Origin: Cloacibacterium rupense
GTDB taxonomy: Bacteria; Bacteroidota; Bacteroidia; Flavobacteriales; Weeksellaceae
DNA length: 64,000 bases
Assembly (NCBI RefSeq): GCF_014645495.1
Contig: NZ_BMLV01000002.1
Span: forward strand, 673,191-737,190
Direction of reading: 5' to 3'
Positions 1 to 64,000 of the stretch are shown one piece after another (within the stretch, counting starts at the first letter, position 1; the number at the start of each line of letters is the position of its first letter). The translations under genes and the position numbers were made by a program. Under the pieces are notes generated by a model. The model worked only from the letters and a program-made list of their open reading frames with translations. It made no database searches and was not told the origin of the DNA.

Positions 1-703
1 CAGAAGTTCCACCAATTACTAGAGCTAAATGATAAGGCGGACAAGCTGCTGTTCCTAAATCCATAATTTTCTCACGGATAAATTCTTCTAAAGATTTATC
101 ATTCAGAAGAGATTTTGTTTTTTGATACAAGAACGTTTTGTTGGCAGAACCTCCTCCTTTTGTTAAGAATAAAAATTCATAATAATTTCCTTTTTTAGCA
201 TAAATATCAATCTGTGCAGGAAGATTAGAACCCGAATTTTTCTCATCAAACATCGTTAGAGGAACAATTTGAGAATATCTTAAATTTCTATTTTTGTAAG
301 TATTGTAAATTCCTCGGCTCAAAAATTCTCCGTCATCAACTCCTGTGTAAACATTTTCTCCTTTTTTTGCCATTACAATCGCTGTACCTGTATCTTGACA
401 AGAAGGAAGCGCTCCTTCTACGGCAACTGCTGCGTTTTGCAATAAATTATAAGCTACAAATCTGTCATTATCAGTAGCTTCTGGATCATCTATAATTCTG
501 CGAAGACTTGCCAAATGCTCAGAACGAAGCATAAAAGAAACGTCTTCCATGGCTTTTTCTGCAAGAAGTTCTAGGCCTTTTGGGTCAACGGTTAAGATTT
601 CTCTTTCTCCTAATTGTTCTACTTTTACGTAATCTGAGGTGAGTTTTTTATAAACAGTGTCATCCTTTAGAATAGGATACGGATCTTGATAAATAAAGTC
701 CAT
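1..703 (-). CDS. Class I fumarate hydratase, N-terminal part (runs off window)
   Basis: The visible 234 codons are the N-terminal half of an iron-sulfur (class I) fumarase, which interconverts fumarate and malate in the TCA cycle. Reading begins at ATG 703..701 with [12 protein letters not shown] and stays open to base 1. The CQDTGTA segment carries a conserved cysteine expected to bind the [4Fe-4S] cluster, followed by the SRGIYNTY and [11 protein letters not shown] stretches typical of the family. The 3' half lies outside the window. A tandem 14-bp AT-rich repeat abuts the start. Aconitase, another TCA-cycle Fe-S hydratase, sits at the opposite end of the window but is not linked. Confident family call from conserved segments; the final length is unknown. 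Confidence 0.93.
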
Positions 704-712
704 TTTATTTTT

Positions 713-745
713 GATTTTTCGATTTACAATTTTCGATTTACAATT
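713..745. repeat. Tandem 14-bp word repeat upstream of fumarase
   Basis: Two head-to-tail copies of a TTTTCGATTTACAA word lie immediately before the fumarase start codon. A related word (TTTACAATTTTTGATTTACG) sits immediately before recN at 6372-6395. See the finding on word repeats at start codons. Confidence 0.6.
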
Positions 746-831
746 TTAGTATTCCAAAAAATCTCTGTTTTAGAAAAAATTTAGATAAAAAATTGAATGG
801 TAAATTTACGGATTTTTACCATTTTTAGCAT

Positions 832-857
832 AAAAAAAGCCTCGAAATTTTCGAGGC
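832..857 (-). terminator. Intrinsic terminator of the ABC/DUF5687 operon
   Basis: A GCCTCGA/TCGAGGC hairpin (839-857) is followed, on the minus strand, by seven T residues. It lies 22 nt after the stop codon of the ABC ATPase gene and separates it from the fumarase gene. Confidence 0.85.
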
Positions 858-878
858 AAAAAATGATTTATAATAGGT

Positions 879-1586
879 TTATATGACCACTTGACTGGCA
901 AAATAATTTTCTAATTCTTGCAAGGTTTCTGAGTTAGTTTGTATGTCTTTTACTATAATTCCTTTGTTAATGGCTACAATTCTATTGCAAACTTCTGTAG
1001 TGTGTGCTAGATCGTGGCTAGAAATTAGGAAAGTAATTTGCTCTTTTTGCGACCAATCTTTAATTAGTTTTTTTAATTTAATTTGGGTGGTTGGGTCTAG
1101 GTTGGCAAACGGTTCATCTAGTACAATAATATCTGGTTCGCCAATTAAAGCTCCTACAATCCCTACTTTTTTCATATTTCCTTTAGATAAATCTCTGATG
1201 TATTTCTTCCCATTGAGAATTTCTCCGTTAAAGAAATCTGCAAATTGTCTTAGAAAACTGTCAATTTGTTCTTTTTTCTGATTCCTAAGTTCACCTATGA
1301 AATAGAAATATTCTTCGGGAGTAAGATAACCTATTAAAAAATTTTCATCTATAAACGCTGAAACTTTGCTTTTCCAATGTTCAGATTTTGCCACATTTTC
1401 GCCATCTACTGTAATGCTTCCAGAGCTGGCTTCTATTAAATCTAATAAAAGACTGAAAAGTGTAGTTTTTCCTGCACCATTATTTCCTACCAAACCAAAG
1501 GTTTCTCCTTTTGGGATTTCTAAAGATTCTATATTTAAGACTTTGGTATTTCCGTAGATTTTTGAAAGATTTTGTACTGATATCAT
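879..1586 (-). CDS. ABC transporter ATP-binding protein
   Basis: 235-residue cytoplasmic ATPase subunit of an ABC transporter. Walker A GNNGAGKTT is at residues 34-42, a signature LSKGN at 133-137 and Walker B IIVLDEP at 153-159. The lysine in the signature (LSKGN rather than LSGGQ) is common in ABC-2 type exporters. It starts 18 nt after the DUF5687 gene stop, so the two are very probably one operon and one transporter, with DUF5687 as the membrane half. The substrate cannot be read from sequence. A strong terminator follows. Confidence 0.9.
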   Translation of the reverse strand: MISVQNLSKIYGNTKVLNIESLEIPKGETFGLVGNNGAGKTTLFSLLLDLIEASSGSITVDGENVAKSEHWKSKVSAFIDENFLIGYLTPEEYFYFIGELRNQKKEQIDSFLRQFADFFNGEILNGKKYIRDLSKGNMKKVGIVGALIGEPDIIVLDEPFANLDPTTQIKLKKLIKDWSQKEQITFLISSHDLAHTTEVCNRIVAINKGIIVKDIQTNSETLQELENYFASQVVI

Positions 1587-1604
1587 TTTTTTGTATTTTT
1601 AGAA

Positions 1605-3077
1605 TTAATCATTTTTCTTGAAAGAAGAGATGGCAGAATATTTTTCTTTGATGTAAATTTTTACGATGAAATCAAAGACTTTATCTCTTAGTATAAATCC
1701 TATTGCGCCTATAATAGCAATGGTAAGCATAGCGACAAACATTCCAAAGAAATATTTTAAAACCGCAAAAATCACCATTGGAAACAGCATTTTCGGAATG
1801 GTTAAGAGCATGTTTTTTAGATTAAATTGATTTTTTTCGCCCATAGATTTGGTGGCTGCGTTTAGATCTACAGGATTTTTATTGTAAGCACCACTTAATA
1901 AGGTGAGATGAGAATTAACACCTAAATTGTATAATCCCGCTGCTAAAAAGGTGAGATATAAATCCCAACTGATAAAGGCATAACCAACTGCCAAAACCAT
2001 GCATAGTATTGTTGCCAAATTTACCAACCACCATTTTGCTTCCAAATATTGTTTGTAGGGAACTTTTTGTGTCATCATTAGAGGATAATAAGAACTGTCC
2101 CATGCTGGAACTTTTTGACCAAAAATGAATAAGAACCCACCTGTTACGAAAATCCCCATAAACATTTTCATAAAATCGGTTTGATAGGTTTTAGAAGAAT
2201 AAATTAAAAGTCCGTAAAAAAGAAACATTACGCTTCCTATTACTGCACTTTTTGCGGCTTTACTTCTTTTAATTAATCTAATGTCATTGTTTAAAAAAGC
2301 TCCAAGAGAACCATACTTGTTTAGAAATGCAATGTTTTCTGTTTTTCCTTCTGCTTTTTTTAGTTCTAAGCCTTTATCAAGATAAAAGTTTTTCAAAATA
2401 TATTGATACGTATAATATCCTAAAATGGTAGCAATTGCAATCGGAATTATAAATGCACCAATTGTACTATAAAAACTATAAAAAATGAATTCTGACAGTC
2501 TAGAAATTTCAATGATTTGGTATTTATCTAATAACCAAAGTATTGCAAAAACAATTACAGTTCCGTAGAGCCATCGGTCTTTTCCGTTGATTAAAATATT
2601 GATAAAATTATTGATGTAAAACATCGCGAAAGTCCCTAAAAACCACATCAAAACATGTATTAAACTATAATGATGGTAGAGCATTATACCCGCAAAAGGA
2701 ACCAGAAATAATAAATTTCCCCAATTAAAAAAATTGGTGACAACTTTTAGAAGTGTGTAATTAACGAGTTTTTTCTTCGAAATGTTTTGGGTGAGAAATG
2801 GCTTAATGTTCTGCGTAGGAAGCTGTTGCATAAAATACCTAACCGCCAAATCAAATACTAAATAATACAAAAACCATCTAGAAAGTAGAATGAGTGGGTC
2901 TATATTCATTTCTTTTTTCGCAAAGAAAAATAGGAAAAATGCAGCGCCAACAAAAATAATTGCAAAATTGGCTAATGCAAATAACGAGAAAATCTTCAAA
3001 GCCAGATTAGCCCCGAATTGCGGATTTCTAATGAAATTTTTGATTTCTAATTGTAGCAAACGAAAATACATACTCAT
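1605..3077 (-). CDS. DUF5687 family membrane protein, probable ABC permease
   Basis: 490-residue polytopic membrane protein with about ten hydrophobic segments in two blocks, recognisable as the Bacteroidota DUF5687 family. The family is normally encoded beside an ABC ATPase, as here, and is inferred to be its permease. It starts with MSMYFRLLQLEIKNF; Met3 is an equally possible start. No substrate-specific feature is seen. The recN-tail remnant begins 43 nt upstream of its start codon, so its natural upstream region may have been altered by the insertion described there. Confidence 0.85.
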   Translation of the reverse strand: MSMYFRLLQLEIKNFIRNPQFGANLALKIFSLFALANFAIIFVGAAFFLFFFAKKEMNIDPLILLSRWFLYYLVFDLAVRYFMQQLPTQNIKPFLTQNISKKKLVNYTLLKVVTNFFNWGNLLFLVPFAGIMLYHHYSLIHVLMWFLGTFAMFYINNFINILINGKDRWLYGTVIVFAILWLLDKYQIIEISRLSEFIFYSFYSTIGAFIIPIAIATILGYYTYQYILKNFYLDKGLELKKAEGKTENIAFLNKYGSLGAFLNNDIRLIKRSKAAKSAVIGSVMFLFYGLLIYSSKTYQTDFMKMFMGIFVTGGFLFIFGQKVPAWDSSYYPLMMTQKVPYKQYLEAKWWLVNLATILCMVLAVGYAFISWDLYLTFLAAGLYNLGVNSHLTLLSGAYNKNPVDLNAATKSMGEKNQFNLKNMLLTIPKMLFPMVIFAVLKYFFGMFVAMLTIAIIGAIGFILRDKVFDFIVKIYIKEKYSAISSFKKND

Positions 3078-3119
3078 AGTTTTAATGTATTAGTTTGCAA
3101 TCGCAACTAAACGTTACAT

Positions 3120-3206
3120 TTACAAATTCATCAATTCTTTAGCTTGAAGAATTGCAGCGTCTGTAATTTTACTGCCAGAAAGCAATTGTGCAATTTTGGT
3201 CAATTT
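3120..3206 (-). pseudogene. Displaced duplicate of the recN 3' end (26 homologous codons)
   Basis: Read on the minus strand, 3206..3129 encodes KLTKIAQLLSG... ending AKELM, then NL and a stop at 3122..3120. This matches the C-terminus of intact recN (4804..4727) at 25 of 26 residues and 65 of 78 bases. Twelve of the 13 base differences are synonymous; the only replacement is K for E at the fourth residue. There is no upstream coding sequence or start codon, and homology stops abruptly at 3206/3207. The two tails are direct repeats flanking the zinc-ribbon gene pair, the arrangement left when DNA inserts at a gene's 3' end and brings a replacement end with it. Confidence 0.9.
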
Positions 3207-3219
3207 TAAAAAATAATTA

Positions 3220-3249
3220 TTTGAATGCTCTTAAAAAAAATTATATTTG
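3220..3249 (+). promoter_or_regulatory. Bacteroidota-type promoter for the zinc-ribbon pair
   Basis: TTTG at 3220-3223 and TATATTTG at 3242-3249 are separated by 18 nt, close to the TTTG-N19-TAnnTTTG consensus for the primary sigma factor of this phylum. The -7 box ends 21 nt before the ATG at 3271. The promoter starts only 13 nt beyond the edge of the recN remnant, so it probably arrived with the inserted genes. Confidence 0.7.
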
Positions 3250-3270
3250 TTTTTTAATTAAAATAAAATT

Positions 3271-4113
3271 ATGCTATTCTTTTTTGGAGTAAATAAATCT
3301 AAGCTAAAAAACCATTTTTTGTTAAACAATTGCATATGTCCCCATTGCAATAATGCAAATACTCTTACGACACAAACACACGCTAAATACTTTCATTTTT
3401 TCTTTTTCCCAATATTTCCTTTATCTAAAACAACTACAGCTACTTGCAGTCATTGTAGATTACATCTACAAGAAGATAATTTTACAGAAGAAATGAAAAG
3501 AGTTTATCAAAATCAAGAAACTCTAAATCCTAATACTAGACCAATATGGCATGGTTGCGGGTGTTTTATTATTCTTTCTTTTATAGCGTTGTCATTAATT
3601 TCGGGAATCTTTGCGTATTTTACTTATGATAAAGAAAATAGTAATTCATCAGAAAAAGCAGATTCATTTTCTTTCAATTATTTAAATGATTTAGATAGCT
3701 TAACTATTAATCCAAAACTAAAAAATGATACGATTTCCTTAGAAGCAAAAGATTGTCTGGATGAATTTTTAGCTGGAATTGTAAATACAGATAGAATAGA
3801 ATATTATAGTAAACAAAAAGGCAATAACATCCTCTTAATTGTCAAAATATCTGACATAAAAAAGATTAAAAGTAATACTAGAAAAGAAATTCTTAATTAT
3901 CTGTATGATTGGTTTTCAATGGATGAAAATTTTAAAAATAAAAAATTCTATATTGCAATTGAGGGACAGTGGAATACCGTTTTGATTTCTACGCCAAAAG
4001 GTGTTGATGATGATGGGAAATATGCAAATACAGATTTACTAGATAATTTTTATAAAGAAAATACACCAGTAAAAGATACTTTAAACATAACCATAAAAAA
4101 ACAAAAAAAATGA
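3271..4113 (+). CDS. Zinc-ribbon, single-span membrane protein (first of pair)
   Basis: 280 residues. The N-terminal 70 or so residues form a zinc ribbon with two CxxC knuckles, CPHC and CSHC, separated by an aromatic KYFHFFFFPIFPLSKT stretch; this resembles the zinc_ribbon_15 type found in small bacterial membrane proteins. An unusual GCGC motif precedes one transmembrane segment (about residues 97-117). The remaining 160 residues are charged, lysine/aspartate-rich and of no family I recognise. Its stop overlaps the start of the next gene (ATGA), so the two are translationally coupled. Both lie between duplicated recN ends and look acquired. Function unknown; I do not assign one. Confidence 0.75.
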   Translation: MLFFFGVNKSKLKNHFLLNNCICPHCNNANTLTTQTHAKYFHFFFFPIFPLSKTTTATCSHCRLHLQEDNFTEEMKRVYQNQETLNPNTRPIWHGCGCFIILSFIALSLISGIFAYFTYDKENSNSSEKADSFSFNYLNDLDSLTINPKLKNDTISLEAKDCLDEFLAGIVNTDRIEYYSKQKGNNILLIVKISDIKKIKSNTRKEILNYLYDWFSMDENFKNKKFYIAIEGQWNTVLISTPKGVDDDGKYANTDLLDNFYKENTPVKDTLNITIKKQKK

Positions 4114-4721
4114 GGATAGGGATTTTTAAAAGAGATGTGCTTTCAAAACCTTTGACAAATATAGAGTGCCCGCATTGCAAACAAAATAATACATTAAGAA
4201 TTGATGTAGCTCATCATTTTTTCAACTTAGGATTACCAATATTTCCCACTGGTAAAACTTATACTGTTACGTGTAATCAATGTAAAAAAGTATTCAAACC
4301 TCATCAGCTTTATGCTAGAATTACAAATATTACAAATAGAATTGTTGATAACACTAAGTACTCTTTATGGATGTATAGTTTTTTAATAATTATGGGAATT
4401 TTAGTTCCTGTAATTTTATTAAAAGATTATAACAGAAGAAAAGATAATAGCTCTAAAATTAATAATCCTGAAATTGGTGACTCATATCCAATTGAGGTAT
4501 ATAAAGATTCTTATTCTGTATATAAAGTAATAAAAGCAAGTAAGGATAGTGTTTATTTTGTGACTAGTAATTTTTCTACAGATTATGCAGGAATAGACGA
4601 ATTGCAGAAAACTGATGAGAGCCAATATTCTGATTATATAGTAGTATATTCTAAAGAAGAATTAGAAAAGATGAATTCTAACGATAAAATTCAAGAAATA
4701 GTAAGAGAAAAAAATCACTGA
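4110..4721 (+). CDS. Zinc-ribbon, single-span membrane protein (second of pair)
   Basis: 203 residues, a shorter paralogue of the preceding gene. CPHC and CNQC knuckles flank an HHFFNLGLPIFPTGKT loop, a transmembrane segment lies at about residues 88-106, and a roughly 95-residue charged C-terminal domain follows that is not similar by eye to the C-terminal domain of its partner. It starts within an ATGA overlap with the first gene. Its 3' end overlaps the convergent recN 3' end by 7 nt, meaning that the stop codon region of the current recN and of this gene are physically joined. Shared N-termini and different C-termini suggest a common anchoring or sensing module with divergent effector domains; that is inference. 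Confidence 0.72.
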   Translation: MRIGIFKRDVLSKPLTNIECPHCKQNNTLRIDVAHHFFNLGLPIFPTGKTYTVTCNQCKKVFKPHQLYARITNITNRIVDNTKYSLWMYSFLIIMGILVPVILLKDYNRRKDNSSKINNPEIGDSYPIEVYKDSYSVYKVIKASKDSVYFVTSNFSTDYAGIDELQKTDESQYSDYIVVYSKEELEKMNSNDKIQEIVREKNH

Positions 4722-6370
4722 TATCTCATTAATTCTTTTGCCTGTAAAATGGCGGCGTCTGTAATTTTGCTTCCAGAAAGCAATTGTGCAATTTCTGTTA
4801 GTTTTTCTTCTTGATTTAGCGGAAGAATTTGTGTTTGCGTTTTACCAGCAATATCAGATTTAAGAACTTTATAATTATCGTTTCCTTTTGCGGCAACTTG
4901 TGCCAAGTGTGTAATTACGATCAGTTGCATATTTTCTGCCATTTCCTGCATTACGTTACCGATTTCGTCTGCAATTCTACCAGAAACACCTGTGTCTATT
5001 TCGTCTAAAATCAAGGTAGGAAGTTCTGCATTTTCTGCCATTAATTTCTTAATGGCAAGCATTACTCTACTTCTTTCTCCGCCAGAAATAGCGGATTGAA
5101 TCGGCTTCAAAGGAAATCCAGAATTCGCTTGAAATAATAATTGAATTTTCTCTTTTCCAAATAAAACGAAATCTTTAGTTGAAGTAAGTTCTACTTCTAA
5201 CTTTGCTTTTTCTAAACCCAATTGTTGGAGAAGATTTTCTATTTTATTTTTGAAAATAGGGATTGCTTTTTCTCTATTTTTGGTTAAGATTTTGGCTTGT
5301 TTTTCTAATGAATTTTCAAGGGAAATAATTTCTTTTTCTAATGAAGAAATTTTAGTTTCTAAATCGAGGAAAGAACTTTGCTCAGCAGAAAGTTCATTCT
5401 TAATCAGAAGCAAATCTTCAATTTCAGAAACTTTATGCTTTAAAAAGAGCGCATTTATTCTATCATTTTGCTCTTGCAATGCCAATAAATTTTCTGGATT
5501 GGTATCTATGTTCTCCGCTTCGTTTTGCAATTGAAAAAGCGTGTCTTTTAATTCTATATAATTTTCCTCAAACCTTTGATTGATTTCGGAAAACTGTAAA
5601 GACAATTCTGCAATTTTATTGAGTTTGTTCTTGATGTCATACAAACTGTCAAAAACACCAATTTCATCTTGGTCTGTTCTTGCAAAAATCTGAGCCAAAA
5701 GTTCTGAAATGGTTCCTTTGTTTTCAGCCAAAGAAATCTGACTTTGAAGCAATTCGAAATTTACATTTTCTAGGTTGGCAGCTTCTAATTCTTCTAGTAA
5801 AAACTGTTTGTAATCACTTTCTTTATTGCCTTCGGAAAGTTGATCTTTCAGTTTTTCTACTTCTTTTTTTAATTGCAGAAGTTCAGCAAAATCTCTTTGA
5901 TAGTTTTCTATCAAATTTTTATTTTCAGAAAGTCCGTCTATAATTTTGAACTGATAGGCTTCGCTAAACAAATTAGACGTTTCAAACTGAGAGTGTATGT
6001 CTACCAGTTTTTCTGCTAATTCTTTTAAAATATCTAGCGTAACAGGCACATCGTTTACAAAAGCTCTAGATTTTCCACTAGGCAAGATTTCTCTTCTGAT
6101 GATGGTGTTTTCATCAAAATCCAAGTCATTTTCAATGAAGAAGTTTTGTAAATTTTTAGAAATTTTAAACTCAGTTTCAACAATGCTTTTTGATTCTAAA
6201 TCTGCAAAATTCTTCAAATCTGCTCTTTCGCCCATAATCAAACGAAGCGCGCCCAAAATAATAGATTTTCCTGCGCCTGTTTCTCCGGTAATGACTTGCA
6301 AACCTTCCTGAAGATGAATCTCCAGTTGGTCTATCAGAGCAAAATTTTGAATAAATATTCGGTTGAGCAT
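4715..6370 (-). CDS. recN: DNA repair protein RecN
   Basis: 551-residue SMC-like ATPase that acts in double-strand break repair. Walker A GETGAGKS is at residues 29-36, the long central region (about 150-370) is coiled coil, and the C-terminal ATPase half has the ISGGERSRVMLAIK signature and LILDEIDTG Walker B. Length and N-terminus (MLNRIFIQNFALI) are normal. The last codons overlap the convergent zinc-ribbon gene by 7 nt, and a second, diverged copy of its C-terminus lies 1.6 kb downstream at 3120-3206, so the present 3' end may be a replacement. Upstream lies the DUF4835 gene, the usual flavobacterial neighbour. Confidence 0.96.
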   Translation of the reverse strand: MLNRIFIQNFALIDQLEIHLQEGLQVITGETGAGKSIILGALRLIMGERADLKNFADLESKSIVETEFKISKNLQNFFIENDLDFDENTIIRREILPSGKSRAFVNDVPVTLDILKELAEKLVDIHSQFETSNLFSEAYQFKIIDGLSENKNLIENYQRDFAELLQLKKEVEKLKDQLSEGNKESDYKQFLLEELEAANLENVNFELLQSQISLAENKGTISELLAQIFARTDQDEIGVFDSLYDIKNKLNKIAELSLQFSEINQRFEENYIELKDTLFQLQNEAENIDTNPENLLALQEQNDRINALFLKHKVSEIEDLLLIKNELSAEQSSFLDLETKISSLEKEIISLENSLEKQAKILTKNREKAIPIFKNKIENLLQQLGLEKAKLEVELTSTKDFVLFGKEKIQLLFQANSGFPLKPIQSAISGGERSRVMLAIKKLMAENAELPTLILDEIDTGVSGRIADEIGNVMQEMAENMQLIVITHLAQVAAKGNDNYKVLKSDIAGKTQTQILPLNQEEKLTEIAQLLSGSKITDAAILQAKELMRYQ

Positions 6371-6426
6371 TTTAGAATTTACAATTTTTGATTTACGATT
6401 CTGCGGTTATAAAATTCCGAAGCGTA

Positions 6427-6466
6427 AATTTATAACATTAATTGTTAATTTATAACATTATCAATT
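6427..6466. repeat. Two tandem 20-bp units between porD-like gene and recN
   Basis: AATTTATAACATTA occurs at 6427-6440 and again at 6447-6460, each followed by six AT-rich bases, giving a 20-bp period. It lies in the 129-nt gap between the DUF4835 gene and recN. No function is evident. Confidence 0.5.
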
Positions 6467-6499
6467 ATTAGATGAAGAAAAAATATCAGTCAAAAAAGG

Positions 6500-7402
6500 T
6501 TAATTCCATTTGTTCCATTTAGAATCAGAATCTTTCGGAGAGAAGGTATTCATTAATTGTTTTAGATCAGACATATTCACAGAGCCATTGTTGTTAGAGT
6601 TGAAAATATTGAAGATTTCATCTTTTTTACTGTCAATGAGAATGTTAAAAGGATAATTCATTTGGAAATTACTTTCATAAAATTTCAATTTCATGATTTC
6701 ATTGGCAATGATTTGTTTTGTAGAAATTTGGTCTGCTTTTGCTAGATTATCTAAGCCCATTCTGTGATAATTGTAATAAAAATTTCTAATCGTAGAATTT
6801 TGTTCAGAAAGTATGGTGGTGATTAGAGAGCCTCTAGTTCTAGGGCTATCCATTTGAGACCAACCGCTATAGTTTTGATTTTGAGAGTTTTGGGTGATTT
6901 GCATGGCTTTGTCAAAGAATGGAGTTCCTCCTTTCATTTGGAAAGTGTCTGCGTCATAACCTAGAATTAGATAGACATAAAAACTCAAAACATCAATTAA
7001 ATTTTTACCTGAAAACTGTCTTTCGTTGAAAATCATATTTTGATTTTCTAAATATTGGAAAGAAAAATTGGTGTCATTAATGTTAAGAATTGGGGTTTCG
7101 TACTGAGAACCAAAAACTGGGCGCACAGATTGTACCACCAGAGTTCCTTTAAAGTTATTTCCTGTTTTTTCTGTTAATACAATCGCGAAACTGCATTTTA
7201 TTTTTTCAAAATTTTGTAATTTTTTTCCAGTCCAACTTGTATTGTTGATAAAGTCTTTCAGACTCTTTTCCAAAGTTCTATAGAGTTGTAAGTTGCTACC
7301 GCCTAATTGTTGGTAATTGACCTGAACCTGAGCATTGAGTTCTTGTGCAAAGCTAAAATTGCAAAAAATGAGTAGGCTAAATAGGTAAAGTAGTTTTTTC
7401 AT
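6500..7402 (-). CDS. porD: DUF4835 family secreted protein (PorD-like)
   Basis: 300-residue protein with a cleavable signal peptide (MKKLLYLFSLLIFCNFSFAQ, cleavage expected after FAQ), so probably periplasmic. The body matches the Bacteroidota DUF4835 family, including LVVQSVRPVFGS, ILGYDADTF and FYYNYHRMGLDNLA segments. Members are annotated in some databases as type IX secretion component PorD; I repeat that name as family-level knowledge, not something shown here. It is 34 nt downstream of coaBC and upstream of recN, the conserved order in Flavobacteriia. Confidence 0.82.
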   Translation of the reverse strand: MKKLLYLFSLLIFCNFSFAQELNAQVQVNYQQLGGSNLQLYRTLEKSLKDFINNTSWTGKKLQNFEKIKCSFAIVLTEKTGNNFKGTLVVQSVRPVFGSQYETPILNINDTNFSFQYLENQNMIFNERQFSGKNLIDVLSFYVYLILGYDADTFQMKGGTPFFDKAMQITQNSQNQNYSGWSQMDSPRTRGSLITTILSEQNSTIRNFYYNYHRMGLDNLAKADQISTKQIIANEIMKLKFYESNFQMNYPFNILIDSKKDEIFNIFNSNNNGSVNMSDLKQLMNTFSPKDSDSKWNKWN

Positions 7403-7436
7403 TCAGTTTATATTCGTTTTTTAGAAACGTAGTTTT

Positions 7437-8642
7437 TCAAGATTTATTGAACTTTTCTTCCACGAAATTCAAAATGTCTTTCGCCACTTCTTCTTTTGAT
7501 TTTAAGGAAAATTCTTTTTGTTCAGTTTTGGTTATAATCTTGATTTTATTGGTATCTTTTTGAAAGCCAGCGCCTTCATCTTTTAAGGAATTGAGAACAA
7601 TCATATCTAGATTTTTCTTTTCTAATTTTCCTTTGGCATTTTCTTCTTCATTTTGGGTTTCTAAGGCAAAACCTACCAAAAATTGATGTGATTTTTCTTC
7701 GCCCATTGTTTTTAAAATGTCTGGATTTTTTACCAATTCTATGGTGAATTCTGCATCAGATTTTTTAATTTTTTCTTGGGCAACGAATTTCGGGGTATAA
7801 TCTGCTACTGCAGCACTCATTATAGCAATGTCTGTGTTTTTGTAAAATTTAAAAACTTCGTCAAACATTTCTTTGGCAGAAGTAACTTTATGAATTTCAA
7901 TGTTTTTGTTGTTCGTTTTCTGAGCGGTTGGTCCAGAAATTAGAATAACTTTTGCGCCTCGTTTTTCGGCTTCTTCGGCAATAGAAAATCCCATTTTTCC
8001 TGAAGAATGGTTGCCTATAAATCTTACAGGATCTATTGCTTCATAAGTAGGGCCTGCTGTAATGAGAACTGTTTTACCTTCTAATGTTTTTGACTTTGAA
8101 ACCGAAAAAAAATCTTCAATTTTTTGTAAAATAGTTTTGTTTTCTGCTAACCTTCCTTGCCCAATTAATCCAGAAGCCAATTCGCCAAATTCAGCAGGAA
8201 TGACATGATGCCCAGATTTTTCTGCTTTTTCTAAATTTTCTTGGGTTGATGGATGTGCATACATGTCTAAATCCATTGCCGGAGCTATAAAAACTGGACA
8301 TTTGGCAGACATATAAGTTGCAATTACCAAATTATCACAAATCCCGTGAACCATTTTTGCTAAAGTATTAGCAGTGCAAGGCGCAATGACTAAAACATCT
8401 GCCCATAATCCTAGTTCTACGTGTGAGTTCCACGTTCCGTTTTGGTCATAAAAATCTGAAAAAACTGGGTTTTTTGATAATGTAGAAAGGGTAACTTTAG
8501 AAACGAAATTCTCAGCAGAAGGTGTAAGTATTACTTTTACTTCAGCGCCTTTTTTTATAAAATCTCTCACTAGGTAATTCATTTTGTAAGCAGCAATTCC
8601 GCCAGAAATTGCCAATAGAATTTTTTTACCTTTTAGAGCCAT
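7437..8642 (-). CDS. coaBC: Bifunctional phosphopantothenoylcysteine decarboxylase / phosphopantothenate-cysteine ligase
   Basis: 401 residues, normal full length. The N-terminal flavoprotein CoaC half (about 1-180) contains SHVELGLWADVLVIAPCTANTLAKM and the catalytic PAMDLDM segment. The C-terminal CoaB half begins around TVLITAGPTYEAIDPVRFIGN (residues 190-210) and contains the AAVADY and KKSDAEFTIEL segments. Together they convert 4'-phosphopantothenate and cysteine to 4'-phosphopantetheine in coenzyme A synthesis. A terminator separates it from rpoZ upstream, so it likely has its own promoter, with the PorD-like gene and recN behind it. Confidence 0.96.
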   Translation of the reverse strand: MALKGKKILLAISGGIAAYKMNYLVRDFIKKGAEVKVILTPSAENFVSKVTLSTLSKNPVFSDFYDQNGTWNSHVELGLWADVLVIAPCTANTLAKMVHGICDNLVIATYMSAKCPVFIAPAMDLDMYAHPSTQENLEKAEKSGHHVIPAEFGELASGLIGQGRLAENKTILQKIEDFFSVSKSKTLEGKTVLITAGPTYEAIDPVRFIGNHSSGKMGFSIAEEAEKRGAKVILISGPTAQKTNNKNIEIHKVTSAKEMFDEVFKFYKNTDIAIMSAAVADYTPKFVAQEKIKKSDAEFTIELVKNPDILKTMGEEKSHQFLVGFALETQNEEENAKGKLEKKNLDMIVLNSLKDEGAGFQKDTNKIKIITKTEQKEFSLKSKEEVAKDILNFVEEKFNKS

Positions 8643-8696
8643 AATTTTAATTGTTTTAAGAAAACGAATTTATTGATTTTTTTTGAATTTTATGAA

Positions 8697-8728
8697 TAAA
8701 AAAAATCACAGAAAACTCTGTGATTTTT
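8697..8728 (-). terminator. Terminator after rpoZ
   Basis: The perfect stem ATCACAGA/TCTGTGAT (8705-8712 with 8717-8724), extended by A/T pairs, is followed on the minus strand by a T-rich run. It ends the bamD-rpoZ transcript 20 nt after the rpoZ stop. Confidence 0.85.
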
Positions 8729-8747
8729 ATATGAATAAGAAATTTTC

Positions 8748-9071
8748 TTATTCTCTGTCGTCAGTTCTTCTGAAATAGATTTCATCATCGAACCATTCTT
8801 TGATGGCAATAGATGTAGGTTTTGGTAATCTTTCGTAGTTTTTAGAAATTTCGATCTGCTCTCTATTTTCAAAAACTTCTTCTAATGTAGAATTATGCAC
8901 TGCAAATTCATCTAGTTTTTGATGTAATTCTGTTCTGATTTCAGCATTAATCTGTTCAGCTCTTTTTCCCATAATTACTATGGCTTCGTAGATAGAACCT
9001 ACTTTTTCTTCTATCTTATCTCTATCGTAAGTAATCGTGTTTACTTCGGCTTTTGTATCTTTTACGCTCAT
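8748..9071 (-). CDS. rpoZ: RNA polymerase omega subunit (Bacteroidota type)
   Basis: 107 residues. The KVGSIYEAIVIMGKRAEQIN core is the omega/Rpb6 signature, and the acidic C-terminal tail (EWFDDEIYFRRTDDRE) is typical of Bacteroidota orthologues. It stabilises the beta-prime subunit of RNA polymerase. It is 38 nt downstream of bamD, with a TATCTTTG -7 box on the minus strand at 9108..9101 in the gap, so it may have both operon and private transcription. A terminator follows. Confidence 0.92.
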   Translation of the reverse strand: MSVKDTKAEVNTITYDRDKIEEKVGSIYEAIVIMGKRAEQINAEIRTELHQKLDEFAVHNSTLEEVFENREQIEISKNYERLPKPTSIAIKEWFDDEIYFRRTDDRE

Positions 9072-9100
9072 TTTGAGTGATTTATTTTATAATTAGTTTG

Positions 9101-9108
9101 CAAAGATA
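9101..9108 (-). promoter_or_regulatory. Candidate -7 box upstream of rpoZ
   Basis: TATCTTTG (minus strand) fits TAnnTTTG and ends 29 nt before the rpoZ ATG. No clear TTTG -33 element is present at the right spacing, so support is partial. Confidence 0.4.
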
Positions 9109-9109
9109 G

Positions 9110-10096
9110 TTAATTTCTTTTAATTTTAAAAGTAGCAGCAGGAGCAGGAACAGTAATTTTTGCACTATCTATTCTCATTTTTTTAGCTGCTTCTTCGTCT
9201 TTTATTTGTTTTTTGACTTGTTGTTTAAAGTCTTGGCTCTCTTCTAATTTTTTTTGTTTTTCGGTGAGTTCTGCGCGTCTAGCCTCAACTTCTTTTTGTA
9301 AAATAGCAAATGCTTCAGATTCTTTTTGTAGTTTTTCTCTTAGTTCTACTGCGTCTTTGGCATTATCCGTTCCTGGAAATTCTTTTTCTACTGTTCTGGT
9401 ATAAGCTAGAGCATTTTCTAATCTTTCTTTTTTATAATCATAAAATGAATTGATGGCCAATTCTGATTTAGATTTAAGAATATAATTGAAGATTTTAGGT
9501 TTCAATTTAGTTGCAGGAAAGTCATTTAATACGTTTTCAAAAGCAATGTCTGCGGCTTTGTAATCAGCCATTTTAAAATATTGTCTTGCGTTTTCATAGG
9601 CTTTGAACTCTAGTTTGTAGTTGAGTTCATCTATCATTTCATTGATATTTTTTGCTCTTTCAGAATTCGGATAATTGTTGATAAAATCTTGTAATTCATT
9701 AATCGCAGAGTTGGTATTTGCTTGGTCTAGATTATAATCTTGTGAGCCTTCATAGTAGCATAGAGCAGACATATAAGCGGCTTCTTCTCTTCTAGAATCT
9801 TTTGGGAAACTTTCAGCAAATCTTTTGAAGTGATAACCTGCCAGTTTGTAGTTTTTATCATAATACTCAGCAAAAGCAGATTTATAAAGAACTTCTGGAG
9901 CATCGTCTGTACCAGCTACCAAATTGGTGAGCCTTTCATAAAGGGCAAGAGCATCTGTCCATTTTTTCTTTTCAAATTCTTTGTTAGCAACTTTTAAGAT
10001 ATAATCTTTATCAGCACTAGCCATTGCTAATCTGTGTTCTTTATTACAAGACAAAAGCACCAATGCAATTGCCAAAATAGAAAATGTTTTTTTCAT
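9110..10096 (-). CDS. bamD: Outer membrane protein assembly factor BamD
   Basis: 328-residue lipoprotein of the BAM complex that inserts beta-barrel proteins in the outer membrane. A lipobox LVLLSC puts the lipidated cysteine at residue 17. TPR-like helical repeats cover about residues 33-250 (YKSAFAEYYDKNYKLAGYHFKRFAESFP is typical), followed by a coiled-coil lysine/glutamate tail (250-310) that is longer than in proteobacterial BamD. First gene of a probable bamD-rpoZ operon; a CAAAAATA motif (minus TATTTTTG) at 10143-10150 may be its -7 box. Confidence 0.93.
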   Translation of the reverse strand: MKKTFSILAIALVLLSCNKEHRLAMASADKDYILKVANKEFEKKKWTDALALYERLTNLVAGTDDAPEVLYKSAFAEYYDKNYKLAGYHFKRFAESFPKDSRREEAAYMSALCYYEGSQDYNLDQANTNSAINELQDFINNYPNSERAKNINEMIDELNYKLEFKAYENARQYFKMADYKAADIAFENVLNDFPATKLKPKIFNYILKSKSELAINSFYDYKKERLENALAYTRTVEKEFPGTDNAKDAVELREKLQKESEAFAILQKEVEARRAELTEKQKKLEESQDFKQQVKKQIKDEEAAKKMRIDSAKITVPAPAATFKIKRN

Positions 10097-10201
10097 AGAT
10101 GAAACGGTGGAAACTTCTTGATAATGTTTCCTATTCAGTTTGCAAAAATAAAACTTTTTTCGTCAAAAGATTTATTTTAAGATACTTTAACGTAAATAAG
10201 A

Positions 10202-10825
10202 TCAAATTTGGTATCCTAAAAGCGCAAAAACACATAAGTTAAGATGGTTTTTGAGTTTCTTTTCTGAGTTGGTTAGGTAATCTTGCTCATTACCTTTTAG
10301 ATAAATTTCATAGAAATTTTTGTTTCTAATGGTAAAGACTACTGTACCTAATAGTGTAGAAACTATATCTTCTGATTTTGCAGCTCTTTTAAAAACTCCA
10401 GAAACAATTCCTTTTTGTATTACTTCGTCTAAAACTTTTACACAAGTTTGGTAAAACTCTAATAATGTGTTTTTTACGCGGTCGTCATGTCTTAGCTCCT
10501 GAGTTACAAAACCATGAAAATAATTATAAGTAAGTAATTGTTTTACAATAAAATTTATAATTTCTTTCAACTGCATTTCTGGTTTTCCATCTTTTATGGT
10601 TTGGGTAAATTCAGCAAATGTTTCTCTTGTTTTTTGTACTCTATATTGGTAGAGATTCACCATCATTTTTTCTTTTGAGCCAAAATAATAAGAAATCATT
10701 GCAACATTAATGTTTGCTTTTGCAGAAATATCTCTTACAGAAGTGCCCTCAAAGCCCTTTTGGGCAATAAGTTCTTCGGCAACGTCTAAAATTTGTATCT
10801 GTTTTTCAGTAAATTTCTTCTTCAT
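10202..10825 (-). CDS. TetR/AcrR family transcriptional regulator
   Basis: 207 residues. The N-terminal helix-turn-helix (about residues 5-50: QILDVAEELIAQKGFEGTSVRDISAKANINVAMISYYFGSK) is a textbook TetR DNA-binding domain; the C-terminal ligand domain is undiagnostic. It is divergent from the TatD-family gene, and a perfect inverted repeat TTAAACA-N6-TGTTTAA lies between them (10866-10885), a plausible operator for autoregulation. The effector and targets cannot be told from sequence. Confidence 0.93.
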   Translation of the reverse strand: MKKKFTEKQIQILDVAEELIAQKGFEGTSVRDISAKANINVAMISYYFGSKEKMMVNLYQYRVQKTRETFAEFTQTIKDGKPEMQLKEIINFIVKQLLTYNYFHGFVTQELRHDDRVKNTLLEFYQTCVKVLDEVIQKGIVSGVFKRAAKSEDIVSTLLGTVVFTIRNKNFYEIYLKGNEQDYLTNSEKKLKNHLNLCVFALLGYQI

Positions 10826-10865
10826 TCAAATTTAGTTTGAAAGTAAAGATATAAAAAAGTTTTAC

Positions 10866-10885
10866 TTAAACAAACAAATGTTTAA
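10866..10885. promoter_or_regulatory. Candidate TetR operator (20-bp inverted repeat)
   Basis: TTAAACA (10866-10872) and TGTTTAA (10879-10885) are perfect inverted halves around 6 bp. It is 41 nt upstream of the tetR start and 41 nt upstream of the TatD ATG, in the right place to control either promoter. Half-site length and spacing fit TetR-family operators. Confidence 0.5.
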
Positions 10886-10914
10886 CAAAAACGTGTACAT
10901 CTATTGATAATTCT

Positions 10915-10922
10915 TATCTTTG
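10915..10922 (+). promoter_or_regulatory. -7 box overlapping the 5' end of the TatD gene
   Basis: TATCTTTG matches TAnnTTTG and ends 3 nt before ATG 10926. Transcription would begin at or near that ATG, so the TTG at 10920 inside the box is unlikely to be the start codon. Confidence 0.45.
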
Positions 10923-10925
10923 AGG

Positions 10926-11555
10926 ATGTTTTTATTTGATTTTCATCATCATAAAATAGAAAACCCTTGCGGAATTTATAATTTGAGTTTAGGCGAAAAT
11001 TCTCCTACAAGTTTTTTTTCTGTAGGTATTCATCCGAAAAATATTGGTGAAGATTGGGAAAGCTATTTTGAAGAATTAAAGAAATTTTCGATTTTAAAAA
11101 ACTGTGTGGCTATAGGAGAGTGCGGTCTAGATGCACTTATTGATATTGATGAGAATCTTCAAAAAACTGTTTTTAAACAACAAATTCTTTGGGCTAATGA
11201 AATCCAAAAACCAGTAATTATACATTGTGTGAAGCGTTTTCATGAGCTTGTTCCATTTCAGAAAATCGCAAAAGTACCACTAATCATTCACGGATTTAAT
11301 AAAAAGAAATCGATAGCAGAGGAGATGCTAAAACATGGTTTTTATTTAAGTTTTGGGAAATCTGTTTTATACAACTTATCTTTGCAAGCAATAATAAAAG
11401 AAATCCCAATAGATAAGATTTTTTTGGAAACAGATGATGCTGATTTTGATATTGTAGAATTGTATCAAAAAGTTTCTGAAATCAAAGAGATTTCTTTGGA
11501 AGAATTACAAAAAAAGATTTCTGAAAATTTACAATCTATCAATGTTAAGTTTTAG
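10926..11555 (+). CDS. TatD family metal-dependent hydrolase
   Basis: 209 residues from ATG 10926. Family landmarks are visible: FDFHHH metal-binding start, the IGECGLD segment with its glutamate, HC (in KPVIIHCVK), HGF and the ETDDAD end motif. Members are metal-dependent phosphodiesterases or DNases of the amidohydrolase fold. It is shorter than the usual 255 or so residues, as seen in a compact flavobacterial subgroup, and the first motif is HHH rather than HxH. A TTG codon 6 nt earlier is in frame but sits within the probable -7 box. tcdA follows after 52 nt on the same strand. Confidence 0.85.
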   Translation: MFLFDFHHHKIENPCGIYNLSLGENSPTSFFSVGIHPKNIGEDWESYFEELKKFSILKNCVAIGECGLDALIDIDENLQKTVFKQQILWANEIQKPVIIHCVKRFHELVPFQKIAKVPLIIHGFNKKKSIAEEMLKHGFYLSFGKSVLYNLSLQAIIKEIPIDKIFLETDDADFDIVELYQKVSEIKEISLEELQKKISENLQSINVKF

Positions 11556-11607
11556 TCTGTAAGCATCACGTAATCTTATTTTTTTGAAATAAAAATAAAT
11601 TTTTGAC

Positions 11608-12336
11608 ATGACAGATTGGTTGCAACGATCCGAATTATTAATAAAACCCGAAGGAATCGAAAAATTAAAAAAGGCTAACGTTTTGGTCGTTGGTCTTGGT
11701 GGTGTGGGTTCTTTTGCTGCAGAATTTTTGGCAAGAGCAGGAGTAGGAAATTTAACCGTTGTAGATGGTGATGTGGTAGATATTACTAATGTTAATAGAC
11801 AGTTACCCGCATTGCATACCACCGTAGGTAGAGATAAAGTGGAGGTGGTAGCCGAAAGAATTTTAGATATTAATCCAGAAATTAATTTGGTGAAAATGAA
11901 CGAGTTTCTTTCGCCAGAGAGAATGGACGAGATATTAGAACTCAACCATTTTGATTATGTTTTGGATTGTATAGATAGCGTTTCTCCGAAATTGGCATTG
12001 ATTAAAGCATGCCGAAGAAGAAAAATAAAAATAATCTCTTCTATGGGAGCTGGTGGTAAAATGGATCCTAGCAAAGTAATGGTGAGAGACCTAAGCAAAA
12101 CCAACAACTGTTTTTTAGCAAAACAAATCAGAAAAAGATTAAAAAAAGAAGGAATCACTAAAGGTTTCCGCTGTGTTTTTTCTACTGAAATTCAAAATGA
12201 AAGCAGTTTGAAATTGACTGATGGAAGCAATTTTAAAAAATCTTTTTACGGAACCATCAGTTATATGCCGGCACTTTTTGGACTGAATGCTGCCGCAGAA
12301 GTGATTAATTATTTATTAAAAAAATCAGAAGTCTAA
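11608..12336 (+). CDS. tcdA: tRNA threonylcarbamoyladenosine dehydratase
   Basis: 242-residue ThiF/E1-like enzyme that cyclises the t6A37 modification of tRNA in an ATP-dependent reaction. The nucleotide-binding GLGGVGSFAAE lies at about residues 29-39, and RSELLI, NVNRQ, the DCIDSV segment and SSMGAGGKMDP are characteristic of TcdA/CsdL. Length is close to the 250-270 usual. Its stop codon overlaps the upstream-most rnpA ATG by one base (TAATG). Confidence 0.93.
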   Translation: MTDWLQRSELLIKPEGIEKLKKANVLVVGLGGVGSFAAEFLARAGVGNLTVVDGDVVDITNVNRQLPALHTTVGRDKVEVVAERILDINPEINLVKMNEFLSPERMDEILELNHFDYVLDCIDSVSPKLALIKACRRRKIKIISSMGAGGKMDPSKVMVRDLSKTNNCFLAKQIRKRLKKEGITKGFRCVFSTEIQNESSLKLTDGSNFKKSFYGTISYMPALFGLNAAAEVINYLLKKSEV

Positions 12337-12734
12337 TGTCTGAAGATGGAAGTCACAAGATTAGTAATTTTAAATTTTATATTTTGAATTTTAAATATCC
12401 ACAAGAAGAAAAACTGAAACAAAAAAATGATATTTCCTTACTTTTTGAGAAAGGGAAATGGCAAACTTTTGGAAAAATTAGGGTGATTTCGTATTCTTCA
12501 GAAGAGATAACTCAGCACAAATTAGGTGTTTCTGTTTCTAAAAGATATTTCAAAAAAGCAGTAGATAGAAATAGAGCAAAAAGACTTTTGAGAGAAGTCT
12601 ATCGTCTTCATAAAACCGAGTTTTTAGAAAAATTTGGTTCTAATTCTTTAAGTATGATTTTCTATATTTCTCAAGAAAAACCGAAACATTTCAAGGAAAT
12701 TGAAAAAGATTTCTTAAAACTTTTAAAAAAATAA
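12336..12734 (+). CDS. rnpA: Ribonuclease P protein component
   Basis: 132 residues as given; basic protein subunit of RNase P that helps mature tRNA 5' ends. The RNR motif lies in KKAVDRNRAKRLLREVYR. The start is uncertain. ATG 12336 overlaps the tcdA stop and adds 16 residues with no family counterpart, encoded by AT-rich word repeat (GATGGAAGTCACAAG, then AATTTTAAATTTTATATTTTGAATTTTAAAT). A TTG at 12384 gives MNFKYPQEEKLKQ, which looks like the normal family N-terminus, and 116 residues. I list the longer form because ATG overlap with tcdA is plausible; the core protein is certain. Confidence 0.92.
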   Translation: MSEDGSHKISNFKFYILNFKYPQEEKLKQKNDISLLFEKGKWQTFGKIRVISYSSEEITQHKLGVSVSKRYFKKAVDRNRAKRLLREVYRLHKTEFLEKFGSNSLSMIFYISQEKPKHFKEIEKDFLKLLKK

Positions 12735-12789
12735 AAAACATTAGCACGTTTTTTGTAATTTTAGTTTGCGAAATTAACAATTACAAAAA

Positions 12790-13395
12790 ATGTTAGATAA
12801 CATTCCTTACTTTCCGTACATTCTCAGTGCTTTTATAGGTATTGGTTTGGCTGCAGCTTCTGGCTTTAGAGTATTCTTGCCTATGTTTGCAGTAAGTTTA
12901 GCTTCTTATCTGGGTTGGATTCCTATGAACGAAAGCTTCCAATGGTTAGCTGGTTTACCTACTCTTATTACTACAGGAATTGCTACTATTGTAGAAATTT
13001 TGGCATATTACATTCCTTATGTAGATCACTTATTAGATACTATTTCTGTTCCGTTGGCTACAGTTGCGGGTTCAGTTTTATTTGCAAGCCAATTTGCAGA
13101 TTTAGGAACTTTCCCTAGTTGGGCTTTGGCATTAATAGCTGGTGGAGGAACTGCTGCAGCCATAAGTTCCGGATTTGCAGGGACCAGGGCAGCTTCTACT
13201 GCTACTACTGGTGGATTAGGGAATTCTGTAGTTGCCACCACAGAAACCGCAGGAGCAGGAATTATGACTTTTTTAGCTTTAGCTGCGCCTATTATTGCAG
13301 TGATTATAGCAATAGCATTGGTGGTAATCGTTTTTATTTTTGGAAGAAAATTGTGGGGAAAGCTGAAAAGGTCATTTAATACAGAAAATACTTAA
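12790..13395 (+). CDS. DUF4126 family membrane protein
   Basis: 201 residues with about five hydrophobic helices and many glycine/alanine-rich turns (ASGFRVFLPMFAVSL near the N-terminus, AAAISSGFAGTRAASTATTGGLGN in the middle). This is the DUF4126 signature; molecular function is not established. Starts 55 nt after rnpA and is followed by a bidirectional terminator shared with the convergent TPR gene. Confidence 0.85.
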   Translation: MLDNIPYFPYILSAFIGIGLAAASGFRVFLPMFAVSLASYLGWIPMNESFQWLAGLPTLITTGIATIVEILAYYIPYVDHLLDTISVPLATVAGSVLFASQFADLGTFPSWALALIAGGGTAAAISSGFAGTRAASTATTGGLGNSVVATTETAGAGIMTFLALAAPIIAVIIAIALVVIVFIFGRKLWGKLKRSFNTENT

Positions 13396-13417
13396 TTTTT
13401 TACAAACATATTACCCA

Positions 13418-13449
13418 AAAAATGCCACAACTTTTGATGTGGCATTTTT
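13418..13449. terminator. Bidirectional terminator between convergent genes
   Basis: AAAAATGCCACA pairs with TGTGGCATTTTT around an 8-nt loop; A- and T-runs flank both sides, so it can stop transcription from the DUF4126 gene (+) and the TPR gene (-), whose stop is 2 nt away. Confidence 0.85.
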
Positions 13450-13450
13450 A

Positions 13451-15160
13451 CTATTTGTGGTTTCTTAATTCTTTGATTTCTTGAATTTTGACTTCGAATT
13501 CGTCTTGTCTTTCTGGGTGTTTTTTCTTCAATGCTTCGTATGCGGTAATGGCTTTCGTATATAATCTTTGTTCTACATACAATTTTGCCAAAGTTTCTGT
13601 CATTAAATGAGAGATATCACCTGCCTTTTCTTTTACAACGTAATGGGCATCTTCTTTTAGTTGAGAAATTTTAGGATTTTCTTCTATAAATTTATCAATG
13701 ATTTCAGCTTTCTTTTCAATAATTTTTGCAGGCTCGGGTTCAGTTTTTGGCATTTCTCTTCGGTCTATTTTTAACCAATTTTGCCATGTGTTTACAAAAT
13801 TTGGAATATTGCTAGAAGTGTCTTCTATTTTTTCTTCAATTACGACTTCTTCTGTTTCTTTTATCATTTGTTCTTCGGCTGCCATCTCAGAAACTTTATT
13901 TCCAAAAAATGAAATATTGATTATAGGTTTTTCTTCTATTTCAGAAGTTTGTTCTGCAACTATGTCGTCTTGTTTTATCTCTTCAATAGGTTTTATTTCA
14001 ACAGGTTTTGCTTCTGGAAAAATTGTTTTTTTAATATTAGGTATAATAGATTCTTGTTTCTCAGGCGCTGAGGTTTTTATGTGAGCATCTAAAGGATTTT
14101 GAACAAAAGTCATTGGTTTCCATTCAAATGCAACTTCTGGTTCAGACGTTTCTTCTATGATTTCAATTTTTTCTTCAACTTCAACCACTTCTTCTTTGGT
14201 TTCAGAGATTGTAGCTACTTCTTCTTTTACAACAACAAGCTCAGGTTGGATTTCGAATTCTTGAATTTGATTAAAATTAATGTCTTGTTCAGAAGAAGTT
14301 TTTTCTTCTGCTTTTTCTGTTGTAATTTCTTGTATTACAGGTTCTTCAGTTTTTGAAGGAATAGAGAATTTAACATCAGGAAGAAAACTGTCAAAAGCAT
14401 TGAAACTGATTTCTGCTGGCGTAATGTTGGTCTCTTTTATTTGGTCTAAATGCTCTAAAACAATGTCTTTGCTGTAATTTAGGTCTCCTTCTCTGGTTCT
14501 GAAGATGTCATTTTGTTTTTCTTCTTCGGCTGCTAGTTCTGCAAAAATCTTATTTTCTAATTCTAAATTTACTTCTTCATTAAAAACCTCAAATTCATTT
14601 TCTTTTTTATCCAAAATAGGAGTTTCTATTTCGGTGTCGCCAACTACAGAAATTGGGTGAGTTTCTACAGGCTTTTCTGCTTTTATTTCCTCTGTTTCAG
14701 AGGTTATAGTTTCCAAATTTTCAGAACTTATAGTAGAATCTTTGGAAATTTCATCTCCCAATTTATTTGGGATTGATGATTCATTCTCTGTGTTTTCTAC
14801 AATTTTATTAGCTTGTTTTTCAGATGTTTTTTCTTCTACTATGGTTTCAGGAATAGCTTGATTTGGGGTTTCTGTTTCTTTAACCAAATTTATTTTTTTG
14901 AACTTAGTAGGTTCTTTCTTTTCGTTTTCTTTTTTGAAATTAATGAAATGATAAAGAATTTTTTTATCTGTAGTGTAAGCCGCGGTTTTGGTAAGTTCTT
15001 GGTGGTAATTTTCTGTATTAAATTGATGAATAGCAGACAGATACAAAGTTCTAATGCTTTGCATATAAGGAAATTTATCAATCTCTGATTGGAGTACCGA
15101 AATATCTTCTGCCGAAATATTTTCTGGGCGCTGAATTAATTCTAAAACACGTGCATTCAT
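13451..15160 (-). CDS. Large acidic protein with C-terminal TPR-like helices
   Basis: 569 residues. An N-terminal helical segment (about 1-75, VLELIQRPENISAEDISVLQSEIDKFPYMQS) and a C-terminal TPR-like hairpin (about 520-569, LAKLYVEQRLYTKAITAYEALKKKHP) bracket 400 residues of low-complexity, glutamate/lysine/isoleucine/threonine-rich, probably disordered sequence. No signal peptide or membrane span. Such proteins are seen in flavobacterial lptE loci but have no defined function. It starts 2 nt after the lptE stop, so it is in the lptE operon; an envelope-related role is only suggested by context. Confidence 0.75.
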   Translation of the reverse strand: MNARVLELIQRPENISAEDISVLQSEIDKFPYMQSIRTLYLSAIHQFNTENYHQELTKTAAYTTDKKILYHFINFKKENEKKEPTKFKKINLVKETETPNQAIPETIVEEKTSEKQANKIVENTENESSIPNKLGDEISKDSTISSENLETITSETEEIKAEKPVETHPISVVGDTEIETPILDKKENEFEVFNEEVNLELENKIFAELAAEEEKQNDIFRTREGDLNYSKDIVLEHLDQIKETNITPAEISFNAFDSFLPDVKFSIPSKTEEPVIQEITTEKAEEKTSSEQDINFNQIQEFEIQPELVVVKEEVATISETKEEVVEVEEKIEIIEETSEPEVAFEWKPMTFVQNPLDAHIKTSAPEKQESIIPNIKKTIFPEAKPVEIKPIEEIKQDDIVAEQTSEIEEKPIINISFFGNKVSEMAAEEQMIKETEEVVIEEKIEDTSSNIPNFVNTWQNWLKIDRREMPKTEPEPAKIIEKKAEIIDKFIEENPKISQLKEDAHYVVKEKAGDISHLMTETLAKLYVEQRLYTKAITAYEALKKKHPERQDEFEVKIQEIKELRNHK

Positions 15161-15161
15161 C

Positions 15162-15719
15162 TTACCAATTGGCTACAATATCATTAAAAATTTTGTTGAT
15201 AATCCTCTCATTTACAATTTTAACCTGCGAAGTTTCTATTTGGTTAATATCTAAATCACTGCTGAAAATGGCTTCGTCTGTGTAAGTTCTATCAAAACTT
15301 GCTTCTGGGAATTTTTTGTTTTCGTAGTGAACTTTTACTGTTATAACTAATTTATTCTGAGCAGCTTGTATGCTTCCGCCATCTGTGTTGATAGGGTTAG
15401 AAATGGCAGTTGGAGTAATGCTATAATCTGTAATTTCTCCTTCCACTAAAATGTCAGGGTTTTCTATTGCTCCTTTCAAAGTGGTTCTTTGTAGAAACCT
15501 ATTTTGTAGAAGTACAGTAAAATCTTGGCTAAGCGTAGGATTTACCAGAGCAGCATTATTAGGAAAGTTCTTAATCAAAATGGTTTTTTCATCGTGATTT
15601 AATGAATTTCCTGTGAATGTGTAACATGAATTAAGAAGAATAATCAATAAAAAACCAAGTAAAAAATTGCCAAGTGATTTTAAATGATGAATTTTGAAAT
15701 TAATATTTTGAACTTTCAT
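15162..15719 (-). CDS. lptE: LptE family LPS-assembly lipoprotein
   Basis: 185 residues. The hydrophobic FLLGFLLIILLNSC segment is a lipobox with the acylated cysteine at residue 32. The body (CYTFTGNSLNHDEKTILIKNFPNNAALV, then DILVEGEITDYSI) fits the LptE/LPS-assembly lipoprotein family, partner of LptD at the outer membrane. The signal peptide is preceded by about 15 unusual residues (VQNINFKIHHLKSLG) encoded by an AATATTAATTTCAAAATTCATCATTTAAAAT stretch that resembles the intergenic word repeats, so the N-terminus may have been lengthened by repeat sequence; no better start codon is present. One base separates it from the sigma-54 activator gene. Confidence 0.85.
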   Translation of the reverse strand: MKVQNINFKIHHLKSLGNFLLGFLLIILLNSCYTFTGNSLNHDEKTILIKNFPNNAALVNPTLSQDFTVLLQNRFLQRTTLKGAIENPDILVEGEITDYSITPTAISNPINTDGGSIQAAQNKLVITVKVHYENKKFPEASFDRTYTDEAIFSSDLDINQIETSQVKIVNERIINKIFNDIVANW

Positions 15720-15720
15720 T

Positions 15721-17013
15721 TTAATCTTCTAAATTATATTGTTTAATTTTTCTGTAGAGTGTTCTTTGAGAAATTCCTAATTCCTCTGCAGCTCTATTTC
15801 TTCTGCCTTTGTGTTTTTCTAATGCTTTTACAATTAAATCACGCTCATTGTTGATTAATGACAGAGAAACTACTTGTGGTTCTTCTTCTAGGTCTATGTC
15901 TTCTACTCCGTTTTCGTAATCATCAGTAGCATCTGTAATAATGGTGGTAGGATTTTGTACCACTTGATTTTGATTTTCAAAGTACAACAAAGAAGAAGGC
16001 GCAACTTGTTGATTTTCAGTTTTGAAAACCTTTCCTATCAAATCTTTTTCTTGATTAGAAAAATTTTGGCTGCCTCTGTTCTTAATCAGTTCCGAAGTTA
16101 AGGATTTTAAATCATTTATATCGCTCCTCATATCAAAAAGAATTTTGTACATAATTTCTCTTTCTGAATTGAAGTCTGAGCTAGTACTTCCGCCATTTCC
16201 TGGTCTAGAAATCACCGCCGGAAGTTGAGCATTCATTGGGATATATTCTGCCAATTTTGTAGAATTGATGGTGCGGTTCTGTTCTACCACTGTCATTTGT
16301 TCCACCAAATTTCTTAACTGACGAATATTTCCCGGGAAAGTATAGCTTTCTAAATATTTTACGCCATCATCTGTTAATTGCAGTTCAGGCATTCTGTATT
16401 TTTCGGCAAAATCTATTGCAAATTTTCTGAAAAGTAGATGGATATCACCTTTTCTTTCTCTTAAAGGTGGCATATCAATTTGTACGGTATTGAGACGATA
16501 ATACAAATCTTCTCTGAATCTGCCATCTTCTATGGCTCTCATCATATTTACGTTGGTAGCAGCTACAATTCTTACGTTGGTTTTCTGAATTTGAGAAGAA
16601 CCTACTTTCATAAATTCTCCACTTTCTAAAACTCTCAACAATCTAACTTGTGTCTGAAGCGGTAGTTCACCTACTTCATCTAAGAAAATGGTACCACCGT
16701 CTGCCACTTCAAAATAGCCTTTTCTGGTAGTAGTTGCTCCTGTAAAAGCACCTTTTTCGTGGCCAAAAAGTTCAGAATCTATCGTTCCTTCTGGTATTGC
16801 ACCGCAGTTTACCACAATGTAGGGTTGGTGTTTTCTTTTAGATTCTGCGTGAATAATTTTCGGAATGTGTTCTTTACCAACGCCAGATTCTCCGATTACG
16901 AGAACCGAAATGTCAGTTGGCGCAACTTGTATAGATTTTTCAATAGCTCTATTTAAGGCCGGAAAATTTCCTATAATTCCGAAACGATTTTTTATGGATT
17001 GCAGTTCTGTCAT
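15721..17013 (-). CDS. Sigma-54-dependent transcriptional activator without receiver domain
   Basis: 430 residues. The AAA+ domain occupies about residues 5-250 with Walker A GESGVGKE (41-48), the sigma-54 contact loop GAFTGA (88-93) and Walker B GGTIFLDE (106-113). A Fis-type helix-turn-helix is at the C-terminus ([22 protein letters not shown]). No N-terminal receiver, GAF or PAS domain exists, so activity must be set by level, partner protein or the 110-residue linker. It sits in an apparent operon miaB-activator-lptE-TPR, conserved in Flavobacteriia; targets are unknown. Confidence 0.92.
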
Positions 17014-17069
17014 GATTTTGAGATTTGAGGTTTAGTGGTTTAAAATTTTAGAGAAATTCTTAAATTTCT

Positions 17070-18503
17070 TTAAATCGTTTTCCCCAAAAGTGTGCCTTGT
17101 GTACAATCTTCCACGAAAACAGTCACAAAGTCACCAATTTTTTGACCTTCTAATTTGTCAAAAACTACTACAGCATTTTGTGTGGTTCTAGCTTTCCATT
17201 GGTTTTTATCTTTTTTAGATTCTCCTTCTATTAAAACTTCATAGGCTTTTCCTACATAAGATTGCATCCTTTTTCTAGAAAGTTCACCTTGTAGAGCGAT
17301 TATTTCGGCTAATCTTCTTTGCTTAATATCAGCAGGAACATCGTCTTCCATTTTTTTGTGAGCAGGAGTTCCTGGTCTTTCAGAATAAGCAAACATATAA
17401 CCGTAATCGTATTCTACTTGTCTCATCAAGTCAAGCGTTAATTGGTGGTCATCTTCAGTTTCGCCACAGAAACCAGCAATCATATCTTGAGAAAAAGCAA
17501 TATCTGGAACTATTTCCTTCGCTTTTTTAATTAAATCTAAATATTCTTGACGTGTATGTTGTCTGTTCATTTTTTTCAAAATTCTATCACTTCCACTTTG
17601 TACAGGAAGATGAACATATTTGCAAACATTATCATATTTAGCAATCACTCGGAAAACTTCTTCCGTCATTTCGTGAGGATTAGAAGTAGAAAAACGGATT
17701 CTCATTCCCGGAACGGCTTTTGCTACCATTTCTAATAGTTGTGCGAAATTTACCGCAGTAGCTTTTTGCATTTCCGAAGCTTTGTCAAAATCTTTTTTGG
17801 CGCCACCTCCATACCAAAGATAAGAATCTACGTTTTGCCCAAGAAGTGTAATTTCTTTATAGCCATTTTCTGCCAAAGCTTTGCATTCTTCGATGATAGA
17901 ATGCGGATCACGGCTTCTTTCTCTACCTCTGGTAAAAGGAACTACGCAAAAAGTACACATATTATCACAACCTCGGGTAATGGTTACAAAAGCGGTAACT
18001 CCGTTTCCACCAAGACGAACAGGATTAATATCTGCATACGTTTCTTCTTTAGAGAGAATTACATTGATGGCGTCTCTTCCGTCTTCGGTTTCTTTTAAAA
18101 GATTAGGTAAATCTCTATAAGCATCTGGTCCTACAACTAGATCTACGAGATGTTCTTCTTCTAAAAATTTGGTTTTAAGACGTTCTGCCATACAACCGAG
18201 AACACCTACGGTGAGATTGGGTTTGTCTTTTTTCAGATCTTTGAAAGTAGAAAGTCTTTTTCTAACGGTTTGTTCTGCTTTTTCACGAATTGAACAAGTA
18301 TTAAGTAAAATTAAATCTGCTTCTTCTACTTTTAAAGTCGTGTTGTAGCCTTGTTCATTAAGAATAGAAGCTACGATTTCGGAGTCTGAGAAATTCATTT
18401 GACAACCGTAACTTTCTAAAAACAATTTTTTAGAATTTTCTGGTTTTTCTGCAATGGCGAATGCTTCGCCTTGTTTGGTTTCGTCTATATATTTTTCTTG
18501 CAC
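17070..18503 (-). CDS. miaB: tRNA-2-methylthio-N6-dimethylallyladenosine synthase MiaB
   Basis: 477-residue radical SAM methylthiotransferase that modifies A37 of tRNAs. The N-terminal UPF0004 domain has SYGCQMNFSDSE (cysteine about 34) and further conserved cysteines at CSIREKA and GCMAER. The radical SAM motif CDNMCTFC (C-x3-C-x2-C) follows at about residues 178-185, and a TRAM domain closes the protein (VGKAYEVLIEGESKKDKNQW...). All expected iron-sulfur ligands are present and the length is normal. First gene of the probable miaB-sigma54-activator-lptE operon, with 56 nt to the next gene. Confidence 0.96.
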   Translation of the reverse strand: MQEKYIDETKQGEAFAIAEKPENSKKLFLESYGCQMNFSDSEIVASILNEQGYNTTLKVEEADLILLNTCSIREKAEQTVRKRLSTFKDLKKDKPNLTVGVLGCMAERLKTKFLEEEHLVDLVVGPDAYRDLPNLLKETEDGRDAINVILSKEETYADINPVRLGGNGVTAFVTITRGCDNMCTFCVVPFTRGRERSRDPHSIIEECKALAENGYKEITLLGQNVDSYLWYGGGAKKDFDKASEMQKATAVNFAQLLEMVAKAVPGMRIRFSTSNPHEMTEEVFRVIAKYDNVCKYVHLPVQSGSDRILKKMNRQHTRQEYLDLIKKAKEIVPDIAFSQDMIAGFCGETEDDHQLTLDLMRQVEYDYGYMFAYSERPGTPAHKKMEDDVPADIKQRRLAEIIALQGELSRKRMQSYVGKAYEVLIEGESKKDKNQWKARTTQNAVVVFDKLEGQKIGDFVTVFVEDCTQGTLLGKTI

Positions 18504-18571
18504 TTTTCAAAAATTTTGAGTGCAAAGATAAGGAATTTTATGACAAAATGGCAGTGTTTTTCTGTTTGAAA

Positions 18572-18600
18572 TAAAAAAGCCGCTCTATAAAAGAACGGCT
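18572..18600 (-). terminator. Terminator after the cytochrome c lipoprotein gene
   Basis: AGCCGCTCT/AGAACGGCT stem (18578-18586 with 18592-18600, one mismatch) followed on the minus strand by six T. It lies 6 nt after the stop and insulates miaB. Confidence 0.8.
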
Positions 18601-18606
18601 CTATGA

Positions 18607-18906
18607 TTAATTAGAATTACTTACGTATAAATACACCATATCTGCTTGTTGTGAGGTGAGTTTGGCTTTTGGTGCCATCCAATCTACGATTGATTTCCAT
18701 TTTTCGTCATTAAATTTTTCTACCGTAGGTAAGTCATGACATTTTCCGCAGTTGTTTTCGAATAAAACTTTTCCTTGAGCCATATTTTCATTAGCTGGAG
18801 TAGTTGTTTTAATAGGTGTTTTTGTGGCTGTTCCTTTGTTGGTTTTCTGCGATGTACAAGCGATAAAACCAACTGCTATAATTGCAAATAAGATAATTTT
18901 TTTCAT
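18607..18906 (-). CDS. Monohaem cytochrome c lipoprotein
   Basis: 99 residues from ATG 18906, giving MKKIILFAIIAVGFIACTSQ, a good lipoprotein signal with the lipidated cysteine at residue 17. One haem c motif CGKCH (53-57) and a distal methionine (VDWMAPKAKLTS) as likely axial ligand. A threonine/lysine-rich tether separates lipid and haem. An upstream in-frame ATG at 18936 would add ten residues before the signal peptide and is unlikely. A small periplasm-facing electron carrier; electron donor and acceptor are unknown, and it is not next to the oxidase genes. Monocistronic, with its own terminator. Confidence 0.85.
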   Translation of the reverse strand: MKKIILFAIIAVGFIACTSQKTNKGTATKTPIKTTTPANENMAQGKVLFENNCGKCHDLPTVEKFNDEKWKSIVDWMAPKAKLTSQQADMVYLYVSNSN

Positions 18907-19037
18907 AAGTAGATGTTTATTGTTTTTAATAGTCATATTTAATTGCTATACTTTTATCAGTGTTTGTGTCTTCAAAAATTGGCGATTAGATATCAATAAG
19001 TTTTATCAAATATAATATTTTTTGAAATATGTTTTCT

Positions 19038-19045
19038 TAAATTTG
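19038..19045 (+). promoter_or_regulatory. -7 box just before meaB
   Basis: TAAATTTG fits TAnnTTTG and ends 5 nt before ATG 19051, so the transcript may start at or within a base or two of the start codon. A TTTG occurs at 19021-19024 but at a short 13-nt spacing. Confidence 0.42.
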
Positions 19046-19050
19046 TTTAA

Positions 19051-20037
19051 ATGAAACTTTCCACTTTAGAATTATTAGAAGGAATACAATCTCAGAACAA
19101 AAGAATTCTGGGAAAAGCCATTACTTTGGTAGAAAGCAAAAAGCCTGAACACAGGGCGCAAGCCGAAGAATTGTTAAAAATGGTTTTACCATTAACGGGA
19201 AATTCTATCAGAATTGGGATTACCGGAGTGCCAGGAGCGGGAAAGTCTACCTTTATAGAAAGTTTCGGAAAATTAGCCATTGAAAATGGAAAAAGAGTTG
19301 CCGTTTTGGCAATCGACCCTAGCTCTTCTATTAACAAAGGTTCTATTTTGGGAGACAAAACCAGAATGGAAGAATTGGCGAAAGATGAAAATGCCTTTAT
19401 AAGACCCAGCCCAAGTTCTGGATTTCTGGGCGGAGTAGCCAATACAACTTTCGAGACCATGCTTATCTGCGAAGCAGCAGGTTATGATTATATTTTGATA
19501 GAAACCGTAGGAGTAGGGCAGTCTGAAGTTTTGGTGGCCGACATTTCGGATGTGTTTTTGTTTTTAAAAATTATAGGTGGAGGAGACGAATTGCAAGGCA
19601 TAAAACGTGGAATTATGGAGATGGTAGATGTGATTTTCATTAACAAAGTAGATGATGAAAATTTGCAGAAAGCCAAAAACACTAAGCTAGAGCTGCAAAG
19701 AGCCTTACAGTTTTTACCCGAAAAAGAGAAAAATTGGAAAGTGCCTGTTTTGTTAGGCTCAGCATTAAATAGAATTGGATTGAAAGACGTTTTTGAAAAA
19801 ATATCAGATTTTATTCATCTTAAAAAAAATAATGGCAGGTTTGATGAAGTGAGAAAAAAACAAGCCGAAAAACGTTTTGAATATTGGGTGAAAGAATATA
19901 TTTTGAGTGCGTCACAATCAACTAAAGAGCTAGAAAATCAATACAATGAGCATAAAAAAAATGCTTCGGAGTTGAAATCTAATCCAAGTTCCGAAGCCAA
20001 AATATTTGTAGAAAATTTTCTTACTAAAAGATACTAA
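19051..20037 (+). CDS. meaB: MeaB family GTPase (methylmalonyl-CoA mutase chaperone)
   Basis: 328-residue G3E-type P-loop GTPase that in known cases protects and reactivates B12-dependent methylmalonyl-CoA mutase. Walker A GVPGAGKST at residues 59-67, then DPSSSINKGSILGDKTRM, ETVGVGQSE and the NKVD guanine-specificity motif. Length is usual. The mutase itself is not in this window. Older databases call the family ArgK or a lysine/arginine transport ATPase; that name is outdated. Convergent with the DUF4251 gene, only 5 nt between stops. Confidence 0.93.
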   Translation: MKLSTLELLEGIQSQNKRILGKAITLVESKKPEHRAQAEELLKMVLPLTGNSIRIGITGVPGAGKSTFIESFGKLAIENGKRVAVLAIDPSSSINKGSILGDKTRMEELAKDENAFIRPSPSSGFLGGVANTTFETMLICEAAGYDYILIETVGVGQSEVLVADISDVFLFLKIIGGGDELQGIKRGIMEMVDVIFINKVDDENLQKAKNTKLELQRALQFLPEKEKNWKVPVLLGSALNRIGLKDVFEKISDFIHLKKNNGRFDEVRKKQAEKRFEYWVKEYILSASQSTKELENQYNEHKKNASELKSNPSSEAKIFVENFLTKRY

Positions 20038-20042
20038 AATTA

Positions 20043-20579
20043 TTATTTAGTCTCTTTTTTGATTTCATTTCTCATAATATAGCCATCATATGAAATAGCT
20101 TGTCTGTCATTAGAATCTATAGAAACATAAGCATTTCCGTTTTTAAAAACTTCAATATATACTACTCTTATGTTACTTACGTCTTTAGGAGAAATAGTGT
20201 ATACCCAGTTTCCCTTTTTATTTTGAACTTTACTTAGTGTAAAGTCTTTTGATGTGAAATTGTAGCTGTTTTTGCTGGTGTCATAGCTAGGATTAAACAA
20301 CCTTCCAAAATATGGAAGATTTACCTCTAGTTCTTTTTCTTTAATAACTACTGTATATCCATAATCTAAATCTAGCATTCTGGCAGAATTTGCATTAGGT
20401 AAAGAGTTCATTACATTAATCACATCAAAGTTGGTGGGATTGGCGCGTTTAGCCATGAATGTAAATTGGTTAGAACTCGTGAGTTCATCAAAAGTTTTCT
20501 GATCTACATACGGTTGCGAAGCGCAAGAAAAAAGAAGTGTTAATAGAAACATTACACTCATTAAAACTGTCTTTTTCAT
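20043..20579 (-). CDS. DUF4251 family lipoprotein
   Basis: 178 residues from ATG 20579 (MKKTVLMSVMFLLTLLFSC, lipidated cysteine about 19). The body (FTFMAKRANPTN, then LDYGYTVVIKEKELEVNLPYFGRLF) has the DUF4251 pattern common in Bacteroidota lipoproteins of unknown function. An in-frame ATG at 20636 would place 19 extra residues before the signal peptide; I prefer 20579. No operon partner. Confidence 0.82.
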   Translation of the reverse strand: MKKTVLMSVMFLLTLLFSCASQPYVDQKTFDELTSSNQFTFMAKRANPTNFDVINVMNSLPNANSARMLDLDYGYTVVIKEKELEVNLPYFGRLFNPSYDTSKNSYNFTSKDFTLSKVQNKKGNWVYTISPKDVSNIRVVYIEVFKNGNAYVSIDSNDRQAISYDGYIMRNEIKKETK

Positions 20580-20726
20580 AATATATTTATTTATTGTTAA
20601 ATACTTAGATACAAATTTAGTGCAAAACTTTATCATCGATTAATGATTTTTTATATAATTACATTTTAATTGCTATTGGAACAATAATTGTTTTAATTTT
20701 GTTATATAATATTAAAATCACAAACA

Positions 20727-21533
20727 ATGAAACTTAAATTTTTATTGGGAGCTACAACAATAGCCATAAGTCTAGTAGCTTGCGTAACCAATCCTATCAC
20801 GGGTAGGTCCTCTATCCAAATAAATGATAATTCACAATTAAATCAAATGGCCTTTCAAGAGTACAAATCTACTCTCTCCAAATCAAAAGTAATCTCTAAT
20901 AGTGCAGATGCACAAAAAGTGAAATCGGTTGGAATGAATATAAAACTAGCAGCAGAACGATACTACAAATCTATAGGAAGAGAGGCAGATTTACAGTCGT
21001 ATAGTTGGGAATTTAATCTAATAGACGATAAACAATTGAATGCTTGGTGTATGCCAGGAGGAAAAGTAGCTTTTTATACAGGGATAATGCCAGTTTGTAA
21101 AGATGATAATGGAGTAGCGGTTGTTATGGGACACGAAGTTTCACATGCATTAGCAGGCCATGGCAATGAAAGAATCTCTCAGGCCATGATTGCGCAAGGA
21201 ATAGGAATGGCATCTGGAATGGCTATAAAGAATGAAAAATTACAACAAATTTTTCAAGTTGCATATCCTATTGGCGCTCAGGCTGCTATGCTTAAGTATG
21301 GTAGAAATCAAGAATTAGAAGCAGATCAAATGGGGCTTTACTTAATGTCAATGGCTGGATACGATCCTAGACAAGCAAAACCATTTTGGGAAAGAATGGA
21401 GGCTTTATCTTCTGGGAATAGACCTCCTGAATTCTTATCTACACACCCGAGTCCTGAAACAAGGAGAGGTGATATAGATAAGCATCTTCCTAAAGCATTA
21501 GAGTTTTATAAAGCCGCTGGAGGAAAAATGTAA
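20727..21533 (+). CDS. M48 family zinc metalloprotease lipoprotein
   Basis: 268 residues. Signal peptide with lipobox LVAC (cysteine 19) followed by TNPITGRSS, the usual start of this subgroup. The zinc site is HEVSH (136-140) with a third ligand glutamate in ELEAD (196-200). It resembles periplasmic LoiP/BepA-type peptidases that act on damaged envelope proteins, though without BepA's TPR domain. Precise substrate unknown. A terminator follows. Confidence 0.9.
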   Translation: MKLKFLLGATTIAISLVACVTNPITGRSSIQINDNSQLNQMAFQEYKSTLSKSKVISNSADAQKVKSVGMNIKLAAERYYKSIGREADLQSYSWEFNLIDDKQLNAWCMPGGKVAFYTGIMPVCKDDNGVAVVMGHEVSHALAGHGNERISQAMIAQGIGMASGMAIKNEKLQQIFQVAYPIGAQAAMLKYGRNQELEADQMGLYLMSMAGYDPRQAKPFWERMEALSSGNRPPEFLSTHPSPETRRGDIDKHLPKALEFYKAAGGKM

Positions 21534-21554
21534 AATATTTCAATAAATGTATAG

Positions 21555-21598
21555 ACCTTCTCAAAAATTTTGTTAAATTTGAGAAGGTTAGTTTTTTT
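21555..21598 (+). terminator. Terminator after the M48 protease gene
   Basis: ACCTTCTCAAA pairs perfectly with TTTGAGAAGGT (21555-21565 and 21578-21588), followed by a T-run. Confidence 0.85.
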
Positions 21599-21610
21599 AA
21601 ATTAAAAAAA

Positions 21611-21925
21611 ATGAAAAGTATCTCTACTATAGGTATTCTATTGCTTTTATTATCTGTTTTACTTTTTTACCTTACTACAGATTTTGATGTAGAGCAGTTA
21701 AAATTATCTCACTTGATGGGAATATTGGGAGGTATAGGTCTTGGGCTAATTATTGGAGGGATAGTAGGATATGTAAGTAAAGGTTCTTCTGTGAAAGCAG
21801 AACAAAAAAGAAAAGAGTTTTTACAACTACAAAATGAAAAACTAGAATTAGAAAAACAAGCTGCGGAATTAGCACAGCAACAAACAAAAGGCAACAGCAC
21901 AACAACTACAGATAATAGTTTTTAA
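21611..21925 (+). CDS. Small two-span membrane protein with coiled-coil tail
   Basis: 104 residues, not assigned to a family. Two hydrophobic segments (about 5-24 and 36-57, the second glycine-rich: GILGGIGLGLIIGGIVGYV) are followed by a cytoplasmic charged coiled coil (about 64-90, QKRKEFLQLQNEKLELEKQAAEL) and a polar threonine/asparagine tail. It starts 23 nt after the T-run of the previous terminator and has its own hairpin after it. Codon usage looks like neighbours. Confidence 0.7.
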   Translation: MKSISTIGILLLLLSVLLFYLTTDFDVEQLKLSHLMGILGGIGLGLIIGGIVGYVSKGSSVKAEQKRKEFLQLQNEKLELEKQAAELAQQQTKGNSTTTTDNSF

Positions 21926-21930
21926 AAAGT

Positions 21931-21958
21931 GAAGGCGTAGAATAATATCTACGCCTTC
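21931..21958. terminator. Hairpin between convergent small membrane and beta-barrel genes
   Basis: GAAGGCGTAGA/TCTACGCCTTC is a perfect 11-bp stem with a 6-nt loop between two convergent stops. T-runs are weak on both sides but placement fits a shared terminator. Confidence 0.7.
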
Positions 21959-21982
21959 ATTATTTTATCTAAAAAACTTTTT

Positions 21983-22603
21983 TTAAAAATTCAATCCTAC
22001 TCCAAACATTAATAGGCTAGGTCTACTGTCGTATCTTACCGTTGTATTGGTATTATTGTCTATAAATTCTCTTTCATCTTTGCTGAAGGCACCTTCATAT
22101 CTGGCAGATAAAACAATTTTAGAAATTGTGGCTTGAGCGCCAAATTGGTATCCTAATGTGAAGTTTTTAGTAGCATTTTCTTTAAAATCATTCCATTGAT
22201 TGTCTGTAGATAAATTGTAAGATGCAACAGGGCCAGCATATATGCCAAGCATTTTGCCCAGAACATCATATCCTACTAAAACGGGTAAATCTACTCTGTT
22301 ATTTTTGGCTTCGATAGTTGTATTTGCAACAGTATATTCATTCTTAAAGGTGGTGTAATAAAGTTCTGGTTGTACAAAGAGACCTAGCGGAGTATCAATT
22401 TTAGCTGAGATACCAAAATTGTAACCAACCGTGTTTTTACCTTTGTCATTATAAATGGTAGTTACACCATTTTGAATATTAGTCCAAGATGGTTTGTCAG
22501 ATCTATAAAGTAAATTAGCTTTTACCCCGAAGTTCACTTGTGCCATAGACATCAAAGATGCAGATACAAGTGCCATACTTATTATTTTCTTAATTTTTTT
22601 CAT
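21983..22603 (-). CDS. Outer membrane beta-barrel protein (porin-like)
   Basis: 206 residues with a signal peptide (MKKIKKIISMALVSASLMSMAQ) and alternating amphipathic strands ending in aromatic-rich FGVGLNF, the usual C-terminal signal of an outer-membrane barrel. It fits the small PorT/OmpA-like barrel family of Bacteroidota; no transport substrate is evident. Its start codon lies inside the mlaF coding region (14-nt overlap), so it is translated from the same transcript and may be functionally tied to the Mla lipid pathway; that link is inferred only from the overlap. Confidence 0.83.
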   Translation of the reverse strand: MKKIKKIISMALVSASLMSMAQVNFGVKANLLYRSDKPSWTNIQNGVTTIYNDKGKNTVGYNFGISAKIDTPLGLFVQPELYYTTFKNEYTVANTTIEAKNNRVDLPVLVGYDVLGKMLGIYAGPVASYNLSTDNQWNDFKENATKNFTLGYQFGAQATISKIVLSARYEGAFSKDEREFIDNNTNTTVRYDSRPSLLMFGVGLNF

Positions 22604-23402
22604 CTTCTATTTTGGTTGTGACATTATCTATACTTGTTTTATTAATTTTTATAAGATATTCTCTTAATTCCTTAAAGAGCTCTGAAGAATAAACGAAATC
22701 TATTAGGTGATTATTGTCTGATGTAATAATAATATCTTTAGTTCCTTCCCATTCTTTGATGCCTTGTCTTAGATAAACAATCTTTTCTCCGATGGTCATT
22801 ACAGAATTCATGTCATGAGAATTGATAATGGTAGTGGTGTTATATTCTTTGGTAATTTCTGAAATTAAATCGTCAATTATATTTGATGTATAAGGATCTA
22901 AACCAGAATTTGGTTCATCACAAAACAAATATTTAGGATTATTTACAATGGCCCTTGCAATCGCTACGCGTTTTTGCATTCCACCAGAAATTTCAGATGG
23001 GAATTTTTTTTCAGCGTTTTCTAGGTGTACTCTTCCCATTACTTCTCTCACGCGTTTCTTTTTTTCTGTAAAAGTAAGGTTGGTGAACATATCTAAAGGA
23101 AACATAATGTTATCTTGTACAGTCATAGAATCAAATAATGCACTCCCTTGGAAAACTGTTCCTATTTCAGATCTTAGTTGTTCTTTTTCTTTTCTGCCCA
23201 TTCCTACAATATCTCTACCATCAAACAGAATATGTCCTGCTGACGGCTCATATACATTTAAAAGAGACTTTAAAAAAACGGTCTTTCCAGAGCCAGATTG
23301 TCCTATTACTAAGTTAACTTTGCCTGTTTCAAATGTAGTAGAAATACCTTTTAAAACTTCGGTATCGTCAAAACTTTTTCTTAAATCTTTTACCTCTATC
23401 AT
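22590..23402 (-). CDS. mlaF: MlaF-type ABC ATPase (phospholipid/MCE transport)
   Basis: 270 residues from ATG 23402, which overlaps the mlaE stop as TAATG and gives MIEVKDLRKSF, the proper family start; a longer reading to 23462 is inside mlaE and rejected. Walker A GQSGSGKT (34-41), signature SGGMQKRVAIARAI and Walker B FCDEPNSGLDP. It powers an MCE transporter that moves phospholipids between inner and outer membranes. Translationally coupled to mlaE upstream and to a beta-barrel gene downstream. The MCE-domain protein mlaD is 14 kb away on the other strand. Confidence 0.92.
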   Translation of the reverse strand: MIEVKDLRKSFDDTEVLKGISTTFETGKVNLVIGQSGSGKTVFLKSLLNVYEPSAGHILFDGRDIVGMGRKEKEQLRSEIGTVFQGSALFDSMTVQDNIMFPLDMFTNLTFTEKKKRVREVMGRVHLENAEKKFPSEISGGMQKRVAIARAIVNNPKYLFCDEPNSGLDPYTSNIIDDLISEITKEYNTTTIINSHDMNSVMTIGEKIVYLRQGIKEWEGTKDIIITSDNNHLIDFVYSSELFKELREYLIKINKTSIDNVTTKIEDEKN

Positions 23403-24151
23403 TAGCTTAAGAACATTTGAGTTAAAATTAAATTGGTGATGATTACTGCCACGATTGTCCATACTACCGCTTGTGTACTGGCTCTGCCAACTTCTAGAGA
23501 GCCTCCTTTTACATTGTAACCAAAATATGCTGGAATTGTAGCAATTAAAAAAGCAAATACAGCAGTCTTAAAAAAAGCATACCATATAAAGTGAGTAGGC
23601 ATATACATTTGTATTCCAGTAATGTAGTCTGCAGCTGACCAACTGCCCGTTCCTATGCCTGCTAAGTACCCTCCCCAGATTCCAAAAACTATACTTATTG
23701 CTATGAGTAGCGGATTGAAGACTACACTTGCCAATATTTTAGGAAGTATAAGCAAGTTTGCAGAATTTACACCCATAATGTCTAAAGCGTCTATTTGTTC
23801 GGTAACCCTCATGGTTCCAATGCTAGAAGTAATATATGAACCAACTTTTCCTGCCAAAACTACAGAAATGATTGTAGGTGAAAACTCTAATATCAATACA
23901 GCTTTAGTAGCATATCCTACGAAAGACATTGGGATAGGGATGCTAGAATTTTTGAAATTATTATACATTTGAATAGCCACTACTGCCCCAACAAATATGG
24001 AAGTAAACAATACCAAACCAAACGAATTTACCCCCAAATCATTAATTTCTCTCATTAGTATTTTAGAGAAAACCTTCCTCTTCTGGGGTCTTTGAGCTAC
24101 TTTTCCTAGAAGTAAAAAGTATTCTCCTATTGCGTTTAAAAATTTCAACAT
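23402..24151 (-). CDS. mlaE: MlaE family ABC permease
   Basis: 249-residue inner-membrane permease of an MCE phospholipid transporter. Five or six hydrophobic helices, with conserved NSFGLVLFTSIFVGAVVAIQ, VLEFSPTIISVVLAGKVGSYITSSIGTMRVTEQIDALDIMGVN and the glycine-rich loop of the family. Length is normal. TAATG overlap with mlaF. First gene of the mlaE-mlaF-barrel unit. Confidence 0.94.
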   Translation of the reverse strand: MLKFLNAIGEYFLLLGKVAQRPQKRKVFSKILMREINDLGVNSFGLVLFTSIFVGAVVAIQMYNNFKNSSIPIPMSFVGYATKAVLILEFSPTIISVVLAGKVGSYITSSIGTMRVTEQIDALDIMGVNSANLLILPKILASVVFNPLLIAISIVFGIWGGYLAGIGTGSWSAADYITGIQMYMPTHFIWYAFFKTAVFAFLIATIPAYFGYNVKGGSLEVGRASTQAVVWTIVAVIITNLILTQMFLS

Positions 24152-24209
24152 AATGGTGCTAAATTACAGTTTTTTGAATAAACTGTTTTTATAGAGTTTT
24201 AATAAATTA

Positions 24210-25580
24210 TTAAATAGCGTTTTTATCTCCTTTTATTAATATGAAAATGGTTTTGAAAATGATAACAAAATCTAATATAACGCTCCAGTTTTTTACATAA
24301 AAAATATCTGCCAGCACTCTTTTTTTCATTTCTATTTGCATATTTTCTCCATTGTCACCTCTCAATCCTCTTGTCTGAGCCAATCCTGTAATTCCAGGTT
24401 TTACAAGGCTTCGGATGCTGTATCTACTAATTTTTGGTTTATAATAATCATCTACCAATAACATATGTGGTCTTGGCCCAACTATAGACATATTTCCTAA
24501 AAGTACATTGATAAATTGTGGAGTTTCATCTAAACTGGTTTTTCTGAGGAATTTTCCAAAATTTGTTATTCTGTAATCATTTTTAGTAGTGGTTTTTGTA
24601 GATGACTCTTCATTTTCGATCATAGTTCTGAATTTAATACACTCAAAAACTTCATCATGGTAACCATATCTTTTTTGGGTGAAAAATATATTTCCTTTGC
24701 TGGTAGATTTTATGATGATTGCAATGATAGGAAAAAGCCAAGATGCAATGAATACTAAGAAAAAAACTGAAAACAAAATATCAAAACTTCTTTTCAATAC
24801 AGAATTGGTATAATACTCAAGTGGAAATTTGGTAGGGATTAATAGGGGTTGTGATTCTATGTAGCTTAATTCATATTTCATAAATTGCTCTTGAATAATA
24901 TTTGGAATCAAAACAACTCTTATTTTCTCATTTTCCGCCTCAGTGAATATTTTTTCTTCTAATTTTTTCTCTAATGTATTTTCTGAGGGTAAAAAAATAG
25001 TATGAATTCCCTTTTCTTTCCAGAATTTTTTTAACTCGTCTAGCTCAATTTTCTCACTAGGTTGTTCAAATATTTTATAACCAAAATCTTTCCTTTTGGA
25101 AAGTGTATTTTTAAGAATATTTGAAGAAAGGTTTTGTGATAAAAACATTACATTTCTATGATTAGCACCTAATGATCTGATGTATTTTAATAAAAAGAAT
25201 ATTCCTGACTTAACAATAAAAAGAATAGTAAAAAGAGTAATGGCAATCCAGAATCTTTCGTATTTTAAAAATTCATTATTGCTAACTCTTGCCAAAAGAA
25301 TTATTCCCAATAAAAAAATGAAAATATGAGTCACAATTCTCTCTACATATAGGGTGTATATAAGATTTCTGGGGATGTTATATAGCTTAGTTCTCCCACT
25401 TAACAAAATCCAAAATAAACTTAATAGTAATAAAGAAAGAAGATTTTCTTCACTTTGAGCTTTTAAATAATCATATTTATTTCTTTGAAGGAAGAAAAAT
25501 ACAAATACAGCCGCAACTATCACAATATCTAATATTATGACTGCTGATTTTAAATATCTAGAATACCTTAGTCGCTGCAT
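24210..25580 (-). CDS. Polyprenyl glycosylphosphotransferase (exopolysaccharide initiation)
   Basis: 456 residues. Four or five N-terminal membrane helices (about 10-120), a central nucleotide-binding-like domain (about 140-230), then a fifth span and a C-terminal bacterial sugar transferase domain (about 260-456) with KRSFDILFS, QKRYGYHDEVFECIKFRTM, DETPQFINVLLGNMSIVGPRP and KPGITGLAQ. It transfers a sugar phosphate from a nucleotide sugar to undecaprenyl phosphate, the first step of capsule or exopolysaccharide synthesis. It stands alone here with no glycosyltransferase cluster, unusual for such an enzyme. A 21-nt gap follows the queE stop upstream, so the two may be co-transcribed. Confidence 0.93.
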   Translation of the reverse strand: MQRLRYSRYLKSAVIILDIVIVAAVFVFFFLQRNKYDYLKAQSEENLLSLLLLSLFWILLSGRTKLYNIPRNLIYTLYVERIVTHIFIFLLGIILLARVSNNEFLKYERFWIAITLFTILFIVKSGIFFLLKYIRSLGANHRNVMFLSQNLSSNILKNTLSKRKDFGYKIFEQPSEKIELDELKKFWKEKGIHTIFLPSENTLEKKLEEKIFTEAENEKIRVVLIPNIIQEQFMKYELSYIESQPLLIPTKFPLEYYTNSVLKRSFDILFSVFFLVFIASWLFPIIAIIIKSTSKGNIFFTQKRYGYHDEVFECIKFRTMIENEESSTKTTTKNDYRITNFGKFLRKTSLDETPQFINVLLGNMSIVGPRPHMLLVDDYYKPKISRYSIRSLVKPGITGLAQTRGLRGDNGENMQIEMKKRVLADIFYVKNWSVILDFVIIFKTIFILIKGDKNAI

Positions 25581-25601
25581 ATATTTTTAATAAAAACTAA
25601 T

Positions 25602-26231
25602 TTAAGGAATATTTAGATATTTATGGGTTTGCACAGAAGCTTGCCATTTTGAATTTGCCAAAATATAATCGGTGATTTTTGGGTACATTTCATTTCTTTT
25701 ACTCCATTCACTTTGCAAATATAATTTACAATTATCAGAAACTTTTGCTGCTTGTTCTTCCGCAAAGGTAAAATCATGATTGTTGAATATAATTACTTTC
25801 AGTTCATTAGCAACTTTGTAGATCTCTTCCGTCGGTAATCCTGTCTTTTTTGGAGATAGTGTAATCCAGTCGAGAATTCCGCTCATTTCATAAGCGCCAG
25901 AGGTTTCTATGTGGATGGTACAGCCCAATTCTTTTAATTTTTTGGTTAAAATTTCCAGATTCCACATCAATGGTTCACCACCAGTTAAAACGATGGTTTT
26001 GCAATAACTAGCCGCAATTTCTGCAATTTCTTCTGCATTCATCAAAGGATGAAGGTTGGGGTCCCAACTTTCCTTCACATCACACCAGTGACAGCCTACA
26101 TCACAACCGCCTAGTCTGATGAAATAAGCCGCTTTTCCGGTGTGAGCTCCTTCTCCTTGTATAGTGTAAAAATGCTCCATCACTGGGAGCATTTTTCCTT
26201 CTTTTAATAATATTTCTTGTGTCAAATTCAT
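25602..26231 (-). CDS. queE: 7-carboxy-7-deazaguanine synthase
   Basis: 209-residue radical SAM enzyme that makes the deazapurine core of queuosine from 6-carboxytetrahydropterin. FYTIQGEGAHTGKAAYFIRLGGC is at residues 21-43, the iron-sulfur cluster motif C43-x3-C47-x2-C50 follows, then TGGEP. Length fits the short QueE type. Other queuosine genes (queC, queD, queF) are not in the window. Its upstream region holds a wandering word repeat. Confidence 0.95.
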   Translation of the reverse strand: MNLTQEILLKEGKMLPVMEHFYTIQGEGAHTGKAAYFIRLGGCDVGCHWCDVKESWDPNLHPLMNAEEIAEIAASYCKTIVLTGGEPLMWNLEILTKKLKELGCTIHIETSGAYEMSGILDWITLSPKKTGLPTEEIYKVANELKVIIFNNHDFTFAEEQAAKVSDNCKLYLQSEWSKRNEMYPKITDYILANSKWQASVQTHKYLNIP

Positions 26232-26240
26232 TCTTTAAAG

Positions 26241-26311
26241 TTCCGAGTTTCTAGTTTCTAGTTTCGAGATTAAAAAAATATTTACCTCGTAACATGTATC
26301 TAGAACCTCGA
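26241..26311. repeat. Word repeat upstream of queE
   Basis: GAGTTTCTAGTTTCTAGTTTCGAG (three imperfect 7-8-bp TTTCTAG words) is followed 25 nt later by a partially inverse CTAGAACCTCGA. It fills the gap between folD and queE. See the finding on word repeats. Confidence 0.5.
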
Positions 26312-26312
26312 C

Positions 26313-27197
26313 TTAATCTTTATAAATAGTATGTTTATACGCCAAAAGTGTATTTTTCATGAGCATTGCTCTGGTCATTGGGCCTACTCCTCCCGGAACT
26401 GGGGTAATCCAACTTGCTTTTTCTGAGCAACTTTCAAAATCTACATCTCCAGCCAAATGATACCCTTTTTCGGTGTTATCTTCTACTCTTGTAATTCCTA
26501 CATCTATTACTACTGCACCTTCTTTTATCATTTCTCCTTTCAAAAAATGAGGATCACCAAGAGCAGTAATTACGATATCTGCACTTTTTGTAAATTCCTC
26601 AATATGAGGAGTATAACTGTGCGTAAGGGTAACAGTTGAGTTTCCAGGAAAATCCTTTCTTCCCATCAAAATAGACATTGGTCTTCCTACAATTCTACTT
26701 CTGCCGATGATTACACAATGCTTTCCTTTCGTTTCTAAATTATATCTTTCTAAAAGTGTTAATATACCAAACGGAGTTGCAGGCAAAAAAGTATCCATTT
26801 CTAATGCCATTCTTCCGAAATTTTCTGGATGAAAACCGTCTACGTCTTTTCTGGGATTAATTGCCATAATGATTTTCTCCTGATCCATTTGCTTAGGAAG
26901 CGGAAGTTGAACGATAAAACCATCTACATTTGGGTCATTATTTAGTTCTTCTATCTTTTCTAAAATTTCTGCTTCAGAAGCGGTGCTAGGAAATTTAAAA
27001 AGAGAAGATTCAAAACCTACTTCTGCACAATCTTTCACTTTGCTGTTTACGTAAGCTTTACTAGCGCCGTTGTTTCCAACCAAAATTGCTGAAAGGTGAG
27101 GAATTCTCTTGCCGGAAGCTTTTATTTTATCAACTTCTGCTTTTATTTCTTGCTTTATTTCGTTAGAAACTTTTAGTCCGTCTAAGATTTGAGCCAT
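26313..27197 (-). CDS. folD: Methylenetetrahydrofolate dehydrogenase / cyclohydrolase
   Basis: 294-residue bifunctional FolD that interconverts 5,10-methylene- and 10-formyl-tetrahydrofolate. AYVNSKVKDCAEVGF with the catalytic lysine, DGFIVQLPLPKQMD, KDVDGFHPENFGRM, the NADP-binding GRSRIVGRPMSILM, and the C-terminal PVPGGVGPMTRAML are all present. Full normal length. Lies 35 nt after pgi on the same strand and is probably co-transcribed with it. Confidence 0.97.
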   Translation of the reverse strand: MAQILDGLKVSNEIKQEIKAEVDKIKASGKRIPHLSAILVGNNGASKAYVNSKVKDCAEVGFESSLFKFPSTASEAEILEKIEELNNDPNVDGFIVQLPLPKQMDQEKIIMAINPRKDVDGFHPENFGRMALEMDTFLPATPFGILTLLERYNLETKGKHCVIIGRSRIVGRPMSILMGRKDFPGNSTVTLTHSYTPHIEEFTKSADIVITALGDPHFLKGEMIKEGAVVIDVGITRVEDNTEKGYHLAGDVDFESCSEKASWITPVPGGVGPMTRAMLMKNTLLAYKHTIYKD

Positions 27198-27232
27198 TTT
27201 TTACTTTTTATTTTTAGATTTATTTTTCAAAT

Positions 27233-28873
27233 TTACTTATTTTCTTTAAAGTAATTAATCAAACCATTAGTAGATGAATCGTGTGAGCTTACTTTTTCAT
27301 TGTCAGTAAGTTCTGGGAGGATTTTTCCAGCTAAGACTTTGCCTAATTCTACCCCAAATTGATCGAAACTAAATACATTCCAAATTACACCTTGTACAAA
27401 GATTTTGTGTTCGTACAAAGCAATCAATTGACCTAGAGAAAATGGAGTTAGTTCATTGATAAAGAATGAATTAGTAGGTGTGTTTCCCATAAAGGTTTTG
27501 AATCTTACTAATTTTTCTATTTCTTCTTCAGATTTTCCTTCTTTTACCAATTCTGCTCTTGCTTCTTCTTCAGTTTTACCAAAAGCCAAAGCTTCGGTTT
27601 GTGCAAAGAAATTGGCTAATAATTTCGGCTGATGGTCAGAAACTTGGTTACAAGATTTCACGTAAGCAATAAAATCTGCTGGAATCAATTCTGTTCCTTG
27701 GTGTATTAATTGATAGAAAGCATGTTGCCCGTTTGTTCCTGGTTCTCCCCAAATAATAGGCCCAGTTTCATAACTTACATATTCTCCGTTTCTGTCCACA
27801 GATTTTCCATTAGATTCCATATCTCCTTGTTGAAGATACGCTGCAAATCTGTCTAAATATTGAGAATAAGGTAAAATAGCGTAAGAGCTCGCATCAAAGA
27901 AATTTCTATACCAAATTCCTAAAAGTGCCATCAAGACAGGAACGTTTTCTTTGAAATCAGCTGTTTGTAAATGAACATCGGTTTCGTATGCTCCTTTCAA
28001 TAAATTTTCAAAATTATCATAACCTACTGCCAAAACAATGCTTAAGCCAATAGCGCTCCAAAGTGAATATCTTCCGCCAACCCAATCCCAAAACTCAAAG
28101 GCATTTTCTTCTGCAATTCCGAATGCTTTTACCGCTTGAATATTAGTAGATAAAGCTACGAAGTGTTTCGCTACATCTTCTTCTTTTCCAGCTTTTAAGA
28201 ACCAATCTTTTGCAGAATTAGCATTCGTCATGGTTTCTTGTGTAGTGAACGTTTTAGAAGCAACAATAAAAAGTGTAGTTTCTGGGTTTAAATTTTTCAC
28301 CACTTCGGCGATGTGATTTCCATCTACGTTAGAAACAAAATGAACATTTAATCTAGTTTTGAAATGTTTCAAAGCAGAAACCACCATTACTGGTCCTAAA
28401 TCTGAACCTCCAATTCCGATATTTACCACATCTGTAATTTCTTTTCCTGTAAAACCTTTGTGTTCTCCTGAAATTACTTTTTCAGAGAAAGTTTTCATTT
28501 GGTGAAGCACTTTTTTGATGCCAGGTTTTATGTTTTCTCCGTCCACCAAGATTTCTTTATCAGAAAAATCCCTCAAAGCAGTGTGAAGAACGGCTCTTTT
28601 TTCGGTTTCATTGATTTTTTCTCCCGAAAACATCGAGTTGATTGCAGCTTTCAGTTGGGTTTCTTCTGCTAATTGAAGCAATAAATCAAAAGCTTTTTGG
28701 TCAATTAAATTTTTAGAAAAATCAAATAAATAATTATCTCTTTTTACTGAAAATTGATTGAAACGCTCTGGATTGTATTGAAATAGCGTTCTTAATTCAA
28801 AATCATTTTGTGCAAAATGTTCGTTAAGTGCTTTCCACGCAGCCGTGTTTTCTGGGTTTATTTTTGGTAACAT
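27233..28873 (-). CDS. pgi: Glucose-6-phosphate isomerase
   Basis: 546 residues, the full-length enzyme of glycolysis. The [12 protein letters not shown] sugar-phosphate site and [15 protein letters not shown] are present, and the C-terminal catalytic region contains [27 protein letters not shown] motif lies upstream (minus 28953..28942), the same motif that precedes serS. folD follows. Confidence 0.97.
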
Positions 28874-28943
28874 AATTTTAAAATTTTTAAAAGGTTTTAC
28901 ATTAAATTCAACTTCATTTCATCGAGTGTCTTTTTTACGAGTG

Positions 28944-28951
28944 CAAATTTA
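28944..28951 (-). promoter_or_regulatory. Candidate -7 box of pgi
   Basis: TAAATTTG on the minus strand, in the context CCGTAAATTTGC that also occurs before serS at 42119-42130. It ends about 70 nt before the pgi start. No clear -33 TTTG. Confidence 0.4.
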
Positions 28952-29031
28952 CGGAAAAATGAACGGATAGAAAACTTTGAGAGAATGATTTAAATTACTA
29001 ATTTTAAAAATGTAATTTTTAGTTAACAAAT

Positions 29032-30462
29032 ATGCTTTCCAGAAGAAAATTTATCCAAAAATCTAGCCTTGGTTTTGGTTTTGCAATGATGCCTACAAGT
29101 TTCAATTTTTTTGATTTGAATGATTTCGTTTCTCAAAGACCAGAACTTTCGAAAAGAAAATTTGTTTCAACAGCGGTAGAAAATACCATTAAAAAAGTCA
29201 AAAAATCTATTGCAGATTCAGAATTGGCTTGGATTTTTGAAAATTGCTTTCCCAATACTTTAGATACTACCGTTCACTATTATCAAAAAAACGGAAAACC
29301 TTACACTTACGTTATTACAGGCGATATTGATGCGATGTGGTTGAGAGATTCTTCGGCACAAGTTTTTCCGTATTTGAGTTTGGCAAAAGATGATGAAAAA
29401 CTCAAAAATTTACTAAAAGGCGTGATTAATAAGCAAATTGAATTTGTTTTGCTGGATCCTTATGCTAATGCTTTTTATGATGATAATCAAAAGGTTAGCG
29501 AATGGAAAAACGATTACACCGAAATGAAACCTGGCGTTCACGAAAGAAAATGGGAAGTAGATTCACTTTGTTATGTAATGAGATTGTCTTACCATTATTG
29601 GAAAACAACTGGCGATGCTTCTATTTTTGATGAAGATTGGAAAAATGCAATGCTTCTAATTCTAAAAACCTTCCGTGAACAGCAAAGAAAAGAAAATAAA
29701 GGGCCTTACAAATTTCAACGAGGCAACGGAAATCCGCTCGATACTCAATTTGGTGGCGGTTACGGAAATCCTACGCATAAAAACGGACTGATTCACTCGA
29801 TGTTTCGTCCTTCTGATGATGCTACTTTTTATCCTTTTTTAGTTTCATCTAATATGTTTGCTGTAGTTTCTTTAAGGCAAATTTCTGAAATTTTTAAAAT
29901 GAAATTTTCAAGTTTAAATATTGATAATCAATTTTTTGAATTGGCTAATGAAGTAGATGAAGCGATTAAAAATTATGCCGTTTTCGAACGAAATGAATTT
30001 GGAAAAATCTATGCTTTAGAAATTGATGGTTTCGGAAATGCACTTTTTATGGACGATGCCAATGTTCCGAATTTGCTATCGATTCCGTATTTAGGTTATG
30101 CCAATTTTCACAATGAAATTTATAAAAATACCCGAATTTTTTCTTTAAGTAAAAGCAACCCTTGGTTTAATGAAGGGAAATTTGCAAAAGGAATTGGCGG
30201 CCCTCACGTTGGCGAAAATAAAATTTGGCCACTTGGTTTGATTATGCAAGCTCTCACAACTGATGACGATGAAGAGATTTTCTATTGCCTAAAAACTTTG
30301 AAAAATACGCACGCTGGAACTGGTTTTATCCACGAATCTTTTGATGTAAATAATCCGAAAGATTTTTCTAGGAGTTGGTTTGCTTGGGCTAATACGCTTT
30401 TCGGGGAATTGATTTTGCATTTGTATGACAAGAAACCAGAGATTTTGAAAAGAAAATTTTGA
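29032..30462 (+). CDS. Glycoside hydrolase family 125 exo-alpha-1,6-mannosidase, Tat-type signal
   Basis: 476 residues. The N-terminus MLSRRKFIQKSSLGFGFAMM has the SRRxF twin-arginine pattern followed by a weak hydrophobic stretch, so export folded by Tat is likely. The catalytic domain shows GDIDAMWLRDSSAQV, KWEVDSLCYVMRLSYHYW, SMFRPSDDA, and GGPHVGENKIWPLGLI, characteristic of GH125 enzymes, which remove terminal alpha-1,6-mannose from mannans and N-glycans. It is a single gene with no SusC/SusD or other glycosidase next to it. Substrate is inferred from family only. Confidence 0.92.
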   Translation: MLSRRKFIQKSSLGFGFAMMPTSFNFFDLNDFVSQRPELSKRKFVSTAVENTIKKVKKSIADSELAWIFENCFPNTLDTTVHYYQKNGKPYTYVITGDIDAMWLRDSSAQVFPYLSLAKDDEKLKNLLKGVINKQIEFVLLDPYANAFYDDNQKVSEWKNDYTEMKPGVHERKWEVDSLCYVMRLSYHYWKTTGDASIFDEDWKNAMLLILKTFREQQRKENKGPYKFQRGNGNPLDTQFGGGYGNPTHKNGLIHSMFRPSDDATFYPFLVSSNMFAVVSLRQISEIFKMKFSSLNIDNQFFELANEVDEAIKNYAVFERNEFGKIYALEIDGFGNALFMDDANVPNLLSIPYLGYANFHNEIYKNTRIFSLSKSNPWFNEGKFAKGIGGPHVGENKIWPLGLIMQALTTDDDEEIFYCLKTLKNTHAGTGFIHESFDVNNPKDFSRSWFAWANTLFGELILHLYDKKPEILKRKF

Positions 30463-30467
30463 TTTTA

Positions 30468-30500
30468 ATCACCCGCAGATTTCGCAGATTTTATAGATTT
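30468..30500. repeat. Tandem CGCAGATTT words downstream of the GH125 gene
   Basis: CCGCAGATTTCGCAGATTTTATAGATTT contains a 9-10-bp word two to three times. It immediately precedes the shared terminator hairpin. Confidence 0.45.
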
Positions 30501-30509
30501 TTTTGAAAA

Positions 30510-30556
30510 TCTCTCGCTAATTCAGCTGATTACTTATCTGCTAAATTAGCGAGAGA
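30510..30556. terminator. Convergent hairpin between GH125 and DUF4349 genes
   Basis: TCTCTCGCTAATT pairs perfectly with AATTAGCGAGAGA (13 bp) around a 21-nt loop. It lies between two convergent stops. T-runs are modest. Confidence 0.65.
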
Positions 30557-30561
30557 TAGAT

Positions 30562-31473
30562 TTACTCTTTGTTTTCAAGACTTAAATTTTTAGAAACAGT
30601 TTTTCTTTTTCTCCAAAAGTAAAAACCAATTCCAGAAAATAATAAGATTGGCCAAATGGTAAATAAGCCGACAATAATTTCTTGAGTTAAATAAAAACCT
30701 TTGATTATGGCATTTTTAACATCATAAAAGAAATTGTAACGGTATTGATTGTCAAAGTTTTTGGTGTTGGTAACCGCGATAGAAGAAATTCTACTAGATG
30801 GTTCTTTTAGGTGAAGGTTTACGGTGCTGTATTTTAGATTGTCACTTAGATTGTAAGTTGCTAGTTTTTGGTTGTTTTGTTCGAAGAGATTATTGTCTGC
30901 TAAATTTACTTTTTCAGAGTTGTTTTTAATAGTTTGGATGTTGCTTTCTGTTTTCTTCATTCTTTTTTCTTCTAAATCTGCCATCATTATATTCGCCGAA
31001 ACATCTTCTGCGCTTATGTTTCTAGTGTGGAGAAAAAGATTAGATTTATTGACGAATTCTAAAAATTCACCTAGTTTCACGGTAGGAACCCTTACTGCAA
31101 TATCGTTTATTTGCCTGAATTCTCTTACCAATTTGGCATCTGCATCATTTATCGGGAAATTTTCTTCAGAAATAACCGAAGAACTCATCTCGCTTTTGGT
31201 TACAAAGCCGCCCATTTCTTTTAGTTGTTTTTCTATGCCAATAGTGGTTTCATAAACATCTTTTACTTCCATATCTACTTGAGCAGTTTTTACAAATTTT
31301 TTACCTTCTATTACTTGAGTAGCTGCCATAGAAATACTGTCAGAGGTTGATGCAACGGCTGCGCTGTCCACAATTGCTGGACTTCCGTATTCAGAAATTT
31401 CACTTTTTTTACACGCGATTACGCTGATGGTTACGGCAAAAAATACAGCCGCAGTTTTAAGATTTGAGTTCAT
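30562..31473 (-). CDS. DUF4349 family lipoprotein with C-terminal membrane anchor
   Basis: 303 residues. Lipoprotein-like signal with cysteine 21 (FAVTISVIACKK). The central KFVKTAQVDMEVKDVYETTIGIEKQLKEMGGFVTKSEMSS and DIAVRVPTVKLGEFLEFVNK match DUF4349; residues about 165-210 are a coiled coil; one transmembrane helix (about 260-285, GLFTIWPILLFSGIGFYFW) near the C-terminus. Both a lipidated N-terminus and a C-terminal span would make a hairpin-anchored periplasmic protein. Function unknown. Confidence 0.85.
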   Translation of the reverse strand: MNSNLKTAAVFFAVTISVIACKKSEISEYGSPAIVDSAAVASTSDSISMAATQVIEGKKFVKTAQVDMEVKDVYETTIGIEKQLKEMGGFVTKSEMSSSVISEENFPINDADAKLVREFRQINDIAVRVPTVKLGEFLEFVNKSNLFLHTRNISAEDVSANIMMADLEEKRMKKTESNIQTIKNNSEKVNLADNNLFEQNNQKLATYNLSDNLKYSTVNLHLKEPSSRISSIAVTNTKNFDNQYRYNFFYDVKNAIIKGFYLTQEIIVGLFTIWPILLFSGIGFYFWRKRKTVSKNLSLENKE

Positions 31474-31611
31474 AACTTTGAGGTTTTAGATTATCGATAC
31501 TCAAAGTTCAATAGTAATTCTTTGTAAAGTTTGTAAAAGAAATTTTTAGTTTTTGTAAACTTGATTTTCAATATAAGTATCAGGATTTCAGTGTTTTGTA
31601 AAATAGGTGTA

Positions 31612-32724
31612 TTAATCTTTCTCTTCCAGAGTGATGGTTTCGGAGATTTTTACACGTCTTTTTTTCTTGGTGGGTTTGTCTTCTTCGCCTAAAAGTTTTC
31701 CCCAAGGTTGAAGTCCTTCTACACGTTCGAAAATAATTTTGATAATCGCTAATGCCGGGATGCAAAGAAACATACCAGAAATACCCCATAATTGTTCTCC
31801 GATTATGATACCTATAAAAGAGAATAATGCATTGATTTTTACTTTAGAACCTACTACAAACGGGAGGATGATATTTCCGTCAAATGCATGTATGCCGATG
31901 TATGCTAAGAAAACATAAACTGTAGTAGAAGCACTGCCTGTAGCAAACGAAATAAAACATGCAATCAACATAGAAATTACAATGCCTAAATAAGGAATTA
32001 CGTTTAGAATTCCAGTAAGTACACCAATCAGAATGGCATATTTTACCCCTAAAATACTCAACACGATTGAGGTAATTATAGAAACAATAAAAATCTGAAT
32101 AATAAGACCTGAAATATATTTTTTGGTCATATTTTGAATTTCAGAGACAATGTCTTCTACTTTTCCTTTGTGCTTTTCATCAAATACATTCACAATAAAT
32201 CTGTTGAGAATTCTTCTATAGTTTAAAATAAAAATAAAGAATAATAGGCAGAAAAACATAAATCCTAAACCCGAAGAAAATATGCTTAATGTAAATCCTA
32301 AAATAATTCCAGAAGAAGAGAGTAGTTTATTGAGTCCCTCATTTAGATATTTGAATTGTTCGTTGGTGTTTACATCAAAAGTTCTGGAAACCCATCTTTG
32401 TAAATCATTGAAAACGGTAATAAATTGTTTTTCTAAATGGGGTAAATCTTTGCTGAAACTAGACAACTGTGTTCCGAAAAAAAAGAAAAGCAAATATATT
32501 GATGAAAGCAAAATAAGCAACGAAATCATAGTGGAAAAGGAACGAGGAAATCTTAATTTTTTTTCTAGAAAATTAGAAAAAGGTAAAAATAAAAGAGCTA
32601 ATAACAACGCCAAAAAGAACGGCGCAAGTATGCTTTGTCCTAATTTTACAAGGTAACCAATTCCGATAATGCTGATGATGGCTAAAGCTAATTTAGAGAT
32701 AAATGGAAGCGACAGCGATTTCAT
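31612..32724 (-). CDS. AI-2E family transporter
   Basis: 370 residues from ATG 32724 (MKSLSLPFISK). Seven or eight membrane helices, with a soluble segment between spans (about 120-200) and the signature block ILIGVLTGILNVIPYLGIVI followed by VGSKVKINALFSFIGIIIGEQLWGISGMFLCIPALAI. This family includes the putative autoinducer-2 exporter and sodium/proton antiporters; substrate is not predictable. An in-frame ATG at 32763 would prepend 13 residues and lies within the terminator of lon, so it is rejected. The acidic/lysine tail is cytoplasmic. Confidence 0.88.
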   Translation of the reverse strand: MKSLSLPFISKLALAIISIIGIGYLVKLGQSILAPFFLALLLALLFLPFSNFLEKKLRFPRSFSTMISLLILLSSIYLLFFFFGTQLSSFSKDLPHLEKQFITVFNDLQRWVSRTFDVNTNEQFKYLNEGLNKLLSSSGIILGFTLSIFSSGLGFMFFCLLFFIFILNYRRILNRFIVNVFDEKHKGKVEDIVSEIQNMTKKYISGLIIQIFIVSIITSIVLSILGVKYAILIGVLTGILNVIPYLGIVISMLIACFISFATGSASTTVYVFLAYIGIHAFDGNIILPFVVGSKVKINALFSFIGIIIGEQLWGISGMFLCIPALAIIKIIFERVEGLQPWGKLLGEEDKPTKKKRRVKISETITLEEKD

Positions 32725-32750
32725 AATGCTTAATTTTTGATAAAAATAAT

Positions 32751-32779
32751 AAAACCTCACCAAAGATAGATGAGGTTTT
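32751..32779 (-). terminator. Terminator after lon
   Basis: AAAACCTCA pairs with TGAGGTTTT across an 11-nt loop; on the minus strand a T-rich tract follows. It is 84 nt after the lon stop. Confidence 0.75.
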
Positions 32780-32862
32780 GTTTAAATTTTGAATAAATGT
32801 AGTTTATATGCACAAATGCATTATTGATTTATTTAAAGTTTTAGTGCATTCGTGGCAAAAAA

Positions 32863-35256
32863 TTACTTCTCAATCGCCAATTCCACCACTTCGCTCATGG
32901 TTTTTACATAGTGGATTTTTATATTTTTGAGATATTTCTTGTTGATTTCTTCTACATCTTTCTTGTTGTCATCGCATAAAATTACTTCTTTTATATCTGC
33001 TCTTACAGCTGCCAAAAGTTTTTCTTTAATTCCACCAACTGGCAGCACTTTTCCACGCAAAGTAATTTCACCCGTCATTGCAAGATGTGGTTTCACTTTT
33101 TTATTTAAATAACTAGAAACCATACTGGTTAGCATCGCAATTCCTGCACTTGGTCCATCTTTCGGGGTGGCTCCTTCTGGAACGTGAACGTGAATGTTTT
33201 TATTTTCGATATCTTCTAAAGAAATGCCTAAACCTTCGTGTTTTGCTTTGATGTATTCCAGTGAAATAGTGGCAGATTCTTTCATTACATTTCCTAGATT
33301 TCCTGTCATCGAAAGGTTGCCTTTTCCTTTGCTTAAAATGCTCTCTATGAATAAGATATCGCCGCCTACTGAAGTCCAAGCTAAACCTGTAACTACACCC
33401 GGAACATCCATCATCTCAGATGAGTTTTTAGACATTGGTACACCTAGAATTTCATCTATTTTTTCAATAGAAATTTTTGGTTCATACTCTCTCTCCATTG
33501 TAATTTGTAAAGCAACCCAACGAGAAATTTTAGCAATTTGTTTTTCTAAATTTCTTACACCACTTTCTCTGGTAAAAGCTTCTATTACGTGTGCAATTTC
33601 TTTATTTCCTAGTTTATAGGCATCTTTTTGGAGACCAGTCTCTTCCATCTGTTTTTTGATAAGGTGTCTTTTGGCAATTTCAACTTTTTCTTCTATCGTA
33701 TAACCAGATAATTGAATCACCTCCATTCTATCCAAAAGCGGAGTTTGTATGGTAGAAAGCGAATTGGCAGTGGCTATGAACATCACTTTCGATAAATCGT
33801 AACCAATTTCTAAGAAATTATCATAAAAACTGTGGTTTTGTTCTGGGTCTAGAACTTCTAAAAGCGCAGAACTTGGGTCACCGTGAATTCCTTGTCCCAA
33901 TTTATCAATTTCATCTAATACAATTACAGGATTAGAAGTCCCTGATTTTTTGATGGATTGTAGCAATCTTCCTGCCATGGCACCAATGTACGTTTTTCTA
34001 TGACCTCGGATTTCAGACTCATCGTGCAGGCCGCCCAGACTCATTCTTACATATTTTCTGCCTAATGCATCTGCAATAGATTTTCCGAGGGAAGTTTTAC
34101 CAACTCCAGGAGGGCCTACCAAACACAAAATCGGTGATTTCATATTGTTTTTGAGTTTTAGAACCGCCATGTGTTCTAAAATTCTCTTTTTGATGTCTTC
34201 TAAACCAAAATGGTCTTTATTAAGTACTTTTTCGGCTTTAGGAATATCAAAAATATCTTTAGAATAAGTGTTCCAAGGTAATTCTGTGAAAAAGTCTAAA
34301 TAATTTCTTTGCACATTATAATCTGGCGCATTCGGGTTTAGACGTTGAAGTCTTTTCAGTTCTTTCTGGAAATGTTCTTCAATTTCAGCGTTCCAAGAGA
34401 TTTTTTCGGCTTTATTCTTCAGTTCTTCTACGTCTGTTTCAGTTCCGCCGCCCAATTCTTCTTGGATGGTTCTTATTTGTTGATTAAGAAAATATTCTCT
34501 CTGTTGTTTGTCTAAGTCTTTAGAAGTTTTTTGGTGAATTTGGTTTTTTAATTCTAATTTTCTGAAATCATCGTGCATTAGTTCATAGCATTTTTTGGCA
34601 CGATTCATCAATGATTTTTCTTCTAAAAGTCTTTGTTTTGCCTCTGAACCGAAATTTCCGTTGGTACAAATAAAATTGAGTAAATCTTCTTGATTTTCTA
34701 TATTTCTAATCGCAAAATTAGCAGCACCAGGAATGTTTGGGTCTAAGTCTATAATTTTGATTGCTAGATCTTTAATGTTGTCTATTAAAGCTTCGAACTC
34801 TTCTTTCTTTTTGGTGGTAGAGTCCTTCAATTTTTCTATTTCAGCTAAAAAATAAGGTTCTGTCTGAATGTAATTTTTAATTCTGAATCTTTGCACACCT
34901 CTTGTAATTGCTGAGATATTGCCATCAGGTAATTTTATGATTTTAATGATTTTAGCGATGGTTCCTACGGTGTACAAATCTTCTTCAGTAGGATTTTCTA
35001 GATTTGAAAATTTCTGACTCACCACGCCAATCAAATCGCCTATTTTGTGAGAATCTTCTAGTAGTTTAATAGATTTTTCTCTTCCTGCGGTAATTGGGAT
35101 GACCACTTTTGGGAACATCACCATGTTTCTTACAGGCAGTATTGGGAAAACGTTTTGTGCTTTTTCTTGTTTGGTTTCAGTAGTATCTTCTTCGGCTACT
35201 ATGCTGAAACCGTCTTCTAATAAATTCTCTAATGCGATATCTTCTATTTCAATCAT
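32863..35256 (-). CDS. lon: ATP-dependent Lon protease
   Basis: 797 residues from ATG 35256 ([12 protein letters not shown]), the usual flavobacterial start; a 39-residue upstream open extension is AT-rich and unlike the family. N-terminal substrate-binding domain (about 40-240), AAA+ module with Walker [10 protein letters not shown] and VIVLDEIDK, and the serine-lysine protease dyad in PKDGPSAG and [10 protein letters not shown]. It degrades misfolded and regulatory proteins. It is divergent from ppiD; the 250-nt gap contains three GACA/TGTC-type palindromic words (see findings). Confidence 0.97.
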
Positions 35257-35277
35257 AATTATACAAAATTTTGAAAA

Positions 35278-35405
35278 ATGACAATTTGTCATTTTTATTT
35301 CTAGGAGAATTGATTTTATAAGACAGAATTCAATTTGTCTTTTCATTTTTCCTATTATAATTATAAGGCACAATAGTTATGCCAAGAATGAAATTTGACA
35401 AATTT
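35278..35405. promoter_or_regulatory. Palindromic words in the lon/ppiD divergent region
   Basis: ATGACAATTTGTCAT (35278-35292) and AAATTTGACAAATTT (35391-35405) are perfect odd palindromes, and AGACAGAATTCAATTTGTCT lies between them. Shared core is TTTGTC/GACAAA. They flank neither gene body and could be operators for a stress regulator; no regulator is identified. The rest of this 250-nt gap holds no supported gene. Confidence 0.4.
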
Positions 35406-35506
35406 TCCTTTTTTTATTTTACAGGTTTGAAAATGAGCGATAAAATTTCTGTATTATATTAAAATTGCGTATTTTCGCACACTGATTTTAAATACTTATA
35501 TATAAA

Positions 35507-37645
35507 ATGTCAATTACAGCTTCAATAAGAAAGAGACCTTGGTTATTATTGGGAATGATTTTCATCGCGCTATTAGCGTTTTTGGTAAATCCAGATAGTA
35601 TGGATAAAATGTTTGGTAAAAATCCAAATATTCTAGGTAAGGTAAATGGTGAAGAAATCACAAGAGATGAATTTAATGATCAATTAGGTTTATTGCAACA
35701 ACAATCACAAGGGCAACCACAGCAAGGCTTAGAAGAACAAGCTTGGCAAACTTTGGTGCAGTCTAAACTCATCAAACAACAGTTTGAAAAAATGGGATTG
35801 AAACTTACTGATGAAATCTTCTGGAACCAACTTCAGTTTGACCCAATGTTTTCTATACAAAGTGCTCCTCAAAATTATGATGAGAAAGGAAACTTCAAAT
35901 TGGCTCAAGTTAAAAAACAAATAGAAGACCTGAAACAAGGAGATGTAAACCAATATAATGAGTGGTTAAAAGTGAAAAAATCCATCGAATATAGAATGAT
36001 GGCAAGACAACTTTTTGCAAATGTCTCTACCGGAATTACTGCCAATAAAAAAGAAGCTACTGAACTTATTAAGCAAAGAGACCAATTGGCAAATATCGAT
36101 TTTGTAAAAGTAGATTACACTAATTTTGCAGTAAAAAATCCTGTAAAAGTTACAACTAAAGATCTAGCAGACTACATTCAAAAACATCCTGTGATGTTTA
36201 AGTCTCCTGCGTCTAGAAATCTTGGAATCGTGTTTTTCCCAGCTAAAGCAAGTGCTGCAGACGAAGCATTAGCATTGAAAGATATCAATCAATTATACAA
36301 TGTAGGTGTAGATAATGGAAATGGTCTTGAAAGTTTCAAAAATACACCGAATGATTCTATGTTTGTAGAATTAAATTCTGAAGCACAGATTAAATATTCA
36401 TATGTTTCTGAACAAGAAATTCCGCAAGAGGCTCAAAGTTTTGTAAAAGGAGCTTCAGGAGGTCAGTTTTTTGGGCCATATAAGTCTGGTGAAAAATATT
36501 ACGTTACCAAATTGGTAGGTAAGAGCGAAGCTACGCTTCCAAAGCATATTCTTTTTGCCTATAAAGGAGCAATGAGAGCAGATGAAAAACAAACCAGAAC
36601 TAAAGAACAAGCTAAAAAGTTAGCTGATAGTATTGGTGCTTTAGTGAAGGCTAATCCAACAAGGTTCACAGAATTTGTACAAATGTCAGATGAGCCAGGT
36701 GCTGCGCAAAGAGGAGGTGTTTTAAATTGGATTTTGCAAAACGATAATAGCTTAGCAAAACCATTCGGGGATTGGGTAAAAGCTAATCCTAAAGGAGCTG
36801 TAGGTGTTGTAGAGACAGACTTCGGGTATCACATTATTGCTAACGAAAATAAAATGCCAGTTTATAAGATTGCAAACTTGGCAAAAGACGTAAAAGCATC
36901 TAAAGAAACTGAAAATAAAGTATATACAGAAGCTAATACTTTCATTCAATCTATTCAAGGGAAAAGTTTCAATGAATTTGCAAATGCTGCTAAAAAGAAA
37001 AACTTCAACTTCCAAAACCCTAAATCTGTACAAAGATTTCAAGGGCAAATACCAGGTTTAGGAAGTGATAAAGATGAAGAGATTTTAGCTTGGGCATTTA
37101 ACGGAGAAAGAAATAAAGGTGATAGCAATATCTTTACTACTGGTAATGGAGATTATGTTGTAGTGTATGTCAATGGAAAACAAGAAGCTGGAATTGCAGA
37201 CCCAGAATCTGTTAGAGACCAAATAGAGCCAATTGTTAAAAACAAACTTTTAGCGAAAATGATTATTGAAAAAATCAATAATGCAAAAGCTGGAAGCCTA
37301 GACGCAGTTGCAAAATTATTCGGTACAACTAAACAAAGTGGACAAGTAAACCTGTTCTCACCAATGATTGGAGGTGGCATGGAGCCTAAAGTAGCTGGTG
37401 CAGCTTTTGGAGTTGCTAATAATAAGGTTTCTGCTCCTGTAGAAGGATTTACTGGGGTTTATGTAGTGACTAGAAAAAATATTACTACGAACAAACAACC
37501 TGGTGATGTAAAACAAATAATGCAAGCAATGCAGCAGCAAAATGCTCAAATGTTTGGTCAATCTTTATTGAAAAGTTTGCAGGATAATGCTGATATAGAA
37601 GATTATAGAATAGAAGTTTGGGAAAAAGCTTCACAATCTAAATAA
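35507..37645 (+). CDS. ppiD: Periplasmic folding factor with SurA/PPIase domains (PpiD-like)
   Basis: 712 residues. One N-terminal membrane anchor (about 11-30, PWLLLGMIFIALLAFLV), then a SurA N-terminal domain (about 40-240, VNGEEITRDEFNDQLGLLQQQ), parvulin-type rotamase domain (about 340-450, AKKLADSIGALVKANPTRFTEF, GVVETDFGYHII) and a further C-terminal rotamase-like region. It is the usual membrane-tethered chaperone of the periplasm. The divergent neighbour is lon, consistent with joint response to protein-folding stress. Terminator after the stop. Confidence 0.92.
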   Translation: MSITASIRKRPWLLLGMIFIALLAFLVNPDSMDKMFGKNPNILGKVNGEEITRDEFNDQLGLLQQQSQGQPQQGLEEQAWQTLVQSKLIKQQFEKMGLKLTDEIFWNQLQFDPMFSIQSAPQNYDEKGNFKLAQVKKQIEDLKQGDVNQYNEWLKVKKSIEYRMMARQLFANVSTGITANKKEATELIKQRDQLANIDFVKVDYTNFAVKNPVKVTTKDLADYIQKHPVMFKSPASRNLGIVFFPAKASAADEALALKDINQLYNVGVDNGNGLESFKNTPNDSMFVELNSEAQIKYSYVSEQEIPQEAQSFVKGASGGQFFGPYKSGEKYYVTKLVGKSEATLPKHILFAYKGAMRADEKQTRTKEQAKKLADSIGALVKANPTRFTEFVQMSDEPGAAQRGGVLNWILQNDNSLAKPFGDWVKANPKGAVGVVETDFGYHIIANENKMPVYKIANLAKDVKASKETENKVYTEANTFIQSIQGKSFNEFANAAKKKNFNFQNPKSVQRFQGQIPGLGSDKDEEILAWAFNGERNKGDSNIFTTGNGDYVVVYVNGKQEAGIADPESVRDQIEPIVKNKLLAKMIIEKINNAKAGSLDAVAKLFGTTKQSGQVNLFSPMIGGGMEPKVAGAAFGVANNKVSAPVEGFTGVYVVTRKNITTNKQPGDVKQIMQAMQQQNAQMFGQSLLKSLQDNADIEDYRIEVWEKASQSK

Positions 37646-37664
37646 TTCAAAATTCATAATATTT

Positions 37665-37694
37665 AAAAGCGACTTTTTTTAAGGTCGCTTTTTT
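37665..37694 (+). terminator. Terminator after ppiD
   Basis: AAAAGCGAC/GTCGCTTTT (37665-37673 with 37684-37692) followed by T-rich sequence. Confidence 0.85.
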
Positions 37695-37743
37695 GTTAAG
37701 TTAATCTGTATATTTTGTAACATTCCATTCTTTATAAAAGTAG

Positions 37744-37751
37744 TATATTTG
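37744..37751 (+). promoter_or_regulatory. Candidate -7 box of mlaD
   Basis: TATATTTG (TAnnTTTG) ends 21 nt before the GTG start. A TTTG at 37714-37717 is 26 nt upstream, longer than usual spacing. Confidence 0.45.
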
Positions 37752-37772
37752 CGCTTTATTAAATAAGATACA

Positions 37773-38717
37773 GTGAGATTTACAAGAGAAATTAAAGCAG
37801 GATTGATCGCCTTATTGGCAATTGTTGGTTTCTTTTTCCTATTTCAATTTATGAAAGGAAAAAGCCTCTTTACTACAGATAATATTTACTACGCAAAATT
37901 TGATAATGTAGAAGGTTTAGAACAATCTAATCCGATTTCTATTAATGGATTAAAGGTAGGTCAAGTAGAAAAAATTATTCCTCAAACTGCCCCAGACGGA
38001 AAACTATATTTTGTAGTAAAACTTTTGGTAGATAAACAATATAGTTTTTCAAAAAACTCTAAAGCAGAAATCTTTGAACCTGGGATTATGTCTGGAAAAG
38101 AGCTTAGAATTAGATTAGTGTATGACAAAGCGCCTTTAGCCAAAGATGGTGATACTTTACAAGGGGCGTACCAATCTTCTCTTATGAATAGTCTTTCTTC
38201 TCAAGTAGGCCCAGTTAAAGACCAATTGCAAAGTGTTTTGACTAAAGTTGATTCAGCCGTTGCTTCTGCCAATAAAATGCTAGATGAACAAAATAGAAGA
38301 GAGATCAAAGCGCTTTTAATGAGTTTAAACCAAACGGTTGCTTCTTTTAAAGCCACTTCTGAAAGCACCAATAAATTGATTTCAAGTAACCAAAAAGGAA
38401 TAGAAGACGTAGTTTCTAATGCTAATGAAACCATGAAATCTGCAAAAAATGCAGTGGATAAATATGGAAAAGTAGCAGAAAATATCGATACTAAAAAACT
38501 AAATCAAACAGTAGAAAAATTGTCTGAAGTTTCTGGTAAACTAAATGCAGTAATAGCTGGCATAGAAAACGGACAAGGCAGTTTAGGTAAACTTACCAAA
38601 GACGAAGCTCTTTACAACAACCTAAATGAAACTTCTACTAATCTGAATTTGCTGATTAAAGATTTAAAAGAAAATCCTAAGCGATACATAAATATTTCTG
38701 TTTTCGGTAAAAAATAA
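37773..38717 (+). CDS. mlaD: MCE-domain phospholipid-binding protein (MlaD-like)
   Basis: 314 residues, starting with GTG at 37773 (no ATG nearby fits the family start MRFTREIKAGLIA). One membrane anchor (about 8-27), MCE domain (about 35-115) with YYAKFDNVEGLEQSNPISINGLKVGQVEKI, then a long helical, amphipathic tail (about 130-290). It is the periplasmic lipid-carrier component of an Mla-type transporter. mlaE and mlaF are 14 kb away on the opposite strand; a split organisation is normal enough, and one system is likely but not proven. Confidence 0.9.
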   Translation: MRFTREIKAGLIALLAIVGFFFLFQFMKGKSLFTTDNIYYAKFDNVEGLEQSNPISINGLKVGQVEKIIPQTAPDGKLYFVVKLLVDKQYSFSKNSKAEIFEPGIMSGKELRIRLVYDKAPLAKDGDTLQGAYQSSLMNSLSSQVGPVKDQLQSVLTKVDSAVASANKMLDEQNRREIKALLMSLNQTVASFKATSESTNKLISSNQKGIEDVVSNANETMKSAKNAVDKYGKVAENIDTKKLNQTVEKLSEVSGKLNAVIAGIENGQGSLGKLTKDEALYNNLNETSTNLNLLIKDLKENPKRYINISVFGKK

Positions 38718-38723
38718 AAATCG

Positions 38724-38731
38724 TATTTTTG
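38724..38731 (+). promoter_or_regulatory. Candidate -7 box before the Fe-S membrane gene
   Basis: TATTTTTG (TAnnTTTG) ends 20 nt before ATG 38752, in the mlaD gap, suggesting the redox genes can be expressed apart from mlaD. Confidence 0.4.
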
Positions 38732-38751
38732 AAGGAAACAAAAACTTTGAT

Positions 38752-40080
38752 ATGCAATATATAGATAATGTTTTATTCCTTCTTTTGTTAATTGTAGGTT
38801 TCGGACTTTTCTTTAAAAGTTTAAAAGAAATCTATAGAAACATTAAGCTAGGAAGAGAAATTAATCGTACAGACCATCCTTCTGAAAGGTGGAAAGTAAT
38901 GGCTAAAGTGGCTTTAGGGCAAAGCAAAATGAAAGCAAGGCCTGTAGCAGCCATTCTTCACTTATTTGTTTATGTTGGTTTTGTGATTATCAATATTGAA
39001 TTGATAGAAATCATTGTAGATGGAATTTTCGGCACACATCGTTTTCTAGCTTCCATTTTCGGAGATACATTGTACGGTATTTTCACTGCAACTTTAGAAA
39101 TTTTAGCAGCATTAGTAGTAATAGCTGTAGTGGCATTTTTTATCAGAAGAAACGGAATCAAAATTCCTAGATTATCTTCTATCGATTTAAAAGGCTGGCC
39201 TAAAAATGATGCCAATTGGATTCTTTTAATAGAATTTGCATTGATGATGGCTTTCTTCAAAATGAATGCAGCAGATTATCTTTTAATGTCTAAAGAAGGT
39301 TTGGTTCATGGCAGTTTCCCAATTTCTTCAAATTTAATTGCACCAATTTACAATTCGCTAGGTTTTGGTGAAGGTTTTTTACATTTTATAGAAAAAGGAG
39401 CTTGGTGGTTTCATTTTGTAGGGATTTTATTCTTTATGAATTATCTTTATTATTCTAAACATTTGCACATCATTTTCGCATTCCCAAATACTTGGTACGC
39501 CAATCTTGAGAAAAAAGGAAAATTCAATAATTTAAGTTCTGTAACCCAAGAAATTAAATTGATGATGGACCCAAATGCAGATCCATATGCTGCACCGCCA
39601 GAAAGCGCAGAGCCACCTGCAAAATTCGGGGCAGAAGATGTTTTTGATCTCAATCAAGTTCAGTTACTCAATGCGTATTCTTGTACAGAATGTGGTAGAT
39701 GTACTGCAGTTTGTCCGGCAAATATTACAGGCAAGAAACTTTCTCCACGTAAAATAATGATGTCAACTAGAGACAGAATAGAAGAAGTCGGCAAAAATAT
39801 CAACAAAAACGGAAAATTTTTAGACGACGGCAAGAAACTTTTGAATGATTACATCACCAAAGAAGAACTTTGGGCCTGTACTAGTTGTAACGCTTGTGTA
39901 GAAGCTTGCCCTGTTTTGATTGATCCACTATCTATTATTTTCGAAATGCGAAGATTTATGGTGATGGAACAATCTGCAGCGCCACAAGAATTGAATATGA
40001 TGATGACGAATATTGAAAACAACGCAGCGCCATGGCAATACAATCAAGCAGATAGATTAAATTGGGCAAACGAAAGTTAG
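38752..40080 (+). CDS. Membrane-bound 4Fe-4S dicluster protein (HdrC/DsrM-like)
   Basis: 442 residues. The N-terminal 240 residues form about five membrane helices resembling the NarI/DsrM haem b class of quinone-reactive anchors; histidines occur in HLFVYVGF and WWFHFVG. Two 4Fe-4S motifs follow, CTECGRCTAVCP (about residues 313-324) and CTSCNACVEACP (about 378-389). The next gene supplies an HdrB-like CCG-domain subunit, so this is probably one membrane electron-transfer complex between the quinone pool and a cytoplasmic partner. The physiological partner is not visible. Confidence 0.85.
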   Translation: MQYIDNVLFLLLLIVGFGLFFKSLKEIYRNIKLGREINRTDHPSERWKVMAKVALGQSKMKARPVAAILHLFVYVGFVIINIELIEIIVDGIFGTHRFLASIFGDTLYGIFTATLEILAALVVIAVVAFFIRRNGIKIPRLSSIDLKGWPKNDANWILLIEFALMMAFFKMNAADYLLMSKEGLVHGSFPISSNLIAPIYNSLGFGEGFLHFIEKGAWWFHFVGILFFMNYLYYSKHLHIIFAFPNTWYANLEKKGKFNNLSSVTQEIKLMMDPNADPYAAPPESAEPPAKFGAEDVFDLNQVQLLNAYSCTECGRCTAVCPANITGKKLSPRKIMMSTRDRIEEVGKNINKNGKFLDDGKKLLNDYITKEELWACTSCNACVEACPVLIDPLSIIFEMRRFMVMEQSAAPQELNMMMTNIENNAAPWQYNQADRLNWANES

Positions 40081-40164
40081 ATTTTGTATAAAATTCCAAG
40101 TAAGGAGTACAATATTCTTTATTAAAAAATATTTAAATTAATACATAATACATTTTACATTAAA

Positions 40165-40950
40165 ATGGATTTACATATAAAAACAATGGCAGAATATGCT
40201 GCCGAAGGAAAATCTCCAGAAGTTCTTTTTTGGGTAGGTTGCGCAGGAAGTTTTGATGATAGAGCCAAAAAAATCACCAAAGCTTTTGCAAAAATCCTCA
40301 ATAAAGTAGGGGTAGAATTTGCGGTTCTAGGGCAAGAAGAATCTTGTACTGGTGACCCAGCAAAACGTGCCGGAAACGAGTTTATTTTCCAAATGATGGC
40401 ACTTACAAACATCGAAATTCTTAATGCTTACGAAGTAAAGAAAATCGTGACGGCTTGCCCGCATTGTTTCAATACTTTGAAAAACGAATACCCAAGTTTA
40501 GGCGGTAATTATGAAGTAATGCATCACACGCAATTGCTTCAACAATTGATGGAACAAGGAAGATTGAAAATAGAAGGAGGAAATTTCAAAGGCAAAAAAA
40601 TCACTTTCCACGATCCTTGCTATTTAGGACGAGCCAATGATGAATACGAAGCACCAAGAGTTTTGCTAGAAAAATTAGATGCAGAATTGGTGGAAATGAA
40701 ACGTTGCAAAACCAACGGATTGTGCTGTGGAGCAGGAGGTGCACAAATGTTTAAAGAACCTGAAAAGGGCAATAAAGACATCAATATCGAAAGAACAGAA
40801 GAAGCTCTTGCTTTACAGCCAAATGTTGTAGCAACAGGTTGCCCATTTTGTAATACCATGATGACAGATGGAGTAAAACATTTTAACAAAAATGAAGAAG
40901 TTGCTGTAAAAGATATTGTAGAATTGATTGCTGAAGCAGAAGATTTATAA
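40165..40950 (+). CDS. CCG-domain (Fe-S)-binding protein, HdrB/LldE-like
   Basis: 261 residues. Two cysteine-rich CCG modules: CPHCFNTLKNEYP with CYLGRANDEYEAPR, and CCGAGGAQMF with CPFCNTMM. These bind an unusual iron-sulfur cluster in heterodisulfide reductase B and occur in glycolate/lactate oxidases. It follows the membrane dicluster gene by 84 nt. Together they form a two-gene redox module; the substrate could be a thiol, an organic acid or another donor, and the sequence does not say which. Confidence 0.87.
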   Translation: MDLHIKTMAEYAAEGKSPEVLFWVGCAGSFDDRAKKITKAFAKILNKVGVEFAVLGQEESCTGDPAKRAGNEFIFQMMALTNIEILNAYEVKKIVTACPHCFNTLKNEYPSLGGNYEVMHHTQLLQQLMEQGRLKIEGGNFKGKKITFHDPCYLGRANDEYEAPRVLLEKLDAELVEMKRCKTNGLCCGAGGAQMFKEPEKGNKDINIERTEEALALQPNVVATGCPFCNTMMTDGVKHFNKNEEVAVKDIVELIAEAEDL

Positions 40951-41015
40951 AAGTCGGAAGCCAAAAGATGGAAGTCAGAAGTGTTTCTTCCATTTTCTAA
41001 CTTCCATCTTCCAAA
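40951..41015. repeat. Hairpin word repeat before the 41.0-kb gene
   Basis: AAGATGGAAGT (40965-40975) pairs with ACTTCCATCTT (41000-41010), a perfect 11-bp stem with a 24-nt loop. The GATGGAAGTCA word also occurs at the rnpA 5' end (12342-12352). It could act as a terminator-like stem, but it has no T-run. It ends 11 nt before the next start codon. Confidence 0.6.
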
Positions 41016-41025
41016 GTTAAGAATT

Positions 41026-41514
41026 ATGAAAATAGATGAATCAACGATAGTAGAAACTAATGATTTTAAAGTCATTATTTATCCTGCTTCTAGAGCTTTA
41101 ACAGCTAAAGAAGTAAAAGAAATTACAGAGAAATTGTATGATTTTCTCCCCACTTGGAACGCTCACGGAAAAGGATTAACATCTTCATTTAAAATAGACC
41201 ACAAACAATTTATTATCATTACTGTAGATGAAGAAAAAGTGCAAGCTTCTGGCTGTTCTATGGATTCTCTAAATGGTGTGATGAGAGAGATAGAAGCCGA
41301 ATATCAATTAGGAATTTTTGATAGAATGAAGGCTTGCTACAAAGAAAACGGAGAGGTGAAAACTATGAAACTCACTGATTTTAGAGCCGCTGTTAGAAAT
41401 GGCGAAATTTCTGATGAAGTAGAGGTTTTTGATTTTTCAAAAGATACTTATGTGAATTATTTGTTAGACTTTTTACTTCCTTTGAAAAGAAGTTGGGCGG
41501 GTTTTATAAAATAA
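41026..41514 (+). CDS. Conserved hypothetical protein (flavobacterial, often mislabelled ABC ATPase)
   Basis: 162 residues from ATG 41026 (MKIDESTIVETNDFKVIIYPASRALTAKEV). No Walker motifs, so the name ABC transporter ATPase attached to homologues in some databases is unsupported. Recognisable segments are FLPTWNAHGKGLTSSFKID and DEEKVQASGCSMDSLNGVMREIEAEY; the latter suggests a compact alpha/beta fold. No signal peptide or membrane span. An ATG at 40981 reads through the hairpin repeat and is rejected. A terminator follows. Confidence 0.82.
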   Translation: MKIDESTIVETNDFKVIIYPASRALTAKEVKEITEKLYDFLPTWNAHGKGLTSSFKIDHKQFIIITVDEEKVQASGCSMDSLNGVMREIEAEYQLGIFDRMKACYKENGEVKTMKLTDFRAAVRNGEISDEVEVFDFSKDTYVNYLLDFLLPLKRSWAGFIK

Positions 41515-41525
41515 AAAAATAATAG

Positions 41526-41552
41526 AATCGGGCTTATTGCTCGATTTTTTTT
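41526..41552 (+). terminator. Terminator with GU pair
   Basis: AATCGGGC/GCTCGATT stem (8 bp, one G-U) with 5-nt loop followed by eight T. Confidence 0.8.
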
Positions 41553-41593
41553 GGAATTTTTTTTAATTAAATTTTTTTAAATCTCTAAAATTC

Positions 41594-41601
41594 TATCTTT
41601 G
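41594..41601 (+). promoter_or_regulatory. -7 box before the 41.6-kb lipoprotein
   Basis: TATCTTTG (TAnnTTTG) ends 4 nt before ATG 41606, predicting a leaderless or nearly leaderless transcript. Confidence 0.45.
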
Positions 41602-41605
41602 TAAA

Positions 41606-42115
41606 ATGAAATTAAAAATTTTGTTTTATTCAATGATTTCAATACTTCTTTTCTCATGCAGAGGAGAGGATGCAGGTGATTTACAAAAAATTGATCAAGT
41701 GGTGAATCTGTATATTTCAGACAAAAATGGTCTAGATTTGCTTAATACAGAAAATGCTACAGCTTATAAAAAGATAGCGCTTCTAGATCTCAATGATCCC
41801 AATACTGCTTTTAAACCGATTACCACGTTTTCTATAAAAAAAGATGCAGGCAATGTTTCTTATTTAGATTATGCAGCAGGTGCAACTAGAATTTTAGAAA
41901 CTACTTCAGGTCAATATCCTGAAAATTACCAATCAGAATTTTATATTAATCTTACCAAAACAATTAGTGATGTTGAAGTCACTGACCTTGACACGATTAA
42001 AATTCTATATTTAAATGATCCGAATTTTTTTAAAGTCTCGAAAATTTGGTATAATAACAAATTGGTTTTCACAAAAGTAAGTGATGAAGCTAATATTGTA
42101 AAAATCGTGAAATAA
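41606..42115 (+). CDS. Lipoprotein of unknown function
   Basis: 169 residues. MKLKILFYSMISILLFSC is a lipoprotein signal with cysteine 18. The mature part is rich in aspartate, asparagine and beta-forming residues (ILYLNDPNFFKVSKIWYNNKLVFTK) with no family I recognise. It ends about 90 nt before serS and has a preceding -7 box and terminator, so it is probably its own transcription unit. Confidence 0.75.
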   Translation: MKLKILFYSMISILLFSCRGEDAGDLQKIDQVVNLYISDKNGLDLLNTENATAYKKIALLDLNDPNTAFKPITTFSIKKDAGNVSYLDYAAGATRILETTSGQYPENYQSEFYINLTKTISDVEVTDLDTIKILYLNDPNFFKVSKIWYNNKLVFTKVSDEANIVKIVK

Positions 42116-42120
42116 TTCCG

Positions 42121-42128
42121 TAAATTTG
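42121..42128 (+). promoter_or_regulatory. Candidate -7 box of serS
   Basis: TAAATTTG in the context CCGTAAATTTGC, same as upstream of pgi. It is 82 nt before ATG 42211; the 74-nt word repeat lies between it and the start, so the repeat would be part of the 5' untranslated leader. Confidence 0.45.
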
Positions 42129-42136
42129 CAACAATC

Positions 42137-42206
42137 ATTTGAGATTTGATATGCAATTCAATAAAGCAACTCATTTCAAATCTCAAATCATAAATCTCAA
42201 ATTAAT
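42137..42206. repeat. AT-rich word repeat in serS leader
   Basis: TTTGAGATTTGATATG is followed by TTTCAAATCTCAAATCATAAATCTCAAATT: the first word and the later ones are inverse (GAGATTTGA / TCAAATCTC), and CAAATCTCAAATCATAAATCTCAAAT is a 14-bp tandem. A strong hairpin can form in the RNA leader before serS. Confidence 0.6.
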
Positions 42207-42210
42207 AAAG

Positions 42211-43479
42211 ATGTTACAAGTAAGTTTTTTACGTGAACAAAAAGAACGCGTAGTAGAAGGTCTTAAAAAAAGAAATTTCAAGAACCTAGAGTTGGTAGAT
42301 GAAGCTATTCAACTAGATGATTTAAGAAAAAAAACGCAGTTAGAGTTAGATACTCAGCTTTCGGAAATCAATAAAATTTCGAAAGAAATAGGTATGCTAA
42401 TGAAAGATGGTAAAAAAGATGAAGCAGAAGTTGCAAAGTCAAAAACTGCTCAGTACAAAGAATCATCCAAAGAACTTACGGCTAAACTTTCGGAAATAGA
42501 AGTTTCTCTCCAAAATATTTTATATCTTATTCCTAATATTCCTTATGAAAAAGTAGTGGCTGGTGTTTCTGCTGATGATAATGAGGTGGTTTATCAATCT
42601 CACGAAGTTCATGGTTTAGGCGAAGGTGCTATCCCACATTGGGAATTGGCGAAAAAATACAATTTAATAGATTTTGAATTGGGCGTGAAAATAGCGGGTG
42701 CTGGTTTCCCAGTTTATTTAGGAAAAGGTGCTAGGTTGCAAAGAGCTTTGGTTCAATATTTCTTAGATAAAAATACAGATGCAGGTTATCTAGAAGTGAA
42801 TCCTCCACACGTTGTAAACGAAGCTTCTGGTTACGGAACTGGGCAATTACCAGATAAAGAAGGGCAAATGTACCATGTTGGTTTAGATGATTTATATCTT
42901 ATACCAACAGCTGAAGTTCCTGTGACTAATATTTACAGAGATGTTATCATAGATGAAAAAGATTTGCCAATTAAAAATACAGCTTTTTCACAATGTTATA
43001 GAAGAGAAGCTGGTAGTTATGGCGCTCATGTTAGAGGTCTAAATAGACTTCACCAATTCGAAAAAGTAGAAATTGTAAGAATAGAAAAACCAGAGAATTC
43101 TTATGCAGCTTTAGAAGAAATGGTAGCTCACGTAAAATCTATTTTAGAAGATTTAGAATTACCTTTCAGAATTTTGAGACTTTGTGGTGGTGATATGGGT
43201 TTCACCTCTGCTATGACTTATGATTTTGAAGTGTGGAGTGCGGCGCAAGAAAAGTGGTTAGAAGTTTCTTCTGTTTCTAATTTTGAAACTTTCCAAGCGA
43301 ATAGATTAAAATGCAGAATAAAAGGTGACGGAAAAACACAATTGGCACATACTCTAAATGGCTCTGCAATGGCCTTGCCAAGAATTATGGCGGCTTTATT
43401 AGAGAATAATCAAGTGGAAGGAGGCATTAAACTTCCGAAAAAAGTAGCAGAATATGCCAGATTTGAAATGATTGATTAA
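42211..43479 (+). CDS. serS: Seryl-tRNA synthetase
   Basis: 422 residues from ATG 42211 (MLQVSFLREQKERVVEGLKKRNFKN), the family start. The N-terminal coiled-coil arm is about residues 25-100; class II motif 2 is FSQCYRREAGSYG and motif 3 is NGSAMALPRIMAALLENNQ. Earlier in-frame TTG/ATG codons read through the repeat and are rejected. Charges tRNA-Ser with serine. Followed by a strong palindromic terminator. Confidence 0.97.
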   Translation: MLQVSFLREQKERVVEGLKKRNFKNLELVDEAIQLDDLRKKTQLELDTQLSEINKISKEIGMLMKDGKKDEAEVAKSKTAQYKESSKELTAKLSEIEVSLQNILYLIPNIPYEKVVAGVSADDNEVVYQSHEVHGLGEGAIPHWELAKKYNLIDFELGVKIAGAGFPVYLGKGARLQRALVQYFLDKNTDAGYLEVNPPHVVNEASGYGTGQLPDKEGQMYHVGLDDLYLIPTAEVPVTNIYRDVIIDEKDLPIKNTAFSQCYRREAGSYGAHVRGLNRLHQFEKVEIVRIEKPENSYAALEEMVAHVKSILEDLELPFRILRLCGGDMGFTSAMTYDFEVWSAAQEKWLEVSSVSNFETFQANRLKCRIKGDGKTQLAHTLNGSAMALPRIMAALLENNQVEGGIKLPKKVAEYARFEMID

Positions 43480-43506
43480 GAATAATATTTTTTATGTTAT
43501 AAAACA

Positions 43507-43530
43507 AAACCACCGAAATTTCGGTGGTTT
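43507..43530. terminator. Perfect 24-bp palindromic terminator
   Basis: AAACCACCGAAATTTCGGTGGTTT is a perfect palindrome between convergent serS and the NIL-domain gene; both sides have A/T runs. Confidence 0.88.
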
Positions 43531-43560
43531 TGTGGTGAAAGTAAAAGTGAATTTTCACAT

Positions 43561-43839
43561 TCATACATATCCTTTAATTACATTTTTAATTTTATTTTTT
43601 CTGAAAAATTGAAAAGCGGTTTCGTTTATCTCTTTTGCTCCATTTAGTTGTAGAAGTATATTTCCATAATTGTTTTTGCCAAAGTATTCTACATCAGCTT
43701 TTACTAGAGTGTAAGGTACATTGTATTGATAATCAATAGTGTCTATCAAGTCTTTAAAAGTAATGTTTCCTTCTAGAACTATTTCTACTAATGGAAATGT
43801 TTCTTTTGCGTGTTCTAAATTAGGTAATGTAGATTTCAT
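43561..43839 (-). CDS. Stand-alone NIL-domain protein
   Basis: 92 residues from ATG 43839 (MKSTLPNLEHAKETFP). The body (FPLVEIVLEGNITFKDLIDTIDYQYNVPYTLVKADVEYFGKN..., ILLQLNG, AFQFFRKNKIKNVIKGYV) looks like the NIL domain, an ACT-like fold normally found at the C-terminus of the methionine ABC importer ATPase MetN, where it binds methionine for feedback inhibition. Here it stands alone, without metN, metI or metQ. Could sense an amino acid for another transporter. The assignment rests on sequence pattern and length. Confidence 0.72.
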   Translation of the reverse strand: MKSTLPNLEHAKETFPLVEIVLEGNITFKDLIDTIDYQYNVPYTLVKADVEYFGKNNYGNILLQLNGAKEINETAFQFFRKNKIKNVIKGYV

Positions 43840-43869
43840 AATATTTTTTTGTGATGTGATTTTGTAGTA

Positions 43870-43901
43870 TAAAAAAACTCTTCCAAAATAATCGGAAGAG
43901 T
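43870..43901 (-). terminator. Terminator after the micropeptide gene
   Basis: ACTCTTCC/GGAAGAGT (43877-43884 with 43894-43901) followed on the minus strand by seven T (43877..43871). It begins 33 nt after the micropeptide stop codon. Confidence 0.85.
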
Positions 43902-43933
43902 ATATCATATATTATTAAGTTTTTATTTAATAA

Positions 43934-44032
43934 CTAGCCTCCGATTCCATAGTTTATGCATTGCTGCATGTTATTTGCGCAATTCTGTGAATTTGAATTT
44001 TGAATTATATTTTTTAGGGATTGCTTGTTCAT
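43934..44032 (-). CDS. 32-residue peptide ending in Gly-Gly
   Basis: An open frame of 33 codons, ATG 44032 to TAG 43934. It begins MNKQSLKNIIQNSNSQ and ends CINYGIGG; cysteines are at 18 and 25. It is polar, asparagine/glutamine-rich, with neither signal peptide nor hydrophobic span. Support for a real gene: a TATATTTG -7 box 28 nt upstream (44068..44061), a clean terminator after the stop, and no overlap with other genes. The Gly-Gly end recalls leader peptides of Bacteroidota natural-product precursors, but no core peptide or maturation enzyme follows. I assign no function. See findings. Confidence 0.6.
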   Translation of the reverse strand: MNKQSLKNIIQNSNSQNCANNMQQCINYGIGG

Positions 44033-44060
44033 TTTTGTTGTTTTTCCAAAAATTATAATA

Positions 44061-44068
44061 CAAATATA
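44061..44068 (-). promoter_or_regulatory. -7 box of the micropeptide gene
   Basis: TATATTTG on the minus strand, TAnnTTTG, 28 nt before the ATG. No TTTG -33 at the expected spacing; the upstream 30 nt are A/T homopolymer-rich. Confidence 0.5.
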
Positions 44069-44133
44069 AGGGTTAGTTATTAAAAAATATATTTTTTTAA
44101 TAAAAATTTCATTAAAATAAAGGGGGGTATTGT

Positions 44134-44868
44134 TTAATGACAGTTTTTGTCTGAATTTGGTTCAGAATTTTTTTGTTTTTCTACCTTCAGTGCTTCTTTT
44201 TTAGGGGATACGTAAGGAATACCTAATTCTAATCCTCGTAATATAAATAAACCGCCAAGGGCTAACATAAAAATGGGAACAATTTTAAGGATTTTATTTC
44301 TTACGGTTACATTTAGTAAATTTCCGAAGAGAACAGCTGCAAACATAAAAGGAAAAGTTCCCAAACCAAAAAGAGCCATAAAAGTGGCGCTTTGCCATAT
44401 TCCACCGGCTGCTAAACTTGCAGTAAGTGCCATATAAACCATACCACATGGTAAAAAACCGTTGAGTACTCCAGTAAGGAATCTGGATGAATAATCTGAT
44501 TTTTGTAGTAATCTCCCTAAATTTAGTTTTACTTTTAAAAGAGCATTATTGATAGAAGGGATTTTTGAAGCAAAATCACCACCAAATGAAAATAGAGCCA
44601 TTATGATGAGTAAAATGCCAGAGAGAATGCTGATGTATTTTTGAAATCCGGCTAACTGAAAACCTTCTCCAACGATGCCTACCAATGCACCTAAAAATGA
44701 ATAGGTGAAGATTCTTCCAAATTGATATGTAAGGTTTTGTAGATGAAAATTGACTTGTTGTTTTTTTGATAAACCTAATGAAAGAGCAATTGGGCCGCAC
44801 ATTCCTAGACAATGAAATCCAGAAGCGAAGCCTAAACCTATTGCTGCAATTATTAGTGCTATTTCCAT
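44134..44868 (-). CDS. SafE/DsbD-type membrane protein of the cbb3 locus
   Basis: 244 residues. About six membrane helices; GFHCLGMCGPIALSL near the N-terminus and GFLPCGMVYMALTAS in the middle are the paired cysteine motifs of the DsbD_2/sulfite-exporter family that accompanies cbb3 oxidases. Such proteins are thought to help with copper or thiol handling during oxidase assembly. It overlaps the ccoH stop by 10 nt, so it is the last gene of the oxidase operon. The histidine/cysteine-ended tail (SDKNCH) is unusual. Confidence 0.85.
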   Translation of the reverse strand: MEIALIIAAIGLGFASGFHCLGMCGPIALSLGLSKKQQVNFHLQNLTYQFGRIFTYSFLGALVGIVGEGFQLAGFQKYISILSGILLIIMALFSFGGDFASKIPSINNALLKVKLNLGRLLQKSDYSSRFLTGVLNGFLPCGMVYMALTASLAAGGIWQSATFMALFGLGTFPFMFAAVLFGNLLNVTVRNKILKIVPIFMLALGGLFILRGLELGIPYVSPKKEALKVEKQKNSEPNSDKNCH

Positions 44869-45326
44869 ATTATATCATAATCTACTTGGTAATCTTTATC
44901 AGATTTTTTCCAACTTACTTTCAACGTGTAGGAGCCTGTGCTTAGCTGCTCTTTTGGGATTAAAAATGTATTGTTGGCATCAATCTGTATATTTTCTTTT
45001 TTGTCTTTATATTTGTCATTGGTATTATACAGTTCATAGTGAACTTGGGCGTTGGCATCTATAATTTCTTTAGGGAAAGCAATTCTAATACCATATGGTA
45101 ATTGCGCAAAGAAAGGTTTTTTAGACAATTCTTCGGCATTTTTTTTGGCGTCTATTACTTTTTGATAATTTAATTCGTCTGAATAATAATTGTCTGATAC
45201 TAATTCTGAATTATCATTACCGTTTGGGAACGCTAATTTTGCATAGAAAAATATCAAAAAAAGAATAAAACAAATAAAAAGTCCAAGAGCTATAGCAATA
45301 CCGTGCCCCCATGTAAATTTTTTCAT
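44859..45326 (-). CDS. ccoH: FixH/CcoH family cbb3 assembly protein
   Basis: 155 residues, one N-terminal membrane helix (about 6-28) and a periplasmic beta domain (YGIRIAFPKEIIDANAQVHYELYNTND..., SYTLKVSWKKSDKDY) of the FixH type, which stabilises the cbb3 complex and may help copper insertion. Spacing from ccoG is 20 nt and it overlaps the SafE-type gene. Confidence 0.87.
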   Translation of the reverse strand: MKKFTWGHGIAIALGLFICFILFLIFFYAKLAFPNGNDNSELVSDNYYSDELNYQKVIDAKKNAEELSKKPFFAQLPYGIRIAFPKEIIDANAQVHYELYNTNDKYKDKKENIQIDANNTFLIPKEQLSTGSYTLKVSWKKSDKDYQVDYDIIWK

Positions 45327-45346
45327 AAGAAAAAGATTTTATAACG

Positions 45347-46789
45347 TTAAAATTGCAATTTAAAAGGACCTTCAAAATAGGTGTCGAAAGTGTCTAGAAG
45401 CTTTCCATTTTCATAAACGCCAATGGTAATGTTTTGTTTTGGCTGTTTAATTTCTTTTTCTGGGAAGCTAATGCTTACAGTACCTTTTAGAAGTTTGTCT
45501 CTTTTCAGCAAAATTACATTATCTCCGCTAAAAATCACTTCTCCGTTATTAGGTTTTATCACTTTAATTGTTACGGTATGGTCTATATTAGACTTATTGA
45601 GGAAGGTATAGTTGTAAGTATTGTTAATTTTACCATTTTTAATAAAGAAGCTACTACCAGCTGGTTTTATAAATTTTGCCTCTAACTCTCCTCTGTTGTT
45701 TAGCAAATATCCTAAAAATCCTAAAAGAGCTATAAGAACGAAGCTGTAAGCTTTCATTCTTGTGGTAAATTTGAATTTTTGTTCTTTTTCTATTTCGTCT
45801 TGAGTAGCGTATCTGATTAGACCTTTAGGAAGGCCAGTTTTAACCATTACTTCATCGCAAGCATCTATACACATGGTACAGTTGATGCATTCTAATTGTT
45901 GACCATTTCTAATGTCTATACCAGTAGGGCAAACTACTACACATTGGTTACAATCTATACAATCTCCTTTACCTTCAGCTTTTCGGTCTTCACCTTTTCT
46001 CCATTTAGAACGGTTTTCTCCACGTTTAAAGTCATAGAAAACATTGATGGTTTCTTTATCAATCAATACACCCTGTAATCTACCGTATGGACAAACTAGC
46101 GTGCACACTTGTTCTCTGAACCAAGCGAATACAAAATAGAAAAGTCCAGTGAAAATGAGCATTACAATAAAATTGCTAGGATATTCTATTGGGCCACCTT
46201 GCATGATTCTTAGAACTTCTTCGTAGCCTACAATGTACATGAACATCCAATGCGTAATGATGAGTGATATGATCACATAAATAGACCATTTAAGTCCTTT
46301 TTTAAGGGTTTTTTCTGAATTCCAAGGTTGGTTTGCTAGCTTTATTTGCTTGTTTCTATCGCCTTCTATCCAATATTCTATTTTACGGAAAACACCTTCC
46401 ATAAATATTGTTTGAGGACAGATCCATCCACAAAAAATTCTACCAAAAACCACAGTAAATAGGATGATAAATACTAAAGAGGTAATGGCACCTAAGGCAA
46501 GAATGAAGAAATCTTGTGGGTAAAATGGTTGCCCAAGGATAAAGAACTCTCGATCAATGATATTGATTTTGAGTAGAGGATTTCCATTTATTTTAATAAA
46601 AGGAAATATAAAAAAAACGGCTAATAAAAAGACCGTAACGATGTCTCTGTAATTGGTGAATCTTCCTTTTGGTTTTTTGGGATAAACCCATTTTCTAGCT
46701 CCAGATTGATCTACGGTAGATACCGAATCTCTAAAAGTTTCTGCCTCAATTACAGCGCCTGTTCCTAATTGTTCTTCTTTATTAGCCAT
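45347..46789 (-). CDS. ccoG: cbb3 oxidase accessory ferredoxin CcoG
   Basis: 480 residues. Membrane helices at about 45-65, 90-115 and 165-240, with CGWICPQTIFMEGVFRKIEYWIEGD and VCPYGR between; then two 4Fe-4S motifs CIDCNQCVVVCP and CINCTMCIDAC (about 275-315), another helix and a C-terminal Ig-like domain with FTNKSNIDHTVT type strands. CcoG reduces Cu(II) for oxidase copper centre assembly in studied species. Length is normal. 68 nt after ccoP. Confidence 0.94.
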   Translation of the reverse strand: MANKEEQLGTGAVIEAETFRDSVSTVDQSGARKWVYPKKPKGRFTNYRDIVTVFLLAVFFIFPFIKINGNPLLKINIIDREFFILGQPFYPQDFFILALGAITSLVFIILFTVVFGRIFCGWICPQTIFMEGVFRKIEYWIEGDRNKQIKLANQPWNSEKTLKKGLKWSIYVIISLIITHWMFMYIVGYEEVLRIMQGGPIEYPSNFIVMLIFTGLFYFVFAWFREQVCTLVCPYGRLQGVLIDKETINVFYDFKRGENRSKWRKGEDRKAEGKGDCIDCNQCVVVCPTGIDIRNGQQLECINCTMCIDACDEVMVKTGLPKGLIRYATQDEIEKEQKFKFTTRMKAYSFVLIALLGFLGYLLNNRGELEAKFIKPAGSSFFIKNGKINNTYNYTFLNKSNIDHTVTIKVIKPNNGEVIFSGDNVILLKRDKLLKGTVSISFPEKEIKQPKQNITIGVYENGKLLDTFDTYFEGPFKLQF

Positions 46790-46857
46790 TTTGTATTTTT
46801 ATTTATTATAAAAAATTAACTTTTCATATTTTTATAACAAATTATTTTAAAGCTTTA

Positions 46858-47727
46858 TTACTTTTCCCAAGTTGCTTTTTCTCCTTGTGGAGCCGCTCCA
46901 CCAGTTGCATCTGGCATTTCTTGGTTAATGTGGTAAACGTAAGCAGCAACTTTTTCAATATCGAATCCTGTTAATACACCGTTTTTACCCCATGCTTGCA
47001 TAGTAGGGTTATTAGTACTACCGTTTTCAACCATATAGAAAACATTTTTAAATAAAGTTTTTTCTGGTTGGTTAATCCAATAGTCGTCTGTAAGGTTTGG
47101 CCCGATACCACCTTTACCACCTTCACTATGGCAAGATACACAGTTTGTCTTGAAGATTTGTTCTCCTTCAGCTATGTTATCTGCAGAGTACTTAGCATTA
47201 TCTATTGTTGGCGGCGGAGTCTTTTTCATCCAATCTTCTACAGACGCTATTTGTTCTTTGTGCTCAACTTCATATTCTTTATCAGGATGAGCAAAGTCTG
47301 TAACTGCATAAGCTATTAAATAAACTACTGCATATACTACACCGAAATAGAATAAGCCTAACCACCATTTTGGTAATTGGTTATCTAGTTCTTTAATGCC
47401 ATCAAATCCGTGGTCGATAAGAATGTCTTTTTCTTCAACATCAGATTGTTTTTTGAAAGCACTATCATACAATCTTTTGAAGTAAGGAACTTCTTTTTCT
47501 TTAAGAAAAGTTGCTCTTTCTTCTTCTGTCATTAGTTTGAATCTCTCATTTTCAGCTAATCCTGAAATAGCATTACCGATGTAAGCTAGGATAATTCCTA
47601 TTACAGTAGTTGCCCAGAAATATGGAGAAGATAAGAAAGAGGTATTTTGTACAAACATGTAAAATACAAATACTAGTATAAATAGTATCATTAGTATGTT
47701 TACAAATACGGGTGTTCTATGTTTCAT
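46858..47727 (-). CDS. ccoP: cbb3 oxidase subunit CcoP (single-haem type)
   Basis: 289 residues. Two N-terminal helices (about 8-25 and 34-52), an insert (70-115), a third helix (QLPKWWLGLFYFGVVYAVVYLIAYA, about 118-142), then a cytochrome c domain with one haem motif CVSCH (about 194-198) and a methionine in NPTMQAW. Proteobacterial CcoP has two haem motifs; only one is present here over the full length, which also carries extra N-terminal helices. It passes electrons to CcoO. Confidence 0.9.
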   Translation of the reverse strand: MKHRTPVFVNILMILFILVFVFYMFVQNTSFLSSPYFWATTVIGIILAYIGNAISGLAENERFKLMTEEERATFLKEKEVPYFKRLYDSAFKKQSDVEEKDILIDHGFDGIKELDNQLPKWWLGLFYFGVVYAVVYLIAYAVTDFAHPDKEYEVEHKEQIASVEDWMKKTPPPTIDNAKYSADNIAEGEQIFKTNCVSCHSEGGKGGIGPNLTDDYWINQPEKTLFKNVFYMVENGSTNNPTMQAWGKNGVLTGFDIEKVAAYVYHINQEMPDATGGAAPQGEKATWEK

Positions 47728-47748
47728 GATTTTTTAAATTTTTAGAAC

Positions 47749-47931
47749 TTATATGTTTTTATCATCTTCTAAAGGAGCTTTTTCAACCTCAGAATAATGT
47801 TTTTTAGGTCTACTAATAACATAATAAACTGTGGCAACGAAGAATAAGATAAACAATATCATAGAAATTGTTTGGTAGAGGCCAGCATTTTCTACATTGG
47901 CTAGTATATCTTTAAAATTACTTGGTATCAT
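47749..47931 (-). CDS. ccoQ: cbb3 oxidase subunit CcoQ-like
   Basis: 60 residues, one transmembrane helix (about 19-41, QTISMILFILFFVATVYYVI) and a charged cytoplasmic tail (RPKKHYSEVEKAPLEDDKNI). It sits in the usual place between CcoNO and CcoP and stabilises the complex in other species. Recognised mainly by size, topology and location. Confidence 0.82.
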   Translation of the reverse strand: MIPSNFKDILANVENAGLYQTISMILFILFFVATVYYVISRPKKHYSEVEKAPLEDDKNI

Positions 47932-47957
47932 ATTGAAAAAACTCCTTTATTAAGATT

Positions 47958-50231
47958 TTAGTTATTACTTGCTGTTTTTACATCAGCAGTTTTAATATCT
48001 GTACCTAGTCTTTGTAGATAAGCAATTAATGCTACAATCTCTCTTTTTTCTAGAGGTACAAATTTGTCTCCTTCTTTAGCTTTTTGTTCTTCAATAGCTT
48101 TTTTAATTTCAGGGTCTCCAGAATAGATTCCTTCTACTACTTTTGCAGCTTGTGCATCTACTAATTTATCTACATTATTAATTTCCTCATCTGTATAAGG
48201 AGCTCCGAATACGTTTTTAAGAAGACTAATTTTGTCTTTAGTTTTAGTTCTATCTAGTTCATTATAGATTAACCAAGGATATCTAGGCATGATAGAACCT
48301 GGAGAGGTAACTCTAGGGTTTAGCATATGTTTGAAATGCCAAGTATCTGGGTTTTTACCTCCTTCTCTATGTAAATCTGGCCCAGTTCTTTTTGAGCCCC
48401 AAAGGAATGGTCTATCAAAGACGAATTCTCCAGCTTTAGAATATTGTCCATTTTTACCATTAAATCTTACCACTTCATCTCTGAATGGTCTAATCATCTG
48501 AGAGTGACAAGAATTACAGCCTTCTCTTATGTATAAGTCTCTACCTTCTAATTCTAGTGGTGAATAAGGTTTAACAGAAGTAATAGTAGGCACATTATCT
48601 TTTACCGTTAATGTAGGTATAATTTCAATCATACCACCAATAGCAAGAGCTACAAATGATAGTAAAGAAAGATATAGCGGCATTCTCTCTAACCAAAGGT
48701 GTTTGCTTTCTCCTTCTTTTCTTGCAGAACCTATGTTTGCAAGTGCAGGAGCTTCTACTGGGGTGTCTTTTAAGAAAGAACCGCTTCTTACCGTTGCAAT
48801 TAAGTTGACAACCATTAAAATAGCGCCAGAAAAATATAATAAACCACCTACAAATCTCATTTGATAGTAAGGAATAACCGCAGTTACAGTATCTAGCCAG
48901 TTTTTGTAAAGCAATGTGCCATCTGGGTTAAATTGTTTCCACATTAATCCTTGAGTGAAACCAGAAATATACATTGGAACAGCATAGAATATAATACCTA
49001 AAGTACCTAGCCAGAAATGCCAATTTGCCAATTTCACAGACCATAATTTAGTTCTCCAAAGAATCGGTAATAAATAATACAACATACCAAATGCAATGAA
49101 ACCATTCCATCCTAATGCACCAATGTGTACGTGACCAATTACCCAGTCTGTAAAGTGACCAATTTTATTTAAAGTTTTAGTAGCTAAAAGCGGACCTTCG
49201 AAGGTTGCCATACCATAGCAAGTAACAGCTACTACAAAGAATTTTAAAACAGGATTTTCTCTTACTTTATCCCAAGCTCCTCTCAATGTTAATAAACCAT
49301 TAAGCATACCTCCCCAAGATGGAGCAATAAGAGCAATAGAAAAAGTAGTACCTAAAGCTTGAGCCCAAGCTGGTAAAGCTGTATATATAAGGTGGTGAGG
49401 ACCAGCCCAGATATAAACGAAAATTAAAGACCAGAAGTGAATGATAGAAAGTTTGTAAGAAAATACAGGTCTATCTGCTGCTTTTGGCATGAAGTAATAC
49501 ATTAAACCTAATACAGGTGTAGTTAAGAAAAACGCTACCGCATTGTGACCATACCACCATTGTACTAGAGCATCTTTTACCCCAGCATATGCAGAATAAG
49601 ATTTCCAGCCGCTGAAAGATAAAGGTACCTCTAAGTTGTTGAAAATGTGAAGCATGGTAATACCAATCCATCCTGCAATGTAAAACCAGATGGCTACATA
49701 TAGGTGTCTTACCCTTCTTTTAGCAATTGTACCAAACATATTGATACCAAATACTACCCAAACTAGCGCAATCATAATGTCAATTGGCCATTCGTGTTCT
49801 GCGTATTCCTTAGAAGTATTAATCCCCATAAGGAAAGTAACCACTACAGTTACTACAATTAATTGCCATCCCCAGAAATTAATCCAAGAAAGAACATCAC
49901 TAAACATTCTTGCTTTCAATAATCTCTGAAGAGAATAATAAACACCAGCAAAAATACAGTTCCCTACGAATGCGAAGATTACAGCACTAGTGTGTAACAT
50001 TCTCAATCTACCGAAACCAAATGCTCCTTGTGTTTTTACTAGACCCATAATGTTACTGTTTGCACTCACTGTAGAGTCGTCAGTACCGAAAATAATTTCC
50101 GGAAGTTCTGGGTAGAAAAGCAATGCAGCTACGATTAACCCTACCAAGAAGCCTACCACTCCGAAGACTACCATGGCATACAGGAAAGCGCGCACAATGC
50201 TGTTGTCATAACTAAACTTTTGTGTTTCCAT
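47958..50231 (-). CDS. ccoNO: Fused cbb3 oxidase subunits CcoN-CcoO
   Basis: 757 residues in one frame. The N-terminal two-thirds is the twelve-helix CcoN, with haem and copper histidines in RMLHTSAVIFAF, VQWWYGHNAVAFFL, AGPHHLIYTALP and IGHVHIGALGWNG. The C-terminal part is CcoO, with GRDLYIREGCNSCHSQMIRPFRDE (haem c, about residue 570). In most Proteobacteria these are separate genes; fusion is a Bacteroidota trait. High-affinity terminal oxidase for low oxygen. 20 nt after ccoS. Confidence 0.96.
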   Translation of the reverse strand: METQKFSYDNSIVRAFLYAMVVFGVVGFLVGLIVAALLFYPELPEIIFGTDDSTVSANSNIMGLVKTQGAFGFGRLRMLHTSAVIFAFVGNCIFAGVYYSLQRLLKARMFSDVLSWINFWGWQLIVVTVVVTFLMGINTSKEYAEHEWPIDIMIALVWVVFGINMFGTIAKRRVRHLYVAIWFYIAGWIGITMLHIFNNLEVPLSFSGWKSYSAYAGVKDALVQWWYGHNAVAFFLTTPVLGLMYYFMPKAADRPVFSYKLSIIHFWSLIFVYIWAGPHHLIYTALPAWAQALGTTFSIALIAPSWGGMLNGLLTLRGAWDKVRENPVLKFFVVAVTCYGMATFEGPLLATKTLNKIGHFTDWVIGHVHIGALGWNGFIAFGMLYYLLPILWRTKLWSVKLANWHFWLGTLGIIFYAVPMYISGFTQGLMWKQFNPDGTLLYKNWLDTVTAVIPYYQMRFVGGLLYFSGAILMVVNLIATVRSGSFLKDTPVEAPALANIGSARKEGESKHLWLERMPLYLSLLSFVALAIGGMIEIIPTLTVKDNVPTITSVKPYSPLELEGRDLYIREGCNSCHSQMIRPFRDEVVRFNGKNGQYSKAGEFVFDRPFLWGSKRTGPDLHREGGKNPDTWHFKHMLNPRVTSPGSIMPRYPWLIYNELDRTKTKDKISLLKNVFGAPYTDEEINNVDKLVDAQAAKVVEGIYSGDPEIKKAIEEQKAKEGDKFVPLEKREIVALIAYLQRLGTDIKTADVKTASNN

Positions 50232-50251
50232 ATTAACTAATCACTTTAATT

Positions 50252-50428
50252 TTATTTCTTTACTTCAGTTTTTTCTTCAATTTCATTATTCTTCTCTTCC
50301 AGTAATATTCTTACAGCCGGAGATTCATCATCTTCAAATTGTCCGTTTTTTGCACTAATAATAAAAATTATTAGAAAGATAATTGCGAGCGATACGCTAC
50401 AAATTATCATCAAATAGAGTATTTCCAC
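50252..50428 (-). CDS. ccoS: cbb3 oxidase maturation protein CcoS, GTG start
   Basis: 58 residues, too short for a 60-residue cut-off but clear: GTG-EILYLMIICSVSLAIIFLIIFIISAKNGQFEDDESPAVRILL then a charged tail. It has the single helix and the AxxxGQFDD-type motif (here AKNGQFEDDE) of CcoS, needed to insert haem and copper in other species. The start is GTG 50428; no ATG is nearby. A TATATTTG -7 box ends 6 nt before the start with TTTG 16 nt further up, so the transcript for the structural genes may begin at this codon. 20 nt to ccoNO. Confidence 0.92.
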   Translation of the reverse strand: MEILYLMIICSVSLAIIFLIIFIISAKNGQFEDDESPAVRILLEEKNNEIEEKTEVKK

Positions 50429-50434
50429 TATTTA

Positions 50435-50462
50435 CAAATATAATAAGGAATTAATGCCCAAA
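50435..50462 (-). promoter_or_regulatory. Promoter of the ccoS-ccoNOQP-G-H operon
   Basis: On the minus strand TTTG (50462..50459), 16 nt, TATATTTG (50442..50435), 6 nt, GTG start. Boxes match the Bacteroidota consensus with slightly short spacing, giving a near-leaderless transcript. An ATGA-N6-TCAT inverted repeat lies just upstream at 50477-50490. Confidence 0.6.
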
Positions 50463-50476
50463 TTTAAGGATTTTTA

Positions 50477-50490
50477 ATGATTTTAGTCAT
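50477..50490. promoter_or_regulatory. Candidate operator upstream of the cbb3 promoter
   Basis: ATGA and TCAT are separated by 6 nt (TTTTAG). The centre is about 55 nt upstream of the presumed start, where activators of the Crp/Fnr family commonly sit. The adjacent Crp/Fnr gene is a natural candidate; it is only a single short site. Confidence 0.35.
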
Positions 50491-50554
50491 ATGTTCAAAA
50501 AACAAAACTAATTTATAAAAATTCTAAATAAGATATTTTAGTCTTAATATTAAA

Positions 50555-52927
50555 TTAAAAATATTTTTTGGCTCTTAACCAAGTTGATAATGAGGTGAAT
50601 GCAACTACACTTATAGAGCTTACAGGCATAATGATGGCAGCAACTAAAGGAGACATTTTACCTAAAATTGCTATCGATAATCCGACTACATTATACAATA
50701 AACTTACAATAAAAGTCATTTTTACAATACTCATCGCATCTTTTGTTAACGAAAAATAGCTCTGAAGTTCGGTTAATACTTCACCATTCATTATGACGTC
50801 TGAACTTGGAGTAAAAGAATTGCTATCATCTGCTATTGCAATGCCAATATTACTCTGCTTCAGTGCGCCAGCATCATTTAATCCGTCGCCTAACATAGCT
50901 ACTTTTTTGCCCTGTTCTTGTAGAGATTTTATGTATTCTAGTTTGTCTTCAGGGGACTGGTTAAATCTCATTTGTGTGATATTAGGGATTAATTCTTTTA
51001 AGATTTCTTCTTCAGAAGAATTATCTCCGCTCAGTACATGCAATTCATAATGATTAAGATGCCTTGCCATGTTAGATAGCCCTTCTCTGTATTCATTCTT
51101 AAAAATAAATTTCCCTAAAAATTCATTTTCACATTGGATATAAACAGCAGTTTCCAAAGATTTTGATTGTTGGTTTGTAAAACTTGCAGAACCTATTTTA
51201 TATCGCTTACCTCTCAATTCTGCTTCATAGCCTTTTCCTGCGGTTTCTGTAAATTTTTCGATGGTGAAATATTGATCTTCTGTTTCTATAAAATCATACA
51301 AAGATTTAGAAAGTGGATGGTTAGAATTTTTGAGTAAAGATTTAATATTTTTTATGTCAAATTCCGAAATCTCCTTTCCTTCATAAGAAATATTTGCCTT
51401 TTTATTGTAAGTAATAGTACCTGTCTTATCAAAAACTAAAGTATCTATTTTCGCCATTTTTTCTATGGTAAGCGCATCTTTTACATACATTTTGTTTCTG
51501 CCCAAAATCCTCATAATATGACCCATGGTAAAAGGAGTAGAAAGTGCTAAAGCGCATGGGCAAGCTACGATTAAGATAGCAGAAACTACCTGAAACATTT
51601 TCTCAAAATCAATTTGATACCAATAAATTCCTGCTAGTAATGTAATTCCTAAAATAATGAAAGTGAAATATTTAGATATTTTGTTAACTAATGTATCTAA
51701 CCCAAGTTCTTCTTTTCGGAAAGCTTCTTTGTTCCAGAGTTGAGTAAGGTATGATTGATTAACAGTTTTGATTACTTCTAGTTCTAGAATAGAGCCGATT
51801 TGTTTACCTCCTGCAAAAATTTTATCACCAGGCTGTTTAGAGATAGTAGCGCTTTCGCCTGTGATGAAGCTGTTGTCTATGTTTCCTTCACCATTGATCA
51901 AAATTCCATCTACTGGTATTATTTCTTGATTTCTCACCAAAATTCTGTCGCCAACTTTTATTTCAGAAAGTAAAATATTTTCTTGCTTACCTCCGAAATC
52001 TACTTTAGTTACTGCAATAGGGTAAAAAGATTTGTAATCTCTGTCATAAGATAGGGCACTGTAAGTTCTTTTCTGGAAATATTTTCCAATCAGCATAAAA
52101 AACAATAGGCCACAAAGAGTGTCAAAATAACCAGGGCCGTAATCTGTAGCGATTTCATAAATGCTCCTACCAAAAAGCACCAAAATCCCCAAAACAATTG
52201 GGACATCTATATTTACAATTTTATTTTTAAGTCCAAACCATGCCGATTTGTAATAGTCAGAAGCAGAATAAAATACAACTGGGATAGATAGCAAAAAAGT
52301 AAGAAATCTGAAGAATGGAGCAAACTCTTTTAACCAATAATCTGCAGATGCACCAGTGTTTAGATATTCTGGGAAGGCAAACATCATTGCATTGCCAAAT
52401 GCGAAACCTGCAATCGCCATTTTAATGATTAAACTTCTATCAACCGGAGCTTCTTTTTTCTCAGCTGTTTCTAATGATATAACAGGTTTGTAGCCAAGGT
52501 TAGTAAGAAATTTAGCCAAATCACTAAGTTTTAACTCATTTTGGTTAAAAGAAACCTGTAGTGTTTTTCTGGTAAAATTTACTTGAGAATATTTAATATT
52601 TGGATTGAGCTCTTGAAGGCTTTCTAATAGCCAAATGCAAGAGCTACAATGAATCACAGGGATTTTAAATGTAACTACTGTAGTATTTCCTTCAGAAAAA
52701 TCTACTATTTTTTCGAAAACTTGTGGAGTGTCTAGATAATCAAACTGAGTAGAGATTTCGTCTGGTCTTACGCCAGAGTTTTTATTAAGTTCATAAAAAT
52801 TCCCGAGATTATTTGAATTTAAAATCTCGTAAACGGATTTACATCCATTGCAACAAAACACCTTCTCATCGAAGGAAATTCTATCTTTTTGTATTTCTTG
52901 CCCGCAGTGGAAACAATTTTCTGCCAT
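50555..52927 (-). CDS. ccoI: Copper-exporting P1B ATPase CcoI, cbb3 assembly type
   Basis: 790 residues from ATG 52927 (MAENCFHCGQEIQ). N-terminal cysteine-rich metal site (CFHCG, CCNGC, about 5-32), HMA domain with HCSSC, eight membrane helices with the CPCALALSTPF ion motif, actuator FITGESATIS, and phosphorylation motif DKTGTIT. It supplies copper to the oxidase. It is divergent from the Crp/Fnr gene and 126 nt upstream of ccoS. An in-frame ATG at 52999 would add 24 residues without family counterpart and is rejected. Confidence 0.95.
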   Translation of the reverse strand: MAENCFHCGQEIQKDRISFDEKVFCCNGCKSVYEILNSNNLGNFYELNKNSGVRPDEISTQFDYLDTPQVFEKIVDFSEGNTTVVTFKIPVIHCSSCIWLLESLQELNPNIKYSQVNFTRKTLQVSFNQNELKLSDLAKFLTNLGYKPVISLETAEKKEAPVDRSLIIKMAIAGFAFGNAMMFAFPEYLNTGASADYWLKEFAPFFRFLTFLLSIPVVFYSASDYYKSAWFGLKNKIVNIDVPIVLGILVLFGRSIYEIATDYGPGYFDTLCGLLFFMLIGKYFQKRTYSALSYDRDYKSFYPIAVTKVDFGGKQENILLSEIKVGDRILVRNQEIIPVDGILINGEGNIDNSFITGESATISKQPGDKIFAGGKQIGSILELEVIKTVNQSYLTQLWNKEAFRKEELGLDTLVNKISKYFTFIILGITLLAGIYWYQIDFEKMFQVVSAILIVACPCALALSTPFTMGHIMRILGRNKMYVKDALTIEKMAKIDTLVFDKTGTITYNKKANISYEGKEISEFDIKNIKSLLKNSNHPLSKSLYDFIETEDQYFTIEKFTETAGKGYEAELRGKRYKIGSASFTNQQSKSLETAVYIQCENEFLGKFIFKNEYREGLSNMARHLNHYELHVLSGDNSSEEEILKELIPNITQMRFNQSPEDKLEYIKSLQEQGKKVAMLGDGLNDAGALKQSNIGIAIADDSNSFTPSSDVIMNGEVLTELQSYFSLTKDAMSIVKMTFIVSLLYNVVGLSIAILGKMSPLVAAIIMPVSSISVVAFTSLSTWLRAKKYF

Positions 52928-52989
52928 CTGTTTATTAAAAATGCAAAAATAAGACAAAAATAAATTATGATAAATTTTAAAAAAGTCGT

Positions 52990-52997
52990 AATTTTGC
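52990..52997 (+). promoter_or_regulatory. -7 box of the Crp/Fnr gene
   Basis: TAATTTTG, TAnnTTTG, 35 nt before ATG 53033; no clear TTTG at -33. Confidence 0.4.
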
Positions 52998-53032
52998 AAA
53001 CTGATATTTAATAACTTATATACCTTATTCTT

Positions 53033-53746
53033 ATGTCGTTAGAGAAACAACAGTTCATAGACAGTAAATTCCTTAGTGTTTTTAATGACAAAGCATTTAA
53101 AGAAATTTTGTCTAAAGAAGATTACAATAAATACATAGAAGCGAGAAAAACAGTTTTCTTTAATAAAGGAGAAGCTCTTTTTGAAGAAGGCAGTCCTGTA
53201 GAAGGTGTTTATTTTATAGAAAATGGAACTGCTAAGTTATACAAATTAGGATTTAATAGAAAAGAACAAATTTTAAGATTCATTAAAGAAGGTGATATCA
53301 TTGGTTATCGTTCTTTATTAGTAGGTGAGGCATACCAAGCAACTGCTGAAGCAATGAGTGATTTGCAAGCTATATTTATTCCTGGTGATGTTTTTTTACA
53401 TTTATTAGAAGTAGACCCTCAGCTTTCTTATGCGATGCTTCAAAAGATTTCCTTCGAGTTGGGCGAAAGTTCTAACACAGTAACTTTCTTAGCACAAAAA
53501 ACAGTAAGAGAAAGATTAGCAGAAGTATTACTCCTTTTAGAACAAAAATTAGGAACAGATCCTGAAGGGTTTATCAAAATTTCATTAACAAGAGAAGAAA
53601 TTGCTAACCTAATAGGAACAGCTACAGAAAGTGCTATTAGATTAATTTCAGAGTTTAAGCAAGATGATTATATTGCAGTGGAAGGAAGAAATATTAAAAT
53701 CCTTAACCACGAAAAACTAAAAAAATTAGGACACGTAGTTCTTTAA
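53033..53746 (+). CDS. Crp/Fnr family transcriptional regulator
   Basis: 237 residues. Cyclic-nucleotide-binding-like beta barrel (about 25-130, NKGEALFEEGSPVEGVYFIENGTAKLY), dimerisation helix, and a Crp-type helix-turn-helix (about 175-215, LTREEIANLIGTATESAIRLISEFKQDDYI). The N-terminal cysteine cluster of oxygen-sensing Fnr is absent, so oxygen is not sensed through an iron-sulfur cluster. It is divergent from ccoI, so control of the cbb3 locus is likely. A hairpin terminator follows. Confidence 0.92.
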   Translation: MSLEKQQFIDSKFLSVFNDKAFKEILSKEDYNKYIEARKTVFFNKGEALFEEGSPVEGVYFIENGTAKLYKLGFNRKEQILRFIKEGDIIGYRSLLVGEAYQATAEAMSDLQAIFIPGDVFLHLLEVDPQLSYAMLQKISFELGESSNTVTFLAQKTVRERLAEVLLLLEQKLGTDPEGFIKISLTREEIANLIGTATESAIRLISEFKQDDYIAVEGRNIKILNHEKLKKLGHVVL

Positions 53747-53755
53747 AATATTTTC

Positions 53756-53790
53756 AAGTTCCAAGTTTCTAGACTTGGAACTTTTATTTT
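53756..53790 (+). terminator. Terminator after the Crp/Fnr gene
   Basis: AAGTTCCAAGT/ACTTGGAACTT (53756-53766 with 53773-53783) followed by a T-run. The words (AAGTTCCAAGTTTCTAG) resemble the repeat upstream of queE. Confidence 0.82.
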
Positions 53791-53793
53791 TAG

Positions 53794-53801
53794 TAACTTT
53801 G
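53794..53801 (+). promoter_or_regulatory. -7 box of panB
   Basis: TAACTTTG, TAnnTTTG, 32 nt before ATG 53834. The -33 element is not clear. Confidence 0.4.
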
Positions 53802-53833
53802 AAACATAAACCATAAACTCTGAACATAAGATT

Positions 53834-54649
53834 ATGTCTGTACACTCAGAAATAAAAAAAGTAACTACCGAAACCTTACGAAAAATGAAATTCGATAAGG
53901 AAAAAATCACCATGCTTACCGCCTATGATTATACCACTGCCAAAATGGTAGACGCAGGTGGTGTAGATGCAATTTTGGTTGGTGATTCTGCTTCTAATGT
54001 AATGGCTGGCCACGAAACCACACTTCCTATAACTTTAGACCAAATGATTTATCATGCACAATGTGTGGTAAGAGGTGTAGATAGAGCTTTGGTAGTAGCG
54101 GATTTGCCTTTTGGAACGTACCAATCAGACCCTCAGAAAGCATTAGAGTCTGGCGTAAGAATGATGAAGGAATCTGGAGCGCATGCCATAAAAATAGAAG
54201 GCGGAGAAGAAATAGCAGAATCTGTATCTAGATTAGTAAAAGCAGGAATTCCTGTAATGGGGCATCTCGGTCTTACTCCGCAAAGTATCTATCAATTTGG
54301 AACTTATAAGGTAAGAGCAAAAGAAGACGCTGAAGCTGAAAAACTTCTAAATGATGCGAAAATTCTAGAAAAACTGGGTTGTTTTGCATTGGTTTTAGAG
54401 AAAATACCTGCTAGTTTGGCAAAAAAAGTTTCAGAAAGCATCAGTATTCCAACTATTGGGATTGGAGCGGGTTCAGATTGTGATGGCCAAGTATTGGTCT
54501 ATCATGATATGGTTGGTATGAATAAAGGTTTTTCGCCAAAATTCTTGAGAAGATATCTTGACCTTTATACCGAAATTACAGGGGCGGTTTCTCAGTATGT
54601 AAAAGATGTAAAAGACGTAAGTTTTCCTAATAAAGAAGAAAGTTATTAG
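53834..54649 (+). CDS. panB: 3-methyl-2-oxobutanoate hydroxymethyltransferase
   Basis: 271 residues, the (beta/alpha)8 enzyme that makes ketopantoate for pantothenate and CoA. Family blocks ITMLTAYDYTTAKMVDAGGVDAILVGDSASNVM, VVADLPFGTYQ, IKIEGGEE, GHLGLTPQS and TIGIGAGSDCDGQVLV are all present. Normal length. The next CoA-pathway gene in the window is coaBC, 45 kb away. A terminator separates it from the pseudouridine synthase gene. Confidence 0.96.
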   Translation: MSVHSEIKKVTTETLRKMKFDKEKITMLTAYDYTTAKMVDAGGVDAILVGDSASNVMAGHETTLPITLDQMIYHAQCVVRGVDRALVVADLPFGTYQSDPQKALESGVRMMKESGAHAIKIEGGEEIAESVSRLVKAGIPVMGHLGLTPQSIYQFGTYKVRAKEDAEAEKLLNDAKILEKLGCFALVLEKIPASLAKKVSESISIPTIGIGAGSDCDGQVLVYHDMVGMNKGFSPKFLRRYLDLYTEITGAVSQYVKDVKDVSFPNKEESY

Positions 54650-54674
54650 GAAAAATATTCTTATAATAAACTTA

Positions 54675-54706
54675 AAAGTTGAGTGCAATTGCTCAACTTT
54701 TTCTTT
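54675..54706 (+). terminator. Terminator after panB
   Basis: AAAGTTGAG/CTCAACTTT (54675-54683 with 54692-54700) followed by T-rich sequence. Confidence 0.83.
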
Positions 54707-54712
54707 ATTTCA

Positions 54713-54720
54713 TAAATTTG
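54713..54720 (+). promoter_or_regulatory. -7 box of the RluA-family gene
   Basis: TAAATTTG, TAnnTTTG, 16 nt before ATG 54737, immediately after the panB terminator. Confidence 0.45.
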
Positions 54721-54736
54721 TATTTTAAATATTGTA

Positions 54737-55435
54737 ATGTCTTCAAAAAACGAAAATATTTCTTCTCAAATCCTCTACGAAGATAATCACCTACTTGTTA
54801 TTAATAAAAAAGTAGGGCAATTGGTGCAAGGTGATAAAACCGGCGATGAGTCTTTGCTAGATTCTATCAAAAATTTTATTAAAAATAGAGATAATAAACC
54901 TGGAAATGTTTTCTTAGGTTTGGTTCATAGAATTGATAGGCCAACTTCTGGTTTGGTGATATATGCCAAGACTTCTAAAGCGCTTACAAGGCTTACTCAA
55001 ATGGTGAAAAACCGTGAAATAAAAAAAACATATTGGGCAGTGGTAGCCAAAGAAATGATTCCTCAGTCACAACGTTTGGTGCATTATCTCAAAAAAAATG
55101 AAAAAACCAATAAAGCTACAGTTTTTACAAAACCTACAGATGGTGCTAAAGAAGCAATCCTCACCTACAATATCATTAAAACTTTAGATAATTATCTGCT
55201 TTTGGAAATAGATTTAGAAACAGGAAGGCATCACCAAATAAGAGCGCAATTATCTAAAAACGGTACATCTATAAAAGGTGATTTAAAGTACGGTTCACCA
55301 CGCTCTAATCCTGATGGAGGAATCAATCTTCATGCTAGAAAATTAGAATTCATGCATCCTGTAACTAAAGAAAATATAGAAATTACAGCGCCGGTTCCAC
55401 AGAACGATGCTGTTTGGCGAGCTTGCGAAGGATAA
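54737..55435 (+). CDS. RluA family pseudouridine synthase
   Basis: 232 residues, single catalytic domain, no S4 domain. ILYEDNHLLVINKKVGQLVQGDKTGDESL at the N-terminus and the catalytic HRIDRPTSGLVIYAKTSKA (aspartate in HRID). It isomerises uridine in rRNA or tRNA. Short RluA-type members act on tRNA or 23S rRNA; which one is unknown here. A bidirectional terminator follows. Confidence 0.92.
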   Translation: MSSKNENISSQILYEDNHLLVINKKVGQLVQGDKTGDESLLDSIKNFIKNRDNKPGNVFLGLVHRIDRPTSGLVIYAKTSKALTRLTQMVKNREIKKTYWAVVAKEMIPQSQRLVHYLKKNEKTNKATVFTKPTDGAKEAILTYNIIKTLDNYLLLEIDLETGRHHQIRAQLSKNGTSIKGDLKYGSPRSNPDGGINLHARKLEFMHPVTKENIEITAPVPQNDAVWRACEG

Positions 55436-55465
55436 AAAAATCCGAGAAATTTCTCGGATTTTTTC
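55435..55465. terminator. Bidirectional terminator
   Basis: Perfect palindrome AATCCGAGAAATTTCTCGGATT (55439-55460) flanked by A- and T-runs, between the convergent pseudouridine synthase and outer-membrane receptor genes. Confidence 0.88.
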
Positions 55466-55466
55466 T

Positions 55467-57695
55467 TTATTGATTAGGAAGACCAGAATCATCTTTTTTG
55501 TCTTGTTTAATGAGGTTCGGGTCTTCTTTTGCCAATTTATTTTTGGTAGGAAGTTTATAATTAATAGAAATTCCAAAATTTTGAGAATCAAAATTATTCC
55601 CGAGATATAAATTAGAATTGTTATAAAGTGAAGTTACAGCATTTACATTGGTTCTAAAGAGGTCATTGGCAAATACAGAAACCGTAAGTCTATCTTTTAA
55701 GAATTTTTTGGTAGCAGTTAGGTCGAAACTATTCATCCAAGGTTTTTCCATTCTGTAGTAATACCAATTTCCTTTGGTCATTGTGCCATAATTAGCTACT
55801 AATTTTATGTCTTGAGGTAAAATAAATTGTGCCATGATATTGAAAATCCAAAATCCTTTGTTATTGTTATTAGGAAGTTCATGAAATTGATATCCTGCAT
55901 AAACATAAAGGAAATTCATTTTATCAGGATTGATATTGAATTTCATGGTTTCTTTTAAACCTTTAGTAAAAAGCATAAAAGGGATGGGTAATCCAAAATT
56001 GAAATTATGAATTTTCATAGAAGATACATTAACAAAACCATTGCTCACACCATAGGCTTCTCTATTGTCAATAATAGGTTTTTCTTCAAAAAAATATTTC
56101 TTTTCAGCAAATTGAATCGATTGGTTCTCTGCCAAACTCATATTATAACCAATAAATGCGTAATCAAAGACAGAAAGCTTCGCTTCGAAATTATTAAAAA
56201 TAGTAGGTTGTAAATTAGGATTTCCTCCGAAACTGATATTTCCGTTTTGGTAATTGGTATTATTTGGGTTGAGCCAAGAAATATTTGGTAATTGTATTTT
56301 TCTATTATAATTCAAAGCAAAATAAATCTGCTGCCCGAAATTATACTGAATACTTGCATTAGGAAAAAGACTAAATTTTTTAAATGGGATTAAATTTTCT
56401 GTCAACTTTCCGGTCTTCAAATCAACTGTTTTTCCAGAAATGTCATAAGCTTCTGCTCTGGCTCCTAAGGTAAAATCAAATTTCTTTTTCTTAGCTTGAA
56501 TTTCTGCATAAGTAGAAGTGGTTTGTCTTTGGTATTCTAGATTGGTAACTCCAAAAGAATCGGTATCATAATCTAATCTTTCAAACAATCCACCAATTGA
56601 AATTTTCCCTTCATCTAATATTTTAATTGGTTGAGAATAATCAATTCTGAAAGTGGCTACATTTTGATTGGAACTTGTCTCTAAATTATTGTTTTGAGTA
56701 GTAGAAGTAGATTCAATGTATTTTTTTCCATCTAAAACATAGTCAGAATCAAAAGTGTTATAACTTGCATTCAAGTCTAATTTTTTGTTTTTATCGTCAA
56801 ATTTTACTTGATAAGTTACACTTAAATCTTTTCTCCAGTTTTTAGTTTCTCCAAAGTCTTTGGTTGTATAATCATCTATGCTGTAGATGTAATTGGGAGC
56901 GGTTCCTGTTCTATTGGCAATAAAGCCATAACTGTTGTTTTCGGTGTCATTATTATTGTGGTTAATATCATAATTGACCAATAATCTGTCTTTTCCTATA
57001 TCAAAAGTAAGCGCAGATTTCACAAAATAACCTCTATTGAGTTGCTCTGAAAACACATTAGAAACTTTATCAATAATAGATTCTCTGTAGGTTTCTCTAT
57101 AATTTTGTCCGAAATTAAGTTGCCAACCGAAATATTTATTTTTGGCATTTAATAAAATTGAGTTATTGGTTCTGTTTCTGTATTTTTCGTAATTGGTGAA
57201 AGCGTATCTTCCTGTATAAGTAGCAGAAAGATATTTTTGAGCATTTTTATTGGTGATAATATTGATGATTGCACCACCAGAAGTAGCAGGAAATTCCGAG
57301 CCGGGTTGTGTAACCACTTCTACTCGTTCTACAGAATTGGCAGGCATTCCCTCTAGAAAAGCTTGCAGTTGATTTCCGCCAATGTTCAGCGGTCTTCCGT
57401 CCATATAAACATCTAATTGTTTTCCTTGGTACATCATTCCAGCTACATCGGAGACGATAAGTCCGGGTAGTTTTTTCAATCCTTCGCTTAGATTACCAGT
57501 ATTTAGATGCGCTTGTTCAGAAAAATCAAAAATAGTTCTGTCTGCTTTTTGTTCTACGGCTTTTTTGGTCTTGGTAATGGTTACACCGTCTATTTGTTTT
57601 TCTTTTGCCGTGTCATTTTTATTGGTTTGAGAAAAACCCAACTGCGAGATAAACAACAACCCTGTTGCTATAATAAAATTTCTTTTCATATTCAT
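55467..57695 (-). CDS. TonB-dependent outer membrane receptor, beta-barrel family
   Basis: 742 residues with a signal peptide (MKRNFIIATGLLFISQLGFSQ, Met3; the listed start adds two residues). A plug domain is visible (about 55-150, LPGLIVSDVAGMMYQGKQLDVYMDGRPLNIGG; IINIITNKNAQ), then a long 20-22-strand barrel. It lacks the carboxypeptidase-like domain that usually precedes the plug in this outer membrane beta-barrel protein family. No ligand or SusD partner; substrate not predictable. It follows a TlpA-like gene by 100 nt and a terminator. Confidence 0.88.
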   Translation of the reverse strand: MNMKRNFIIATGLLFISQLGFSQTNKNDTAKEKQIDGVTITKTKKAVEQKADRTIFDFSEQAHLNTGNLSEGLKKLPGLIVSDVAGMMYQGKQLDVYMDGRPLNIGGNQLQAFLEGMPANSVERVEVVTQPGSEFPATSGGAIINIITNKNAQKYLSATYTGRYAFTNYEKYRNRTNNSILLNAKNKYFGWQLNFGQNYRETYRESIIDKVSNVFSEQLNRGYFVKSALTFDIGKDRLLVNYDINHNNNDTENNSYGFIANRTGTAPNYIYSIDDYTTKDFGETKNWRKDLSVTYQVKFDDKNKKLDLNASYNTFDSDYVLDGKKYIESTSTTQNNNLETSSNQNVATFRIDYSQPIKILDEGKISIGGLFERLDYDTDSFGVTNLEYQRQTTSTYAEIQAKKKKFDFTLGARAEAYDISGKTVDLKTGKLTENLIPFKKFSLFPNASIQYNFGQQIYFALNYNRKIQLPNISWLNPNNTNYQNGNISFGGNPNLQPTIFNNFEAKLSVFDYAFIGYNMSLAENQSIQFAEKKYFFEEKPIIDNREAYGVSNGFVNVSSMKIHNFNFGLPIPFMLFTKGLKETMKFNINPDKMNFLYVYAGYQFHELPNNNNKGFWIFNIMAQFILPQDIKLVANYGTMTKGNWYYYRMEKPWMNSFDLTATKKFLKDRLTVSVFANDLFRTNVNAVTSLYNNSNLYLGNNFDSQNFGISINYKLPTKNKLAKEDPNLIKQDKKDDSGLPNQ

Positions 57696-57739
57696 TTTAG
57701 TTCTCCTTATAAGACAACTGAAATCTTATTTTGTTACAT

Positions 57740-57769
57740 CAAAAAAGTCACTCTTTTTTTAGAGTGACT
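57740..57769 (-). terminator. Terminator after the TlpA-like gene
   Basis: AGTCACTCT/AGAGTGACT (57746-57754 with 57761-57769), T-run on the minus strand. It separates the TlpA-like gene from the receptor gene. Confidence 0.83.
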
Positions 57770-57795
57770 TTAATAAGTTTTTTTTTAAGATAATT

Positions 57796-59652
57796 TTATA
57801 AATTTTCTGCAATTAATGCTCCTAAATTGCCGTCATAACCTTCGCTTCTTGAAATGATATTTCCTTCTTTGTTAATTATTATTTCGCAAGGAACTCCTTT
57901 GATTTTAAAGCTTTGTGCAACTTTGTCATCTAAGTCTAACAATACATTGAATGTGTATTTGTTGTCAGAAATAAATTTTGCTACTGTTTTTTTAACGTCT
58001 TCAGGTTTTTTGTTTTCTTGTACATCTACAAAGAAAAACTCTACATCTTTACCTTTATATTGATTCACTAATTCTTGCATATGAGGAAGTGAAGATCTGC
58101 AAGGACCACACCAAGTCCCCCAGAAATCAAGCACTACAATTTTCCCTTTGTAATCAGATAGTTTTACTGTTTTTCCTTCTAAATTTGTTAATGAAAAATC
58201 TTTGGCTTTTAAATCACCACCGTAATATTTATAGAGTTCTTGTTGCGCTTTTTTAGTTGCTATTTTTTTGTTTTCTGTTCTTAATTTTTCAATTTCTTGG
58301 GTTGGTAGATTTTGAGATTGGTAAATTTCAGATAGTTTATGGTATAGATTATCACTTATATTATTTTCTTTCAATAAGTTATAGATGTAGTTTTTTACAA
58401 AATCGTTTCCTTTTACTTTTTCTGCTGATAAAACGTATCTTTCTCTATTGCTGTCATCTATAAAATCAAAATTGATAAACTTACTTTGTTCAGCGAATGC
58501 TTCTTGGTATCTTTTCTGCTTATAAAGTATCATTCCTAGGGCATCAGTATAGAACATAAATTTTTGGTCATAGTTAGATTGGGCATCATATTCATTCAGA
58601 GTATTTATCTTTTCACTGTATATTTCTAGTGATTTTCTTGCGAGTTTTTCTGCAAAATCTAGGTCTTTTCCTTCAGAATTGATGCGGTCTCCGTCTGCAA
58701 GCTTCCAAGCAGTTTCATTATATAAATTTGCAGTAAGCCAATTATTAGAAATTTCTTTTTCAAATTTTTCTATTCTCTCCCAATTTTTTTCTTCAATTGC
58801 TTTTTTAAGTAAAACTGTTCTAATTTGGTCAATGGTTTGTATGTCATAAAAATGTTTTGAATATTTTTGAAACTCAGAGATAAATTGATTGACTATAGTT
58901 TCATCTAATTGAAAATCAGGTTGTCTTATTTTGTCAAAAAAACTATCAGAAAATTTAGATTTAGCTAAAAGTCCTTTGGGATATTTTTCTAAAATGATTT
59001 TAGAAAGTTGCTCTTCTTTGTCGAAATTATTTGCATTTCTATAATAAAAGATTGCTTTGACTAAACTATTTTCGTCCTCTTTATTTTCCAATTCTTTCGC
59101 ATATTTTTCGGATAACAATTTTCCTTTTTCTGGATTAGCTTTATTTACAGCAATTAGATATTTAAAATAAGTTTCAGAGTAATCTTTTAATTTAGGATAG
59201 GTCTTAAATAAGTTTTCAAATTCTGATGATAATTTGGCATCAGGATAATTGAGTTTAAAAACATAATTAGCAAATTCCATCAAAATGAGTCTGTCTGCTT
59301 CTGGTTCTCCATTTTTAGTATTTTTTAAATAATAAGTAAATGCTTTGTCTTCATTTTTATCGGTATAAGTTTCATTGTTATTTTTGAAAATCATCATTAC
59401 CGTTTTTATAGAATCAGGGAGTTTAATGGTGAACTCATATTTAGAATTCACTTTTTTTAGTGGTGATTTTCTTTCTCCGATACTGCTTATGTAATTGGCA
59501 TATACATTATCTGGAACATTGATTCCTTTTTCTGGTTCATAAATAAATACGTTTTCTTTGCCAGATACAACTTTGTTTTTAGGGTAGATTTTAGAATTTT
59601 GCGAGAAGCTAAGAATACTTAATAAAGTAAACAAAATGGTTATTTTTTTCAT
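57796..59652 (-). CDS. TlpA-family thiol-disulfide protein with long N-terminal domain
   Basis: 618 residues from ATG 59652 (MKKITILFTLLSILSFSQ, signal peptide); an upstream ATG at 59673 adds seven residues and is possible. The first 470 residues are mostly helical and TPR-like (AKELENKEDENSLVKAIFYYRNANNFDKEEQLSKIILEKYPKG) with a beta domain at the start. The C-terminal domain (about 480-618) is thioredoxin-like with FWGTWCGPCRSS and a cis-proline in KGVPCEIIINKEG. Similar large TlpA proteins occur in Bacteroidota; the redox partner is unknown. Confidence 0.88.
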   Translation of the reverse strand: MKKITILFTLLSILSFSQNSKIYPKNKVVSGKENVFIYEPEKGINVPDNVYANYISSIGERKSPLKKVNSKYEFTIKLPDSIKTVMMIFKNNNETYTDKNEDKAFTYYLKNTKNGEPEADRLILMEFANYVFKLNYPDAKLSSEFENLFKTYPKLKDYSETYFKYLIAVNKANPEKGKLLSEKYAKELENKEDENSLVKAIFYYRNANNFDKEEQLSKIILEKYPKGLLAKSKFSDSFFDKIRQPDFQLDETIVNQFISEFQKYSKHFYDIQTIDQIRTVLLKKAIEEKNWERIEKFEKEISNNWLTANLYNETAWKLADGDRINSEGKDLDFAEKLARKSLEIYSEKINTLNEYDAQSNYDQKFMFYTDALGMILYKQKRYQEAFAEQSKFINFDFIDDSNRERYVLSAEKVKGNDFVKNYIYNLLKENNISDNLYHKLSEIYQSQNLPTQEIEKLRTENKKIATKKAQQELYKYYGGDLKAKDFSLTNLEGKTVKLSDYKGKIVVLDFWGTWCGPCRSSLPHMQELVNQYKGKDVEFFFVDVQENKKPEDVKKTVAKFISDNKYTFNVLLDLDDKVAQSFKIKGVPCEIIINKEGNIISRSEGYDGNLGALIAENL

Positions 59653-59802
59653 TTTAGATTGATTTTTATTCAAAATTATATTTTAATAGCTTAATACGAT
59701 TGTTAAAATCTGCTAAAACTTACATTTCCTCTATCAATACTTTTTGCAGATAAAAATGAGGGTTTTGTAGAAAAGCACTATACTTTTCTAGGATATAAAT
59801 AC

Positions 59803-59810
59803 TAATTTTG
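59803..59810 (+). promoter_or_regulatory. -7 box before the sensor kinase gene
   Basis: TAATTTTG, TAnnTTTG, ends 5 nt before ATG 59816, predicting a leaderless or near-leaderless transcript for the kinase-regulator pair. Confidence 0.42.
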
Positions 59811-59815
59811 TAAGA

Positions 59816-60817
59816 ATGAGAAAGTTCACATTGCCACTTATACATATTATAGTCTGGGTATATTTATTTTATACTATGCTTTTTATTAGTGTAGAAGACG
59901 AATCCATATTTGCCAGCCTTTTAACATATTCTACGATTTTAATAAATGTAGCAACTTTTTATTTTAATTATTTTTTTATTTTACCAAAAATCACGTATAA
60001 TCCAAATACCAAAAAAACAGTAATAAGTATAGTTATTATTATTTTGTTTTATGTTTTTCTGAAATATTTCATAGAAGAAATTTTAATTATTAAAATTTTA
60101 AAAACAAAAGTTCTATATATGAAAGACAGTTTTATTTGGTTTTTAAATTTCAGTATTATTCAATCTACCATGCCAATTTTGTTCAGTAGTTTTATATGGT
60201 TTATTGACAATTCTTTCAAAGTTGAAAAAGAAAGACAAGAATTACTCCAACAAAAAAACGAAGCCGAAATGTCTCTTCTGAAATCACAAATCAATCCGCA
60301 TTTTATTTTTAATACCCTTAATAATATTTATTCTCTAGTCAATCAAAAGTCTGATAAATCTCTGAATGCCATAGAAAAATTGGGAGATTTGTTAAGGTTT
60401 TCTACTACAGAAATTAGAAAAGACTTTACCAGTTTACATGATGAAATTCAATATCTTAAAAATTATATAGATTTAGAAAGTTTAAGGATTTCTACCCCAG
60501 AAAATATTCTTTTTGAAGATAAAACAGAGAATAAAGATTTGAAAATTGCACCAATGATTCTCATTCCGTTTGTTGAAAATGTTTTCAAACACGGTAATTT
60601 GAGAGATTTTCCGCTTGAAATTTCCATTGAAACAAAAGCGAACCAATTGTTATTTCATCAAAAAAATAAAATTTCAAACTTAGAAAAAGATAAAAGTTCA
60701 GGAATTGGAATTGAAAACGTAAAAAAACGACTTTCCATTATTTATCCAGATAAGCATCAACTTGAAATTTTGAATGATGGTGAGTTTTACGAAGTAAATT
60801 TGATGGTAAATTTATGA
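59816..60817 (+). CDS. LytS-type sensor histidine kinase
   Basis: 333 residues. Four membrane helices (about 5-25, 38-57, 68-90, 107-130), then the His_kinase domain with INPHFIFNTLNNIYSLV (phosphoacceptor histidine about 162) and the C-terminal ATPase segment (PFVENVFKHGN, GIGIENVKKRL). No extra sensing domain outside the membrane, so the signal is probably felt in the membrane. Its stop overlaps the response regulator start (ATGA). Pairs with a LytTR regulator. Confidence 0.93.
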   Translation: MRKFTLPLIHIIVWVYLFYTMLFISVEDESIFASLLTYSTILINVATFYFNYFFILPKITYNPNTKKTVISIVIIILFYVFLKYFIEEILIIKILKTKVLYMKDSFIWFLNFSIIQSTMPILFSSFIWFIDNSFKVEKERQELLQQKNEAEMSLLKSQINPHFIFNTLNNIYSLVNQKSDKSLNAIEKLGDLLRFSTTEIRKDFTSLHDEIQYLKNYIDLESLRISTPENILFEDKTENKDLKIAPMILIPFVENVFKHGNLRDFPLEISIETKANQLLFHQKNKISNLEKDKSSGIGIENVKKRLSIIYPDKHQLEILNDGEFYEVNLMVNL

Positions 60818-61512
60818 AAATTAAATGTTTAATAATTGATGATGAACCTCTAGCAATTCGTTTGTTAGAAGATTATATTTCTAAAACCTATTTTTTGGAG
60901 TTCGGGTTCTCTACGGTAAATCCGCTGATGGGTTTACAAAAAATGAAAGAAGAATCTTATGATTTGGTTTTTCTAGATATTCAGATGCCAGAACTTAATG
61001 GGATGGATTTTTTGAAAATCATTAAAAATAAAACGCCCATCATTCTTACAACAGCCTATTCTGATTTCGCCCTAGAAAGTTATGAATACGGAGTGGTGGA
61101 TTATCTCTTGAAGCCCATTTCTTATGACAGATTTTACAAAAGTGTTTTGAGGGTTAAAGATCGATTTTTAGAGAATTCTTCAGAAAAATCAATCATAGAA
61201 GAAAATGATTTTTTCTTTGTAAAATCTGAAGGGAAAAAAGTAAAAGTACATTTTCAAGAAATTCTTTATATAGAAGGTTTGCGAGATTATGTGAATATAA
61301 AAACCACGTCAGACGAGTTTATCATTTTAGAAAATCTTAAAAACTTAGAAAATTTGCTTCCTAAATATTTTAAAAGAATTCATAAATCGTATATTGTAAA
61401 TCTTCAGAAAATCACTTCTATTGATGGCAATAAGGTTTTTATAGAAAAATTTCCCATAAATATTGGCGAAACTTATAAAGTGTCTTTTCAGAATTGGTTT
61501 AAGAGCCAATAA
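60814..61512 (+). CDS. LytTR-family response regulator
   Basis: 232 residues. Receiver domain (about 1-115) with the acidic pocket DD (9-10), phosphorylation site D55 and conserved lysine K100; LytTR DNA-binding domain (about 135-232) with FKRIHKSYIVNLQKI. It is translationally coupled to the kinase. The regulated genes are unknown; the divergent TlpA-like gene is the nearest candidate. Confidence 0.94.
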   Translation: MKIKCLIIDDEPLAIRLLEDYISKTYFLEFGFSTVNPLMGLQKMKEESYDLVFLDIQMPELNGMDFLKIIKNKTPIILTTAYSDFALESYEYGVVDYLLKPISYDRFYKSVLRVKDRFLENSSEKSIIEENDFFFVKSEGKKVKVHFQEILYIEGLRDYVNIKTTSDEFIILENLKNLENLLPKYFKRIHKSYIVNLQKITSIDGNKVFIEKFPINIGETYKVSFQNWFKSQ

Positions 61513-61538
61513 AAAACCACCCGAAAAACTTCGAGTGG
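61511..61538 (-). terminator. Terminator after aconitase
   Basis: CCACCCGAA/TTCGAGTGG (61517-61525 with 61530-61538, one mismatch) followed on the minus strand by six T. It also lies just after the response regulator stop on the plus strand. Confidence 0.78.
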
Positions 61539-61564
61539 CAATCAATATATTTAAAAATCTAATT

Positions 61565-63838
61565 TTAAGAATTTTTGGCCTCTTCCGCAATCAAATTCAA
61601 AGCAGAACCCGCTCTAAACCATCCAATTTGCTGCTCATTATACGTGTGATTAGCAAGAATGGTATCTGTAGTTCCGTCTGCGTGTGTTATTAAAATTTGA
61701 AGTGGAGTATTTGGTGCGAAGCTTTCCAAATTGATGAAGTCAAAAGTATCATCTTCCAAAATCTTATCATAATCTTCAGGATTGGCAAAAGTTAGTGCCA
61801 ACATACCTTGTTTTTTAAGATTCGTTTCGTGGATTCTCGCAAAAGATTTTACCAAAACCGCTTTTACACCAAGATGTCTTGGTTCCATAGCAGCGTGCTC
61901 TCTAGAAGAACCTTCACCGTAATTTTGGTCTCCCACTACAATAGAAGGTACGCCAGCTGCTTTATAAGCTCTTTGTACAGCAGGAACTTCGCCATATTCT
62001 CCAGTCAATTGGTTTTTAACTCTATTGGTTTCTTTGTTATAGAAATTTAATGCGCCAATCAACATATTATTAGAAATGTTGTCCAAGTGGCCTCTATATT
62101 TTAACCAAGGTCCAGCCATAGAAATATGGTCTGTAGTGCACTTTCCTTCTGCTTTAATCAGAAGTCTTGCACCCGTAATATTTTTACCATCCCAAGGCGC
62201 GAAAGGTTCTAGCAATTGCAATCTATCAGAAGTAGGCGAAACGATAACTTCAACAGAAGAGCCATCTTCTGCAGGAGCTTGATAGCCATTGTCTTCTACA
62301 GCAAAACCTTTAGCTGGTAATTCATCGCCTTTAGGTTCTGCTAATTTTATTTGTTCACCATTTTGGTTGGTTAAAGTATCAGTAATTGGGTTAAAATCTA
62401 ATCTTCCAGAAATTGCTACAGCAGCTACCATTTCAGGAGAAGCTACGAAAGCGTGAGTATTTGGGTTACCATCTGCTCTTTTTGCGAAATTTCTATTGAA
62501 AGAGTGAATGATTGAGTTTTTTTCTTGTTTTTCAGCGCCTTCTCTGTCCCATTGTCCGATACAAGGTCCACAAGCATTGGTAAATATTCTAGAATTTTCA
62601 AATTTTTGGAAACTAGCAATTAATCCATCTCTTTCTGCGGTATATCTTACTTGTTCAGAACCTGGGTTGATACCTAAGATAGCTTTTGGTTTTACTCCTT
62701 TTGCTACGGCATCTTCTACAATAGAGGCTGCTCTAGATAAATCTTCGTAAGAAGAGTTGGTACAAGAGCCTATTAATGCCCATTCTATATCAAGAGGCCA
62801 ATCATTTTTTATTGCTTTTTCTCTAAATTCTGCAACTGGAGTTGCTAAATCTGGAGTGAATGGACCGTTAAGATGCGGAGTTAATTCAGAAAGGTTGATT
62901 TCAATGACTTGATCGAAATATTTTTCGGGTTCTGTATACACTTCTGCATCGCCAGTTAAGTGTTCTGCAATTTTATCAGCAGCATCTACTACGTCTTGTC
63001 TTCCTGTTGCAGCAAGATATCTTCTCATAGAATCATCATACCCGAAAGTAGAAGTGGTAGCACCAATTTCTGCACCCATATTACAGATAGTTCCTTTACC
63101 AGTAGCAGACATTGCAATAGCACCTTCGCCGAAATATTCTACAATAGCACCCGTTCCACCTTTTACGGTAAGAATACCTGCAACTTTCAATATTACGTCT
63201 TTTGGAGCAGTCCAACCGTTTAATTTTCCATTTAATTTTACCCCAATCAATTTTGGCATTTTAAGTTCCCAGGCCATTCCTGCCATTACATCTACAGCGT
63301 CAGCTCCACCAACACCTATGGCAACCATACCTAAACCTCCCGCGTTTACGGTGTGAGAATCGGTGCCAATCATCATTCCACCAGGAAAAGCGTAGTTTTC
63401 TAAAATTACTTGGTGAATAATACCCGCTCCTGGTTTCCAGAAACCAATACCATATTTATTACAAATAGATGAAAGGAAGTTAAAAACTTCGTTGTTCTTA
63501 TTAAGAGCTTCTTGTAGATCCTTGTCCGCACCAATTTTTGCTTGAATTAAGTGATCTGCGTGTGCTGTAGATGGTACAGCAACTTTGGATTTACCAGCTT
63601 GCATAAACTGTAAAAGCGCCATTTGAGCCGTTGCGTCTTGCATAGCCACTCTATCCGGAGCAAAATCTACGTAAGAATTTCCTCTTTCGTATGCTTCTGT
63701 AGCATTACCTTGCCAAAGGTGTGCGTAAAGAATTTTTTCTGCTAGTGTAAGAGGTTTTCCTACCACTTTTCTAGCTGCTGCTATTCTTTCTGGGTAGCGC
63801 TCATACACTTTTTTAATCATGTCAATGTCAAATGTCAT
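61565..63838 (-). CDS. acnA: Aconitate hydratase
   Basis: 757 residues, of the mitochondrial/AcnA-like type. Iron-sulfur cysteines occur in [11 protein letters not shown] (one) and ACGPCIGQW (two), substrate residues in [14 protein letters not shown], and the swivel domain has [15 protein letters not shown]. Full length. Interconverts citrate and isocitrate in the TCA cycle. The 162 nt upstream to the window end contain no supported gene or clear promoter pair. Confidence 0.97.
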
Positions 63839-64000
63839 ATCATTTATTTTTTATGATTAGGTCTGCATTAGTTATCTAAATGCCGTATATTGGTGTTGTT
63901 TTTACATCAAATTTTATTCCTACATAATTGCTAAAGTATTAAAAGAGTCTATGATTCGAATTATTAATACCTATTAATTCTTGAATGAAATTGAATTTTA

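Follow-up and report, generated by a model that had tools for sequence, protein, structure and literature searches.

The 32-residue open reading frame (ORF) on the minus strand at 44032..43934 of the window, by which we mean the whole 64,000-nucleotide stretch of Cloacibacterium rupense DNA analyzed here, is best explained as the leader peptide of an attenuator for a neighboring NIL-domain gene, probably a cysteine-responsive one, and we consider this overall reading likely. Taken separately, a transcription attenuator governing the stand-alone NIL gene, with this ORF as its leader, is very likely, and cysteine as the attenuator signal is reasonably likely. The observations behind it, all at the level of sequence, are the ORF with its box and terminator, the complementarity between ORF end and terminator, conservation in a single relative, a terminator homolog in a cysteine operon, and poly-Cys leaders ahead of cysM genes.

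Probable Leader ORF, −7 Box and Terminator

The original prediction described a 32-residue ORF with its own box 28 nt upstream and a terminator downstream, and all of these are present on the minus strand. The ORF encodes MNKQSLKNIIQNSNSQNCANNMQQCINYGIGG followed by a stop codon. A candidate −7 box of the Bacteroidota sigma-A type, TATATTTG, lies at 44068-44061, with 28 nt from box to leader ATG; it is the sole minus-strand match in 43701-44150 to the consensus TAnnTTTG (given in the available part of PMC9723704). Downstream, the hairpin ACTCTTCCGATTATTTTGGAAGAGT at 43901-43877 (minus strand; 10 bp, then a T run) was recovered by a terminator scan and by folding, and is the single terminator-like site listed for 43400-44300 (shuffle mean 0.2). 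The length of the leader ORF is no evidence by itself, because many ORFs of similar length are listed in the window. The peptide is N/Q-rich, as had been stated, with 8 Asn (P 0.0006) and 5 Gln (P 0.005) of 31 residues when compared with window proteins, and its two cysteines (P 0.024), Cys18 and Cys25, are indeed seven residues apart. Their TGC codons (43979..43981 and 43958..43960, minus strand) are non-adjacent, and the window leader has no run of any one regulatory codon. The peptide had no match in NCBIfam and Pfam at E<=10, and there were no Rfam matches in the window at gathering scores.

The view of this interval as a complete small unit holds for box, ORF and terminator; it overlooked the ORF that starts 37 nt past the terminator stem (43839-43561, minus strand). 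This ORF encodes 92 aa consisting of a NIL domain alone (Pfam NIL, E 2.8e-9), and is the proposed regulated gene. Between leader ORF and NIL gene there is no TAnnTTTG, either in the window or in its relative described below. An inverted repeat at 43506..43531, noticed by eye and absent from the terminator-scan listing, separates the convergent NIL and serS genes and is possibly a bidirectional terminator.

Conservation in a Sister Species

The leader is known from two genomes, the second being G004 (public MAG UBA1937, with 2% estimated contamination), the sole real relative among 7 genus genomes. Its copy, MNKQPLKNIFQYSNLQNCAINMQQCINYGIGS, is 84% identical over 31 residues, keeps both cysteines, and ends in GIGS, not GIGG. 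Between the two ORFs, 13 nucleotide changes produce 6 residue changes, with no indel and with the stop kept; so few residue changes without a stop were infrequent under random placement (simulated P 0.010-0.029), and dN was 0.079 against a dS of 0.635. Since four of the five silent codon changes fall in codons 1-15, and one in codons 16-32, the 3′ half of the leader ORF may also be constrained as RNA. Window and G004 also share the box (identical in G004), the terminator and a syntenic arrangement of the unit with serS and NIL. The sister-species copy lifts the leader ORF above chance, and the ORF is probably real. Conservation in relatives had been proposed as a check; cysteines, frame and coding-type changes are kept in G004, while the terminal GG is not, so that the GIGG end, correctly described for the window peptide, has a final Gly that is not conserved.

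At the family level, the peptide search gave matches in 5 of 246 genomes at E<=0.1, and the genuine ones were those in the window genome (G000) and G004 only; at the order level, the one match in 395 genomes was the query itself. Family matches in G062 and G031 were rejected by eye as lying inside apparent coding regions of unrelated genes, and a match in G145 (L008) was rejected because its query range and identity equal those of the G031 match, with a stop inside. Weak genus matches in G005 and G003 (E 0.56 and 0.79) were rejected as chance; among such weak matches, L004 precedes an apparent ribosomal-protection gene (by eye), and L005 is some 0.39 Mb away from serS. The remaining five genus genomes held neither leader peptide nor NIL gene at the thresholds used. 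In G006, a DsbD-like gene directly follows serS. The gap between serS and the DsbD-like gene is a variable spot: in four sister genomes (L043, L044, L045, L047) a lipoprotein-like gene (by eye) replaces leader and NIL.

Pairing of the Leader ORF End With the Terminator

The last codons of the window leader, those encoding GIGG, form a putative antiterminator strand, AATCGGAGG (43938..43946, minus strand), which pairs over 9 bp with CTTCCGATT (43898-43890, minus strand), a shared strand that could otherwise supply the 5′ arm and loop of the terminator. Dinucleotide shuffles matched this pairing in 5 of 2000, 0 of 500 and 6 of 1000 cases, with different upstream stretches. An 8-bp pairing of ATCGGAAG with CTTCCGAT is found in G004 (equaled by 2/2000 and 7/1000 shuffles), where one G-U pair of the window has become A-U. 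Of the 14 window terminators located with our own finder, this one alone showed leader-terminator complementarity in excess of shuffles, the next best being reached by 12% of shuffles. The C-terminus of the peptide looks like an antiterminator strand rather than a Gly-Gly processing site.

Folding of the whole leader, which including the terminator folds better than shuffles (z −3.3), favors terminator over antiterminator at −31.2 versus −27.8 kcal/mol in the window and −28.7 versus −25.0 in G004 (advantages of 3.4 and 3.7), and a ribosome placed at Cys25 leaves the same order, with −16.9 versus −12.7 and −15.1 versus −9.8 (4.2 and 5.3 kcal/mol, respectively). The terminator is the more stable final fold, and antitermination would therefore have to be kinetic; the fold predicted before the 3′ arm of the terminator has been made is the antiterminator, in window and G004 alike. 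On the assumption of a 16-nt ribosome footprint counted from the P site, placing the Cys25 codon in the A site would bring the end of the ribosome to 1 nt short of the antiterminator strand in the window and 2 nt short of it in G004; a ribosome at the leader stop codon would cover that strand. A hairpin at codons 17-25 that might serve for protection or pausing was rejected, as 39/200 shuffles were as good (z −0.8). The unit appears to combine several features expected of an attenuator: a conserved short ORF ahead of a gene, a terminator between them, a predicted exclusive antiterminator at the ORF end, and, under the assumed footprint, a stall position at Cys25 that would leave this strand exposed.

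These features suggest how transcription, translation, stalling and readthrough may be coupled. The transcript would begin from the TATATTTG box. With an ample supply of Cys-tRNA, the ribosome would reach the stop codon and cover AATCGGAGG, whereupon CTTCCGATT would join the terminator hairpin and transcription would end before NIL. When Cys-tRNA is short, the ribosome would stall at Cys18 or Cys25 and leave AATCGGAGG free to capture CTTCCGATT once made, delaying the terminator and allowing RNA polymerase to read into NIL. The leader product itself seems hardly to matter, and the progress of the ribosome would decide between stop and readthrough.

The NIL Gene Behind the Terminator

Compared with MetN C-termini of genus g20, the NIL protein reaches 53% identity; it also matches the MetN structure 2qrr in PDB (E 8.4e-8). 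Between window and G004, the gene has a dN of 0.058 and a dS of 0.321, and looks to be under constraint. The MetQ family (PF03180) had matches in 0 of 7 genus genomes; NIL is therefore unlikely to serve a methionine importer, and this role was rejected. The stand-alone NIL is closest to the MetN C-terminus despite the lack of a MetQ match in the genus, and was perhaps left from or borrowed from MetN. MetN as the source of the leader was rejected, no leader or terminator being seen by eye ahead of metN in the one g20 metN locus inspected (L011). The probable ligand of the NIL protein is a sulfur amino acid or some other sulfur compound.

A Cysteine Operon Beside the Unit in G004

In G004, leader and DsbD-like gene are separated by genes for a CysM-like enzyme, a JAB protein and a ThiS-ThiF-rhodanese fusion, together with tRNA-Cys, all on one strand, so the leader unit sits behind cysM-JAB-ThiS/MoeZ-tRNA-Cys. 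A role as regulator of the adjacent cbb3 locus, one of the original suggestions, lacks support on two counts: about 3.6 kb containing these cysteine-biosynthesis genes and tRNA-Cys intervene in G004, and the unit points away from the cbb3 genes, into NIL. The G004 cysM is itself preceded by two short Cys-rich ORFs, MNTLIQYNNTQKTSMMVCCVCMQSRNCCIG (leader a) and MKSKINNITAKICCMEKTIPIFCV (leader b, 42 aa from an upstream TTG start), in tandem at L056 7166-6844 on the minus strand, each with its own terminator behind; leader a has a TACATTTG box. The terminator of leader a is homologous to that of the window (the alignment was reached by 0/1000 shuffles), and the 32-nt spacing is identical in the two. 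The last codons of leader a, ATC GGA, pair with its terminator arm (1/1000 shuffles), the ATCGGA pairing being common with the window. Outside the terminator, DNA similarity between window leader and leader a is not significant (235/1000 shuffles reach the same). Leader b has a 7-bp CTGTGTC/GACACAG pairing, outside the arm used in the shuffle test. These comparisons are best read as one terminator module common to the window leader and to a poly-Cys leader ahead of a cysteine operon.

In the window genome the MoeZ fusion was unmatched at E<=1e-40. A search of 246 family genomes with the fusion of G004 (cysteine operon at L056 3400-7270) gave, at E<=1e-100, a single further match, a weaker one; the operon was perhaps acquired horizontally. 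Two distant Bacteroidota genomes have tRNA-Cys directly behind MoeZ (L086 2628-2701; L056 3835-3906), and a tRNA-Cys scan of 32 loci found this in 1/32 besides G004.

Poly-Cys Leaders Ahead of Other CysM Operons

A MoeZ protein search of 385 class genomes gave matches in 79. CysM adjoins MoeZ in 14 of 31 loci checked (30 from the class search, one from the family search), and for all 14 the sequence upstream of cysM was retrieved. A run of at least four Cys occurs in a short ORF at most 450 nt ahead of cysM in 8/14 (L116, L117, L118, L119, L122, L123, L125, L149); a ninth locus, L126, has two Cys-run ORFs upstream of an AhpC/TSA-type gene, which itself stands before cysM. Poly-Cys leaders are thus found in 9/14 CysM loci other than G004, and the other five (L120, L121, L124, L127, L128) have no counted leader. 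Left out of the count were a CC-containing ORF of L121, which has no terminator, and L093, where the contig ends before cysM; a further 20 loci outside the count had CysM in 0/20. In 8/9 loci (L123 being the exception) and in G004, the leader region contains a terminator or is followed by one. Runs of at least four TGY codons number 13 in the 1,325,170 bases of fetched, partly overlapping loci (both strands), and nine of the 13 are these leaders. Pairing between leader and terminator arm went beyond shuffles (<=10/1000) in 5/11 pairs, three of which share one homologous terminator; in 6/11 it was not significant (90 to 914 of 1000 shuffles). Cys leaders are in tandem in 4/10 leader loci, namely G004 (L056), L119, L122 and L126.

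None of CysM, JAB or MoeZ was found by tblastn in the 10 fetched loci of other stand-alone NIL genes, no NIL was found in the 31 MoeZ loci (with flanks mostly of 1.5 kb), and NIL had no match in plasmids. In five genus g9 loci (L057, L058, L059, L064, L065) a DUF4395 gene (Pfam) adjoins a stand-alone NIL gene. The cysteine operon of G605 continues with tRNA-Cys, a peroxiredoxin and DUF4395. Genomic contexts loosely tie together NIL, DUF4395 and the cysteine operon.

We tentatively propose a wider scheme, possible rather than probable: Bacteroidota may own a widespread, sometimes tandem cysteine attenuator, with poly-Cys leaders and terminators ahead of the cysteine operon of CysM, JAB and MoeZ (ubiquitin-like sulfur carrier); one copy of the attenuator would have been reused in this genus to place a MetN-derived stand-alone NIL under cysteine control, NIL being a new accessory of cysteine supply. 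If Cys-run leaders with terminators do act this way in Bacteroidota, a phylum with amino-acid attenuators little described, cysteine supply would be governed by ribosome speed, and orphan NIL and JAB/MoeZ genes would be joined in one regulon. An attenuator would also account for the Gly-Gly-like appearance of this small ORF, with no need to invoke a product.

Alternative Explanations

The same attenuator could respond to another signal: too little Gln or Asn, methionine, or a small molecule through which the nascent peptide stalls. Asn and Gln (8 and 5 of 31 residues) are more enriched than Cys, and another amino acid could therefore be sensed; QQ at 23-24 directly precedes Cys25, Met22 is conserved in G004, and methionine binding by a NIL domain has been reported (PMC12068725, in the portion available). 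However, Asn codons are favored by AT-rich DNA, the leaders of cysM operons carry Cys runs, and the neighbors in G004 are cysteine-synthesis genes and tRNA-Cys, and we regard another signal as unlikely. The same terminator switch might instead be thrown by an RNA sensor of the riboswitch type, with the ORF dispensable, a reading to which the fold of the whole leader with its terminator and the near lack of change in codons 16-31, silent sites included, would lend themselves. It appears improbable, given the coding-type substitution pattern of the leader, the Cys-coding runs that make up the cysM leaders, a hairpin in codons 17-25 no better than shuffles, and the lack of Rfam matches in the window.

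A small protein unconnected with NIL and ended by a terminator of its own, NIL being expressed separately and the complementarity accidental, would fit a unit that appears complete alone, and a NIL promoter of another type is conceivable. Yet the 37 nt from terminator stem to NIL leave little promoter room, the complementarity is both rare among shuffles and conserved, and a homologous terminator stands ahead of cysM in G004; we hold this very improbable. The original interpretation is partly supported: the small transcription unit stands, here with a regulatory leader peptide, and a stand-alone signaling peptide, a leader that lost its core and a cbb3 regulator find no support. To a Gly-Gly leader of a ribosomal natural product, with or without a lost core, we give virtually no credence: the GIGG end of the window genome speaks for it, but the relative ends in GIGS with Ser in place of the last Gly and nothing after, the peptide is unmatched in NCBIfam and Pfam, the neighboring ORFs include no core, peptidase or maturation gene (ORF list, by eye), and the GIGG codons would serve as an RNA strand of the antiterminator.

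Comparison With Known Attenuators

The classical trp, his and leu attenuators consist of a short ORF, an antiterminator strand at the ORF end, a shared strand, a terminator and the regulated gene. The window unit resembles them in having ORF, antiterminator, shared strand, terminator and gene in the same order, and differs in that it has no regulatory-codon run, no clear protector hairpin, and a NIL-domain target. A further difference may be that Shine-Dalgarno sequences are absent in flavobacteria, as described for F. psychrophilum, a species other than the host, in the available part of PMC9723704.

In Actinobacteria, leader peptides with Cys runs precede cysteine-synthesis genes, and terminator hairpins were not found there (PMC1262725, accessible portion); in mycobacteria, polycysteine ORFs are reported to function as attenuators (Canestrari 2020, as cited in an excerpt of PMC13236596). 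The Bacteroidota leaders are similar in being short Cys-codon ORFs ahead of cysteine-synthesis genes; unlike the actinobacterial ones as that portion of PMC1262725 presents them, they have a terminator nearby in 8/9 leader loci and in G004. In Flavobacterium psychrophilum, leader-peptide attenuation before amino-acid operons was inferred from the transcriptome on strong clues, and the available text of that report, its supplement aside, does not name cysteine or NIL as targets (PMC9723704). Short ORFs were noted in 5′ UTRs of Bacteroides thetaiotaomicron (PMC7366714, in part). No published description of poly-Cys terminator leaders in Bacteroidota was found among the best-ranked matches listed from a mostly open-access literature.

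The window NIL shares its Pfam domain and a sulfur amino-acid context with MetN and with NIL/ferredoxin homocysteine proteins (PMC5764234 and PMC12068725, both from partial texts). In contrast to the NIL of MetN, the domain stands alone, in a genus where the MetQ family PF03180 is unmatched in 7/7 genomes. Overall, the attenuation mechanism proposed here seems to be a known one, placed in an unusual setting.
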